Shown here: one piece after another, positions 1 to 64,000 of the stretch | Position numbering within the stretch: the first letter of the stretch is position 1 | Layout: each line of letters starts with the position of its first letter | Assembly: GCA_004335835.1 (NCBI GenBank) | Contig: RWJK01001645.1 | Coordinates: 13,620 to 77,619, forward strand | From: Scenedesmus sp. ARA3 | Taxonomy: Eukaryota; Chlorophyta; Chlorophyceae; Sphaeropleales; Scenedesmaceae | Direction of reading: 5' to 3' | DNA: 64,000 nucleotides | Translations under genes and position numbers: made by a program | Notes under the pieces: generated by a model | What the model was told of the DNA's origin: nothing | Databases searched by the model: none | The model's input: the letters and a program-made list of their open reading frames with translations, nothing else

Positions 1-57
<57 letters not shown>
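1..57 (+). repeat. CTG tract at window start
   Basis: About 19 CTG/TGC units lead into a pyrimidine-rich stretch and the 3' splice site at 70-71 of the ycf45-like gene. Confidence 0.9.
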
Positions 58-59
<2 letters not shown>

Positions 60-986
60 CCACCTGTACAGGTGCCTGACCCGGAGCAGCAGCACCGCAT
101 CATGATTGAGGCCGTGGAGAACCACATGCCCCAGGTGCGTGGCTGCAGCTTGTAATGCATAGCATTTGCATTCCAAGTCTGCATGCATGGTGTTTCCCTC
201 ATCCTTGCCTGCTAGCCTCTGTTTGAGGACATTTGCGGAGCGTGCTGGCGGTGTTCATTATGGCTCTTGCTCTTATTTGTGAAACCCTCACTCTTGTTGG
301 TGACGCGCTGGCTCACTCTGTGTAGGTGGTGGTGATTAATGAGATCGGCACAGAGATGGAGTGCTTAGCAGCACGCACCACCCTCTCCATGCATTTTTGA
401 CATTCTGCCGCTTTGCTCTGCACACAGGTGGTAGTGATTGATGAGATTGGCACAGAGATGGAGTGCTCAGCAGCACGCACCATGCCGTTAAGTGCTTCGT
501 GTACTCTTGACTCTTTGCCGCTTTGCTCTGCATGCAGGTGGTAGTGATTGATGAGATCGGCACAGAGATGGAGTGCTCAGCAGCACGCACCATTGCGCAG
601 CGCGGTGTGCAGCTGGTGGCGACAGCACACGGCAACGAGCTGCAGAACCTGGTCAAGAACCCCGCGCTGTCAGACCTGATTGGAGGCATCCAGAGCGTCA
701 CATTGGGTGCGCTGCACGTCTGGCTGTATGTGATGTGTTGTACGGCTGTGCTGATGGTCATGACTCCTGTGCAGTAAGGTTGATGTGTGCATGGGCATGA
801 CTCCTGCGCTGCCTATACTGCCCAAGTGGTCATCACACCATCAAACGTAATGCACCTTGTTGCTGCTGCTGCCGCTCCTGCCAGGTGACGACGAGGCCAA
901 GCGCCGCGGCGTCCAGAAGAGCATCCTGGAGCGCGCAGCACCACCCACCTCTGACGTCGCGGCTGCTCCTGCTGCTGCTGCCACTG

Positions 987-1025
<39 letters not shown>

Positions 1026-2740
1026 TGACGACGAGGCGAAGCGTCGCGGCGTGCAGAAGAGCATCCTGGAGCGCGCAGCGCCCCCAACCTTTGACGTCGC
1101 TGTCGAGATGCTTGAGCGCAACAAGTGGCACGTGTACGCTGACGTGGCAGCAGCAGTAGATGCATTGCTGGCCGGGCAAAACCCTGGAGGCCAAATGCGC
1201 GAACGAGCTGCAGACGGATCCATTTTGAAATACACACACAGCCGAGGCGGTGCAGCAAGCCCTGCCAGCCGAACCAACAGCAGCAGCAGCAGCGGTGCGA
1301 GGGTGCTGCCGGATTTGCGGCGGCCCGGCGCTGCTGCTGCTGCTGCTGCTGCTGGTGTGCTGGTTGGAGAGGGTGTAGATGCGGAGGCTGCTGCGGCTGC
1401 TGCTGCGGCTGCTGGCGGCTTTGTGCGGCCGCGGCTGTTTGTGGCTGAGGGGCAACAGGAGCCCGGGCCAGGTGAGGCGGGCCACACTTTTGGCGGTTGA
1501 GAGCACCTTGCAGCAACACATGCTGGCGCTGAACAGCCTGGTGCCTCGTGCTTTGTGCATCGTGTTTTGCCAAACGATGTTGAGAGCATGACCTGCTCTG
1601 CCATGTATGATTGGTATGGTTGGAATCAAATGCATCTCACTTGAGCAGTGTGCCAGATTTGATTAACTAGAAGCAGATGTGGCGGCTGTTGGTGGCGGAG
1701 GGACAATAGGAGCCGGGGCCAGGTGGGTGCTTTGTGGCATCATTGTACCTGTTTGCTGAACAGCTCAATGTGTGTTGTGTGATGCTGTGTGCATGGTGCT
1801 CAGCCCATTGATGCTGAGTACCGTGTTCTTTACTGCCATACATGGTCAGCGACCAAACCTCACATGAGCAGTGTGCCTGCACATGAGCAGTGTGCCTGCA
1901 CATGAGCAGTGTGCCTGCACATGAGCAGTGTGCCTGCCCTGATGATCTAGAAGCATATGTGTAGTGGCTGCACCGCAAAGCACAACTGCTCTGCCACTCC
2001 GCTTCGGCTGGCATGTCCGATGTTTGCCACTGGGCATCCCCTGCTCTCATGTTTGCCACTGCGCATCCCCTGCCTCTCATGTTTGCCACTGCGCATCCCG
2101 GGCGCGTGCTGCTGCTGCTGCTGGCTGACATTCATTCATCTGGCTGACATCTATGTTGCATGTGTGCGGCTGTTGCGTCACAGCCACTGTCACGCGGCGT
2201 GGGCGGGCCGTGCGGCTGGGTCTTGCTGGCCCCGAGGGTGCGCTGCTGCGGCTGCATGCGAGTGACCTTGATGAGGAGCGGCTGTGGGAGGTGATGAGCG
2301 CGATGGGCCTACATGATAAGGTGAGTTTATCTGGGTGTTGAACGATTATATGCTGCAATCCTAGGCGAACCAGGTGATGATTTGGATGAGGAGCGGCTGT
2401 GGGAGGTGATGAGCGCGATGAGGCTGCATGACAAGGTAAGAATGACGGAGGTTGTGTGTCATTTGCAGATGTAACGGGCAACTGTGCACTGCGACCTTGG
2501 TGGGGGGCGCCTGTGTCAGCCAGGTGATGAGCGCATTGGGGAGACATGATAAGGTGGGTTGATTTTGAAAAAACAAACGTAAGCTCAAGGGTTTGTTGGG
2601 TGTTTGCACCAGAGTGCTGCATGGTGCATGCGACCTTGATGAGGAGCGGCTCTGGGAGGTGATGAGCGCGATGGGGCTGCACGACAAGGTGTGTGTTTTT
2701 GCCATCCGCAGCCGCCTCAAAACCAACGCCACGCTGCCAC

Positions 2741-2771
<31 letters not shown>

Positions 2772-3595
2772 TGTTGCAACACAGGTGTAACTCGCTCCCC
2801 GGCCCTCAGAGTCCGACGCTGTGCTAGGCATCCGCAGCCGCCTCAAACTGACGCCACGCTTTTGCTTGCTGCTGCTGCTGCTGCTGCTGCTGCTAGGTGT
2901 ACCTCGCGCCCCGGCCCTCAGAGTCCGACGCTGTGTTGGCAATCCGCAGCCGCCTCAAGACCAACGCCACGCTGCGCGCAACAGCGCGTGAAGCCGGTGT
3001 GCCAGTCTACGCAATCAAATCCAGCAGCAGCAGCAACCTGGTGCGTGCATTCCGCACTCTGCTGGGCTTGGAGCCCTCAGCCGGCAGCTTGTTTGGCAGC
3101 AGGGGCGGCAGCATGGATGATGATGCTGACTCATCCTCATGGCCGGGCAGTGCGGCAGCAGCAGCAGATGCTGCTGCTGGGGGTGCTGCTGTTCCTATCA
3201 GGGGCCCGGATGACTGGCCGTATGGTGATGGCGCAGACGAAGAGCAACCTAGCAGCAGCAGCAGCAGCAGCAGCAGCAGGGGTGGTGGTGGTGCAGCGCG
3301 TGCACTAGTGGAGGAAGAGGAGGGCTTGGAAGAGGCTCGGTTGGCAGCTGAGCAGATTGTTACACCGTTACAGCAGCCCGTTGAGCTGCTGCCTCGTGCA
3401 GAGCATGTGCGGCGCGCACAGGCGGCGCTGTGTGGGCGCTACGGGCTTGCTTTTGAGGTGGTGGGGTCGGGTTCGCAGGCGCGCGTTCGAATGCTGCCTG
3501 CGGCGCAGCGGCCAACGCATCCGGGCGGCAGTGGGAAGGCAGCAGCAGCAGCAGAGGAAGCGGGTGGCGCAGTACCCTTGGAGGTTGAGTGGTGA
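1..3595 (+). CDS. ycf45: Ycf45-like AAA-type ATPase, 5' partial
   Basis: The upstream part lies outside the window. Exons seen are 72-134, 538-706 and one starting at 1025, then exons near 2170-2325 and 2897-3595, ending in TGA. The spliced protein reads [21 protein letters not shown], then a Walker B-like [10 protein letters not shown], then [12 protein letters not shown] and [18 protein letters not shown] segment typical of Ycf45/SpoIIIAA-like ATPases ([16 protein letters not shown]) follows. The last exon carries the C-terminal region ([22 protein letters not shown]) and an R3H-like end. The Walker A motif must lie upstream. In red algae this family is plastid-encoded; in green plants it is nuclear, and a plastid location is inferred. 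Exon 3 is followed by Ala/Ser-rich low-complexity sequence. The middle exons are uncertain because each junction is repeated nearby. Confidence 0.8.
326..592 (+). repeat. three copies of the Walker B exon start
   Basis: The first ~55 bases of the exon encoding [12 protein letters not shown] occur at about 326-381, 428-483 and 538-592. Each is preceded by an AG acceptor. Only the third continues into the full exon (538-706). The two upstream copies carry small substitutions and run into intron sequence. Confidence 0.85.
881..1095 (+). repeat. duplicated start of exon 3 of ycf45-like gene
   Basis: The sequence from the acceptor through [21 protein letters not shown] is present near 885-950 and again at 1025-1090. 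A CTG tract separates them. Only the second continues into a long open exon. Confidence 0.8.
1861..1938 (+). repeat. 19-bp tandem repeat, four copies
   Basis: The unit cacatgagcagtgtgcctg is repeated four times head to tail within an intron of the ycf45-like gene. Confidence 0.9.
2019..2101 (+). repeat. ~29-bp tandem repeat, three copies
   Basis: Three near-identical copies begin with tgtttgccactg and lie in the same intron as the 19-bp repeat. Confidence 0.8.
2255..2985 (+). repeat. interleaved exon-junction copies in the ycf45-like gene
   Basis: The exon end encoding [19 protein letters not shown] plus its GT donor occurs at about 2262-2322, 2378-2436 (diverged), 2500-2552 (degenerate) and 2630-2690. 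The following exon start ([17 protein letters not shown]) occurs at about 2693-2740, 2811-2866 and 2925-2980. Only one copy of each can be in the mature frame. Confidence 0.8.
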
Positions 3596-4181
3596 ACGTG
3601 TGGGCAGTAGCAGCCTTAAGTGGCACTTGCTGCAGAAGAAGTTGGCGGTAGCGGCGTTGCTGTTGCTCTGAATTGAGACAGTGTTCAGTTACCTCAATAT
3701 TTTGGAACCCAGGAGGTATAGTTTCGTCCTTGGTTCTGCTCAGTCAAGCTTCGCGGAAACTTGTGTGGGCATGTACCAGCGCACATTGTAACTCTCTTTA
3801 TACCCGCTGTCAGCGTGGTTGCAGCATCTGCAGCATTGTGGATGTGGCCACAAACAGTTTGACCTGTTCAGCATTTGGTAACACATGTCAACGTGTGCTG
3901 CGCAAATGACACACGGCTGTTTCCGCTGCTTTGCTGCATTTAATCAGCTGCAGCAGCGAGCTGTTGGAAGCCCAGGTGGTACATGGCATGCATCGAAAGT
4001 GTGGACACCGTTGTCACCTTACTGACCGCCTGGTACTCGATGCTGTCACGAGTATAACTGGAGCGACTATCAGACTCTAACACTTAGTTTCAAATAATTA
4101 TGTTGATTTTGCGCCCGTTTTTCCCGATGTAAGCAGTGTTGTTCTCTCGCTTTGAGTACCGCCTGGGCGCGGGAAGACATC
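3596..4181. other. intergenic, ycf45-like to TBL-like gene
   Basis: I see no supported gene here. It should hold the 3' UTR of the ycf45-like gene (a TGTAA, the usual green algal poly(A) signal, lies near 3788) and the promoter of the next gene. Confidence 0.5.
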
Positions 4182-7100
4182 ATGCGCTGCTGCATCGTCG
4201 TCGTGGCAGCTTTACTAATTTATAATAGCGTAAATTTGGTTCAGGCTGAACAAAATGATGCGTTACAAGCGCAGTGCAGTGTTTCCTACGAAACCGGGGC
4301 CAAGCAAACCCCGCTGCTGTTTGGAGGCGTTTACAGCAACTGCAAGACGGGCTGCCAGCCGCGTGATGATTCATGGTGCGACACAAACGATGCATGTGTC
4401 CACAAAGGATCCTGCAGCAAGCAGCAGCTGCAGCAGAAGCAGCAGCAGCGGCATGAGTAGCAGCAGCACTTGCAGCAGCATACAAGCTGCAAGGACACTG
4501 TTTTGGTGCTGCACGAATTACCCTAACTTAAACATCAAGTAAGGGGGACTTTGCATGTTATAACGTAGAAAAGCTGCAAGCTACACATCAGCAGCAGGAC
4601 TCAAGCCACACAACCTTTCAGTCACATGTGACCCAACACCCCACACTTCAAGGCTGTCTCCCTACCGCACAGTTTTTGTTTTAATGCGCCCACCCTGTTG
4701 TGGCTCATAACGTCCAAGATGGTGCCAGCACCCACATGTAACATTCTCTCCCTGTTTCTTGATTGCATGCAATCCCCTGCAGGAGCGAGTCCTGCAACTG
4801 GCGCAGCACCAGCAACACGCCGCTGACCAACAAGTGCCAGCTGTCCCAGACCCCTGGCATCATGGCAGCTTTGCAGCAGCTAGAGGGTGATGCACTGTCA
4901 CACTTCTCACCCTGCGAGCTACATGAGTACTTGAAGGGGCGCACACTATGGGTGATTGGGTGAGTACTGACGCAAGGCTGTCCCCAAGGCAGTCATGGCC
5001 CATGCCACACTTGTAGTGTTCTGCTGTCACACTTCTCACCCTGCGAGCTGCATGAGTACCTCAAGGGGTGCATACTCTGGGGCAGTGGGTGAGCTGTACG
5101 CCACTTTGCTGCATCTCTTGATGGTACACTTGGCTGTGTCGACATGCAGCAGTTAAGCCTTGCACACGACATTCAAGCATCACCCTTTATGTTGCTGCCA
5201 CTCCTTTTGCATCTGCAGGGACTGTTACAGGGACTCCATGATGCGCACAATTGACTGAGCCCAGTCACTGAGCCCAGCCACTGAGCAGCGCGTGCAAGAT
5301 TCTGATGATTGACATCAACATTTGTGTGACTGCATCTGCAGGGACTCCATGATGCGCAACATCTACTACGCCCTGCGCTGCTTCATGACAGACTTCTGGG
5401 ACCACTCAGTCGGCGAATGTGCAGCATCGCCCAGCACAGCACTACTGAAAGAGATCTTCCAGGCGGCCGACACCAACCAAACGAGCGTGATGGGGCACCA
5501 TGCGATTACAGATATGCCGGGTTGTGTGCACCTGCTTGCTGGCGGGCGCATCTGCTGGGTCAACAGCGTGCGGGGCGAGGAGTTTGCTGCTTCTACACCT
5601 GGGGTGAGATCCTGGCTGTACAGTGACAGCAGATTAGAAAGGAGTCATTTGAACATCATCTTTAGCTCAGCTGGTACTAGTTTAGTGTTGACACCGTATC
5701 AACAAAAAAAGGCACAAGCTGCACACGTTATATGGAGATCATCTGAGCAGCTACGTGCAGAGTAACATTCAGAGTGAGCTTGCTGCCATGAGGTGCACTG
5801 GTGCAACAGTGTGAAAGCATTGAATATTGTTCATGCCAGGAAAGGAGGAGCCACCTTGAGCAGCGTCTTGGAACCGTTCCATTGCAGCTGTGAAAAAACG
5901 TGCACGAGCAGCAGCGCAGAGCATGCCGTTTTGCAGCCGCCTCAAAACCTGACCCCCTCTGCTCGTCAGACTTTGCTGCTGCTCTGCTTGTCTGCCGCCT
6001 TGCAGGCGCCATGGCTGCTGCAGCTGCTGTAGGGTGCTGCAATGGCAAGGCAACGCTCGGCAGCTGCATAAAACACCCCACATACTGTTCTGCAACTCTG
6101 TACACCTGCTGCCGTGCAGGAGCTGTCGCTGCTGCAGCTGCTGCAGGGCAAGGCGGCGCCCAGCAGCTGCATCGAACATCTCACCCACATTTCTGCCGCT
6201 CTATGCGTCTGCTGTGTGCAGGAGCCATCGCTGCTGCAGCTGCTGCAGGGCCAGGCAGCACGCAAGCGTGACATCTTCTTCATCAACTTCGGCCGCTGGC
6301 ACTTCAACAACTGCGCGGGGCTGCAGCTGGACACCTACAGGCGCTCCCTGCGCCAGCTGGCTGCATTCTACAAGGCGTGAAACCTGCCAAGTTCCATTTT
6401 TCTTTTTCCAGTCTGCTTGAAACAATGCGACATGCTGTTCTGTCTGACACACAACAATACTTGAACACCTCAGCGCCAGTACTTGAACACCTCAGCGCCA
6501 GTACTTGAACACCTCAGCGGCAAGAGAGCCTAAACTTACCAAGGCAGGGTGAGGGCTAGCTGTGCATGATGCTGTGCATACGTGCCTGGCCAGGCTGGCG
6601 CATTTTGCTGCCTTGCAGCACTCTCTGCCGCAGCATCAGCTGGTGTGGCTGCCATAAGAATGAACATCCCTGTTTGTGTCACTGACGTTTCTCCTGTACT
6701 CTGTTTTCTCCTGCAGAGCACTCGTGAGCACTTCCCCAATCTGGTGTACCGCGTCACTGCACATGACCACAGCCCCTGCCCTAAAAAAAAGACCACCGTG
6801 TGGGTGACACCCCCAGCAGACCTAAATGTCAACAATAACACCGGGTTGAACAACATCACTGCAGCTGGCACTGACTTCGGCATAACTCTGCCTAGCGGCA
6901 GCAGCAGCAGCACTGCCAGCATTCCAGCCACAGCAGAAGCGGTGGCAAGTCGGGTGCAAGAGGACACCAATGCACCTGGCAGTGCTGTTGTTGCTGTAGC
7001 TGCAGCTGCATCAACTAGCGGCAGCAGCAGCAGCAGCACTGAGCTCACGCAGGAGCTGCAGCAGCAGTCAACAGCGCAGCAAGCTGCTGCAGGTGGGGCA

Positions 7101-8461
7101 GAATCACAGCAAGCCAAGGCACCAAAAAAGAAGACGGCACGCTTCGGGGCGGAGTGTGTGCCAGCGCACAAGGGTACGCAAGGTCACTGCTCACTGATGA
7201 TATCCCATTTGACATGTTACATTACCAAGGAATTGTTGCAGCTGCAGAGACTCTTGTTATCAATGCGTTCTGCTGCATTCTTACCAAGGCAAGTTAACAC
7301 CCAGCAGGATTTATTGTAGAGAGGATCGGTACATGTGAGTCCTGGCACCATCTCAGATGCTATGAGCTATTTGCAATGGGAGGAGCAAAAGGAGGAAACC
7401 GTGTTGCTTTTTGCCGCTGCCTTGCAGGCAATTACACGCTTGGCATCGGCAGCATGCTGCAGTCAGAAGCTGAGAAGCTGCTGGGCAGGTGAGAGGGCAC
7501 AGCGCTCTCATCAGCGGCAGACGATCAATCTATCAATCAATCGATTACACATTCTTCTAGCAAGAGGTGAACCCAGAGGCGGGGAGCCACTCCCAACCCA
7601 CCTTAGTGACTCCTAACCAGTGATTGCAAACCCACAAGCCGGGGCCAGATACGGCCAAAACCTTGAATACATCAGCACTTGCTTGGCATGTCTCTCAGCG
7701 GCAGATGGCAGACTTTTAAACTGAACTCCTGCAACCCCTCAGGGGTGACCTGCGTGCACTGCCGGTGTGCCAGTGGTGGACAACCACAGCACTGTGATGC
7801 CATGCAGAGGATATGTCAATGCCAGATAGGTGCAAGCCTTTGCAGCATCTCAGCACCAGCCGCCCTGTGTTGTGCTGCACACTTGACAGGCAGCAGCAAA
7901 GCTCACACTAAACAACAAATCACTGCCTGCTTCCCCTGTCTACACCTGCAACCTTTTTTTATTGCAGTGCCGTCGTGCCGATGATCGACAACTACAGCAT
8001 GACAAGGCAGCTGTACGGCGCCCACATATATGTGGATGGCGCGGGCTGGGACTGCAATCACTGGTGCTCACCTGGCGTGCCTGAGGTGAGCTTAGCACCC
8101 TCCACCGTGTGCTATAACAATAACAATGACAATAACAATGACATAGGAATAACAATGACATTTCTGTGGGATGTACCTGTTCGCAAGCGTCTACATGTTG
8201 CTGCCGATGGCTGTTGGCAAGGCCTGTTAGCTCGGAATCCAAATGAAAGACACCCACCACATCCTACTGACTAGTGTGCCTGCATCTCTGCTGTTGTTTT
8301 ATGCCCCTGCAGTGGGAGATCTACACCCTGTTCAAGGCCTTCAAGCAGTACAACATCCAGCCTCTGCCAACAGCTGCTGTCAGCAAGGCGCAGCCGCAGT
8401 GCGTGCCTGTTGTCATCCAGAGCCCTCCCCCTGCGGGCTGGATGGTGCGGCCTGCACCTGA

Positions 8462-8504
<43 letters not shown>

Positions 8505-8573
8505 GTTGGCATTGCTAGTCAAGAGGGTCTGTATCAGGAGCAGTATGAGGGATGGTATGGCAGTGACTACTAA
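4182..8573 (+). CDS. secreted TBL/PC-esterase-like SGNH protein
   Basis: The ATG at 4182 opens a signal peptide (MRCCIVVVAALLIYNS) followed by a Cys-rich segment. The conserved core runs over exons 4783-4959, 5342-5603, 6222-6376 and later ones. It shows an IGDSMMRN motif (the GDS nucleophile block of the PC-esterase/trichome-birefringence-like family), then FINFGRWHF, and finally GWDCNHWCSPGVPE, matching the family's D-C-x-H-W-C-x-P-G block with catalytic Asp and His. The intron between 4959 and 5342 splits the GDS block. A Ser-rich tail ends at TAA 8571-8573. Plant members act as polysaccharide O-acetyltransferases in the secretory pathway; the substrate here is unknown. The Ala/Gln/Ser-rich insert in the exon near 6720-7170 is unusual. 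The exon 1 donor is not resolved. Confidence 0.8.
5029..5370 (+). repeat. copies of both junctions flanking the GDS intron
   Basis: The end of exon 4783-4959 (SHFSPCELHEYLKG...) is repeated at about 5029-5092 with its donor degraded. The start of exon 5342 (GGACTCCATGATGCG) is repeated at about 5219-5250 after its own CTGCAG acceptor. Confidence 0.8.
6000..6260 (+). repeat. three copies of the FGRWH exon start
   Basis: Acceptor plus the EPSLLQLLQGQAA-coding start appears near 6010, 6118 and 6222. Only the last continues into the complete exon (6222-6376). The first has lost frame. Confidence 0.8.
6458..6522 (+). repeat. 22-bp tandem repeat, three copies
   Basis: The unit acttgaacacctcagcgccagt is repeated three times in an intron of the TBL-like gene. 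Confidence 0.9.
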
Positions 8574-9280
8574 GTTTATGGAACAAAACTGATGCACGCG
8601 CTACAACTGGGGGTTGGGGACCTTTAGTCAAAGCAATACAATACAATACACTTTCGGGACTGAACCCGCCCCCAGGCACTAGCCCAGCGAGCCGCTAATC
8701 CGCTCATGGGGGGGTAGTAGTAATTGTACCCAGTCTTTCCTTCGTTGTTTGGGCGATCGAAACCACCCGCGCAAGTCCGTCAATTCCAGTTGCTTTTCAA
8801 CAGCATTCAACTTTGTGGCGGTGAATGAGGAAATCTGCATGTCAATGGTGCTTTTTGGCTTTTGTGCAAAATTTTTGATGGCTGAAGGTTGGTGGCCAAT
8901 GGTTGAATGTCGATGCAACACTTGGTTGCACAGCGAGCCTCTCGCCAGCCCAAACAATGGCTTCCTGGAACAATTATCACAGTATGTTGGGTTGTGTGTT
9001 TTCAGCTTCATGGTGACTTAAGACTTTTAAGCATGATGCTGACTACAAGAGTTATTGGCAGTGACTACTAAGGTTGTGTCACAGAACTGATGCACGCGCT
9101 TCAACTGAGGGGTGCCACCCAGTGAGGGACCGTTAGTCAAGACTTTCAATTTCAGGCGGTGGGTGAGGGGAAATGCATGTCAATGGTGGTTTTTGCTTTT
9201 GTACTACAGTTTTGATGGCTGAAGGTTGGTGGCCAATGGTTAAAGGTTGATGCAACACGTGGCGGCACAGTAAACCTGTC
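8556..9280 (+). repeat. duplicated stop codon and 3' UTR of the TBL-like gene
   Basis: The last codons, the TAA and the following ~80 bases (8556-8641) recur at about 9056-9143, including GGCAGTGACTACTAA. A second block (about 8811-8935) recurs at about 9152-9275. The copies are diverged, so this is a real tandem duplication of roughly 0.4-0.5 kb. Confidence 0.8.
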
Positions 9281-9802
9281 CGAGAGCTGGTCACCACTGG
9301 TGCCAGTGGCACCAGCACAAACCATTTGAATGGCTTCCCTGAAACATAATGTTTGACTGTGTGGTTCCAGTCTCATGGATTTTGAGATGTTATAACAACA
9401 TCCACAGGCTGTCACATGCGGCAATGGTCAATGGTATGCACACAGCAAGTTGTGCGGGGTGGCACTGATGCAGCAGCACACTGTGCACGTGAAGTGGCAG
9501 TCCAAGATTTCTCAGCCATCAAGTTTCAGAGCAATGTAGCTGCATCAACAACATGTGTGACGGATGTTGAAGCAACTCAGCCAACTAGAAGACACCAGCA
9601 CATCCGTCTGCGGCTTTTGCCCTTCCCCTGGCTCAGCACGGATACTTGCTCAACCAGTCACTAGGGTTCTGGGAAAGCGTCAATCGCCAGCTGCATACAC
9701 ACCGATTTGAAGCTGTCACCTTAAATACGATAGTCACATCGAAATTTGCAAGATACGCGACGTTCGGCCCCTGTCTGATTGGCACCCACCTTGGAGTACA
9801 GC
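8574..9802. other. intergenic, TBL-like to triple-dsRBD gene
   Basis: It holds the duplicated 3' end described at 8556-9280. From 9300 to 9802 I see no supported gene and no clear core promoter. Confidence 0.5.
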
Positions 9803-11570
9803 ATGCAATCGCACACGAGCATCTCGCAGCTGAAAGAGTGGGCAGACAAACACAAGTGTGCGCAGCCTACCTACGCCTGCACTGGGCCCGTCGGACAACC
9901 CTCAAGTTGGCACTGTAGAGCGGTGCTGCTTGTGCCCTCACCTGCTGCTGCAAGTGGATTCAACTCGCTAACAGCAGATGGGGCAGGCAAGACCAAGCAG
10001 GAGGCCAAGACTGCAGCAGCAGCATCGCTATTGATGCAACTACAGCAGGGCCTGCACTACACAGCAGCAGCAGCAGCAACAACCAACAGCAGCAGCACAC
10101 AGCAGCAGGCAGCAGCACCAAGCATCAGCTGCATCAACCAGCTAACAGAGTTCCTGCTAGCACATGGCAGAGGGGGCTTCCAAATATCATACAGTGATGC
10201 TGCACGTGTGCCAGGCACGCCCGATCACAGACCACAGTGGACAGTATATGCACAGCTGCTCCAGATGAACAGAAGCAGCAGTAGCAGCAGCAGCAACCCT
10301 AAGTTAACAGCTGCTGGCACTGGGCCAACAAGGTCAGGGGCAAAGCATGCAGCAGCTGCTGCAATGCTGCTGCACGAAGACTTTGCCAGCCTCTTTGCAG
10401 GAAGTGCTAGTGCATCCGCTGCGCTGTCAGCAGCGGCCGCAGCAGCCAACGCCGCAGCAACGCCGGTACCGCAAGCAGACGGCGCAGCAGCAGTAGCACG
10501 CGCGAGGCCTGTACAACCAGCAGATGCAGCAGCAGCTGCAGCAGCGGCAGCAGCAGCAGCGCCGGCAGCAGCAGCAGCGCCCAACTACAAGAACAGGCTG
10601 CAGGAGCTCATGCAGAAAGCAGCCAGCAAACGGCTGCTGGGATATGACGGCTGGGGGCTGCCTACATACAGGTACCCTCGCAGCTGTGTTAGTGTTATTG
10701 TTATCTTATTTTACTGTTAATTTGCATGCTATGCTGCTGTGTTTGCTGCTGCATCCTTGTCTTGTCGACAGCTGCCAACTTGCAGGTGCCGCTGCTGGCA
10801 TATATACACCTGCTCTGCTGCTGTACTTGCTTCATACCTGCTGCCTTTGTTATAGCCTGTGTTGTGTAATACCCGCAGCACCAAGCGCAGCTGTTAGGGC
10901 CATCCCACTATGTTTACCTCCACAGTCACCCTGCACAGCCCTGCCTTGCATGTTCTTGTACACACCAACCTCCCGTTTTTGCTGCAGCACCAAGCGCAGC
11001 TGTGAGGGCCAGCCCACCATGTTCACCTCCACAACCACGCTGCATAGCCCTCACTTGCATGTTCTTTACACACCAACCTCCCTTTTCTGCTGCAGCACCA
11101 AGCGTAGCTTTGAGGGCCAGCCCAACATGTTCACCTCCACAGTCACCCTGCACGGCTCACTTCTACGTGCATCACACACAAGCCCCCTGCGCACCAACGT
11201 TTTATTTGTGACCACGCACCAACCCCGTCTGCGCTGACTCAGGCACATGTGCGCTGGCCCCGCCCGCACCTGCTGACTTGCCGCATTTCCTCTCACATCC
11301 ATCTGCAGCACCAAGCGCAGCTTTGAGGGCCAGCCCACTATGTTCACCTCCACAGTCACGCTGCACGGCCCTACAGGGCCCTGCTCCCTGACAGGCAGCC
11401 AGCCGCACCCCTCAAAGAAAGAGGCGGAGCAGCACGCAGCGCAGCTGATGCTGCAGCAGCTGCAGCCGGACATGCTCGCTGCCCAGGAGCAGCAGGCTGG
11501 CTTGAATGAGGCAGGCAGGCTGCAGGCGGCGTTGCAGGGAGCAGCGCAGCAGGTGCAGGTCAGAGAGTAG
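9803..11570 (+). CDS. triple dsRNA-binding-domain protein
   Basis: Two exons, 9803-10671 and 11309-11570, give an open frame of 376 residues. dsRBD1 starts at QLKEWADKHKCAQPTYACTG and ends at KTKQEAKTAAAASLLMQL. dsRBD2 runs from CINQLTEFLLAHG to SGAKHAAAAAMLLHEDF. dsRBD3 starts in exon 1 (NYKNRLQELMQKAASK, GWGLPTY) and continues in exon 2 (FTSTVTLHG, then SKKEAEQHAAQLMLQQL). Ala/Gln/Ser linkers separate the domains. No catalytic domain is seen, so a DRB/HYL1-like cofactor of small-RNA processing is plausible but inferred. The intron falls inside dsRBD3. The ATG at 9803 is preferred because the frame further upstream has no ATG. Confidence 0.85.
10870..11370 (+). repeat. four copies of the dsRBD3 exon start
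   Basis: The stretch beginning AGCACCAAGCGCAGCT and coding STKRSFEGQPTMFTST occurs at about 10877, 10983, 11092 and 11309 with its acceptor. Only the last continues to the end of the gene. The intervening sequence is also repeated. Confidence 0.85.
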
Positions 11571-12000
11571 CAGCAGCAGCAGCAGCAGCTGCTGCAGCCA
11601 GACATGCTGGCAGCCCAGGAGCAGCAGGCTGGCGCAGCAGATGGGCTGCAGTTGGCATTGCAGGGGGCAGCGCAGCAGGTGCAGGTCAGAGAGTAGCAGC
11701 AGCAGCAGCAGCAGCAGCAGCCGGACATGCTGGCAGCCCAGGAGCAGCAGGCTGGCGTGAAAGAGGCAGGCGGGCTGCAGGCGGCGTTGCAGGAAACAGC
11801 GCAGCCGGTGCAGGTCTGAGAGTAGCAGCAGCAGTGGCAGCAGCTGCAGCCGGACATGCTGGCAGCTCAGGACCAGCAGGCTGGCGTGAATGAGGCAGGC
11901 GGGCTGCAGGCGGCGTTGCAGGGAGCAGCGCAGCAGGTGCAGGTCAGAGAGTAGCAGCAGCAGTGGCAGCAGCAGCAGCAGCTGCAGCCGGACATGCTGG
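11437..12000 (+). repeat. ~128-bp tandem array of the terminal exon including its stop
   Basis: The last ~130 bases of the triple-dsRBD gene (LQPDMLAAQEQQAG... to the TAG at 11570) are followed by about three full further copies and one partial copy ending near 12000. The full copies again end in a gtc(a/t)gagagtag-type stop. As written these copies are 3' UTR. Confidence 0.85.
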
Positions 12001-12331
12001 CTGGAAGTGTGAGTGTGACTGGGAATGACATGACATGCAAGAGTGATGAGAGGGTTTGCAACCTCGCAAGGCAGAGCTGTGCTGCCTGCAGCAGCAAATT
12101 TGAATTTCATACAAATTGTGCGTCGTGGCTTCTTCAAGCAGTGTGTGTGGATCAATCGCAATCAGCAAGGCTTGGAGTCAAGCCTTACCAAAACTACCTT
12201 GTCTGATATTGTTAATGTGGCAGAAGCATATGATCATTCAGAAAATGTGCTTGCTCAGCTGCAACGAGCGCAGGGCTTGCCGACCCTGATGAGAACTGCC
12301 CACGCTCAGGGCAAGCAGCAGCGAACGCAGC

Positions 12332-13699
12332 ATGAGCGGAGGACGCACTCGTGTTGATTGGTCGGATGCAGCCATGCGTGCTTATCAGTACGTTGAGAGC
12401 GGCAGGGGAGCGGCAGGCATCAAGCTCAAGTGCCCAGGCAACCTGCTGCTGCACCAGTTCCTGCAGTGAGTTTGGTGCTGGCATGGAGCAATAGGGCCTC
12501 ACCAGCACCACTAGCAGCGCTAAATAACAGTATAAACAACGTAAAAAAACAGCTTACGGTGCTCCTGAGCCATTCGCAATAGCGAATGTGCTGTTTGCTA
12601 GCACAGCGTGCACAGCAAGGTGCAGCTGCATGCACTGCTGGCGCTGCAATAGTGTCAAGTACACGTGCTCACGCTCAACTGTGAACTGTACTATCAACTA
12701 TATGGTCTGTAACAGCATTGGCATGACGGTGTGAAGTTCTTACAGCAAGTGCAATCACCTTCATGTACTCACCAGCTTGAATCTGTAGCAGCAGCAGTTG
12801 AGTACACTTGCGCCTCTTTGCCGTTCCGCAAGTGAGCTGGTACATACAAACAGTCAATACAAATAGACGCTTCCAGGGAAACCTTTGCACAGTAACTGCC
12901 TGCAGATGCCTGCATGTGTATGGCTTATTCCACCTATTTGCAGTGGTATTTGATTGCAGTCATCAGCAACCAAATATGCTGCAGCTGGCAAAGCACGCCT
13001 CACCTTTCATGCGCAAGCCACTGTCTTTCATTCTGCCCAGATGGCAGGGGCAACCACGCCACCTGAAGCATCAGTAATCTTTTTCTCACAGCAACACTTG
13101 GCTGTACTTGCACCATGTGTGCGGTGCTGCCTGCTCTGCCTGCAGTGAGCTGCATGCTGACATGCGCGCCATGGATGCTGAGCGCTACCACAACACCATG
13201 CTCAACGTCAACAGGTGGGCTGAACTTGAACTTCTCCACTTTATAGAACCTGTCAGCAATTTAGCATCAATGTTTGCAATACAGCACAGTAACTTGGTTG
13301 CTTGAGTATGGATGGGTGCAGTAGAGTACGAACCGCAGCAGCAGCAACACAACCAATTCGCTCATGCAGCGGTCCTCATACTGCTGCGTAACATCCTACC
13401 TATTCATGTTGCACTGCTGCTGCTGCGCCTGTGCTGCCTGCAGGGCCAAGCATGACGTGCTGAACCAGCCGTTCAGGTTGTGCAGCAAGGCACACCTCAT
13501 GAAGCTGAAGGGCTGCGGGGAGGTGGTGGCTAACGTGAGGCACACTGCTATGTGTAGGGTTGCTTGAATATGGGCTACTGGGCAGCAGCAGCAGCGGCAG
13601 CAGCAGCAGCAGAAGCAGAAGCAGCACGAAGCTGAAGGGCTGCAGGCAGGTGATGAGATAGCTTGATGTTTGCGGTGCTGCATCAAAACAGGCCATTGG

Positions 13700-13735
<36 letters not shown>

Positions 13736-14259
13736 GGACCACACTCTTACAAAGCGAAGCAGCTAGCGTATATACCCCACTTTGGTGCGCTACATTGTAT
13801 CTGCTGTGACGTCAGGTTGCATCACAAGCAGCAGCAGGGCATGTTGCAGCCACACTAACACACATGGCTTTAGATCTGTACTGGTGACCCTGCTAGTACC
13901 ACCGACTCACATGCACTCGGTACTGCTGCTGCTGCTGCTGCTGCTTCAGGTCATTGAGCACAACCTGTGGCGGCGCTACCCGCCTGACCCAGAGGACGAG
14001 GAGGAGGCAGCGCTGCGGCAGCAGGCAGAGGTGAGCAGTGCAATTGCCCTGAAGCACAGCTTGTATGCCTATATGCAACAAGCAGCCTAATCNNNNNNNN
14101 NNNNNNNNNNNNNNNNNNNNNNNNNNNNNNNNNNNNNNNNNNNNNNNNNNNNNNNNNNNNNNNNNNNNNNNNNNNNNNNNNNNNNNNNNNNNNNNNNNNN
14201 NNNNNNNNNNNNNNNNNNNNNNNNNNNNNNNNNNNNNNNNNNNNNNNNNTGCTGCTGTA

Positions 14260-14312
<53 letters not shown>

Positions 14313-14487
14313 AGAGGGCCGCCCAAGAGGAGAAGCGCGCAGATGCGGCAGCCAAGCGTGCTCAGAAGCGTGCACAGCAGCCTGGAGCAGATGCTGCCGC
14401 AGCGCAGCCTGCCGCCCCTGCAGCAGCAGCAGCAGCAGCAGCAGCAGGCAGACCTGCATCAGGGTCAAGCAGCAGGCCTGCGTCTGC

Positions 14488-14529
<42 letters not shown>

Positions 14530-14959
14530 CAGACCTGCGTCAGGGACAGGCAGCAGGCCTGCATCATCATCAGCAGCAGCAGGCCATGGCGCTGCAGCAG
14601 ATGCTGGTGCTGCATTCAGGCAGCCTGGCGTTGCGGAGCACGATCCATTGGAGGAGATTGCCAGGATACTGCGCAGAGGTGACCAACCCAAGTGTAACAC
14701 TTGCCATCAACAGCCAAGTCTGTACACACGCTCAGTCTGTAACAGTCAATGAATGCCTCCTTTCTCTTCATGTGGCATGTGCTAACGAGCAGCAACGTAA
14801 GCAAAGCCACTGTTTGCCTGAGCGGGTTGGATGTGTTATGAGGGCAACGCTGAGTTGACGCCCATGTGTCTGCCTGCTGAATTCTGTACCTTGGCTGCAG
14901 ATCCCACTGCTGCAGCGCTAGGAGCAGAGGTGCTGCGCCAAGCTGCAGCATCACAAGCC

Positions 14960-15001
<42 letters not shown>

Positions 15002-17499
15002 CCCAAGAAGCCTGCTGGGGCAGGCAGCAGGAAGCGCACTGCAGCAGCAGCAGCAGCAGCAGCAGCTGATGATGTGCCTGGTAGCCAGGGCGATGCTGCT
15101 GCTGCTGCTGCTGCTCCTGCAAAGCGTGGCTGTGGTGGTGCAGCAGGCAGCGGCAGCAGCAAGGCGAAGCAGGAGTACATGCCTCGCGCTGGCACTGCCA
15201 ACTATGCATTCATGGTGGCAATGTATCTGGTGAGCTGCTGTGTGCTGCTTTGGTTAAATATGTTCCAACGTGTGTGCTGGCCTGCTGTGAGCTGGCACTG
15301 CCCAACTATGCGTTCATGGTTGCAATGGCAATGTACGTGGTGAGCTGCTGTTTCGTGTTTAGTATAGCTGTGTCTCCGGCTGCTGTTGTGCCACACTGTC
15401 CGTGGAACTGCGGTGCCAAATACGCATTCATGGTGGCAATGTACCTGGTGAGCCGCTGTGTGCTGCTGTGGATAATATGTTGCAGTGTGTGCTGCCCTGC
15501 TGTGAGCTGGCACTGCCAACTATGCATTCATGGTGGCAATGTACCTGGTGAGCCGCTGTGTGCTGCTGTGGATAATATGTTGCAGTGTGTGTGCTGCCCT
15601 GCTGTGAGCTGGCACTGCCAACTATGCATTCATGGTGGCAATGTATCTGGTGAGCTTCTGTGTGCTGTTGTGGATAATATGTTCCAACGTGTGTGCTGCC
15701 TCGCTGTATGCTGTTACTGCCAACTATGCATTCATGGTGGCAATGTATCTGGTGAGCTGCTGCTTGATGTTGTAGATTGCTGTGGCTGCCTGCTGCTGGG
15801 CCACACTGTCCTTTTAACTGCAACGCCAGCTATGCATTCATGGTGGCATTGTACCTGGTGAGCTGCTTTTGGCTGTTGGCTGGATTCTGTTGGCTGTTGG
15901 CTGGATGCTGTGTCTGCCGATTGTATTCTCCCAGAGGCTGTTGTGGCAACTACGCGTTCATGGCGGCACTCTCTGTAGCTGCATCTTATCTCGCCAACGC
16001 AGCTGTGGCTGCTGTTCTGCTGCTGTTGCTGCTGCTGCTGTTCTGCTGCTGCTGTGCAGGCGCACCGCGCCACGACACCGCACACTGCCCAGAAAGGCCT
16101 GCTTGCAGCGGCTGAGGCAATTATGACACCCAGCTGCTTCAAGTTTGTCAATGTCTGCTGTTTCTGCTGCTGTGCAGGCGCACCGCACGGGCAGCCCCCA
16201 CATGACCAAGGAGACGCTCATTGCTGCTGCTGAGGCCAGCAGGCTGGCTGACGCGCCCATGCAGCACTACACAACAATGACAAGCTGTGGCTGGTATTCT
16301 GCTGCTGTGCAGGCACGCTGCGCCACGACACCGCACGTCACCCAGTGGGGCCTGCCTGCAGCGGTGATTGTGCACAACCCACAGCTGCTTCGTTCTTGAT
16401 CATGGCTGCTGTTCTACTGCTGCTGTGCAGGCGCACCGCACCGGCAGCCCCCACATGACCAAGGAGATGCTCATTGCTGCTGCTGAGGCCAGCAGGCTGG
16501 CTGATGCTCCGATTCAGGGCAACGCCAACGCCTGGGCTGGTGCCAGGGGCGCGGGAAACTGGTATGACGGCTGGAGCAACATCAAGGTATGTTGCACTTT
16601 GATGCTTTGCATGTCTTGCAAGGCATCAGTGCATGTAGTAAGTGTGTCATGTGAAGTGTTGTCACCGCAGCTGATGCGCTTACCAACATAACTGTGGCTG
16701 CTACTGCCGACATTCTGATGCCTTGCAGACCCTGGAGAACCGCGACACGCCGCTCATCCAGCGCTGGTCAAACCCTCTCAAGGTGTGTGGCTAAACCCTG
16801 ACCAGGCCCAGCTGAGGCAAACTGCCGCAGAACACTACACGTACATGCTGCCTTTGCTGATGCATACCTAGCAGTGCAGCGTGCATACGCTGCTGTCCTG
16901 CCGCAGAGCAACCAGCAAGCATGCGCAGTTGTGACCTGCCTTGAACTGGTTTGGCTTTGGTCAAACGTCCCTGCTGCTGCTGCTGCTGCTGCTGCAGATC
17001 CGGCTGACGTCAGCAGGCATGGGCTTGGCTGCGCGGCTGTACCAGCACGCCGTGGAGTCCGGCAAGATGCAACCTCACGCGGAGGTGCGAGCTGGGGCTC
17101 TGCATGCCACCGGTTATTGCAATCCATGTGAATGCTGAAGTAAGATGCATGTCTGGCAAAACAGCGATCTGCTGCAGTGCCTTGCGATCTGCTGCGTTTG
17201 CTGGCTGTGAATGTTGGAGTGTGGAGTCGCGCAAGATGCAGCCACACGCGCATGTGGGGGCTGGGGCATCTGCATGCCGCCAGTTCATTGTTGACAAACC
17301 GCGCGGCGTGTCTTGCTAGACAAATTGCATCCTGTAACAACCTGTATTTGCTGCTCTGCTGCTTGTGCGCATGGTGGGATGTGCCTGCTGCTGCTTGTTT
17401 CCAATGCTGTGTTGTGCAACTTTGCACATTTATGTCAAGGCATCATTGGTGCAGCACGTGTGCTATGCACGGTGTGTCTGCTGCAACTAGGCTCGCCCG

Positions 17500-17540
<41 letters not shown>

Positions 17541-19272
17541 CCTTCAGGTGCCGCATGATGAGGAGCCACCACCAGGCAGCCCCATCACAGCAGCAGCAGC
17601 AGCAGCGAGTCCAGCAGCAGCCAATGTAGAGCCAGCAGCAGCAGCCCCAGCAGCCAAGAAGCAGAGACGAGCGAAGGCACCTGCTGCAGCTGCTGCTGCT
17701 GCTGGTAGCGGCCACACTTGTGCTGCAGCTACAGATGCAACAGCAGCTGGATTCAACACTGGCGGCAGCGGCAGCAGCAGGCGCAATGTAGGCAGCACAA
17801 GTGCCGACTTCTACTACGCAGGCAGCGGCGGCAGTTTGGGCGGCCGCCAAAGCTCGCAGGGCGTCAGCATTGACGCAACAGTCGCAGCAGCAGTGGCTGC
17901 CGCAGATGCTGCTGCCGCTGCTGCTGCTAGCCTGGGTGTGCATGTGGCAGGCACTCCTGCAGCAACCACACAGTGGCAGACAAAATCACCTGCTGCTGCT
18001 GTTGCTGCTGCTGCTGGAGATGGTGGTTTTGCTGGTGGCTGCTGCTGGGCAGGTGACGATGATCCGTGCCTTGCAGGAGATGGCTTCTGGGCGAGCAGCA
18101 GCTACCAGCAAGACCCTGCTGCTGCTGCTGATGAGGACGGGCTTTACCAGCATGCAGAGGCAGCAGCAGCAGCAGCAACAGGAAGCACCAGCAGTAGAGG
18201 CAAGCGCAGGCGGCGCAGCAGTAGCACCCGTCAAGGCAGTGGTGATCAGCTGGATGATGACGAGTGGTGGCAGCAGCAAGGCACAGCGGAAGCAGCTGCA
18301 GCAGCAGCAGGCGGGGCCTCTGCTGCTGCTGGTGCTGCTTCTGCTGCTGCTGCTGCTGAGTTTGACCCTGCTGAGGTGGAGGTGCTGGTGGCGATGGGCT
18401 TCAAGCAGCAGCAGGCCCTTGAGGTGAGGTGGCTGCAGGGTACACATCCTGCACAGGCCTAACTTGCACGGCTCAGCACACGTCGTTTTGAACAGAATGC
18501 GTTGCAGCTCTTGCAGGACGCAGTTTGTGAGTGCATAGAGTAGGCAGAAGCTGGTCAGCGTTGTGCAGTAGTGATGCTTGCTGAGGCGCGGAGTCAGAGC
18601 TGTTCAGCAGAGTCAGCCATGCTTGCAGGGTGCTGCTGCGTATTGCCGCAAAGCATCACCTGCTGCTGCTGAAATGTTGCCTCTGTGCCGTACATGCGGC
18701 CTCTGCCTGTTTGCAGTCCCTCTTGACTCACATGATGGTTGCTGCTGCACCTGCAGGCTCTGCAGTGCTGTGGGGGCTCTGTTATAGATGCTGTCACTTG
18801 GCTCACTGAGGCAGCACCAAGCCAGCAGCAGCAGCGACCAGCCGCCACTGCAGCAGTCGCGTCACAGCAGCCGCCGACGCAGCAGTCACAGGCAGCAGCA
18901 CGCCCAGGCAGCCAGCAGCAGCAGCAGTGGCAGCAGCAGCAGTGGCAGCAGTCACAGGATGGGTTTGGTAGCCAGTGCGGGGAAACCACAGCAGCAGCAG
19001 CAGCAGCAGCAGCAGCCCAGCAGCCAGCCCGGGGTAGTAGCAGGTTTGCCAGCAAAGCTGCAGTTGATGCTGCTGCTGCTGCCAACGGAGACATGGGCCG
19101 GAGTTCACACTGTGAAGATGACCTGGAAGAAATGGCTGGGGATGATGTTCACTGTGAAGATTACTTTGATGATGTGGTGCTTGTGCACCACCCGCACCTC
19201 TGCATTGCCAGGAAGCAACACCAAGAACAGCAGCAACCATGGCAGCAGCAGCAGCACCCTGGAGTGCAGCAA

Positions 19273-19303
<31 letters not shown>

Positions 19304-19591
19304 CTGACCTGGGCCGGCCGCCGGACTTGCAGCAGTCGACAGCAGCAGCTGCAGCAGCAACCGCCAGTTCAGCTCGAGCCGCAAACAAGCCTCCGATAGC
19401 GAAACGGCAGCCGTCGTCTGCAGCAGCAGCAGCAGCAGCAGCATCCAGCCAGCCACATGTCAAACAGCGGCCACATCAGCAGCATCCTGGCCCTGATGAA
19501 CCGGAGCTAATGCACCTTGATGCAGCAGCAGCAGCAGCAGCAGCCAAGGCGCCTGCTGCCAACCGCAGCAGATCAACAAGTGTCCAACCAC

Positions 19592-19626
<35 letters not shown>

Positions 19627-20979
19627 TCTGGTTCGGCAGCAGGCCTCAGCAATGGCAGCAGTGGTGGGCCGCGGCCGCGGCCTGCTGAGGTGTCTTCCTC
19701 CACATACATTGGCGTTGACACGTGAGCGGCTGCGTCTATCGTCCTCATGTAATGGCGTCTTCGGCTCACTCCTGGATGAACCTGAAGATCGATTATCCTT
19801 AGCACTCATGGCAACTCCTGCAGCAGTTGTGTTCTGATTGCATCCTTCGTGTGCTTCTCACAGCTACAGGACGCCTGTCCGACAAGCCTCCTGCAGCAGC
19901 TGCTGCCGCCGTGGACTTTGCATGCGCCATGCCACACGTCCTTTCACCTCACCACTCAACACTGCTGCTGCTGCATGCCCTGCAGTGACGCTGCTCGGCC
20001 GTGGGCAGCACCGCTGATGTCGACGCCGCTGCGGCTGCGGCTGCCGCCTCTCGGGCCAGGGCAGTGCTTTGCTGATGCCTATGAGCTTGTGCTGCTGATC
20101 GATCAGCGGGAGCAGTACGGGCGGTACGCTTCGGGGCCCAAGCCCCTGGGGCGCACAGGTGGGTGGGCGTGTGACGACTGGCTGCAGAGACACTTGGGTT
20201 TTGGCCAGGTGTTAAATGAAACAATGCTCGCTTGCTGTAGCCTGTTGCAGCTTGTCGTGCTTGTTTGTTGTCTGCCGTAAATAAGTGCGGCGCTGCTGCG
20301 CCTGCTGCGTCTCGGGCCAGGGCAGTGCTTTGCCGATGCCTATGAGCTTGTGCTGCTGATCGACCAGCGGGAGCAGTACGGGCGGTACGCTTCGGGGCCC
20401 AAGCCCCTGGGGCGCACAGGTGTGCACGTGTTCAGTGAGCCAGATGATTGTTTTGGCAGAACTGATGCTCATGTGTATTCAGGCGCATCATTGTTGCGTG
20501 TGGGGTCCGGTGAGTAGGTGGGAGGCTGTGGTAACATGTTGATCAGCAGGAGCCAAGCCCCTGGCGCGCACATGTGGGCTTGTGGGCGTGATTTCAGTGA
20601 CGAGTGACACCACAAACGGATGTGTGGATTGCAATACGCGGGTTGGGGCGAGTCTGGTGCTGCTACCGCTGGATGCCACTCAAGATTGTGTACTTAGTGG
20701 TTGTGGCAATGCATTAGGGTGAGGTTGTTGGGCTGCACACTGCATGGATCCTATTGACGCGTCCATGTTGCGATAGCTGCTGCTGCTGCTGCTGCTGCTT
20801 GCCGCAGACACGCTGCAGCGGGGCTGGCCAGCCAGGGCCTACGCGTGGGCAGCAGCGGCACCTCTGATCCACCTGCTGCTGCTGTTGCTGCTGCCGCCGC
20901 TGCAGACACGCTGCAGCACATCGCTGCCGGGCTGGCGGGCCAGGGCCTGCGTGTGGACAGCGGCGTCAGCTCTGATCCA

Positions 20980-21031
<52 letters not shown>

Positions 21032-23254
21032 CCGGCTGCAGACACGCTGCAGCGCATCGCTGCCGGGCTGGCGGGCCAGGGCCTGCGTGTGGACAGTGCT
21101 GTCACGCTGGCCTGCGGGGACGTGCTGTGGGTGGCTGAGCACAAGCTGACGCGCGCACGGTGAGGCGCTGCTGCTGCTACTGCTGCTGCTGCTGCTTCTG
21201 CTGGTACTGCTTCTGCTGGTACTGCTTCTGCTGGTACTGCTTCTGCTGGTGCTGCTTCTGCTGGTGCTGCTTCTGCTGGGACAGCCAGTTGCTCATGCAC
21301 ATTCCTGTGGTGCTGGGGTGGATGTTTGTGCCCCTCTGCTGCAGCCTTATGCTTGCTGGATTTTCCTGCACATGCCTGGATCTTGTCTTTGCTGCATGAT
21401 TTGCTGTGTTTGTGGTTATCTTGGCCCCTGCAGGTATGTGCTGGACTTCTTTGCTGAGCGCAAGTCGTACGAGGACCTGGCCGCATCCATTTTAGACGGC
21501 CGCTACAGCGCACAGAAGTGGGCCATGGCGGGCGAGGCGGGGCTGGGCATACCGATGTACATTTTGGAGGGCAGCGTGGCAGATCTGCAGGCAGACGGCG
21601 CCAACCGTGAGTTGCCAGCTGTGTGTTCTGGAGTCGGAGCATATTCTCTAGCGCACAATAACATAAGACTATTAAAACAATCTGGGGCGAGTTTGCAGGC
21701 AGACAGTGCAAACCGTGAGTGGCTGGCAAGGATCTCGGAATGCAGTTGCTAGCTTGCAGCACAGTCCGGCAGCGCGCAGAAGTGGGCCATGGCGGGCGAG
21801 GCAGGCCTAGGCATGCCCATGTACATATTGGAAGGCAGCGTGGCAGACTTGCAGGCAGATGGCGCCAACCGTAAGTGGCTGGCACTGTTATGAGGATTAC
21901 GTGTTCAGGGTTCGCGCCCGGTTGATGTACATCTTGAAAGGCCACGCGGCAGACTTGCAGGCAGACCGGGCCAAAGGTGGCTGGCTGGCGAAAGGTTCGT
22001 TAAAAAATGTGATGCAGATCTGCACTGCAGTTGCTGGCACCACATTTGAGCTGCTGCGTGACACCATTATACACTACATGCGGGTGCTACCCCTGCTGCT
22101 GCTGCTGCTGCTGCGCTTCAGGTGGCGCATCCAAGGCTGCCGCCTGCACCACGGTGCTGCACCGCACGTTGTTGGCTGATGGCTTCAAGGTGCTGGAGAC
22201 GACAAGCCCTGCTGGCTCCGTGGAGCTGCTCAGCCGCATCACCACGTGAGGCGAAGTCTGTTGTGTTTTTAGTGAAGTGATTCTCTTGGTTATGTTTCCA
22301 CATGGCTTCAAGGTGCTGCCGACAGCAGGGCCTGCTGGCTCTATCGAACTGCTCAGCCGCATCACCACGTAAGACAATGTTTGTGGTTTTATCATTACTA
22401 CTTGGTGATGTGATCATCTTGTTCATGTTGCCAGATGGCTTCAAGGTGCTCTAGACGGCAAGCCGTGCTGGCTCTGCGAAGCTGCTCAGCCGCATCACCA
22501 CGTGGGCAGCTGGATTTTTATTTTGTTGAAGGCTTGTTGTTTTGCTGACTGCTGACTGGAGGATGACGTACATTTGAATACCAGCACCACAGCTGCGCAA
22601 TTGTTGCTGAAATGGACTGCCTCCTCAGCTTGTTTAAATGCCACGGAGCAGTGCAGCTGCATGCAGTCTTTGCAGGGAGTGCTAGCGGCGTTGGGCTGCC
22701 GGGCTTGTCACGTCGCTCAGCGAGGCATGCTGGCAGCTCGCGTCACAACTGGATCGACCAGAGATTCGGTCCAGTATGATGCAACCTGTCTTGCTGCGTT
22801 CCTCGCCTCTGCTGCATCTGCTGCCTGGTTGTGATCTGTTTGCCTGCCTGCTGCTGCCCCTGCAGGTTCCTGCAAGACCTCTACGGCCCATGGACTGCTG
22901 CAGGAGCAGCAGCAGCAGGGCACAGCGGCAGTGCAGCAGCAGCAGCAGCAGCAGGTGCCGTGGTGGTTGGCAGCGGTGAGGTGGAGCTTCTGGCGTCATG
23001 GAACAGCCGGCTCACTGCAGCGCGGCGCACCAAGACAGTGCGGCAGAAGTGGCAAGAGCTGCTGCTGAGTGTCAGCGGTAAGCGACGCGGCATGTTCATG
23101 CTACCTAACGATGTGACAGTCGTGTGGATATATCTGGGCTTTGCTGGCTGCGCGTCATGCACATTGCCTTTGAAAGCAGCATGCATTTGTTATGGTGCTG
23201 GTCAATCACTGCCGCCGCCGCTGCTGCTGCTGCTGCTGCTGCCGCCGCTGCTGC

Positions 23255-23292
<38 letters not shown>

Positions 23293-23541
23293 CGGCTGCC
23301 AGGCATTGGCGTTGAGGCAGTGCAGGCTGTGGTTGCCGCCTACCCCACACCCATCAGCCTCTTCCGGGCCTATCAGTCCTGCATGAGGGCTGCGCTGGCA
23401 GCTCCGGGGGGCAATGCCACGTCAGCAGCGCAGGGCATGCTGACTGGGCTGCAGCTGGGCAGTGGGCGCAGCCTGGGGCCTCACAAGGCCAGGGTGGTGT
23501 ATGAGAAGCTGTTCATGAACGGCTGGGACATCACCGCGTGA
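12332..23541 (+). CDS. MUS81: MUS81 structure-specific endonuclease subunit
   Basis: The N-terminal HhH region is in exons from 12332, about 13147, about 13442 and about 13950 (KCPGNLLLHQFLHELHADM; KLKGCGEVVANVIEHNLWRR). A winged-helix region follows (YAFMVAMYL, SPHMTKEMLIAAAEASRLA, WYDGWSNIKTLENRDTPLIQ, RLTSAGMGLAARL). Exons 17548-18423 and about 18755-19687 are low complexity and contain a UBA-like segment. The XPF-type nuclease domain has LPPLGPGQCFADAYELVLL, IDQRE, GDVLWVAEHK and the ERKXXXD motif (FFAERKSYEDLAASILDGRY). It ends with GFKVLETTSPAGSVELLSR and C-terminal HhH repeats (IGVEAVQAVVAAYPTPISLF). With EME1 partners MUS81 cuts branched DNA in recombination. The N run 14093-14249 lies in the gene. 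About 11 kb for one gene reflects junction arrays in most introns. Confidence 0.88.
14093..14249. other. assembly gap (157 N)
   Basis: A run of N inside an intron of MUS81. It ends directly at a CTG tract (14250-14311), so collapse at the triplet repeat is the likely cause. Confidence 0.95.
14250..14312 (+). repeat. CTG tract at a MUS81 3' splice site
   Basis: About 20 CTG units, with one interruption, end in ctgctgcag directly before the exon starting AGGGCCGCCCAAGAG. Confidence 0.9.
15190..15965 (+). repeat. ~100-bp array of the MUS81 YAFMVAMYL exon end
   Basis: About eight copies (near 15200, 15308, 15420, 15525, 15625, 15722, 15830 and 15950) each repeat AACTATGCATTCATGGTGGCA with a GTGAGC donor and ~60 bases of intron. 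The first copy is joined to the long upstream exon; the rest are decoy donors. Confidence 0.85.
16055..16590 (+). repeat. copies of the MUS81 AHRTGSPHMTKE exon start
   Basis: The acceptor tgctgtgcag plus the exon start gcgcaccgcac occurs near 16060 (degraded), 16178, 16312 (degraded) and 16430. Only the 16430 copy continues through WYDGWSNIK to its donor. Confidence 0.85.
17195..17285 (+). repeat. diverged copy of a MUS81 exon end
   Basis: The end of the RLTSAGMGLAARLYQHAVESGKMQPHAE exon (to the donor near 17082) is repeated with changes at about 17215-17270. Confidence 0.65.
19985..20580 (+). repeat. copies of the MUS81 LPPLGPGQ exon
   Basis: The exon coding LPPLGPGQCFADAYELVLLIDQREQYGRYASGPKPLGRTG at about 20000-20160 is repeated nearly intact at about 20283-20420. 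A third fragment lies near 20545-20575. Confidence 0.85.
20795..21160 (+). repeat. three copies of the MUS81 GDVLWVAEHK exon start with CTG tracts
   Basis: The start coding DTLQRIAAGLAGQGLRVDS occurs near 20808, 20904 and 21041, each after a CTG tract and a gcag acceptor. The last continues to the donor near 21160. Confidence 0.85.
21190..21285 (+). repeat. 15-bp tandem repeat (TGCTTCTGCTGGTAC), about six copies
   Basis: Head-to-tail units sit immediately after the donor of the GDVLWVAEHK exon, inside the intron before the ERK nuclease exon. Confidence 0.9.
21505..21985 (+). repeat. copies of the MUS81 ERK-exon end
   Basis: The end of the nuclease exon (QKWAMAGEAGLGIPMYILEG to ADLQADGANR) at about 21515-21602 recurs at about 21690-21715 (short), 21776-21872 and 21920-21975 (degraded). 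Each has a GTGAGT- or GTAAGT-like donor or a remnant of one. Confidence 0.85.
22120..22510 (+). repeat. copies of the MUS81 GFKVLETTSPAG exon end
   Basis: ATGGCTTCAAGGTGCT to CGCATCACCACGTGAG occurs near 22180-22248, 22303-22372 and 22436-22505, joined by similar ~60-base intron pieces. Confidence 0.85.
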
Positions 23542-23795
23542 TAGGCTGTGCGTATGTCTGATGCTGTGTAGGCCTGTGATTGTGGTTGCTTTGTGGATGC
23601 CGCGCCCCCTGCGGCTGTGCTGGTTGGCGTAGGTGATGATGGTAGGCACGCTGTGCTGTTGTGCAAAGGAAGTCTGGCAGTACACGCACATGCATGCTGA
23701 CTGGGCTGCAGCTGGGCAGTGGCCTGGGGCCTCACAAGGCCAGGGTGGTGTATGAGAAGCTGCTCATGAACGGCTGGGACGTCAACGCGTGATCA
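23440..23795 (+). repeat. duplicated terminal MUS81 exon end with stop
   Basis: The last ~100 coding bases (LTGLQLGSGRSLGPHKARVV... to TGA 23541) are repeated at about 23697-23793. The copy lacks three codons relative to the first and has a second TGA. Confidence 0.85.
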
Positions 23796-26700
23796 TTTGT
23801 ATGTTGTTACGCGACTCCCACTCATATGACTTTTTGACATGAACTGGTTTGCCAAATTGCGCGCGTTTCAAGCCTTGCATATGCTCCCGCAGCGCCTCAA
23901 AATTATTTTTCGGTTATTCTATGTGGAGTGATTCATGCTAGGCGTCACGCAGCGACCGCGCACGCCTGTTTCGGTCCTGCTATACACCGAAACCAAGCTC
24001 AACAGCGCTACAGGGCGCGTCAATGCGTGTTATCGTGCTATAAATCAAAATGAGTCATTAATTAAATCCCTTTTCTGCAAGTACATCGCTTGCTGCCCAT
24101 CCATGTTTTGTTCGAGAACTTCCTGCAGAAATTTGCTGTGTCACCTGCTGATTGCAGCAGATCACAGCAGTGCAGCGCCTTGAATGCACGCTGATTACAA
24201 TTAGAGCTGTTCAAGTTATGCTTTGGTGTGATCTAATAAGTGCGGCACATGTAAGTTGTTGGCAAACACTGCGTTGGCAACGCAGCAGTGCAAGCAGCAC
24301 ACTGACGCACAATCAAGCAGCGTAGCCGCTTGTTTGCGCTTTAAACGACGCAATACTATCATAAGCCGCAAATGTATGTGCTCAAGCGACTTCTGCGCAA
24401 TTGTGTTTCTGAAAGAAAACGGCATTGACAACATGTTCAAGCAGCAGCTGTCAGGACATCACAGTGTACACTGCAACATCACCGCAGCGCTGCTAGCAGC
24501 ATCCTGTACGACGCAGTAAAAGAAGCTGGGAGTCGCGCATAAAGATCCCCTTCGGATCTGCCTATCTTTGCGCCATTTGACTAGTCTTCTTATCGATATG
24601 CTCAACTTCAACACGCCTGTGGATTGGCATCGAACTGTTGTGGTTGTGGTGCTCTTTCAAAGGGCGCCAGCTGGCGCCGCAATTTGACTCCCCGCATCAT
24701 TGTGTCCTCCTCGATATACGGCCGATCTGGCACGAAATCATGTCGTTCTATGGTGGTGTGCACGTGCACTGTGTTAGTTTATGCGCAGATCTCTGGGAGC
24801 GTTTCTCCCCTCACCGGTCCACGTGCAAGCCCTGCCGCGGCTCATACCGTTTGATACAGCGGCAGGATCCACATGTAATGACCGTGCTTCCTTAATACGA
24901 CGAGGCCCAGCCGTTGGCATGCACGTATGCATGTTGATTGATGATCACCGAGCGCAGATATCTGTGCCATGACAGCGCGCAACGGTGCTAACTGCCAGGT
25001 GTTCGCACGGAGCTGCTGGTTGATGCCAAACCTATCACAGCCACGTCAGCAGCAGCTGCTGCCTGCATGCTCCCTAACACACACATCTGACGTGGATCAG
25101 GCTGACGGCTTACTGCTATCGAACACGTGTCAATTGGCTGCATGCAGTGCAGCTGTTGACAGAGAGTTAGCATTGTACATGGAACACAGCTGCACTGCAT
25201 ACAGCTGTGCATGCTGGCTGTGTTCACTGCAGCATGCCATGTTCACTGTGAAACAGCGTGAACGCCACAAACAAAGCTGCAGGAAGCGAACACCTTGGCA
25301 GCGCAGTGCAGCACACAAGCGCAGCCGCCCTGGGCAAGAGACGCAGTAACTTAAAGTTGAACTTTAGCAGCTGGTGATCGCTGGTATGGATAAGCGTGTA
25401 CGATTCTGTGTTACAGTGCTGCACATGTCACCAACTGCACAATAGCCTACCAAATACGACAATTACGTGCAGCAATTAGATTACCTGCCACTTGCATGTC
25501 CTTGCTCTGCTGCCTGGCTGGGCAAGCAACAGTGCTGCTACAAGCAGTGAAACGACTGCTACACAAGGCAGTGGTAGCAGTAGCGAGCTGGATCTGGTAC
25601 AAATTAATCCCAGAAGGCGGCCAAACAATGCTGGAAATGCATGCATGGTATGGCTGTAGGTTGAACAATGATATCTGACGCCGCGTGGCATGCCGTGCAT
25701 GTGTAAACGGGTGCAAACACGCACCCTCTGCAGGTCCCAAGAGCATGCTAGCCGCTCATAGTGCTGCTGGCGTCCCAAAGCACAAGCGTAAGCGGACAGC
25801 AGTGTGAATGCCACACAGGTCCCATACAGCACACACTGCTGTTCTGCATGTGTGTGAACAACAACAGGTCTGAGGCCCAAGCAAAGGCCTTGTGCTGTGT
25901 AGCTCTCGGTTTCAAACCCCCAACGCTCTGTGCTTACACATCAGGACTTGTGAGGGGAATGCCCGAGCCTCACACCATGCTGCATACCCAACAACACATA
26001 TGTAAGCTTCATGCCTCACTTCTGCTGTCCTTGAGCCAATAATCCAACAAGTTTGTGCCTGCACTCTCACAATCTGGGCTACTTGTGCCATAGTAAACAC
26101 GCTCCACCCCTGGGACGACAGAAACCAAGCATGCAAGGAACCATGCACACCGTAGCCGACACACTCGCAATGGCAGCATACATGACTGTAAGTGGTGTGG
26201 AGCATGGTTGCCAACCGAGTGGCAGGCCAAGACACCTGTGTGAAACACATATGGTACAAGCACATGCATCACAGCCACAGTGGCCATCTCCTGCAGCAGA
26301 GCAGAGAAGATGTGCTGGGCTGGGCCTCACAAAGTGGGCGTGCCACTCCAGCACAGGTGGGATGCAGGCATATCTGTCACAGTATCATGCCAGCCGCCGG
26401 CGGGCTGGCACTCAATGCTGCCAGGCAGACTACTGCACAACGCCGCTGTCAGAACGCAAGCAGGCTGATGCGATTAAGCATTGCTCCCAACACAAGCGTG
26501 GCACCCAATGCAGGCATGGCACCACCAACACAGGAATGCTGCTAAACCAGCGTGAAGAACGACACAACAGGAGTATGGATGAACATGCTCATCCATTGCT
26601 GTTACACGCATTGCTGCTGCTGCCAACACCCGTGCCCAGATCTGCGCTGCTGTCGATGCAATATATACGCGTGGAAGGCAAAGGCTCCAGCAGCAGGTGT

Positions 26701-27648
26701 GCTTGCACCAGCAATAGCAAGCAATACCACCACACAAGCTACTGATCCACCATGCTAACCAGGCAGGTAGCAGCAAGCCCACACCGACAGCAGGAAAGCG
26801 TGCAAAGCAAAGATTGCTCATGTTGCATGAGCAGGCCAGTGCACCGCTGTACCACACAGCCATACTACCAAAGAGTGACGCACGCCGGTAGATCTTTAAA
26901 CCACCAAGCAGCTGCACATACCCGAATCAAGCCGTCAGCACGCGGCCCTACCCAAGACATGTCAGAGGTAAGCAAGAGACACTGCTAAGGTGCAATAGCA
27001 AAGTACAACATGCAAGGGAGAGCACAAAGAATACGAGTAGGCCACTGCGACATTCTGCAGCAGCCAGAATGCGGCATGCAGCTTGCACGTATCGCAACAC
27101 CTGCACTGTAACGTCTCAAGTCAAATCGCCTTACAAGCGTCTGTACGCCTACGCGAGACACAGCAATCAACACGTTCAATACACGTGGCATGCAGTGCCA
27201 TAAGCCTGTGTGCCTCGACACACCAGCACAGCAGTGGTACCCACCAGCACAAGTGGCCAAGCAGTAACCACTGAAAACACCCTGATACGTATGCAACAGA
27301 GCTGCCAACAGCTGACACACCCCTACTGCCAAGCACTGCACTAGCTGCAGTGACGATGCCATTCTTGTTCGCACGTTGCTGATACAAGTAGGCTGCAACT
27401 GCCATCTCCTACAAAACCTGCAGTACCCAATCTTCCCTAGCGCTAACGCACTACCCCCAACATACGCAAAACAAGCAAACCAGCAAAGACCACACCAAAG
27501 AGCAGACAATGCTGCAGCAGAATACTGCTGATAGTGCACAGCCGCCCAGGACCCACCCCCTTCCGTCACCCCTTCAATCGGTACACCAGCTTCTGTCCAG
27601 ACACACAGCCCTTGTCCTGCCGCCCTTGCCCTGCCAGCCCTTCACCGC

Positions 27649-27758
27649 ATGGATGCATGTGTGCTGCCACATGGATGCATGTGTGCTGCCACATGGATGC
27701 ATGTGTGCTGCCAGATGGATGCATGTGTGCTGCCACATGGATGCATGTGTGCTGAGAA
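27649..27758 (+). repeat. 22-bp minisatellite, five copies
   Basis: Five head-to-tail copies of atggatgcatgtgtgctgcc plus two bases begin at 27649, 27671, 27693, 27715 and 27737. Confidence 0.9.
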
Positions 27759-27763
27759 GGCAC

Positions 27764-27812
27764 GCACGCAAGCACACACGCACGCACACACAGACACACA
27801 CACATACTCAGC
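27764..27812 (+). repeat. imperfect CA-rich microsatellite
   Basis: Alternating CA/CG dinucleotides (cacgcacgcaagcacacacg and on) lie directly after the 22-bp minisatellite. Confidence 0.85.
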
Positions 27813-29405
27813 CTGCAGCCTCACACGCCAATGCAGCTGAGCTCCACAAGAGCCTTGCAGGATGCCAGAAGACGCGGTCGTCGAGTGGCATGCATGTGAT
27901 ATGGCACGCACAGCTGCGCCGCAGTAGTGCCAGCAGCACAAGCGCAAATCAGCCACAAGGCCAGCAACAAACAACCTGCCGCGCAAGCTACGAGTAGCGC
28001 GCACATGATCCTTGCACTCACATGGCACCAGGCAAGGCAGAACCAAACCGCTGAGGATGCAGCAAGCCAGCCAACAGCACACCAATGACAATGAAGCAAG
28101 CGGGAGAAAAAGCACGCCACCGGAGATGCAGCAGGTCAGTCAAAAGCAAGCCATTTGCCTGACAAAAAGATGCCAGCCTCAACACACCCAGCCCCGGTCC
28201 AGAGCACTTCAAAGTGTGCTGAGATCGCCACCACATGCATGCACACCACACCATGCACAGCGCTTACCATGCACAAGAGCAACAGGCCAAGAAACCACAT
28301 TGCCGCAAGCCACACAGCACAGAACAAACAGCAGCCGGGCAGGGAGTGCGCTGCCTTACTGTCATAAAGCACCTAGCAGTTTGGTAAAGACACGTGCAGC
28401 GCACATAGAGTTTCAATCGAATGACTCTGGTCGGGGCGCAGCAGCACAGTCTAAATAGCACCAGGCAAGACAGCCCGTCAGGGCTGTCAGTGGCACACGA
28501 TCGCCGCAGTGAAGCAGACAAGCAAAGCCAGCAGCAAATGTGCAACAGCGCAGCACCATGGCAGCTGTGCAGGCTGCTGCAACTGCTACTGCTCCACTTG
28601 TAACAAACACCGCCAATCCCTCCCATAATAAAGATCCAAGTGGGTGCAGCGTGTGGCAAATGGGGAAAAGCCACACGCCTCACTTTATACGTCGGTGCAG
28701 TTGCTCACTGCTCAGCAAATGTGCTTGGCCATGCAAGTTGTGCGCCGATGCCTGCTGCTGAAACATGCAGGCGTCGTCTTGCCATCTACACCACAGAAGT
28801 GATATCACTGCACCACAGCAGTGGTATCACTGCCCAGACTGATGGGTGCCATGTCCTGCAAGAGCAGCATGGCTGCATGCGCAAGGGCGCAGCAGCCAGC
28901 GCACAGCACACAGGACACAGCAAAAACCACCTCGAACCGCAAGCTTTTCGCAGCTGTGCTGTGCTGGGATACAGCGCTTCTTGAGAAACAAAGAGAATTA
29001 ACCCTGGCAACATAAGCCATGAGACGCCCCTCCTGCACGCAGCCTGAGCAACCATCTGCTCTTGATTCAAATGGTCCATCTGGGTTCAATGACGAACTGC
29101 TCAGGCATACAAGTGTGTTTTGCAGGGTGCAAATCACACAGGGGGCAAAACAAGAGAACATCATCCAGGCAGGACATCGTCAAAGTGGCTGACGTCCTGC
29201 AGACACATCCAGGGCAAAGGCAAAAAGCTAAGCAACAGCTCCGGCTGTCCTGAGAATCCAGGGCAGGGTTGCTGTATGGTACACATGCAATTGGCATGAT
29301 GACAGAGAAAGAAAGAGAGACACCGCCACATACCATTTCATCACCCAGCGCTGGCAAACACACACAGCAGCAGCACCACTGCCGGCAAGCTGCTGCTAAA
29401 GGATG

Positions 29406-29879
29406 TCACGGTCCATGAACTGTGGGTCCACTGCCTGTGTGTGCATGCTGCACAGCTGACCAGGAGACACGAAAATAGAGCTCATCCAATGCTTCGTCTA
29501 CGTAAGCTGACACACGATGACCTAGCTGGAGGCCACTGATGGTGGCCCCAGAGGCATCCTGCTGCTGCTCAGTGACTTCCCGCCTAGTGCAGGCCATCGC
29601 TGTGCGCCTGCAGCTCGCACAGGTTCGCCCAGACACGCTGAACGCGGTGCATGTGCACTCCAGCGTGATGGCCCAGCTCGTGCGTGCAAGGGCTGGTGAT
29701 CTCGCAGTCGTCGAAGAGCATGCTCTCGTCCAAGCCTGGCAGCTCATCGCAGCCGCTGTTCTGCGGAGACTGCTGGCAGCTTGTGGCACAAGAGTTGCTG
29801 TCCATGAATTTGGACATGATGCTGAAGCTGAGGTGACTGCTGCGAAAGTCCAAAAAGCGACCCTGCAAAGGCACAACAA
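29406..29879 (-). pseudogene. possible metzincin-type peptidase exon or remnant
   Basis: On the minus strand, after a tttgcag acceptor near 29875, one frame encodes a Cys-rich stretch followed by HELGHHAGVHM, which fits the metzincin zinc-binding pattern HEXXHXXGXXH (as in algal gametolysin, family M11). That frame stops at about 29584. The downstream minus-strand frame (GLQLGHRVSAYVDEALDELYFRVSW, ending at 29406) is offset, so either a short intron or a frameshift separates them. No flanking exons of such a peptidase were found. It could be a degraded gene, an exon of an undetected gene, or chance. Confidence 0.3.
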
Positions 29880-31044
29880 TCCCAGTACAACGTTCAGCGC
29901 CCGAAAAAAGCCATTATATTATTAGTTATTCATTGTCAATCAAAAACGACATGCATGCGACGCTCGTGTCTGTCGAGACGTGCACAATTCCAGGAGCCTG
30001 CTGCGGGCCTGATCAGCCTCATGCTGGCTCACCTAAGAAGCCTTGGCTTATACCAGTCGTTGAAGGCAAACACAGAGTAGGGTTAGCTTCTAGAGTCTGA
30101 TGTAGATTGCTCGTGATGCCCGTTCTGTCTGTTTGAAGGCAATAGTGTGTTTAGTGACTCGACGGGAGATTTCTACAAACGTTTTGAAAGCATCCGCCGC
30201 TGAGGAGCAGGCTATGGCCGCTCGAGAACGAATGTTGCACACGACAAAGCCCTGAACATGCTGCTTTCTCTAGGCGAACGCTTGTCAACTTCATAAGTAT
30301 TTCTTTGCTTGATTTTTACTATAGTCTCTTCTTGGCGCCTTGTGGCTGCCATCGCTCGGCAAGCTGGTTGGTGAAGATACCGCAATCTCAACCGTCAAAT
30401 CATCTCTGCTGCGGTTGAGATGCCCATCGCTGGGCTCCAGCTGTCAACGCAGTATAAAGAATTGCACGTGCTCCAACAGAAGCCTACGCTGTGTTAGTCA
30501 ACTGCTGAAGCCAACGCGCCGGTTGTCCCATCAGCAAATCACTGCTGGCAATGCTGCGTTCTGGCAGCAGTGATCCCATGCCCCAAATGCCCCAGCTGGA
30601 TAGAACAGGATGACATCAAAAGGCTCTCGTCCTTTTCAAATGATTATGAACAATCAAATTTCATGCATAGCTGCGCACCAGGATATGCTGAATATGCAGC
30701 ATGACGCTGGCGCGGCATCATTGGGCCGTCCAATGCGGCAGGTGCTGCATGAATAATTGCCCTCGAGAGTGTTTGGCAAACAGAATGCACCAGTCATTCG
30801 GGCAGGCACCATGCGCACGTCAGAACCAGGTTGTGGGGGCTCCTTCTACGCAGCTAGCCAACCACAGTCACCAGGGTGCAACCCAATGGACACGATCCTA
30901 CGCACGACTGCTGCATCAACAGCGCCTGTGCTGCACATGCAAATCCATATTTTCTTGTGCAGACCCGTCTTTAAACATCATGCGTATCCAGGCGTTGATG
31001 CTATGGCTTGATGGGTAACATGATGATGATGCGTATCCAGGTGC
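29880..31044. other. intergenic, no gene recognised
   Basis: Short unconvincing frames only. A 10-bp perfect inverted repeat (30385-30394 with 30412-30421, 17-nt loop) and a short direct repeat (atgcgtatccagg near 30979 and 31029) are the only structures seen. Confidence 0.4.
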
Positions 31045-32058
31045 TCATGCCTCTGCCACACTGCTCCTGCCTGGTGCAGCTGCCCCGCCCACCACCAGCA
31101 TCCCATCTCCCTGCTTCAGCAAATCCTCCAGATCTCTTGCTGCATGCACAGCCTGCCCAGCCAGGTAGCCAAACAGCAAGCTCTGGCCAACCAGCAGCAG
31201 CGCGGCGCCAGCCACAGCTATGCTCAGCGAGCGCACCGCCTGCAGCAGCAGCAGCAGCAGCAGCAGCGGCGGCAGCGGCGACGGCGGCGCATGCAGCTCA
31301 GGAACACTACAGGAAGGGAGTAATCGCTATGCTAGCTGTTGAAGCGTTTGCCACAGCGCTTCTTCAGCACTCAACATAACCTGCAGTCGATGCCTGCTGA
31401 GTTGACAGCCAACAGAAAAGCAACGTTTAACCAAAGCTGAACCTGGCAAACGAAGCATTGCTGATACACCAGCTCATAATAGTACAGAACCAGTGGTTGA
31501 GGTGTGCAGTGCACAACAGCAAGGCTTCGTACAAACACCCAGCGTTCAGCCAGCATTCAGCGCACCTCCTGCAGCTTGCTGTTGAGGTCTGCCAGCAGCC
31601 ATGTCTGGCAGAAGCAGCCGCCTGGCAGCCCAAACAGCGCAGCAATGACGCCCAGGTCAACGCAGCCGGGCGGGCACTGGTTCTCGGCCGCACCCTCAGC
31701 AGCAGCCAACAATGTAAGTGTATGTTGCTTGGCTGGAGGTGCAGGTGCTGCTGCTGCTGGCGCAGGTGCAGCAGTAACATGCAGATCCTGGGTTGGTGTT
31801 GGCTTTGAACTCACAGGTGCTGCTGGGGGTGGAGGTGCTGCTGCTGCTGCTGCTGCTGCTGCAGGTGGCCACCAGGGGGGTCCTGGCGGCCCGCCACCCC
31901 CTCCGCCTGCTGTTGCTGACAGTGCGCCACTCATGGTGCTGAGCCAGGTGATGCTGCCTGACAGGGCTACTACTGCCAGCAGCAGCAGCAGCACCCAGTT
32001 TGCTGCATTGACCTTGGTGCTGCTGGAGGTGTAGTGGCTCAAGGAGAGGCCTGTTTCT

Positions 32059-32151
<93 letters not shown>

Positions 32152-32379
32152 TCAGCGTTGGTGCCTACCTGTACCCAGCAAGGAAACTGCAGCAGAGCCT
32201 GGTAGGAGCCACAAACACCACCTAGATGCAGCAACCAGCCAAGCAGCAGCAGTGCCCACCTGTGTGTCCGGGCCGCGCTGCCCTGCTTGCTTCAAGCCAC
32301 ACATTCAGACCCAGCACCACTGCAACCAGTGGGCTGAGCAGCAGCACTGCGGTCAGCACAGCTGCCTGCAGCAGCAGCC

Positions 32380-32420
<41 letters not shown>

Positions 32421-33273
32421 TCGCTGTTATGCTCTTCAGGTGTGCCGGCTGTGACCGAACGAAGCACGCCCGGCATGTTCAACATGTTCTGACTAGGCTG
32501 CTCTTGCCAAGATGAACAGGGTGCGCCGTACACTCGAGCAATCAGCGGAAGCGCACTGCTTGCAGAGCTTATGTTGGGCTGGAGTACAATTTGCAGCAGA
32601 TATGCTGCATTGACATGCATGACAAGTAAGCTTGCAGCACGCTCCAGCGACAGCTCAGAACAGTTTGAATGGCACCAGCGCCTCACCTTGAGCCGGTCAA
32701 TGGAGTCTGCTTACACAAAATCAAGCAACCAAAGCGCACTGCTTGCAGCACTCTTGTAGGGCTGGCGTGCTTGTGGCAGCACATGTGCGTGACTGGCAAG
32801 CTTGCAGCAAGCTACACCCAATAGCTATGAACATCATTGACAGCATCATCCTCACCTTGAGCCGGTCAACCGAGTCTGCTGCAACGCCCAGGTCCTTGAA
32901 GATAGAGTCAGTGGTGGCACGTGCCTGCAGCATGCCAGCCGCCCTGCACAGCAGCACAACTCCGGCAGCATCAGTGACAGTGCTTCGACCGATGGTATGT
33001 CACATTTGACCACAACGTAAGTGCAAATCTGTGCGAGTACTGGCGTTTGCTTTGTTTTTTTGCAGGGTCGCAGAGTGTGCTGCTGTTGCTGCTGCTTGAA
33101 GTACTGCCAGCAGCAGAGTATTCGTCTGCAGCTTGTGACAAGCCTGCAGCATGCTGCATGCTTGGTTGAGTCAACCGCAGCAGCAGCTCACCACATGGGC
33201 AGCCCAGTGATGATGAGCAGGCTGCATGCCAGTGGCACAGCTGGGATCTGGTAGGCGCCCCTGCAGCACAGCA

Positions 33274-33366
<93 letters not shown>

Positions 33367-34032
33367 ACGTGCGTCTTTGTGGGATGGCGTCACCAGCAGC
33401 AGGTGCACTAGACACCAAAGGCAGCGTCACACGACAGCATGATGCCGTTCACAGCCAAGACGGTTCTTTCAACGCATCTGTGCCACGGCATCAGCTTGTC
33501 ACGTGCTGGCCAGGTGCTGTCATGCCCTGTGCTGCTGAAAGGGCCTCACCACGTCACCACCGACTTCCTGCGCTCCTGCTGCCAGCCACCAGGCAAGCTT
33601 GTGTACCTGGAAACATTATTAGACCGTGATGAGTGACGCGGCAGCGCGTGTCGATGATTGCCGCAACTAGAACTAAATGTCAGCTCACCCGGGAGACTGC
33701 ATTAAGTTCGGCGCGTCGTAGGTTTCAATTGTTTCAAAGTTCAAAGTTGAATGCGATGCGATCTCGACTTAGCTAGCAGTGCTGCGCACCCAACAACCCT
33801 AGAACAAAAGACCTAGCCTCTTGTCGCAGCAACAGTGCTGCCACAACGCAACTCCCCACAGCTGTCGTCGCTAAAAACCAAACTCCTGCAAGCTTTTTAA
33901 AATTGTGTACGTGAATGCAGCGCTGTCCTGCAAAGGAGCCCTGGTGTCACTCAGCACAAAGAACTGTAGCACATGCATGGCCGCTTGTTTACACTGCCAT
34001 TGAGAAAGGAAAGCACCCGCAATGCCGAACAT
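31045..34032 (-). CDS. unidentified multi-pass membrane protein
   Basis: Six exons read on the minus strand: 34032-33911, 33260-33192, 32943-32856, 32488-32260, 32056-31566 and 31239-31045. Their phases match at every junction and give 397 residues ending in TGA. Hydrophobic segments are IPAVPLACSLLIITGLPMW, a Leu-rich helix with LTAVLLLSPLVAVVLGLNVWL, WVLLLLLAVVALSGSITWL and IAVAGAALLLVGQSLLFGYL, plus weaker ones. A Gly/Pro/Ala-rich loop and a CPPGC segment lie between the third and fourth. The family is not recognised. The first ATG in frame is 34032; the frame stays open for about 140 bases upstream with another hydrophobic stretch, so the true start may lie further up. The CAG tract 32060-32148 is the intron end before the exon starting at 32056. 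Confidence 0.65.
32060..32148 (-). repeat. CTG tract (minus strand) at a 3' splice site
   Basis: About 30 CAG units on the plus strand, read as CTG on the minus strand, run straight into the ctgcag acceptor at 32057. The frame closes if the tract is intronic; retaining it would add a poly-Ala block. Confidence 0.85.
33278..33364 (-). repeat. 29-unit triplet tract near a 3' splice site
   Basis: A pure CAG tract on the plus strand, or CTG on the gene strand, ends about 15 bases before the acceptor at 33261 of the membrane-protein gene. Confidence 0.9.
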
Positions 34033-34269
34033 ATCAATAGTGGCTGCGTTTAATCCGAGCAAAGCTGCACATACGACAACAGCCCACAAACACAGGCTGC
34101 TGCCATCACCAGGGCACCGCCAGAACGCCAGAAATGACTTGTCAGGCGCCACCAGGAGTGCCTCCTGCTTTGTTTGTCACCTGGCATTCATGCAATGTGC
34201 AAGCAGCATCCAGTGACAGCTACAGATCTCAAGCCATGCTGTCACTGCTGCATGTACTGCGCTGCGCAT

Positions 34270-34274
34270 TACAT
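34270..34274 (-). terminator. possible TGTAA poly(A) signal
   Basis: TGTAA on the minus strand, about 55 bases after the S28 stop codon. It fits the usual green algal polyadenylation signal by sequence and spacing. Confidence 0.4.
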
Positions 34275-34327
34275 GCGGCATGATAATGCCAGGGCACAAG
34301 TAGGTGGCTGACCCTAAAGCTGCAAGC

Positions 34328-34390
34328 TCACGCTGCTGGTGCTGTCAGCCTGGATCTGCTGCCTGCTCGGCGACCGAACAACTGCTGCTG

Positions 34391-34445
<55 letters not shown>

Positions 34446-37400
34446 AGCCATTGCGGCCACCACTTCATCCACACACTCTGCCAGCTTGCAGAAACCATAC
34501 CTGCATAATCAGCAGGCCGCTGCAACTGCTGCTGCTGCTGCGGCTGCTGCTGCTGAGCATCCTCCTCCACCTCCTCATCTGCCTCATATCCTGGCTGCTG
34601 CTGCCGCCACCACTGCAGCCGCTGCTGCTGCTCGCTGTGCCTTCGGGCCGCTTGCTTGATCCAGTGCTTGATGTGGCGCAGCTGTGTTCTGCGTGCTGCC
34701 AGCACTGAGGGAGGGTCCAGGGGGTGGCTGAACATCAAGTCAAGGTGGTGGGCGCCCTGCAGGCATGTTGTAGTAGCAGCAGCAGCAGCAGCAGCAGCAG
34801 TATGACAAGCAGCCAGCACTGAGGGAGGGTCCAGGGGGTGGCTGAACATCAGGTCAAGGTGGTGTGCTCCCTGCAGGCATGCCAGCAGCAGCAGCAGCGG
34901 CAGCAGCAATCGTAGTGGCGGCATCGGTTGACCCCTGACAGTGCTCTGGCAATGTGTGCATGGTGTGAACTTGCACTAGACAGACTGCAGAGTCAAGGTG
35001 CTTGCTGTACATGCTGTGCATACTGTGCTGCGACTGTTTGACAGAGTTTTGTAAGCTGTGATCCGGCAATTTCACGTGCGATCCTTTACGACAATGACAA
35101 AGTCAGCCCGATGACAGGAAGAAAGCTGCTGTGCTGCCAGAGTCACCTTGATTCAGCCAGAACGCAACAGCAACAGCCTCCTGCCATGTAGTGGTAGCCA
35201 TACCACAAGCACTAGTAACGAATGGCTGCAAGCCCTACCTCTGGTATTACAACAGCCACCAGGCTCTTGCTCGCGTCCTCCATGACGCCCCCGCCATGCC
35301 AGGGGTCAAGCCATTGATGCAATGCATAACTACGCATGCACTTCATCACACCACATCATCTGAACACTCCAAACATGGCAGGATTCTCACCTCTGGAATA
35401 ACAACAGCCACCAGGCTCTTGCTGACGTCATCCATCACACCCCAGCCATGCCAGGGGTCCAGACTGTGCTGGCATCATACAAGCTGCTGTGCTGCTTAAC
35501 AACACCCCACATCAGGAGAACAGACACCACCAAGCTGCTGTTGGTTCCAATTCCATGCAACCCATGTTCTGCACCATGTAAAGCCAGACACAACCAGCAT
35601 TTGAAAGTAGCTGACACCCTCACCTCAGGAATGACCACAGCCACCAGGCTTTTGCTGACATCATCCATGACGCCACCACCATGCCAGGGGTCAAGCAGGC
35701 CATTGCTGAACACAATGTTGCTGCCGGCAGCGATGTTACGGCCACCCCACTGCAGCAGCAGCAGCATTGTCATCATCAGCAGCCAGCAGTGCAGCAGTGC
35801 AGCAGTTGCAGCGGTTTCAGCAATGTAGCAGGGCAAATCCAGCAGCTGCAGCGGGCTGGGGAGCGCCAGCTGCAGCGAGCAGGGGAGCGGCAGCAGCAGC
35901 GATCGTCATGGCAGCACGGACAATGCCATTATTCAATGTCAAAACGCCAGCACTACACGCGTGCAGCGCTGCGAATGTCTATGTTTTGTATGCTGCTCTG
36001 CCGTTGACAAGTGCTGTATGTGTCATTGACGTGCAACCTGAACACACCCTGCTTCCATGCATTTGCACGCCATCCCTCGGTCAACAGACCGCCGCAGCTG
36101 TTGACTGGTGTATATGAACCAAAAACTCTGCGCTGCTGCTGCTGCTGCTGCTGCCCTGCTGACCTGTGTGACTGGCCAGGACTTTGAGCGTGGCGCCACG
36201 CCCCAGGTGCGCTTGCAGTTCTCGACAGCAGCGCTGAAATTGAAGGTGTCTTTGTAGAACATGTCACTCACTGCAGCAGACGGCATTTGGCACAAAATGT
36301 GATTGGCACATGGATTGTTGAGGTCACATTGGCAGCTCAGTAGCATTGCGCTGAACTTGAGGGTGTCTTTGTAGAACATGTCGCTCACTGCGCCGGCAGG
36401 AACGCAAGTAGGGCAGGTGTTGGTTGGCGCCGAGAGCAGTGTCCTCTAATGATCTATTGCCAGGCAGGCATCTGCTGTGCTGCAAAGAACACGCTGCAAC
36501 AGGCGGCAGCTGCACACCGCCATCATCGCACGCCTACTCACCGCCATCCTTGCTGGCTTGCATGACCATCTCAGTGCACCACTGGTAGTCCCAAAAATTA
36601 GCGTCCTCGTCAGACTCAGGGCTGGGGCCCACACTGGAGCTACATCAGTTATGTAATGGTGGCAGGCCGCCGCACACACATGTGCAGATTCTGCTGCCAC
36701 AGTCGACTTCCAGGCAGCGTCTAAATCCAAAGCAAAGAACATGCTGTAGCAGGTGACAAGTGCAACCAACCTTGGCCCAAATTCACTCACCGCCGTCCTT
36801 GCTGGCAGGCATGACCATCTCAGTGCACCACTGGTAGTCCCAAAAATTAGCGTCCTCGTCAGACTCAGGGCTGGGGCCAGAGCCAGGCGCCAGGCAGGGC
36901 AGGCTGCCACTGAAGTTATAAAGCACGCCAGCAGCCTGTGCCAGACCTGCAGGCAGTTGAGGGGAGGAGTGAGATGTTTGGGTTGGTTGTGATATAAAAG
37001 ACAACAGGGACAGGCACCAATTAAGGCAGGCTGCCGCTGCAGTTGTACAGTACACCAGCAGCCTGCGCCAGACCTGCAGGCAGCGTGAGGGGCAAACGGC
37101 AGTGTTGTAAGCAGACTGTTCTTGAAGTACTAGGGGCCAGGCAGGGCAGGCAGCCACTGAAATGATACAGCACGCCAGCAGCCTGTGCCAGGCCTGCAGG
37201 CAGCATTAATCAAGAAAAATGCAGATTTTGTAAGCAGACAGTTCTTGCTAAGGCGCCAGGCAGGGCAGGCTGCCACTGAAGTTGTACGGTACACCAGCAG
37301 CCTGCGCGAGGCCTGCAGGCAGCATTAGGAGAAAAGGCAAGTGTTGTGGGCGGACAATTGCTTCAATGGCGCAATGAGCCAGATTGGGCAGGCTGCCACT

Positions 37401-39297
37401 ACACTTGTACAGCACGCCAGCAGCCTGCTTTAGGCCTGCAGGCAGCATGAGGGGCGAAACGGCAGTGTACTGAGCACATGTTCTGTATAAAAAGCGCCAG
37501 GCGCCAGGCAAGTCAGTCTGCCACTGAAGTTGTACAGCAAGCCGGCAGCCTGCGCGAGGTCTGCAGGCAGCATTAGGAAAAAAGGCAAATGTTGTGGGTG
37601 GAAAATTGCTTCCACGGCGCAAGGAGCCAGGTCAGGTAGGCTGCCACTGCATTTGTACAGCACGCCGGCAGCCTGCGCGAGGCCTGCAGGCAGCATGAGG
37701 GGAGCACAGAAAAGTTTGGGTTAGTTGTGTGTGCGAAAAGGAACGGGGGCAGGCACCAGTCAAGCAATTTGCCGCTAAAGTTGTACAGCACGCTAGCAGC
37801 CTGCGCCTGGCGTGCATACAGCATGAGATAGTGTTGTTTCTGACAGTGGCCACCGATCAAGGGTGTGCTGTCAACTCATGCAAGTGCTGTCAGCTCATGC
37901 TTGGCTTCCTTGTGGCAGTATATATGATGGTTTTGTGCATGATGGTGAAAGTTGCATACACAACACAGTACATGATACAGATACTACAACGGCTCACCCT
38001 CCATGAACCATGGCCCGTCAGAAGTGCCCCTGCTCAGCAATCAACCTAGGAGTGCCACACAAACCCCATGTAACACACATTGAACCATAAAGCACAAGCA
38101 GCTCACCCTCCATGAGTCTTGGGCCATCCAGGGTGCCCCTGCTGACCATGATGTCACACGCCACACGCACCGGGTACGCCGGCAGGTCGCCCGCACCTGT
38201 ACAGCAGGCCACGCAGATGTTTTCAATAGGATTCGACTGCTTGTGCTGCAGTGCATTATACTACGGCAGCAAGCTGCTTGCACTGTTGATTGAAGTGCGC
38301 ATTGTTGTCTGACAGGCTGGCAGACAATACAAGGCACTAGGACATCGGAACATCTGTGCTTGGGCCGACAAATGGCTGTGTGCTGGGCTCACCGTTGGTC
38401 ATGTAGGAGGAGGGATAGGGGAAGTTGCCCATGGCAAGATAGTCCCTGCACACGGCAGCACAGCGGAAGAGTGATACAGTGTGACATGATAAACAAAGTT
38501 GACCAACAAGATCATGCTGTTGCAGCGGATGGGGGTAGGGGAAGTTGCCCATGGCCAGGTAGTCCCTGACCACAGCAGCACAGCGGAAGAGTGATACAGT
38601 ATGACATGATAAACAAAGTGTGACCAACAAGATTATGCTGTTGCAGCGGATGGGGGTAGGGGAAGTTGCCCATGGCCAGGTAGTCCCTGACCACAGCAGC
38701 ACAGCGGAAGAGTGATACAGTGTGACATGATAAACAAAGTGTGACCAACAAAATCATGCTGTTGCGGTGGATGGGGGTAGGGGAAGTTGCCCATGGCCAG
38801 GTACTCCCTGACCACAGCAGCACAGCAGCAGAGTGATACAGTATGACATGATAAACAAAGTTTGACCAACAAAATCATGCTGTTGCAGCGGATGGGGGTA
38901 GGGGAAGTTGCCCATGGCCAGGTAGTCCCTGCACGCAGCAGCACAGCGGAAGAGTGATACAGTGTGATATGATAAACAAAGTTGACCAACAAAATCATGC
39001 TGTTGCAGCGGATGGGGGTAGAGACAGCTGCCCATGGGCAGGTAGTCCCTGCGCACACCAGCCAAAAAAACCCACAGCGTATGTTACACAGCAAGGTTGA
39101 CCAACAAAATCATGTCGCTGCAGTGGATGGGAGCAAACAGGATCACCATGCACTCGCCAAGTACTCCCGCAGTGCCAGCACATCCTCCCTGCTGTTGAGG
39201 CGCGTCTCAGGGCACAGCCGCATGGCTGCGGCAATGTCGGCGCGGCCACCAGCGTATGCGCCCATCTGCATGAGCACCTGCAGCAACAAAAGCAACA

Positions 39298-39328
<31 letters not shown>

Positions 39329-42300
39329 GAGCAACTTGATGCACAGCAGAAATATGATCTCTCCTGTTGATTTGCTGGACATAGCAGTGCAGATGCTGAG
39401 GCAACGCACACCATACCACTTGCACGGGCAGCTGGCGCAACAACGGTACGTTGCTGAGCAGTGCTGCAGCAACGCCAACCAGCTGTCATATTTGTTCCTG
39501 AGCAACACCTCATCTTGCCACGTGCAAAAACAAATATCACCCTGAACAAGGCAGGGCGCCGCACCTCCCATGCCCGCCGCACTGTCTGCACGCAGCCGGG
39601 CGCCGCGCCCGCCTCCGGTGTTGCATCATACGTCACGCCTTTGGCAAAAGCCAGCTCGTCAAACGGAGGGTCCTGAGCACACACGGCAGCGACGGCAGCA
39701 ACTGAGACAAGCTATGGTGTCAGCAGTAACCACCAACCTACCCACCATTTCGCAAACCTGCATTGCTATCGGCTGTGCTGCAGAGTTATGAAGAGCAGCT
39801 GGGTTTGTAAGAGTGCAAACATGCTGGACCCTTAGGGATCCCTGCACAACCAGCAGCCGCCGCACCTGCCCGTAGAAGTTCCAGATGGGTGCTGAGGCAG
39901 CGATGGCACCATCCAGCAGGTGCGGGTACTTGAGCCGCATCCAGGCAGCAAGCATGCCGCCTGCAAGATATAGGACGCATGATCAAGCAAGCAGACATGA
40001 CGCACAAAGATGAAGCTGTCTGGATGTAAAAGTTCAGGGACAGAAAGGCTTGTCGAGAGCATGGCAAACACAGCAGGTGCGGATACTTGAGCCGCATCCA
40101 GGCAGCAAGCATGCCACCTGCAAGATATAAGACAAATGATCAAGCAAGAACACATGACACACAAATGAGAAGCTGTCTGAATGTGAAACTTGAGGGACAG
40201 AAAGGCTTGTCAAGAGCATGGCATACACAGCAGGTGCGGGTACTGGAGCCGCATCCAGGCAGCCAGCATGCCACCTGCAAGATATAGGATAAATGATCCA
40301 TTGAGGCATGGCAAGGCTGATCGGAAGCATGGCATATGCAGCAGGTGCGGGTACTTGAGCCGCATCCAGGCAGCAAGCATGCCGCCTGCAAGACAAAACA
40401 CGTGATCAAGCAAGCAGACATGACGCACAAATGAGAAGCTAACTGTATGTGAAAGTTGAGGGACAGAAAGGCCTTTCAGAAGCATGGCACACACAGCACG
40501 TGCGGGTACTTGAGCCGCATCCAGGCAGCAAGCATGCCGCCTGGCCGCAGCTGCAGCAGCAGCAGCAGCAGCAGCAGCAGACGCAGCAGCAGCAACGAAT
40601 GGCAAGGTTGTGGCGCAGAAATAGCAGGACATGGGCAGTTGCAACTCCCTCATGTTCATGCTCAGATACAGTTTTATAAGTGAACGTTCTGCTTGGCTTG
40701 GTAGCACTAGGGTTGCTGCGGAAGCAGCTAAAGCATTCACACAAGGCAGCTATAACAGCAATGCTCTGCCTACAGCGCACACTCACCATAGCTAACACAG
40801 CAAATGCAGGGGCATGATCCACAGCAGCAGCAGGAGCAGAAGCAGCAGCAGCAGCAGCAGGGCAGCCGAGGTGGAGTCAGCGCGTGTCATTCAAGGACAC
40901 ATGTGTGACATGTGCAGCGAGCAAGTACTTTGCAGTGATGCAGCAAGCTCATCAAACACGCGCTTGATTTCTGTTCAGATTGGCCGTCATATGCATACAC
41001 CCAGGCTCAAAACATGCTGCATGTGCCCCAGCAGGTTTCCTTCTGCGTGGCTCTGTGTCCAGGCAATCGCCACACTTTGTTGTGCAGGTCAGGAAACAGG
41101 TACAAGTGCGCAACGGCCCGCCTGGGCTGCAAAGCTGTGGGCACACGCCCATCACGGCTGTATGGCTGTCGGTAGCACGCACCTGCCCCCAAAGCCGATG
41201 ACTGCGCTCTGCTGTGCGCCAGGCCATGCTGCTTTGACCTCCTGGATGACCTCGGCATAGTCTGCGGCAGCAGCCGCAGCAGCAGCAGCAGGCATGCAGG
41301 CAATCCTTGTCAGCGCATGTCAGTCAGCGCAACAGCTAAGTAGCGACAACAGACTTACAGCTTGACAAGCATGTGCGGCAAGGTTGATGGTCTGCATTGT
41401 TGGGTTGTCATGCACGCCACCCGCACTAACATACATGCTGTGTGGACCAAGCAAAGTCAGCAGCTGCCAGAATCAACACATCCATAAGATGTTTCTCATG
41501 CCACACAGTTGCCTTGACTGCTGAACGACATCGATTTGGGGTGGTTTGCTTCAAATCGTACGGCAGCATCTACACTGCCTGTCACCTGCCAGGGCCTGCT
41601 CTGCGGTGAGGTAGCCCATGCCACACTGCCGCGTTAACTACTCAGAAATACTAAGGTTTAAGTCACATCGTACGGCTGCATCCACTCCGCCAGTCACCTG
41701 CGAGGGCCTGCTTCACTAAGAGGTAGCCCATGCAACACTGTTGCCGTGATTGCTGAAAATAACAAGTTCTCATTGTTAGGCTGCATCTACACCGCCTGTC
41801 ACCTGCCAGGGCTGCTCTGCAGTGAGGTAGCCCATGCCACACTGTCACGTCGACTGCTCAAAAATACTAAGGTCTACGTCACATCATATTGCTGCATCTA
41901 CACCGCCTGTCACCTGCCAGGGCCTGCTCTGCGGTGTGGTAGCCCATGCCACACTGGTGCAGTGATTGCTCAGAAATGCTCAGGTCTAAGTCACAACATA
42001 TGGCTGCATCTACACCGCCTGTCACCTGCCAGGGCCTGCTCAACAACCACGTGTCTTGCTGAAAGCCAGCATGCATTCTGTCTGCCACCAGCCAAGGCCC
42101 GCTCAACAACCAAGAAATCAATAGAACAATCATGCCAACCGCCAGTCACCTGCCAAGGCCCGCTCAACAACCAAGAAATCAATAGAACAGTCATGCCAAC
42201 CGCCAGTCACCTGCCAGGGCCTGCTCTGCGGTGAGGTAGCCCTTGTGCTTGAGCACGTCAGCCCCCCATGGCTTGGACTGGCCATAGTACCTGGCAGGCA

Positions 42301-43243
42301 GCACACCAGCACAGATATAAGTGAGCAAGGTGCATACCTACAAACATTCTGTTGAGAAAGTGTGCTTCAAGCCGTAATTCACGAGCACTGTATGACTATT
42401 GCTGCAACTTTGTAATGGACAACCAGCTTTGCTGGGCTGTGCAAGGATACATATTTTTTTTCTGCAAACTGCCCCCGCTGACTCTCAGCTCCTAAAACAT
42501 GATGCTGCTACTTCAAGCTGCTCTGGTGTAAGAATTTTGCGCCTCACCTGTGCTCTGCAAAGACCAGCAGGGCCCCAAAGTGGGCCGCATTCTCCCACAT
42601 AAGGCCGGTGTGGTTCAGGTACCTGACACAGCACGTAGCAGCAGACAAATCAGTTGCAGTGCATGGTGCGGCTAAGCATGCGTCCTGAGGTGTTTTGCAG
42701 CTGTCCAGGCATACCACATGTGGTAGCGCATGCTGCTGCTCCTGGTGCTGGTGCCGCTGCAGCTGCTTGGTCGCTGTTGGTCTGTCTGGTGCTTACAGAG
42801 TCACGTCTGCCTCGTTGCCCAGGTAGAAAAAGATCGGCCCGAGGGCCCTGTTGGGTGCTGGCTGCCAGAACTCATCGCAGATGAATACACGTTGCTGAAA
42901 AGTGGAGGTGCCATTCTCAGGGTCCCGCTGCACGGCAGCATAGCAGCACAGCAGCGATGCAACGCGTGGATTGCAAGCAAGCTCGTGCATGTTGATTGCG
43001 ATAAGGCGTGATTTCAAGGCCTTTTCGCACCCATGTGAAGTGATCCAGCGTTGCGTTTCGCCACAGCAGCGTGCACCGAGACACTAGATCAGGCTGATCG
43101 GACAGGCAGTGCCCCCTTTGCCATTTCGGGGGTCTGTAGTTAGACAACGGAGGCTTGTATGCAATAGCTACGGTCGCATGCGGCAGTATCAGCAGCAGAG
43201 GTGACAGCAGCAGAAGCAGCAGCAAGCGCGTGGCTTGAGCCAT
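34328..43243 (-). CDS. S28 serine peptidase (prolyl carboxypeptidase-like)
   Basis: Fifteen minus-strand exons: 43243-43031, 42894-42797, 42622-42548, 42290-42211, 41261-41183, 40791-40787, 39960-39866, 39672-39565, 39277-39147, 38445-38393, 38196-38107, 36946-36791, 36270-36164, 35749-35624 and 34756-34328. They sum to 1845 bases, 614 residues, with all phases matching. A signal peptide ([20 protein letters not shown]) is followed by family landmarks GPIFFYLGNEAD, LVFAEHRYYGQS, YLTAEQALAD, the nucleophile motif GFGGSYGGMLAAW, GAIAASAPIW, catalytic Asp in FSNGLLDPW and catalytic His in GAHHLDL. Such enzymes remove residues after proline in lysosome/vacuole or outside the cell. The Ser codon is completed by a 5-nt exon. 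The C-terminus is a Gln-rich tail. Confidence 0.93.
34383..34446 (-). repeat. Gln-coding CAG tract in the S28 gene
   Basis: On the gene strand about 20 CAG codons encode most of the C-terminal poly-Gln of the S28 peptidase. Confidence 0.85.
34680..34880 (-). repeat. two copies of the catalytic-His exon start
   Basis: The acceptor plus GAHHLDLMFSHPLDPPSVLA is present starting near 34871 and again at 34756. Either acceptor could be used; the second leads directly into the Gln-rich end. Confidence 0.8.
35240..35700 (-). repeat. copies of the LLDPWHGGGVMDD exon end
   Basis: The 3' end of exon 35749-35624 (DPWHGGGVMDDVSKSLVAVVIPE plus GTGAGG) is repeated near 35395-35460 and, more diverged, near 35235-35305. 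Confidence 0.8.
36240..36410 (-). repeat. duplicated start of the MFYKDT exon
   Basis: SDMFYKDT coding sequence with a flanking acceptor-like site occurs near 36270 and near 36392; the upstream copy is a decoy. Confidence 0.75.
36535..36890 (-). repeat. duplicated end of S28 exon 12
   Basis: The end coding SPESDEDANFWDYQWCTEMV through the GTGAGT donor (36880-36791) recurs at about 36635-36541 with a changed codon or two. Confidence 0.85.
36890..37835 (-). repeat. ~120-bp array: eight copies of S28 exon 12 start
   Basis: The CTGCAG acceptor plus GLAQAAGVLYNFSGSLPCLA is repeated at about 120-base spacing (near 36946, 37072, 37195, 37310, 37430, 37560, 37685 and 37810). Only the copy at 36946 continues into the complete exon. 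The others differ by substitutions. Confidence 0.9.
38380..39060 (-). repeat. ~122-bp array: six copies of S28 exon 10 start
   Basis: The CTGCAG-type acceptor plus DYLAMGNFPYP occurs near 38445, 38567, 38690, 38812, 38934 and 39052. Only 38445-38393 has the exon end (SSYMTN and donor). The spacers are also near identical. Confidence 0.9.
39925..40550 (-). repeat. five copies of the MLAAWMRLKYPHL exon start
   Basis: The acceptor plus GCGGCATGCTTGCTGCCTGG is repeated near 40545, 40390, 40280, 40120 and 39960. Only the last continues to DGAIAASAPIW. All lie downstream of the 5-nt exon, so the spliceosome must skip four decoy acceptors. Confidence 0.9.
40787..40791 (-). other. 5-nt micro-exon completing the S28 nucleophile motif
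   Basis: On the minus strand the sequence is tgttag, CTATG, gtgagt. The preceding exon ends GGGGGCAG before gtgcgt and the next starts GCGGCATG after tgcag. Joined they read GGG GGC AGC TAT GGC GGC ATG, that is GGSYGGM, the S28 nucleophile motif. Skipping it breaks the frame. Confidence 0.85.
41565..42240 (-). repeat. about seven copies of the YLTAEQALA exon end
   Basis: The end of exon 42290-42211 (YLTAEQALAG plus the GTGACTGGCGG donor region) recurs near 42145, 42090 (diverged), 42030, 41920, 41810, 41705 and 41600. Unit spacing is about 110 bases in the distal part. Confidence 0.85.
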
Positions 43244-44102
43244 GGCCTCTGTTGTTGGTCAACACGGATGCCTACAAAAAAAGCTGAGGCATGAAAGACT
43301 TTGGGTTAGTGGCGCTCACCCCTCTGAAAGGCTAGCAGCGAATGCAGCATGCAAGTAGGGTTTGTCATCTGCCCAGGGTGGAAGGGCATCCATGCTGGCA
43401 GCTTGCCGGCAGAGTGACACTTTGTGCTGTGTGCACTTGTTCAGCTCAAGAGGGGGTGTACGTTGGCTTCGAACGCACGCACAGCTAACGTCTGTGGCAC
43501 CATCCAGCTGTCCACCTCATGCCTCAATGAAAACATGTCTTCACCTGTACAGGTGTGCCAAATCTGGGGCAGATGGTTGTGCAGCTACATGGGTTCACGT
43601 TCCATGGCATGTTCAGGAAGTGCTGCAACCAGCATCGGTGTAGCCACGTTGGTAGCGACGAGAATATTGTTGAATGTTCAGGCAATCTGGCATTCTGCCC
43701 CTACATCCTGATGCTACCACGCATGGCAAAGGTGCAAGGTTGGCCCAGGTGTAGTGGGTTGCGGCCCAACACCATGTTGGTGTGAATCACACAGCGGACA
43801 CGACAACACCTTACAGATGGGGTTTGTGCAGCCCTGCTTCAAGCTTGCGGCGAGACACCTTTAAATTGCTACGGACTGACTGTCACCCAGCGTCAGTCAG
43901 GCTCACACTGAGCAGTGCTGAGCACAAAGCAATGCCGCTGCATAGCTGCTGCTGCTGCTGTGCCGGCCACAAATAAGACTCTCAATATAATTTAGTGGTA
44001 TATTACTTGATTCGGCCTTTAGTTCGCAACACATGCACGCATGCGTACGGTCCGGCTCCAGGCCTAGGGTGGAGTGCTGAATTCGCAGCCAAGACAGACG
44101 AG
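43244..44102. promoter_or_regulatory. divergent intergenic region, S28 and Sep15-like genes
   Basis: The two genes start in opposite directions from this 859-base gap, so it must contain both promoters. An AT-rich stretch lies at about 43975-44015. No defined box is claimed. Confidence 0.45.
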
Positions 44103-46018
44103 ATGTTGCTGGTTGGAATAGTAATATTACTGCTAGCTCAGGCGTCCGCGGAGCCAGTAGTTAAGGGCGTATTTGAGGTACTTGCGCCTGTCAGCACTTT
44201 GCCTGCTTCTGTGTTGCCCTAACTGTGCCTTACAACCATGATCCGCTGCTCTGCAGTCATGTCCGGCATGCAGGCTGAACTCTATGCCCGAGGTGCGCTG
44301 AAGCTTGCACCAGCAGAAGCAGCAGCAGCAAGCCAGGCTGATTAGTCAACAGCAGCAGTTGCTTGCGCAGCGCTTCAACAACTACATCACCTGCAGCATG
44401 CTGTTCTGCACATCGACCTTGCACTTTACCGTCTAGCGTTGACTTCAGATGATGTCAATCAAGCATGCAACACCAGCACTGCAGAGCAAGGAGGGCCGCA
44501 TCAGCCTCTGCCGCTGTTGCTGATGAGCGTGCCACGTCACATGCAGCACCAGCAAGACACGCAAACGCATAAGCACGCTGTTAAATGTGCTCTGTCTGCA
44601 TGCCTTTCTTCATCACCTTTTTTATCCCATGTTGCAGCTGAAGCGCTTCCTGCATGACTCAGTGCTCAAGGAGGAGTATGGAGACAAGCTGTCAGTCAAC
44701 TTGTGAGTTTCCTGCAAGCACGCACCCTGCTCACACAGCGCAGCGGCAGCTAGGGGAAGCCAACAGCCGGCAGGCAGCATCAGATGTATCGCAGAGGCCA
44801 GCAGGCATGAGACCTCTCGGCAGATCAGTGTACCTGCATGCGTGGTGGCCAGCAGTAACTGTGCTTCAGCTGGGTCATCGAAGCACAAGCTTGACTGCTC
44901 TGATGACAGCAACAGTTTGACAGGCAGCAACAACAGCAGTAGCCCTGTACTTGCTGTACTTCTGCGTGTCTGTTCAAGTACTGCTGCAAACCTGCTGCAT
45001 TGTGTACGCAGCACACAGCCGGGGCGTTGCTGTATGGACAGCAACACTGTAGCATGCCACACATAACAGTGCTGTGCTGCTGCTTGTTTGTGTGCTGCAA
45101 CACATCTGCAGCATCCCAGGAGCAGTGCCCACACTCATATTGTATGACGCTGGTGGTAAGGAGGTGAGTGATGATCACATGTACACCAAGTGCTACCAGG
45201 GATGTTTGCACTGCGCTAGTGAATGAATAATGTGGCAGATGCATCAACAGCCATCATTGCTGCCATGCTGTTGCTGCAGAGACGGCCAGTATGCGTTGGC
45301 ATACGCATGGTCCGGGTGCAGCGTGATGTCAGTATCAATTATTTGAAGCAGATGCCCGGGTGCCACAATGCTGCCTCTGTTGCGTCACTCATCACTGCCG
45401 TTGCTGCTGCTGCTGTTGATGATGACGATGTAAATGCAATGGGACATGCTGCAGGTCTCACGAGAGGAGGTCAGTGACAAGCTAAATTTTGACCAGCTGC
45501 ACACGTGGGTGCAGTCCAAAGGCTTTGCAAAGCAGTCCCCTGCAGCAGCTGCAGCAGGTAGCGGCGCTGCTGCCAGCAGCAGCAAGCAAGGCCCGGCACC
45601 TGTCCCGGCAGCAGGACGAGAAGCTGCAATCGGCCCCAAAATAGCAGCAGCAGCAGCAGCAGCAGCGGCAGCAGCAGATGGGCGAGCTGCGCGGAGGCCG
45701 GCAGGTGGGGAGGGTCCCTATGGGGCCAGGCGCCGCCGGCAGGGCGGCAATGCAGCAGCAGCAGCAGGAGCGGGCCCGGGTGCCGCAGGTGACGGCCCGT
45801 ACGGTGGCATGAGGCGTCACATGCGGCGGCGGCGGCGGCGCAATGCAGGCCCGGAAGGTTCAGCAGCAGCAGCATCAGCTGGCGGTGGGGGTGCTGGGGA
45901 TGGTGCAGCTGCAGGTCCAGGGGGTGGCAGGAGGCGGCGGGATGGGCAGCGCATGCGGCGCAGGCGGCGGCGGCCGGGGGCAGGCGGCCAGGCTCCTGGT
46001 GTTGCGGCAGACTATTAG
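44103..46018 (+). CDS. Sep15/SELENOM-like ER thiol protein with Arg/Gly-rich tail
   Basis: Six exons (44103-44177, 44257-44292, 44638-44702, 45112-45163, 45280-45327 and 45455-46018) give 279 residues, all phases matching. A signal peptide (MLLVGIVILLLAQASA) precedes SCPACRLNSMPELKRFLHD, which aligns with the CxxU-LN-x-PEVK-F region of selenoproteins M and F, here with Cys in both positions (CPAC). Then come GDKLSVNFIPGAVPTLILYD and VSREEVSDKL, matching the rest of the thioredoxin-like Sep15/SelM domain. Family members work in ER protein folding. The unusual part is the ~150-residue tail after GFAKQS, which is Ala-rich and then has several Arg-rich clusters such as RRHMRRRRRR. No ER-retention KDEL is seen. 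The 5' border of exon 5 is the least certain. Confidence 0.75.
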
Positions 46019-46597
46019 GTCAGTAAGGCAGCAGACGATACATCAGCGGACTAGCTGAGGGACTTCTGGTGATGTCAATTGTTGTTGTGGGAGCAGTTAG
46101 TCCAATTGGCGTTTGTTAGTACAGCAGCTGCCTAGCTTGCGGGTGTTCATACATAGGAGGGCTGGGCCGGTCGGCAACTGCTGCAATCATGCCGCATTGG
46201 TCAGGCTGCCACAGCGGCAGGTGTCGCGAGCAGCCAACGGACTGGCGTTGGAATGTAACAGCTTGCCTGTTGATTGCAACGGCTGCAGCGGTCAGGACGC
46301 CTAACAGAGAGTGCAGAGATGAACTGGCAGAGCTGGCTGACAAACCCTAGATGTGCTACAACACAAACCTGATGCATGTAACAGCACTGCTCATCCATGG
46401 CCTTGCAGTTTACGATGGTTTACTGAAGATGGTGGGCAAGAACTCGCGCGGGACTTGAGCTGAGCGGCTGCAAGTATCTGCTCCTGCACCTAGCTGCTGC
46501 TGTGCAATCCAGCACCCGAAACATAACAGCTGCCATCACCTTTGGCAATAGTAATTGAAGCTCCATATCAGCGTATTCTTCTTGAACATCGATCGCC
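46019..46597. other. intergenic, Sep15-like to quinone oxidoreductase gene
   Basis: No gene recognised. A TGTAA lies near 46255 on the plus strand. Confidence 0.5.
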
Positions 46598-47832
46598 ATG
46601 CGTGCTATCGTGTGCGAGCAGCTGGGCGACCCCACCCTGCCCCTTGGCTCAGGCGTGCTTCGGCTGAAGCAGGACCAGCCTGCCCCGCAAATACAGCCGG
46701 GATGCATCCGTGTTCGTGTAACAGCTGCGAGCCTCAACTTTCCGGACGCCCTGCAAGTGAAGGTGCGAGTGAGGCAGTTGTCCAATGCAATGCTGCTGCA
46801 TGATGAGCAATGGATGAGCAGCAGTGCTGTGCAGGCACCATAACCTGGTGCATTTGCAGCCTGAAGGCAGTTGGGTTGTTTGAAATGCTCTAAATTTGTC
46901 ATACAGCAGCTGGACGGAGCCAGGGTGCAGTGCATACAGCACTATATGGCCACTGGCATGCCATTACACCACAGTCCTTTCAGCATGATGTCAATCCCAT
47001 CTACAGGTCACGCTGCAAGCTTCATGTTTGATGAACTGCTGCTGCACACCCTGCAGGGCCAGTACCAGGTCAAGCCCAAGCTCCCTTTCATCCCAGGCAG
47101 TGAGGTGTCGGGCATTGTGTGCCAGCTGGGGGCGGGAGTGAAAGGGTTTAAGCCAGGAGACCTGGTGAGTGCAAAACCGTGGTGCTTTAATGGTGTTACA
47201 TTGTTGCAACAGGATGCAGTCGTGATGCATGCAAAGATCCCTGCTCATTATCTTGCTGCAAGGAGGCCTTGCTCCTGACATGTCTGGTTCAAGTGTTGGC
47301 TGTTGCGTGTCTTTGCGGAGATATGTTGTTGGCAATCACCGATGCATTGCCGGTATTCAACTGCTGTTGCGTCATGCGTTGTGCAGGTGTGTGCTGTCAC
47401 GCAAGGTGGCGCCTTTGCCGAAGAGGTGGTGGTGCCAGCAGCCGCCGCATGGCACATACCAGGTGACACAGCACCTTACATTTGCTGTGGATCTTGAGCA
47501 TACAGCTCTTGATCTGGGTATGTCTGAAAATGTGAACAACTGTTGCTGGCAGAACTGGCGATGGAATACACCTGCCACTTGTGGTGGCGATGCTGTTATA
47601 GCTGCTTCTGTTCTTTTCGGACTGGGCATGCATACCTGTTGCAGTTGAATATGTCAACTTGCTGCTGCATCCAGATGGACTGCTGCTGCCGCTGTTTGTG
47701 GCACTGATGCTGCTGCTGCCGCTACTGCTTATGCTGCAGCTGGTGTTGATGCTGCTGAGGCAGCAGGTGTGCCGATTGTGTACGGCACCGCTGACCTGGC
47801 GCTGCTGCTGACTCCCCATGTACTTCTTCTTC

Positions 47833-47880
<48 letters not shown>

Positions 47881-47881
47881 C

Positions 47882-47912
<31 letters not shown>

Positions 47913-50900
47913 GTGCTGGTGCTGCAGCTGGTGTTGATGCTGCTGAGGCTGCTGGCGTGCCGATTGTGTACGGCACTGCTGACCTGGCGCTGCGGCACAG
48001 AGCGCGGCTGCAGGCGGGGCAGACGGTGCTGGTGCTGGGGGCCAGCGGCGGCGTGGGCACAGCAGCAGTGCAGGTGGGGCACATGAGAGCCATAACTCGC
48101 CAGGCATGCGGTCTATAAGGCGGGAAGAGCTTGTTGGTTGTATGGGTTGAAGCTGGAGGCTGGGGGCCAGGGGCGGCGTGGGCACAGCAGCAGTGCATGT
48201 GGGGCGTGAACAGAATGTGATGGGAAGCGGAACTGTGGGGCCTGAAAGTGCTGTTTGCAGGGTGTGCAGCTGGGAACTACCAGGTCAGTTCGTCCTGCAA
48301 TGCTGTGCAGCATGTACAGCTGCATTGCTTGCAGGTGAACGGCTGTGCATGTACCATGCCTAAAAAATTAGTGTTACAGCTGCGCGTATGACTGAGAGCG
48401 GCCGGCGCACACGACCTTATTGCATTACCTATGCGTGCTGCACAGATGCTGACAAACAGAGCTGTCCATTCTAGACATGATCTGACAAACACGTGTTTTC
48501 TGTGCTGCGTTCTTACCACGATGTTTGCAGATCTCCAAGCTGCTGGGTGCGCGGGTGGTGGCACCATGCACTGCTACATCAGTGTGAAGTTCGCTTCGTT
48601 TGGGCTTGATATTCATGTTTTCCATGGCGTTTGCAGATTTCCAAGCTGCTGGGTGCGCGGGTGGTGGCTGTCACCTCTGGCGCTGACAAGGCAGCCTACC
48701 TGGCGCAGCTGGGAGCGGATGCAGTGGTGGAAACGGCAGCGCCAGCAGCAGCGGGGCAGCGGCTACACAAGCTCATTGCAGCAGCAGCACCAAAAGGTGA
48801 GCCGGCCAATGAAATGATTGCAGGCTGTTTGTAGGTTTGCAAATGTTCAATGCTCTGTTTCATCCAGCACCATGCATGCCTTCTGCTGAGATTCCATGTG
48901 CCTGGCACAGTTGCACCAACATGCTGCTGCCGCTGCTGCTGCCGCCCAGGTGTTGATGTGGTGTTCGACCCTGTTGTCGGGCAGGCGCTGTTTGGATGCT
49001 GAGCTAGCATACTTGTGCTGCTGCTGCTGCTGCCACTGCTGCTGTTGCTGCTGCTGCCGCCGCTCAGGCGTTGATGTGGTGTTCGACCCCGTTGGCGGCC
49101 AGGCGCTGTTTGAGTCGCTCAAGTGTGTGGCGTGGGGCGCGCAGTACCTGGTCATTGGCTTCGCAGCAGGAGACATTCCAAAGGTGGGCTTGCTAATCAA
49201 GCAGGCGTTTGGTCCGAGGTTGCATAGCCTTGTGAAGCACATGCGACTGTTGTGTGGCGTGGGGCGCGCAGTACCTGGTCATTGGCTTTGCAGCAGGAGA
49301 CATCCCAAAGGTGGGCTTGCTAATCAAGCCATTACAGGCGTTTGGTCCGAGGTTGCATAGCCTTGTGAACAACATGCGATTGTTGTGTGGCGTGGGGCGC
49401 ACAGTACCTGGTCATTGGCTTTGCAGCAGGAGACATCCCAAAGGTGGGCTTGCCAGTCAAGTGCCTAAGCAGCTGCACAGCATTTCGGGTTTTGTATTTG
49501 ATTGTTGGGTGCATGGGGCGCGCAGTACCTGGTCATAGGCTTTGCAGCAGGAGACATCCCAAAGGTGCGAAGACAGTCAAGCCATTACAGGCGTTTGGTC
49601 CGAGGTCGCATAGCTTTGTGACTATTGCCACGTTCAATGCAAAACTTGTGGCGGCTCAAGAGTGGAAGGACATGATGCCAGTCAGAGGTGTGATTAGCAA
49701 TGCAGATTGACGGTTGCGTGCATGGGGCGCACAGTACCTGGTCATAGGCTTCGCAGCAGGAGACATCCCCAAGGTGGGCAGCTGCGCACTTCGCGATATG
49801 CAACCGCTCATATGCTTCTGTCCCCAACACGCATTCTGTCTGCACAGGGTGTTGCCTTGGGTGCTTTTTTTCTTGAATTGGCGTGTGGTGTGGTGCAGCA
49901 GCCGTGACTGCAACACTGTTGGGAGCAGCATCATGCCATGCCAGCAGGATGCGATCAGCAGGCCATGTATCATGACCACACACAGCACTGGCACCATGTG
50001 CTGACACACCACGTTTGGAAAACCCTGCATCACCAATTGTTGCATTGTGATGTGCCGCAGGTGCCGGCCAACTTGCTGCTGGTCAAGAACACCACCATGC
50101 ATGGCATCTTTTGGGGCAGCTACATGATGAAAGATTATAAAGTTCTGGCAGATGGTCTGCGGCAGGTGCTGCAGTGGGCGGGGGAGGGCAGGCTGACGCT
50201 GCAGGTGTCGCACAGGTGAGGGGTGGGTGTGGGTTAAGAACACAGGGTTTTGCGCAGGATACTGCAGTATACTGCAGTAAAGCAGTGTCCACCCGCATTG
50301 AGGGTGAGCAAGTGCCACACTGTGCAGGGCAGAGGAAATACAGCTGCAGGTGTGTTTTGGGGCGGCTACATGATGAAAGACTACAACGTGCTGGCTGATG
50401 GTCTGCGGCAGGTGTTGGAGTGGGCGGGGCAGGGCAGGCTGACGCTGCAGGTGTCGCACAGGTGAGGTTTGCATTGATATTCTGCTTGATACGATTATAT
50501 TGGGTTCTGCAGGCAAGAAGCGCTGCAAGTAGCACTGCAGATCAGGCTGCGACAGGTACTGCAGTTGGCAGGGCAGGGTTGGCTGACGCTGCAGGTGTCG
50601 CACAGGTGAGAGCTGGGTGTCGTCACCTCATAGGGCTCTGAGAAGGATTTGGTCCCTCTAAAAGTTGGTTCCGTCGTGATGGATAGGGCGAGAGGCTGTT
50701 ATTGCAGGACTGACACATGTCTGATGCATGGTTGTTGGTGACAAAAGAGCTTGATTTGTGGCTGTGATAGCGCTCAGAACCCAGCAGCAAGTGACGTGCT
50801 GCCCATGTCAATGGCCTGCAGCAACTGCCAGCAAAGGGCTGGCTGAAACTGACTTGATAGCACTTGTCTTCACAGGCACGACAGGTGTTCAGAAACACAC

Positions 50901-51163
50901 GATCAGACGTCTTTGCTGTGATGGAAGATTGCAGGTTGAAACAGCGTGTTGTAAAGGGAGAGAGTTCATTTTGCAACATGTGAGCAGGGATGAAGCTGTG
51001 TTGTGATGCGCTGTGCCTGGCCTGCAGGTTCCGCCTGGACCAGCTGCCTGAGGCAATGGCGGCGCTGCTGGGCAGGCAGGTCAGGGGCAAGGTCATCCTC
51101 ACCATGGACAGCAGCAGCAGCAGCAGCAGCAGGCAGGGACCTGGCCAACTCAGCAAGCTGTGA
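46598..51163 (+). CDS. zinc-independent NADPH:quinone oxidoreductase (MDR family)
   Basis: Eight exons (46598-46762, 47057-47164, 47387-47462, 47928-48073, 48637-48796, 49068-49183, 50061-50215 and 51028-51163) give 353 residues with matching phases. The N-terminal GroES-like fold shows VTAASLNFPDALQVKGQYQ, LPFIPGSEVSGIV and GVKGFKPGDL. The Rossmann half has the nucleotide-binding stretch VLVLGASGGVGTAAVQ, LGARVVAVTSGADK, VDVVFDPVGGQALFESL and AWGAQYLVIGFAAGDIPK. The catalytic-zinc cysteines of alcohol dehydrogenases are absent, as expected for quinone reductases. The end is Ser-rich. No targeting peptide is obvious, so it is probably cytosolic. It likely reduces quinones or activated alkenals with NADPH; the exact substrate is not visible. 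Confidence 0.92.
47735..48000 (+). repeat. duplicated start of the quinone reductase NADPH-fold exon
   Basis: The acceptor plus AGVDAAEAAGVPIVYGTADLAL is at 47928-48000. A diverged copy sits at about 47738-47808 with a CTG tract between. Confidence 0.85.
48530..48680 (+). repeat. duplicated ISKLLGARVVA exon start
   Basis: ttgcag followed by ATCTCCAAGCTGCTGGG occurs near 48530 and, as the used copy, at 48637 (ATTTCC...). Confidence 0.85.
48945..49110 (+). repeat. duplicated VDVVFDPVGG exon start
   Basis: The GTTGATGTGGTGTTCGACCC block appears near 48952 (with an altered Gly codon) and at 49068, each after an ag acceptor and CTG-rich sequence. Confidence 0.85.
49125..49780 (+). repeat. five copies of the YLVIGFAAGDIPK exon end
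   Basis: The end of exon 49068-49183 with its donor is repeated near 49255-49313, 49385-49445, 49510-49565 and 49717-49774, at roughly 130-base spacing for the first ones. The first donor is the one that keeps the frame. Confidence 0.9.
50095..50612 (+). repeat. three copies of the GRLTLQVSHR exon end
   Basis: The end of exon 50061-50215 recurs at about 50340-50460 (long copy) and about 50545-50607 (short copy), each with a CACAG/GTGAG donor. Confidence 0.85.
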
Positions 51164-51705
51164 GGAGTAATGGGTCAAACGCATGGTTCTGTAGCTCTCA
51201 TGACAGCAGCAGCAGCAGCAGCAGCAACAGAAGGGGCAGGCCTGGGGTAGTGGCGCCAGCCTGGCGCCGTTGGTGGCCCCTGCAAGCTGCGAAGATTGAC
51301 AGACGAAGTGAAGTCAGCACTGTGGCAGTGGCGGTGGCACTTGCAGCGACAGCATTTGCTGAAAATGTTGTACTTTCTTTAGTGGCAGTGGTGGTAGCAG
51401 TTGCTGCACTACAGTGATGCTGGCTGGCATCAGGCTGAGCTGCAAGGGTGCTTTGAAGGCTCTTTGGTTTGTTGCGCTGCACCAGCTGGCGGTTATTGAT
51501 CATTTGCACGCAACATTCTGCGCTGGCTGTGCCTCAGAAACGATGGTCTTCAGTGCATCGTACGGTGGTCCTTAGAGTCAGCTGCTCTGCTCAGGGTGAC
51601 TAACCAGTAACATTGGGTCTAAGCATTAGCGGATGAAACCTGGTGTATTACTCTCGCTCGCTGGACCATGTCTATATAGTGGATTTTCTTGTGCACCATT
51701 ACGAC
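51164..51705. other. intergenic, quinone reductase to pirin gene
   Basis: No gene recognised. A short CAG tract lies at 51206-51227. Confidence 0.5.
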
Positions 51706-53260
51706 ATGGCGTTTGCCCGAAAAAGGCTTTCAAAGCTTCCGCAACTCGCAGCTGGCGCTTGCCTGCTAATCTTCGTGTACCATTTGCTCGCAAGCTATCA
51801 AGGCGTAGCTTTTCTGCCCAACACAAAAGACACAGCACGTGAACGAAGCAACATAGACGGCGCTGCACACACGGCAGCGACAGCAGCAGCGAGAACAGTA
51901 GCCACAGCAGCAGCACCACCAGCAACAGGAGTAAAAGCAGTAGAAGCGACACCAGACACGATGTCAACAGCCACACAGATGCTGCGTCCAGTGGTGAAGG
52001 TGGTGGAGGGCATGCGGTTGAGCGAGGGGGCTGGCGTGCAGATCCGCCGCACAGTGAGTGCTGCAACAGGCTGGGCAGAACAGAAATGCAGTATTGCGCC
52101 ACTGCTGCTAGTCATTGGTGCCAGCAGATCAATGCAACAACAAATGTGCCGAAAAATTTCTTGTTCTGGCATGCATCGAACCTGCTACCGTTGGAGCTGT
52201 CCTGCGAGAAGTCAGCCGGCAGGCATGTGACAGCCAGGTGAATGGCAGGCGCACTCAACATCACCTGACCGACAGCAGCAGCGTAACCATCCAGCCAGTA
52301 TTCAATCTCATCATAACAATATGCGTTGCTGCTGCTGCTGCTGCTGTCACCGCTGCTGCTCCTTTCTATTCTGTGCTGCAGGTGGGCACGCCCAAGCTGC
52401 GTAATCTGGACCCTTTTTTGATGCTTGATGAGCTGAAGCTGCCAGTCAACCAGGCCAGCGCGGGCTTTCCTGATCACCCACACAGGTGTGGCCCTGCACG
52501 TTTCCTGCAAGTTCCTGCAAAGTTCCTGCAAGTTTCCTGCAAGTTGGTCTTACACTGCAATGCACATCTTTGGGACGCACAGCTGGCAGAGCGCACAACT
52601 GCACCAACCAATGATGGCGTGTCTGCATGTTGGCTATTGCTACGTCAGTGAATGTGCTTGCAACTGCATGTGCGACATGTAGGATTGCTGCTGCTGCTTG
52701 TGCTGCTGCTGCTGCTGCTGTGCTGCAGGGGTTTTGAGACCTGCACCATCATGCTTGAGGGCGAGATGCAGCACAAGGACTCAGCAGGCAACGCGGTGAG
52801 TGATAAGCGGAATACATTGGAAACTCATTTACTTTTGTTGCATTGATTTGCTGTCTAACACGGCAACCGAGTCATGCAGCAGCAAGACGGTGTTAAAACA
52901 CCATATCGCAGCCTAGGTTTCTCGGTCAGTGGATGTGGCAGTGTGCTGTCCATACCACAAATCAAACCCGCAGCCAATGTCACTCCGCGGTGCTGCGATC
53001 ATCACTCAACACCCTTTCAACTTTGTGAGTCTCATGCAGCCCACCTTCTTGCTGACTTTGCTGCTGCCCCTGCTGCCGCTCCTCCCCTTCCCTTGTCTGG
53101 CTGCAGGGCGTAATCGGCCCTGGCGGGGTGCAGTGGATGACGGCGGGCCGCGGCCTGGTGCACTCTGAGATGCCTGTGGGGCGGCAGGGCCGGCTGTGGG
53201 GCTTCCAGCTGTGGATCAACCTGCCACGCAAGCACAAGATGACAAAGCCAAGGTGCGCGC

Positions 53261-53302
<42 letters not shown>

Positions 53303-54630
53303 GCTGGATGTGCAGTGAGGAGTTTTGGGTGTACGCATGGTTTGTGTTGCATGTGCTGAAGTTGACTCTAGTATGCATCTGCTGCTGCAAGCTTTTCCAT
53401 CTGTTTGCTTGCTAACGGCTACTATGGCGCTGCAGTGAAACTTTGACAGCCGCAGACAAAACAACCGACATTTATACCTGTGCTGCACTGCTCAAACCTT
53501 CCACCTGACAGGTACCAGGAACACCAGGCCTCCGACATCTCTGCAATGAAGCCCTCAACAGCTGCAGCATACACCCGGTCCACTACATGCACTGAACGCG
53601 TGGCTGCGCTGTTTGACTTCTCAAAATGCGCACAGGTACCAAGACTACCAGGCCTCTGACATCCCTGCAATCACAACCTTGTCCAGCAGATGGGCACTAA
53701 ACAATATGCTGCACTTCAACTCTTAACGGTACAGGTACCAGGACTACCAGGCCTCTGGCATATACGCAGTGAAGCCCTCATCAGCTGCAGCATACACCAG
53801 GTCCACTACATGCTAGACTGTCCATCTTTACATGCACTAAACTCTTGGCTGCGCTGTTTGATCCCTCATAACACGCACAGGTGCCAGGACTACCAGGCCC
53901 CTGACATCCCTGCATCACAACCTTGTCCAGCAGATGGGCACTAACACATGTACTGCACTTCAACCCTGAACCCTACAGGTACCAGGACTACCAGGCCTCT
54001 GACATCCCTGCAATCACAACGTTGTCCAGCAGATGGGCACTAAACAATATGCTGCACTTCAACTCTGAACCCTACAGGTACCAGGACTACCAGGCCTCTG
54101 ACATCCCTGCAGTAGAAGCAGCAGGCAGCCGTGTGCGTGTCATGGCAGGCCAACATGCTGGCACCAATGGCCCCATTGTCATGAAGAACCCGGGCATGTT
54201 ATATGACGTCATTTTGCAGCCGGGAGCAGCAGTGACGCTGCAGGTGCCACAGGGCTGGTCAGGGTTTGCGTATGTGTATGATGGCGCTGGCAGCATCAGC
54301 GGCAGTCCGGCTAAGATGCAGCACGCTTTGATGTTAGGTGCTGGTGACCACATCACTGCAGAAGCTGCTGCTGCTGCTGCCAGCTCAGCATTGGATTCGG
54401 CTGTGTCAGGTGTGTCAAGTGGCGGCGAAAGTAACGGTTACGGGCAGGGCGAGGGTTCAGGGTTGAAGTTCCTGCTGATTGCCGGGCAGCCGATTGGCGA
54501 GCCGATCGTGCAGCATGGGCCGTTTGTGATGAATAGCCAGCAGGAGATTGCGCAGGCTTTTGCTGACTATCAGGCTGGGCGGCTTCAGGACCCGCGGGAC
54601 AATGTGTGGGAGGGAGATGACGAGCTGTGA
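51706..54630 (+). CDS. pirin family protein with N-terminal membrane segment
   Basis: Five exons (51706-52053, 52382-52485, 52729-52795, 53107-53252 and 54078-54630) give 405 residues, all phases matching. The pirin cupin core is clear: [57 protein letters not shown], then [14 protein letters not shown]. The metal-ligand His residues of HPH and the VHSE block are present. The C-terminal cupin half follows ([30 protein letters not shown]). Ahead of the core is a basic stretch, a hydrophobic segment ([20 protein letters not shown]) and an Ala/Thr-rich linker, unlike typical soluble pirins. The ATG at 51706 is the first in frame. Pirins act as Fe-dependent regulators or quercetinase-like enzymes; the role here is not determined. 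Confidence 0.92.
53505..54125 (+). repeat. six copies of the [11 protein letters not shown] exon start
   Basis: The acceptor acag plus GTACCAGGACTACCAGGCC occurs near 53511, 53635, 53735, 53881, 53979 and 54078, with shared spacers (ttgtccagcagatgggcact). Only the last continues into the C-terminal exon. Confidence 0.9.
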
Positions 54631-55371
54631 AGTGTGACGGGCTGGGGGTGAGGGTCACGGTTGGAGTGTGAGGGATGACATATGCTTATTGTAAGAGTGA
54701 GTCACAGCATTGCATTTGTGGAGTCGCGTTCATACTGAGTAGGAGTGCGGTGTTGCGGCAGCTGCGTTGAGTGCAAGACTGTGCACTGCAGCGCAGCGCT
54801 GAAATTGTAGAGCGTGGTGGGCGACTTGGCCCTTCTCCTCATGCAGCAAATGTCCGCCGCCTTGAGTTTCAAATCTCATTCAACGTGTCATTATGGTTTC
54901 GGCGCAAATGGCTTGGGTGTGGGTGCAATGGCAAGCAACGTGTACTGGGCTGTAGCAGTGGTTGCGGGTTGGCTTGTGACTGTCTGCAAGGGTGCAACTT
55001 GCAACTTGGCAAATGTAGTGCTACACCACATTGCATGGTCCGCATGCTCATTTCACGCGATATTTTTTGGGTTTTTATGAATCTTACAGTACGAACGTGC
55101 CCTGTGAGCTGTGCAAGTTGTGAAACACACTGCCCTGTAACCTGTTACTACCCGACGGCATAAAGTGCAGGCACTACTACAACGTTGGGCCGCAGTTTCC
55201 AACAGAACTGCTGTGAATCATTTAAACTGGGGTTCATCCATGCGCAATCACACCTGAAAGCGGGTCCGAGCCGAAAATAGCTACAGATCCGTTGCTTGTA
55301 CGTGCAGGTCAGCCATTTGTGCAACTTCTACAGACAACTCCGTGCTTTTGGTGCTCCTAAACTTCGCTAAA
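54631..55371. other. intergenic, pirin to first dienelactone hydrolase
   Basis: Apart from the possible TGTAA signal, no gene is recognised. Two overlapping frames of 88-130 codons at 54771-55163 show no family resemblance. Confidence 0.5.
54690..54694 (+). terminator. possible TGTAA poly(A) signal of the pirin gene
   Basis: TGTAA lies 60 bases after the pirin stop codon. Confidence 0.4.
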
Positions 55372-56971
55372 ATGCAAGTCTCCTCGCACACCAGATGCAG
55401 CGGCGCAGCGCTGCCCGCTCGCATCAAAGCGGGCCCAAAAGCAGTAGCAGCAGCAGCAGCTCCACGACTGTGGCAACAGCACCGACACGCATCTAGGCAA
55501 CGCTTGGCAGCGTGCAAGGACTGCCTAACAGGAAGCTTGGACGAGGGCACACCAAAAGGCAAGGAGTCAGTGATAGCAGGCGTTTCCTGCTACATCAGGT
55601 GTGTTGGCACTCACCCTGTGCTGCTGCTGGTGGTGTACTGCGTGCTGCTATCCACAGTTACTACAGCAAATGTCCTTACATTTGCACTGACCATACTTGC
55701 AACTACGAGTCATAAACTCACAGGCCCTTTTTAACTGCTGCCTGTTTCTGGCTACATTGCGTGTTCTGTGCTGCTGCAGCCAGCCGTCCTCCCCAAATGG
55801 CTGTGCCATCATTCTAGCGACAGACATCTTCGGCTACAAACTGGTCAACTCGAGGTACAGCTGTTTTGTTATGTGTTTGAACATTCGCACAGATACTGAC
55901 TTGACAGCTTGCTGATGTGACTTCACGCATGCAGCAGTTGCACTGGCGGCGAGCCACTGTCATGCTGAGCACTTCATTTCGGCTGTTTAGAAGTTGCAAC
56001 GTGGCAGGCAGATGGCTGTGCAACTGGCATGCATCCAGTTTTTGGCAGGGATTTGTCGGCCTAAGGTAGTGCAGAAAATGACTGGTTCAGCAGTAGCAAC
56101 ATGTTCATCAGCAGCAGCTGAATTTGCCTCGCATCCACCCCCACCACAGTTCACAAATGTGCTCTGCACCTTGATCCTGCAGGCTCATTGCTGATGTCTA
56201 TGCAGACAACGGCTGCCTCACAGTGGTGCCAGACTACTTCCATGGGGAGCCCATGAACATACCTGCACCTTCCCACTGAAACACTCATGCAGACCATGTG
56301 TGTGATTTTTTTATTCCTGCAGGCTGATTGCTGATGTCTTTGCAGACAACGGCTTCCTCACAGTGGTGCCAGACTACTTCCAAGGGGAGCCCATGAACAT
56401 AGCGCTGCTGGAAACATATGAGGCCCTGCCAAGCATGTCACTGCTGGGCAAGCTGGGCGGCTATGCGCAGCTGGCTGGGCAGATAGTAGGCATGGTGAGC
56501 AGCAGTGCTTTAGGTTCTGTGCAATGCAGCTGCACAGCAGGACATTATGCTGCACATCTTGGATGAACATGGCATCTCATGTGCATGCATGGCGGTGCCC
56601 GGCATGTCCCTTTTGCTGGGCGGCTATGCACAGCTGGCTGGGCAAACAGCAGGCATGGTGAGTACTGCATCTGCAGGGCTGAGTAAGCCAACTGTGCAGT
56701 AAAATTTATGGCTTTACTGTGCTGGCATGTCACTGCTGGGCAAGCTGGGCGGCTATGCACAGCTGGCTGGGCAGATAGGAGGCATGGTGAGTACTGCATC
56801 TGCAGCAGCCATGTTCCTTGTTGCCCGGCCGGTGCATTTTGTGCAGAGCAGTGTGTGCAGATTGACTGCGTGCAGTGTATATGCATGTTGCTATGCAGGC
56901 GTTCAGTCTGCTGTCAGATTTTTACTGGCCGTACCGTGCTCTTTTCCTGAAGCGAAGATGAACACTTGTGC

Positions 56972-57005
<34 letters not shown>

Positions 57006-58389
57006 GCTTGCAGGGCAGCTGGTTCAAGCGGCACCCAGTGGAGTACGCCATTGATGTTGTGACAGCAGCAGCGGCGGAGCTACGGGAGAAGCATGGCGCA
57101 AGGAAGGTCGGCCTGCAGGGGTGAGGCCTGCGGCAGCAGCAGCGGTCTGCCAGAAGAGTTGACTTTGCAGCAGCAGCAGCAGCAGCAGCAGCAAGTGCAG
57201 CCATGCTTGAACAGTGCTGTGACCACAGGGATCTTTCCCCGGCAGGTGAGCGGTGCAGTCACTGTGTCATTGTTGCGGCCGCAAGCCATGCATTGGGACA
57301 GTGGGCATGCGGTGCAACCGCAGTCATCCAGATAGCATCCTGTTAATGCGATTGTTGTTACCTATGAAAAAGCAAATGCCATGTGCAAGCCGCCCAGCAC
57401 TTTTTGCCGTACGGCAGTACACATGTACTGCTGTTACCCCACCCTTGTCAGCTGCTGACAACGTCCTCTTTGCTGCTGCCGGCATGCCTGCTGCTGCGCC
57501 GACAATCCTGCCCATTCACTGGGTTCCAGTTACTGCTACGGTGAGTGTCACTGGTCAGCAGGTTACAGTGTACTGGAACCTCTGTGTCAAAACCCCGGCT
57601 CAAACACATGTCTTATCCTGTAGCAGTTGCAGCAACGCTGTGATGCAGGAGATAGTAACTTTCCTGAATGATGATTCAGCCAGTGTTGAGACATGCTGTG
57701 ATGATCCTCTCGGAGATTGCAGTGAGAGAGTGGCCATCACGCATGCAGCATTGTACCTTGTTTGATGGGTTTGGTACTGAGCAGTTGTTTATTTGTTGCT
57801 GCTGCTTCTGCTGCTGCTGCTGCTGCGGGATGCATGCGTGCAGGCGGCAAGGTTGGGGTGAAGATGGCAGCCAAGCCTGAGTCGGTTGACGCAGTCTGCT
57901 CCGCCCACCCAGGCCTCATCAAGGTGAGCTGCTGCTGCTGCTGCTGCTGGTTGTGATGCTGCTGCTGCTGCTGCTGCAGCTGCTGCTAGTGGTTCGTTTC
58001 TTAGTTTCTCCGAATGCAGCACATGTGCTTCAGGGTCCTGAAGCCGTATAAATTCGTCCTTTTAGATGTTCTTGTGAGCGCAGTTGAAATTCCACAGTGC
58101 TTAGCGGTCCATGTGATTTGCTGCGCCACTGCATGTGGATGTACTGCAAAGCACACTCCTGCGGCTGTTCAATCAGCATCTGCTGCTGTGCCTGCCCAGA
58201 TCAGATCCCTCCGCACATAACCACCAAGAGACGCAAGAGGTAGCATATATTATGGCCCCACGGGTACCCTGCCGGGCCCTCGGGTACGGTAGGGATGGTA
58301 GGAGGCGTGGAGGCGCATGAGGTATCCTCATTGCCACACNNNNNNNNNNNNNNNNNNNNNNNNNNNNNNNNNNNNNNNNNNNNNNNNNN

Positions 58390-58445
<56 letters not shown>

Positions 58446-59016
58446 AGATCCCTGAGGATATCCAGGCAGTGCAGGTGCCGCTGCAGTTCATCTGTGCAGC
58501 CAGTGATGCGCAGTTCCCTGAGAAGACGCGCACAGCAGCGCAGCAGCTGCTGCAGCAGCAGTCGCCAGGTGCGAGCCAGCAGCTTGCTGCTGTTGGCTGC
58601 AAGCCTAGAAGCACAACGTGTTCTAATGCAGGGCATCAGGGATTTGGCAAGTGCACTACATACCGGTATGCTGTAATGCCATTTGAAAGGTTTGCTGTAG
58701 TGCAGGGTCTGCGTGACGAGGTTTAAATGCTGTGGACTCCAGTACAGATTTGTCGTCTGCTGCTGCTTCGGTGTTTATCTTGCTGTGGCTGCTGCTGCCG
58801 CTGCTGCTGCCAGATCTCGGGCGCTTCATCCTCTACCCCGGCACGCAGCATGGCTTTGCAGTGCGAGGCAGCAAGGCCGACCCGGCAGTCAATGCAGCGC
58901 GGCAGGACGCACTGCAGCAGGGTATAGGGTTCTTCAAGCAGCACCTGGAAGGAGTGCCGCCGCCTGCAGTGCAGGGGCAGGCTGATGCTGCAGCGGCTGT
59001 TGGCTTGGTGCTCTAG
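55372..59016 (+). CDS. dienelactone hydrolase family protein, copy 1 (with presequence)
   Basis: Eight exons (55372-55598, 55780-55854, 56323-56494, 57014-57120, 57530-57540, 57844-57923, 58448-58568 and 58814-59016) give 331 residues, all phases matching. Core motifs: CLTGSLDEGTPKG, ILATDIFGYKLVNSR, LTVVPDYFQGEP, the nucleophile motif VGLQGYCYGGKVGV with Cys from an 11-nt exon, the acid Asp in ICAASDAQFPEKT and the His in YPGTQHGFAVRG. This is the Cys-Asp-His triad of dienelactone hydrolases. About 45 extra N-terminal residues, rich in Ala/Arg/Ser, suggest an organelle transit peptide. The natural substrate is unknown. A run of 50 N lies in the intron before exon 58448. Exon sizes match copy 2 almost exactly. 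Confidence 0.9.
56180..56400 (+). repeat. duplicated start of the VPDYFQGEP exon
   Basis: The acceptor plus LIADVFADNGFLTVVPDYF-coding sequence occurs near 56183 (diverged) and at 56323; the latter continues to its donor. Confidence 0.85.
56425..56795 (+). repeat. three copies of the LGGYAQLAGQI exon end
   Basis: The end of exon 56323-56494 with its GTGAG donor recurs near 56611-56657 and 56728-56787. Confidence 0.85.
57530..57540 (+). other. 11-nt micro-exon with nucleophile Cys, copy 1
   Basis: The sequence gggttccag, TTACTGCTACG, gtgagt. Between GG (57120) and GCGGC (57844) it gives Gly-Tyr-Cys-Tyr-Gly-Gly. Lengths of 107, 11 and 80 bases are needed to keep the frame. Confidence 0.85.
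58340..58389. other. assembly gap (50 N)
   Basis: A run of N in the intron before the PEDIQ exon, directly followed by a CTG tract (58390-58444) that ends at the ctgcag acceptor. Confidence 0.95.
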
Positions 59017-59573
59017 TTAACTTCACTAGACTCTGAGAGTGAAGGGCAACGCTAGACATGGCAGTGCACCTTTGCACTGTGCATGCATGCTGCATTGACC
59101 ACACCAGGTAACTCCGTAAGATTCAGAAGGGTTGAAAAAAAAGTGTAAACGCCTTATTATTATTAGCGTGTGTGCAGAGCTGGATTGCTGCCAGCAGTTG
59201 CCTGCTGTTGTAGGTGACTGTTAGTAGCAAGCATGGGCTCAGGACCTTGATGCAGGATGCTTCACTCTGCTTGAAGGCTAAACCGTTTATCTGGCAGATC
59301 GTTTTCAAAAGCAATATGCCGCCTTCCAGCCAGTCCGAGTGCCGCATCTGGGAAAACTTGCACGTGTACTCTTAAGGGTCCCCTGCACCGTCTGCAACCA
59401 GCGCCCGAGTGTTCGCTTGTCCGCTGTAGACACTTTGAGAAATTCTAAAGCCTCCAATATCTTACCTGCTAGCACATCAAGGTATTATTTTGAGGAGCGA
59501 CCTGCTTGAAGCTGCTTTCGGAGCGGGAAGCCCGACAGCACCAGTAGTCAACGTTGCCTCAAGCAGCAATCAA
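59017..59573. other. intergenic between the two hydrolase paralogs
   Basis: Apart from a possible poly(A) signal, nothing is recognised. The frame of copy 2 stays open upstream to about 59490 without an ATG. Confidence 0.5.
59144..59148 (+). terminator. possible TGTAA poly(A) signal, hydrolase copy 1
   Basis: TGTAA about 128 bases after the stop codon, following an A-rich run. Confidence 0.35.
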
Positions 59574-60254
59574 ATGGCAGTGTGTGCAAACTGCGTGATA
59601 GGGAGCCTGGATGAGGGGACACCCAAGGGGACGGAGTCCACGATTGCAGGCGTGCCTTGCTACATTAGGTCTGTGCACATGGTGGTGCTGCTGCTGCTTA
59701 ATGGGTTGGTGCTGCTGCTGCAGTGCAGCAGCCCCAATGCTGATGCTCAGTTCTGCAAGGCTTATATCCCTGCGTATGGTTCCCTATCTGTCATGCAATT
59801 GTGTGCATCAACCAGCTTTTGCTTCTGCCCAGGCTGTGCTCGCATCAGCACCACCACACAGTCTTGCACTTCATGCACAGCTGACATGCTGTGCACTTTA
59901 CTGAACAGCTGTACCTCGTAGAATCGCCAACAGCCAACAACTTCAACTTAGTCTGCATATCTTCTCATCATGCATCTATCACATATTTGTTCTGATCATC
60001 AATTAATGACGCTGCCTGTGCTGCAGCGAGCCGTCCACAGGCAGCAGTGAGCAGAGTGCCTTCTGCTAGCTACAACTCAATCGTGTATGTTGACGTGCGT
60101 GTGACATTACTGTATATTTCTCTTGTCTGCTGCAGCGAGCCATCCACAGGCAGCAGCGCTGCCATCATCCTTGGCACTGACGTATTTGGCTACAAGCTGC
60201 CGAATGCCAGGTGGGACAAACAGCCAGCATCGTGCTGCAAAAAATGTGTGAGCT

Positions 60255-60290
<36 letters not shown>

Positions 60291-61431
60291 TGCTGCACGA
60301 GGTGCATTCCAACCATGTACAGCCTAGGCACTTGGCCTAGGCGTGGGTTGTTGATCACAAACCAAATCAACGTCACCAGAGGCAACTTCTGGCTGCAGTT
60401 GATACAGCTGAATTATCTTGATGTGAAGTGCCACCTGGCATGGCTGGGCGCCTGTGCTGCAGTTGATACAGCTGAATTATCTTGATGTGAAGTGCCACCN
60501 GGCATGGCTGGGCGCCTGTGCTGCAGTTGATACAGCTGAATTATCTTGATGTGAAGTGCCACCAATTCCAATGCCACAGAACAGGAGACTCCTGCCTCAG
60601 GCACTAGCCCAGCGAGCCGATGTAACACCTGCTTGTAACCCAATCGTTGTGTGGAACCGCTGTGTGCCTGCAGGCTCATTGCGGATGCATTTGCAGAAAA
60701 TGGCTTCTTGTGTGTGGTGCCAGACTACTTTACAGGGGAGCCAATGGACATGCAGATGCTGCTGACGTATGAATCGCTGCCTGGGCTGTCACTGCTGGGA
60801 AAGGCGCGCTCTTACTTGTGGCTGGCATGGAAGTGGATGGGCATGGTGAGTTGCACAGCATCAGCGGCATCAGCAGCAACAAGTACTACAATGCAACATT
60901 GGCAATAACTGCTATTTGTGGCTGGCGTGGAAGTGGTTGGGCATGGTGGGTGTCAGCACAACACGTAACCATGCCTTTGCATATTACTTGTCATTTTACA
61001 GCAGCAGCATTGGTCACTGCCAAGTGTGCAAGCCATAGATGGCAGGCAGATATTGACTTGACCATTGCTTGGCCAGCGCTTAGGTGCTGCCAGTGGCTGC
61101 TGCAGCAGTGTGTCGCCAGCTAAATCCGTCCCAGTATACCTCGCATGCAGCGTGGCTGTGCAGGGACACACCATACTCCCTCCAATAAGGTGCAGCAACA
61201 AAGTGGGTGGCTACTGCTTCAGCATGTGCTGCCTGCTGCTGTTCTTGCTGCCGCTGCTGCTGCTGTGCCTGCAGGGCGCCTGGCTCAAGCGGCACCCTGC
61301 AGACTATGCCATTGATGTCGTGACAGCAGCAACGGCAGAGCTGCGAGAGAAGCATGGCGCAAAGAAGGTCGGCCTGCAGGGGTGAGGCCTGTGGCAGCAG
61401 CAGCCTGCTGGGGGAGTGAGATCAAACTTTT

Positions 61432-61530
<99 letters not shown>

Positions 61531-62843
61531 CCTGACAAGCAGCTGCAGCAAAGTCAGCATGCCAGCCGTACGTATTTGAAATGCTGCTAGTAACAGCAAT
61601 AACAGCTGCAAAATGGTTTGTGGGGCTGAGGGTTGAGTGGATGCAGCACCTGCAGCAAGGTGTGGCCACAGCAGTTGCTGGCAGGGGGCAGGCGGACTGT
61701 GCAGCACCACTGCTTGATGGGCAGGTCCATAAGCAGTAGGGGCTGCTACGCACACTCTGCTCAGCAGTTCAAATTTCAACTGCTTGCTTTGTTGCTGCTA
61801 CTGTGGACTGGCCGCTTCTGCTGTTGATGCCGACGCTGATGCTGCCGCATTGATGTTGCTCGCGGGCGGCGGGTTGAGTAGCTACTGCTACGGTGAGCTT
61901 GGCAGAGGACAACCACAAGAGCTAATTAGATGCACATGTGCATCCTCACTTTGTTGATGCTGGTCGCAGACACTTTCACAGCAGGAACGAGCACCACTTG
62001 CTGAACCAACAAACCAGCAGTTGCAGGACAGCGCACACCGCCCACAGCATGCAAGTTGCAAGTCAACATGTGTGCCGGCTTGTATGGAGAGCACATCACC
62101 TGAATGCACCATCTGCTGCTGCTGCTGCTGCTGCTGCTCCTGGCTCAGGCGGACTGGTTGGAGTGCTCATGTCCAATAGGCCTCAAACCTTGGACGCTGT
62201 CTGCTCAGCACACCCAGGCGGCATGATACGGGTGGGGGTTTGATACCGCATGAGGCAACAACTGCTGCTGCTGCTGCTGCTGTGTACAGTTGCTGCTTCT
62301 AGACGAACTGAACATGCTCAGTATGCAGGCTGCCTTGAAGACTGTGTAGGTACAATAACATTGGTTTGCTGCATCGCTTAAGGCTGTAGCTCTGGTGTGC
62401 AGTGTGTGCAGCAACCACTGTGTATCTGCCCTGCCCTGCCGCTCCTGCTGCTGCTGCTGCCGCCGCCACCGCTGCTGCTGCTGCTGCTGCTCCCCTTGCA
62501 GATCCCTAAGGAGCTGGAGGCTGCAGCTGTGCCTCTGCTGTTCATCTGCCCCGGCAAGGACGCCTGGTTCCCTGAAAAGACACGGGCAGCAGCTGAAAAG
62601 ATGCTGCAGGAAAAGTCACCAGGTAAAAGCTGCATGTGCAAGGACCTATCAGTGCGTGATGCAGGCATAGAGGAAGGGCAGCACAAAGTGTGCCTGTGCA
62701 TAGGCACGGGCATGGGCCATCCTCAACCTATAGGTAGCTGCTGCATTGTGATGACAAACTCAGTTGCAGCTGCTGCTGCTTCTACTACTGCTGCATCCTC
62801 TAATGCTGCTGCTGCTGCCGTCACTGCTGCTGCTGCTGCCTCC

Positions 62844-62878
<35 letters not shown>

Positions 62879-63095
62879 ATCATGTTCAGGCCTGGCACGG
62901 TTTGTCATCTACCCCGGCACGCAGCATGGCTTTGCAGTGCGGGGCAGCAAGGCCGACCCGGCAGTCAATGCTGCGCGGCAGGACGCACTGCAGCAGGGTA
63001 TAGGGTTCTTCAAGCAGCACCTGGCGGGAGTGCAGCCGCCTGCAGTGCAGGGGCAGGCTGATGCTGCAGCTGCTGCTAGCGCTGTCCAGGACTGA
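59574..63095 (+). CDS. dienelactone hydrolase family protein, copy 2 (no presequence)
   Basis: Eight exons (59574-59668, 60136-60210, 60674-60845, 61275-61381, 61882-61892, 62149-62231, 62502-62622 and 62890-63095) give 289 residues, all phases matching. Motifs parallel copy 1: CVIGSLDEGTPKG, ILGTDVFGYKLPNAR, VVPDYFTGEP, GYCYGG (Cys from an 11-nt exon), CPGKDAWFPEKT and YPGTQHGFAVRG. Exons 2, 3, 4, 5 and 7 have the same lengths as in copy 1, showing tandem gene duplication. The first ATG (59574) starts right at the domain, so the protein is probably cytosolic, unlike copy 1. A single N at 60500 lies in an intron repeat. Confidence 0.9.
60020..60160 (+). repeat. duplicated EPSTGSS exon start
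   Basis: ctgcagcgagccgtccacag near 60023 repeats the used acceptor and exon start at 60136 (CGAGCCATCCACAG). Confidence 0.8.
60393..60564 (+). repeat. 64-bp tandem repeat, nearly three copies
   Basis: Units start at 60393, 60457 and 60521 (ctgcagttgatacagctgaa). Position 60500, inside the second, is an unresolved base. Confidence 0.9.
60815..60950 (+). repeat. duplicated LWLAWKWMGM exon end
   Basis: The exon end with donor at 60815-60850 recurs at about 60912-60950. Confidence 0.8.
61433..61529 (+). repeat. 32-unit CAG tract in hydrolase copy 2 intron
   Basis: About 32 CAG units start about 50 bases after the donor at 61382. It is on the opposite strand phase from the CTG tracts seen at acceptors. 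Confidence 0.95.
61882..61892 (+). other. 11-nt micro-exon with nucleophile Cys, copy 2
   Basis: The sequence gttgagtag, CTACTGCTACG, gtgagc. It joins GG (61381) to GCGGAC (62149) to give Gly-Tyr-Cys-Tyr-Gly-Gly, as in copy 1. Confidence 0.85.
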
Positions 63096-63930
63096 GGGGC
63101 AGCGGCACAGCACAGCACAGCACCCAGCTGCATAGCTTTCGGGGTGCGGCAAAAGGCAGGCATACGGCAGGCGAGCTACCACACTATATACCACTGGCCC
63201 AGTGCCACTGCAGTCCACTGGCGGCTGGACCATTGGGGTCACCAGTGGCTGAGGCAGGTTTCGGTCCTGAGATGTGTCATATTGTTTTGTTACAAAGCAG
63301 CTCTACAGCTCCACCTGTCGACCATAGAATTTGTTGTGAACTTGCGTCATGTTGCAGCGTGATGCAGCATGTTTGAACCACAGCGGCAGAGGGGCTGCAT
63401 CCTTGGCCCCGCTGCAGTGAGAGGCTGCACGTGGCCAGTCAACGCAGTTGACCAATGTAATGTCCCTTGAAACATCATCTGTTGTTGACCTTGACTTCGG
63501 TCAATAATAATGTACAATGCGGTATGCCAACCGGGTGCTGCACTGGCGCAGGCGATCATCGATGACGGATATATATAGGGTGTTAGGGTATGCGCTGCGA
63601 TGGCGCATCCATCGAGTATCTGTGTTCCGCAAGAATATGTTTCATGTCCATAAGAAGCTAAATATCTGTATGAGTATGCCGTACAAACTGGACACAAGGT
63701 GGTTGCGACATCCCAGCACTCGCGTTTGATGACAAAATTCCGGGCACGAAACAGCACTATTCTGGTCATAGCGTACTTTTCCAGTGGGCATCTCGCCCGA
63801 AATCTTCCTGCGCCTTGTAAACTGGAGTGCCGAGCAGTGACAGCTGGTATACAGGCCTACGCCAAGCATCTTGCTCGATTCTTGTACAACAGGTACTGCT
63901 GAAAGGTATAGCTACCTTTCGCTCTGCAGC
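63096..63930. other. intergenic after hydrolase copy 2
   Basis: No gene recognised; only short frames without family resemblance. A TGTAA lies near 63458. Confidence 0.5.
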
Positions 63931-64000
63931 ATGGCGCTTGTGGGCGAAGTTTGCAACCCTCCAGGCCTCACTTCTTCAATCCTTCGGGGGCAGCAAGATT
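63931..64000 (+). CDS. possible start of the next gene, cut by window end
   Basis: An ATG at 63931 opens a frame (MALVGEVCNPPGLTSSILRG) that stays open to the window edge. It may be a first exon; no family can be assigned from so short a piece. Confidence 0.2.
   Translation, partial: MALVGEVCNPPGLTSSILRGQQD

Follow-up and report, generated by a model that had tools for sequence, protein, structure and literature searches.

A five-nucleotide exon probably completes the nucleophile motif of an S28 peptidase gene in the green alga Scenedesmus sp. ARA3

Results

An S28 peptidase gene with 15 exons

The window analysed here, a 64,000-nucleotide stretch of the Scenedesmus sp. ARA3 genome, carries on its minus strand (43243-34328) a gene that we modelled with 15 exons, 14 introns that are all of the GT-AG type, and a reading frame of 625 amino acids without internal stop. 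Exons 1 to 4 lie at 43243-43031, 42927-42797, 42622-42548 and 42290-42211, and exons 8 to 13 at 39672-39565, 39277-39147, 38445-38393, 38196-38107, 36946-36791 and 36270-36164. Exon 14 (35749-35624) encodes an Asp motif, NGLLDPW, and exon 15 (34756-34328) a His motif, GAHHLDL, and the stop; exons 5 to 7 are treated below. A preliminary description of the locus had the 14 exons other than the shortest closing in frame, as we find them to do, but gave the protein 614 residues where we count 625 before the first stop.

Family and structure-relative comparisons were made with the first 537 residues, leaving out a Gln-rich C-terminal tail that is encoded by CAG repeats after the S28 domain (34382-34640, minus strand). 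The Peptidase_S28 profile PF05577 matched with 254.4 bits (2.5e-75) from position 2 to 432 of its 434 positions, a full-length domain far above the curated cut-off of 25. Human lysosomal Pro-X carboxypeptidase (PRCP, 3n2z) matched over nearly the whole domain at 8e-116, and so did DPP2 (3jyh and 4ebb), with values of 1.4e-97 and 1.8e-97. The PRCP and DPP2 alignments run without gap across the sequence GGSYGGM (Ser193), and the NGLLDPW Asp (NGxLDPW) and GAHHLDL His motifs line up with those of 3n2z and 3jyh. We take the Ser of GGSYGGM, the Asp of NGLLDPW and the His of GAHHLDL to be the catalytic residues. All three S28 motifs (GGSYGG, Asp and His) are thus present in the model, the nucleophile motif only when the micro-exon described below is included. 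Judged from the sequence, the gene appears to encode an intact S28 serine peptidase of the prolyl carboxypeptidase/DPP2 type, for which a proline-directed activity is predicted.

A five-nucleotide exon at the nucleophile

Exon 5 (41183..41261, minus strand) encodes ..VIGFGG and ends at 41183 with GGGGGCAG (..GGCAG) before gtgcgt, leaving the AG of a Ser codon. Exon 7 (39866..39960, minus strand) is preceded by cttgcag, starts at 39960 with GCGGCATG and reads GC GGC ATG.. (GMLAAWMRLKYPHLLDGAIAASAP). Between them, at 40787..40791 of the minus strand, the pentamer CTATG is bordered by gtgttag on one side and gtgagt on the other (TTAG/CTATG/GTGAGT), with phase 2 in and phase 1 out. It separates intron 5 (40792..41182, minus strand; 391 nt, gtgcgt...ttag) from intron 6 (39961..40786, minus strand; 826 nt, gtgagt...cttgcag). 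Joined to exons 5 and 7, CTATG completes the Ser codon with its first base, encodes the Tyr with the next three and opens the following Gly codon with its last, and so yields GGSYGGM. Lying between AG and GT, it falls within the definition of a micro-exon (an internal exon of 1-15 nt), and its inclusion restores the conserved frame together with the S28 motif. The preliminary description had placed CTATG, its ttag and gtgagt flanks, the end of exon 5 and the start of exon 7 exactly here, and its claim that the pentamer completes the S28 nucleophile motif is borne out by the in-frame model and the family alignments.

Skipping CTATG would join AG to GCGGC and shift the frame at once, as had also been claimed correctly: the product would stop after 228 amino acids, with 192 correct residues followed by 36 wrong ones. 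The stop falls within exon 8 and has seven junctions downstream of it. A stop with downstream junctions would mark the RNA for decay in most eukaryotes.

The preliminary description had argued that only an insert of 3n+2 nucleotides can join exons 5 and 7. CTATG fits this demand but is not alone in doing so: in the 1222-nt gap between the two exons we counted 100 AG-n-GT stretches (n up to 30), and 33 of these (inserts of 2-29 nt) reopen the frame. CTATG is the only one of the 33 that gives GGSYGGM. We scored the splice sites with a weight matrix trained on the 13 other donors and 13 other acceptors, a small set from the same gene. By this score CTATG ranks second among the 33 inserts, and the insert ranked first lacks the nucleophile motif. 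At 8.2, the micro-exon donor is a strong one (training donors, 5.3-8.6). Its acceptor is a weak TAG (2.5, against a training range of 5.3-13.0) in a gene whose 13 other acceptors are all CAG, a point that counts against the reading of CTATG as an exon.

Intron positions in other S28 genes of the genome

We searched the genome (87 Mb in 1567 contigs) for other S28 loci covering the nucleophile and found six: two in C1171 and one each in C707, C1339, C1053 and C1369. In the same genome, chlorophyll a/b-binding proteins gave 47 matches, which marks its owner as a photosynthetic eukaryote. All six S28 loci have Gly-Ser-Tyr at the nucleophile (GSYG or GSY). Four of them (both in C1171, C707 and C1339) carry a phase-1 intron with a gtgag donor at TAY-G/G, which matches the 3' border of the micro-exon, and hence the position and phase of intron 6, exactly. 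The next exon completes a Gly codon in the two C1171 loci and C1339 and an Ala codon in C707; in the second C1171 locus, we took the acceptor from the translation. The SYG/G intron is absent from C1053 and C1369; this also counts against our preferred explanation, the more so as C1053 is the closest S28 locus in sequence (36-58% identity over six matched pieces).

At the 5' border of the micro-exon the comparison is different, for AG/C carries no intron in any of the other six S28 loci, and the exact position of intron 5 is private to the window gene among the S28 loci. Introns do occur nearby. In C1053 (52000-57500), a Ser codon 24 nt (eight codons) before the nucleophile Ser is interrupted by a phase-2 intron, and C1369 (36500-38999) has a phase-1 intron 4 nt upstream of AG/C (..GGA-G/gtaag, then cag/GC-AGC-TAT), with GSYGGM inside one exon. 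The S28 loci of this genome thus have four intron positions in the 30 nt or so that surround the nucleophile. Since four of six loci share the 3' border and none has the AG/C intron, the micro-exon would be the 3' tip of a longer exon, produced where two neighbouring intron positions meet in one gene. A genome search with a 242-base part of intron 6 returned that part alone and thus gave no sign of an allelic or duplicate copy of the locus.

Tandem copies of half-exons

In intron 6 the beginning of exon 7 recurs four times as a decoy copy of 45-62 nt (40071..40540, minus strand), each with its own acceptor AG. The decoy exon starts lie at 40540, 40385, 40274 and 40117. The true acceptor at 39960 thus comes after four others, and CTATG could be joined in one and the same frame to any of the five. 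The decoys have acceptor scores of 4.8, 12.5, 10.3 and 9.7, compared with 10.3 for true exon 7; splicing to any of the four decoys followed by read-through would lead to a stop.

Such arrays are not limited to exon 7. Between 34700 and 42290 of the minus strand, tandem half-exon copies adjoin seven of the 15 exons (4, 7, 10, 12, 13, 14 and 15). We counted 23 copies at E up to 1e-4 once the matches of exons 1 and 15 that are due to CAG/CTG repeats had been dropped. By reading, the splice-site dinucleotide of the exon edge is kept in 22 of the 23 (the exception is at 37807), and none spans a whole exon. When the gene was compared with itself, all eight repeat clusters overlapped an exon. In a random placement that let each unit lie either entirely within an intron or over a single exon edge, all nine units straddled an exon edge in 186 of 20000 trials; the unit sizes are our own estimates, nine for the eight clusters.

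Tandem partial-exon copies were also seen in all six stretches from four TCP1/Cpn60 and class I tRNA synthetase genes (C584, C1400, C1492 and C1032), which had been chosen for their repeated family-search matches, so that six of six is no frequency. Within the window, further arrays with a unit of about 99-133 bases lie at 324-593, 10875-11153, 15188-15867, 49124-49621 and 53877-54111; some of their units, by eye, consist of an exon end with a gtgag-type donor or of a cag acceptor with an exon start. The partial-exon copies suggest a genome-wide habit. They are most simply read as tandem duplications that are tolerated, because copies with only one splice site can be skipped and therefore survive. 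We regard these arrays as an odder, less ordinary feature of the gene than the 5-nt exon, and no direct precedent for them was found in the open-access literature searched.

Alternative readings of the nucleophile region

The weak acceptor and the decoys together raise the question of splicing efficiency. The nucleophile could sit at a splicing bottleneck, formed by a 5-nt exon with a weak acceptor and then by five competing acceptors with almost identical exon starts, of which four would be dead-end decoys that arose when the beginning of exon 7 was duplicated in tandem. We consider this unlikely; if true, the yield of active enzyme would be set by splice-site competition, and the length of the array would be a mutable dial.

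A regulated switch, as the preliminary description had proposed, goes one step further: the weak acceptor would cause variable inclusion of the micro-exon, and the peptidase would be turned on and off by splicing. Because the acceptor is weak, there is some room for regulation, skipping both shifts the frame and removes the nucleophile, and the four decoy acceptors would compete. In Trichoderma Xlr2, a 20-nt micro-exon is reported to act as a glucose-dependent switch (PMC11121469). Nevertheless, skipping yields no in-frame product. A 228-aa frameshifted fragment points to loss of product rather than to a designed switch, and any frame-breaking exon, if skipped, gives plain loss of function. 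Moreover, most coding plant micro-exons are reported to be included in the main, with inclusion above 0.5 (PMC8831610; here and below, as given in the sections available). We found the switch unsupported and hold it to be quite improbable.

It is also conceivable that the gene is decaying, that the exon has lost bases and that the intronic CTATG is a product of chance. An AG-YTAYG-GT arrangement occurred in 32 of 5000 dinucleotide shuffles of the 1222-nt gap, which alone is not negligible, and the introns hold many decoy exon copies. However, AG-YTAYG with a complete GTRAGT donor occurred in none of the 5000 shuffles, the 14 other exons are in frame, the Asp and His motifs are present, and the 3' border of the micro-exon is an intron position in four of the six other S28 loci, so that decay seems very improbable. 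The splicing of a different small insert, such as the second 5-mer CCTGG (first base 41005), which likewise restores the frame to give GGSLGGM and retains G-x-S-x-G, is most improbable of all, given its GAG acceptor, its GTGTAT donor, its splice-site rank of 26 among the 33 inserts, and the Tyr kept after the nucleophile Ser in the six other S28 loci, PRCP and DPP2.

Origin of intron 5

Compared with the genome, intron 5 matched only itself and, through a CTG-rich stretch (query 303-383 at its widest), many places that have this stretch in common. An introner or transposon origin was rejected, as no family of whole introns appeared among the 40 of 138 candidates scored. Tandem duplication was likewise rejected for want of support. 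In comparisons that masked triplet runs, intron 5 and the sequence made up of exon 5 and the end of intron 4 gave a score of 41, which 28 of 400 shuffles reached; for the two exon/intron borders the score was 23 (165 of 400), and for intron 5 and intron 6 it was 29 (382 of 400). Given the introns of C1053 and C1369, the 5 nt could be what is left of an ancestral exon that measured 29 or 9 nt, but no remnant of a sliding exon of either length was seen at the window gene. That these comparisons brought to light no trace of the way in which intron 5 came about is a further point against the preferred explanation.

Discussion

We consider it highly probable that CTATG is genuine, a micro-exon that an intact S28 gene includes constitutively, and that it once formed the 3' end of a longer exon from which a later intron separated it. 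The ancestral exon would have ended in ..AGCTATG before gtgag, and an extra intron gained later at AG/CTATG would have severed the last 5 nt. Splicing would most likely proceed by intron definition and in two steps. Intron 5 would be removed first, leaving an 84-nt exon of ordinary kind whose strong GTGAGT donor would then serve to remove intron 6, bypassing the four decoy acceptors. Presumably required for any working transcript, the micro-exon is probably always included; if it were skipped, the product would be truncated and probably unstable rather than a regulated isoform.

Because the nucleophile motif hangs on five bases, automatic annotation very likely misses the exon and calls the gene broken or inactive. 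The locus also offers a case for the formation of micro-exons, one border being an intron position of four of six other S28 loci and the other being private, and the two further S28 loci with introns within 24 nt add to this case. The half-exon arrays, in turn, constitute a natural test of how the spliceosome chooses the true site among copies that are alike over tens of bases.

The algal protein has family membership and the nucleophile, Asp and His motifs in common with human PRCP (3n2z) and DPP2 (3jyh, 4ebb), by alignment, and differs in its Gln-rich C-terminal tail, which lies outside that comparison. For the micro-exon itself, no direct precedent in an S28 gene was found in the open-access literature searched, and S28 is not among the micro-exon families named in the available sections of PMC8831610. 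Tiny exons are, however, well documented in plants and known from green algae. In Chlamydomonas reinhardtii, 337 micro-exons of 1-15 nt were found by RNA-seq in 2.59% of genes (PMC8831610, Yu et al. 2022), and RT-PCR was used to check a rice transcript in which a 5-nt and a 12-nt exon adjoin, the combination known from Peptidase M1 genes (PMC8831610). The micro-exons of that study resemble CTATG in being internal, coding, not a multiple of three and located in a core domain motif; they were identified by RNA-seq, whereas the S28 micro-exon is known from sequence alone.

Peptidase M1 genes have a 5-nt (cluster 7) and a 12-nt (cluster 28) micro-exon (PMC8831610). The M1 5-nt exon also lies in a peptidase domain, but of another family than S28; the pair is found in Zygnema as well, where the accessible part of PMC11096116 reads it as gradual intronization. 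According to the same part, none of 45 conserved land-plant micro-exon tags occurs in Chlorophyta (PMC11096116), while one of the tags (cluster 10) is shared with Chlorella (PMC8831610). On these partial accounts, most algal micro-exons therefore seem to have been gained separately. Guo and Liu (2015; PMC4674806, in the text available) proposed intron definition with step-wise removal for the 1-nt exon of Arabidopsis APC11. APC11 thus offers a constitutive tiny exon with step-wise (recursive) splicing of the kind proposed here for the S28 micro-exon, and differs from it in exon size, gene and experimental proof. Five-base exons are already known, and the predicted exon of this S28 gene would be a further example.
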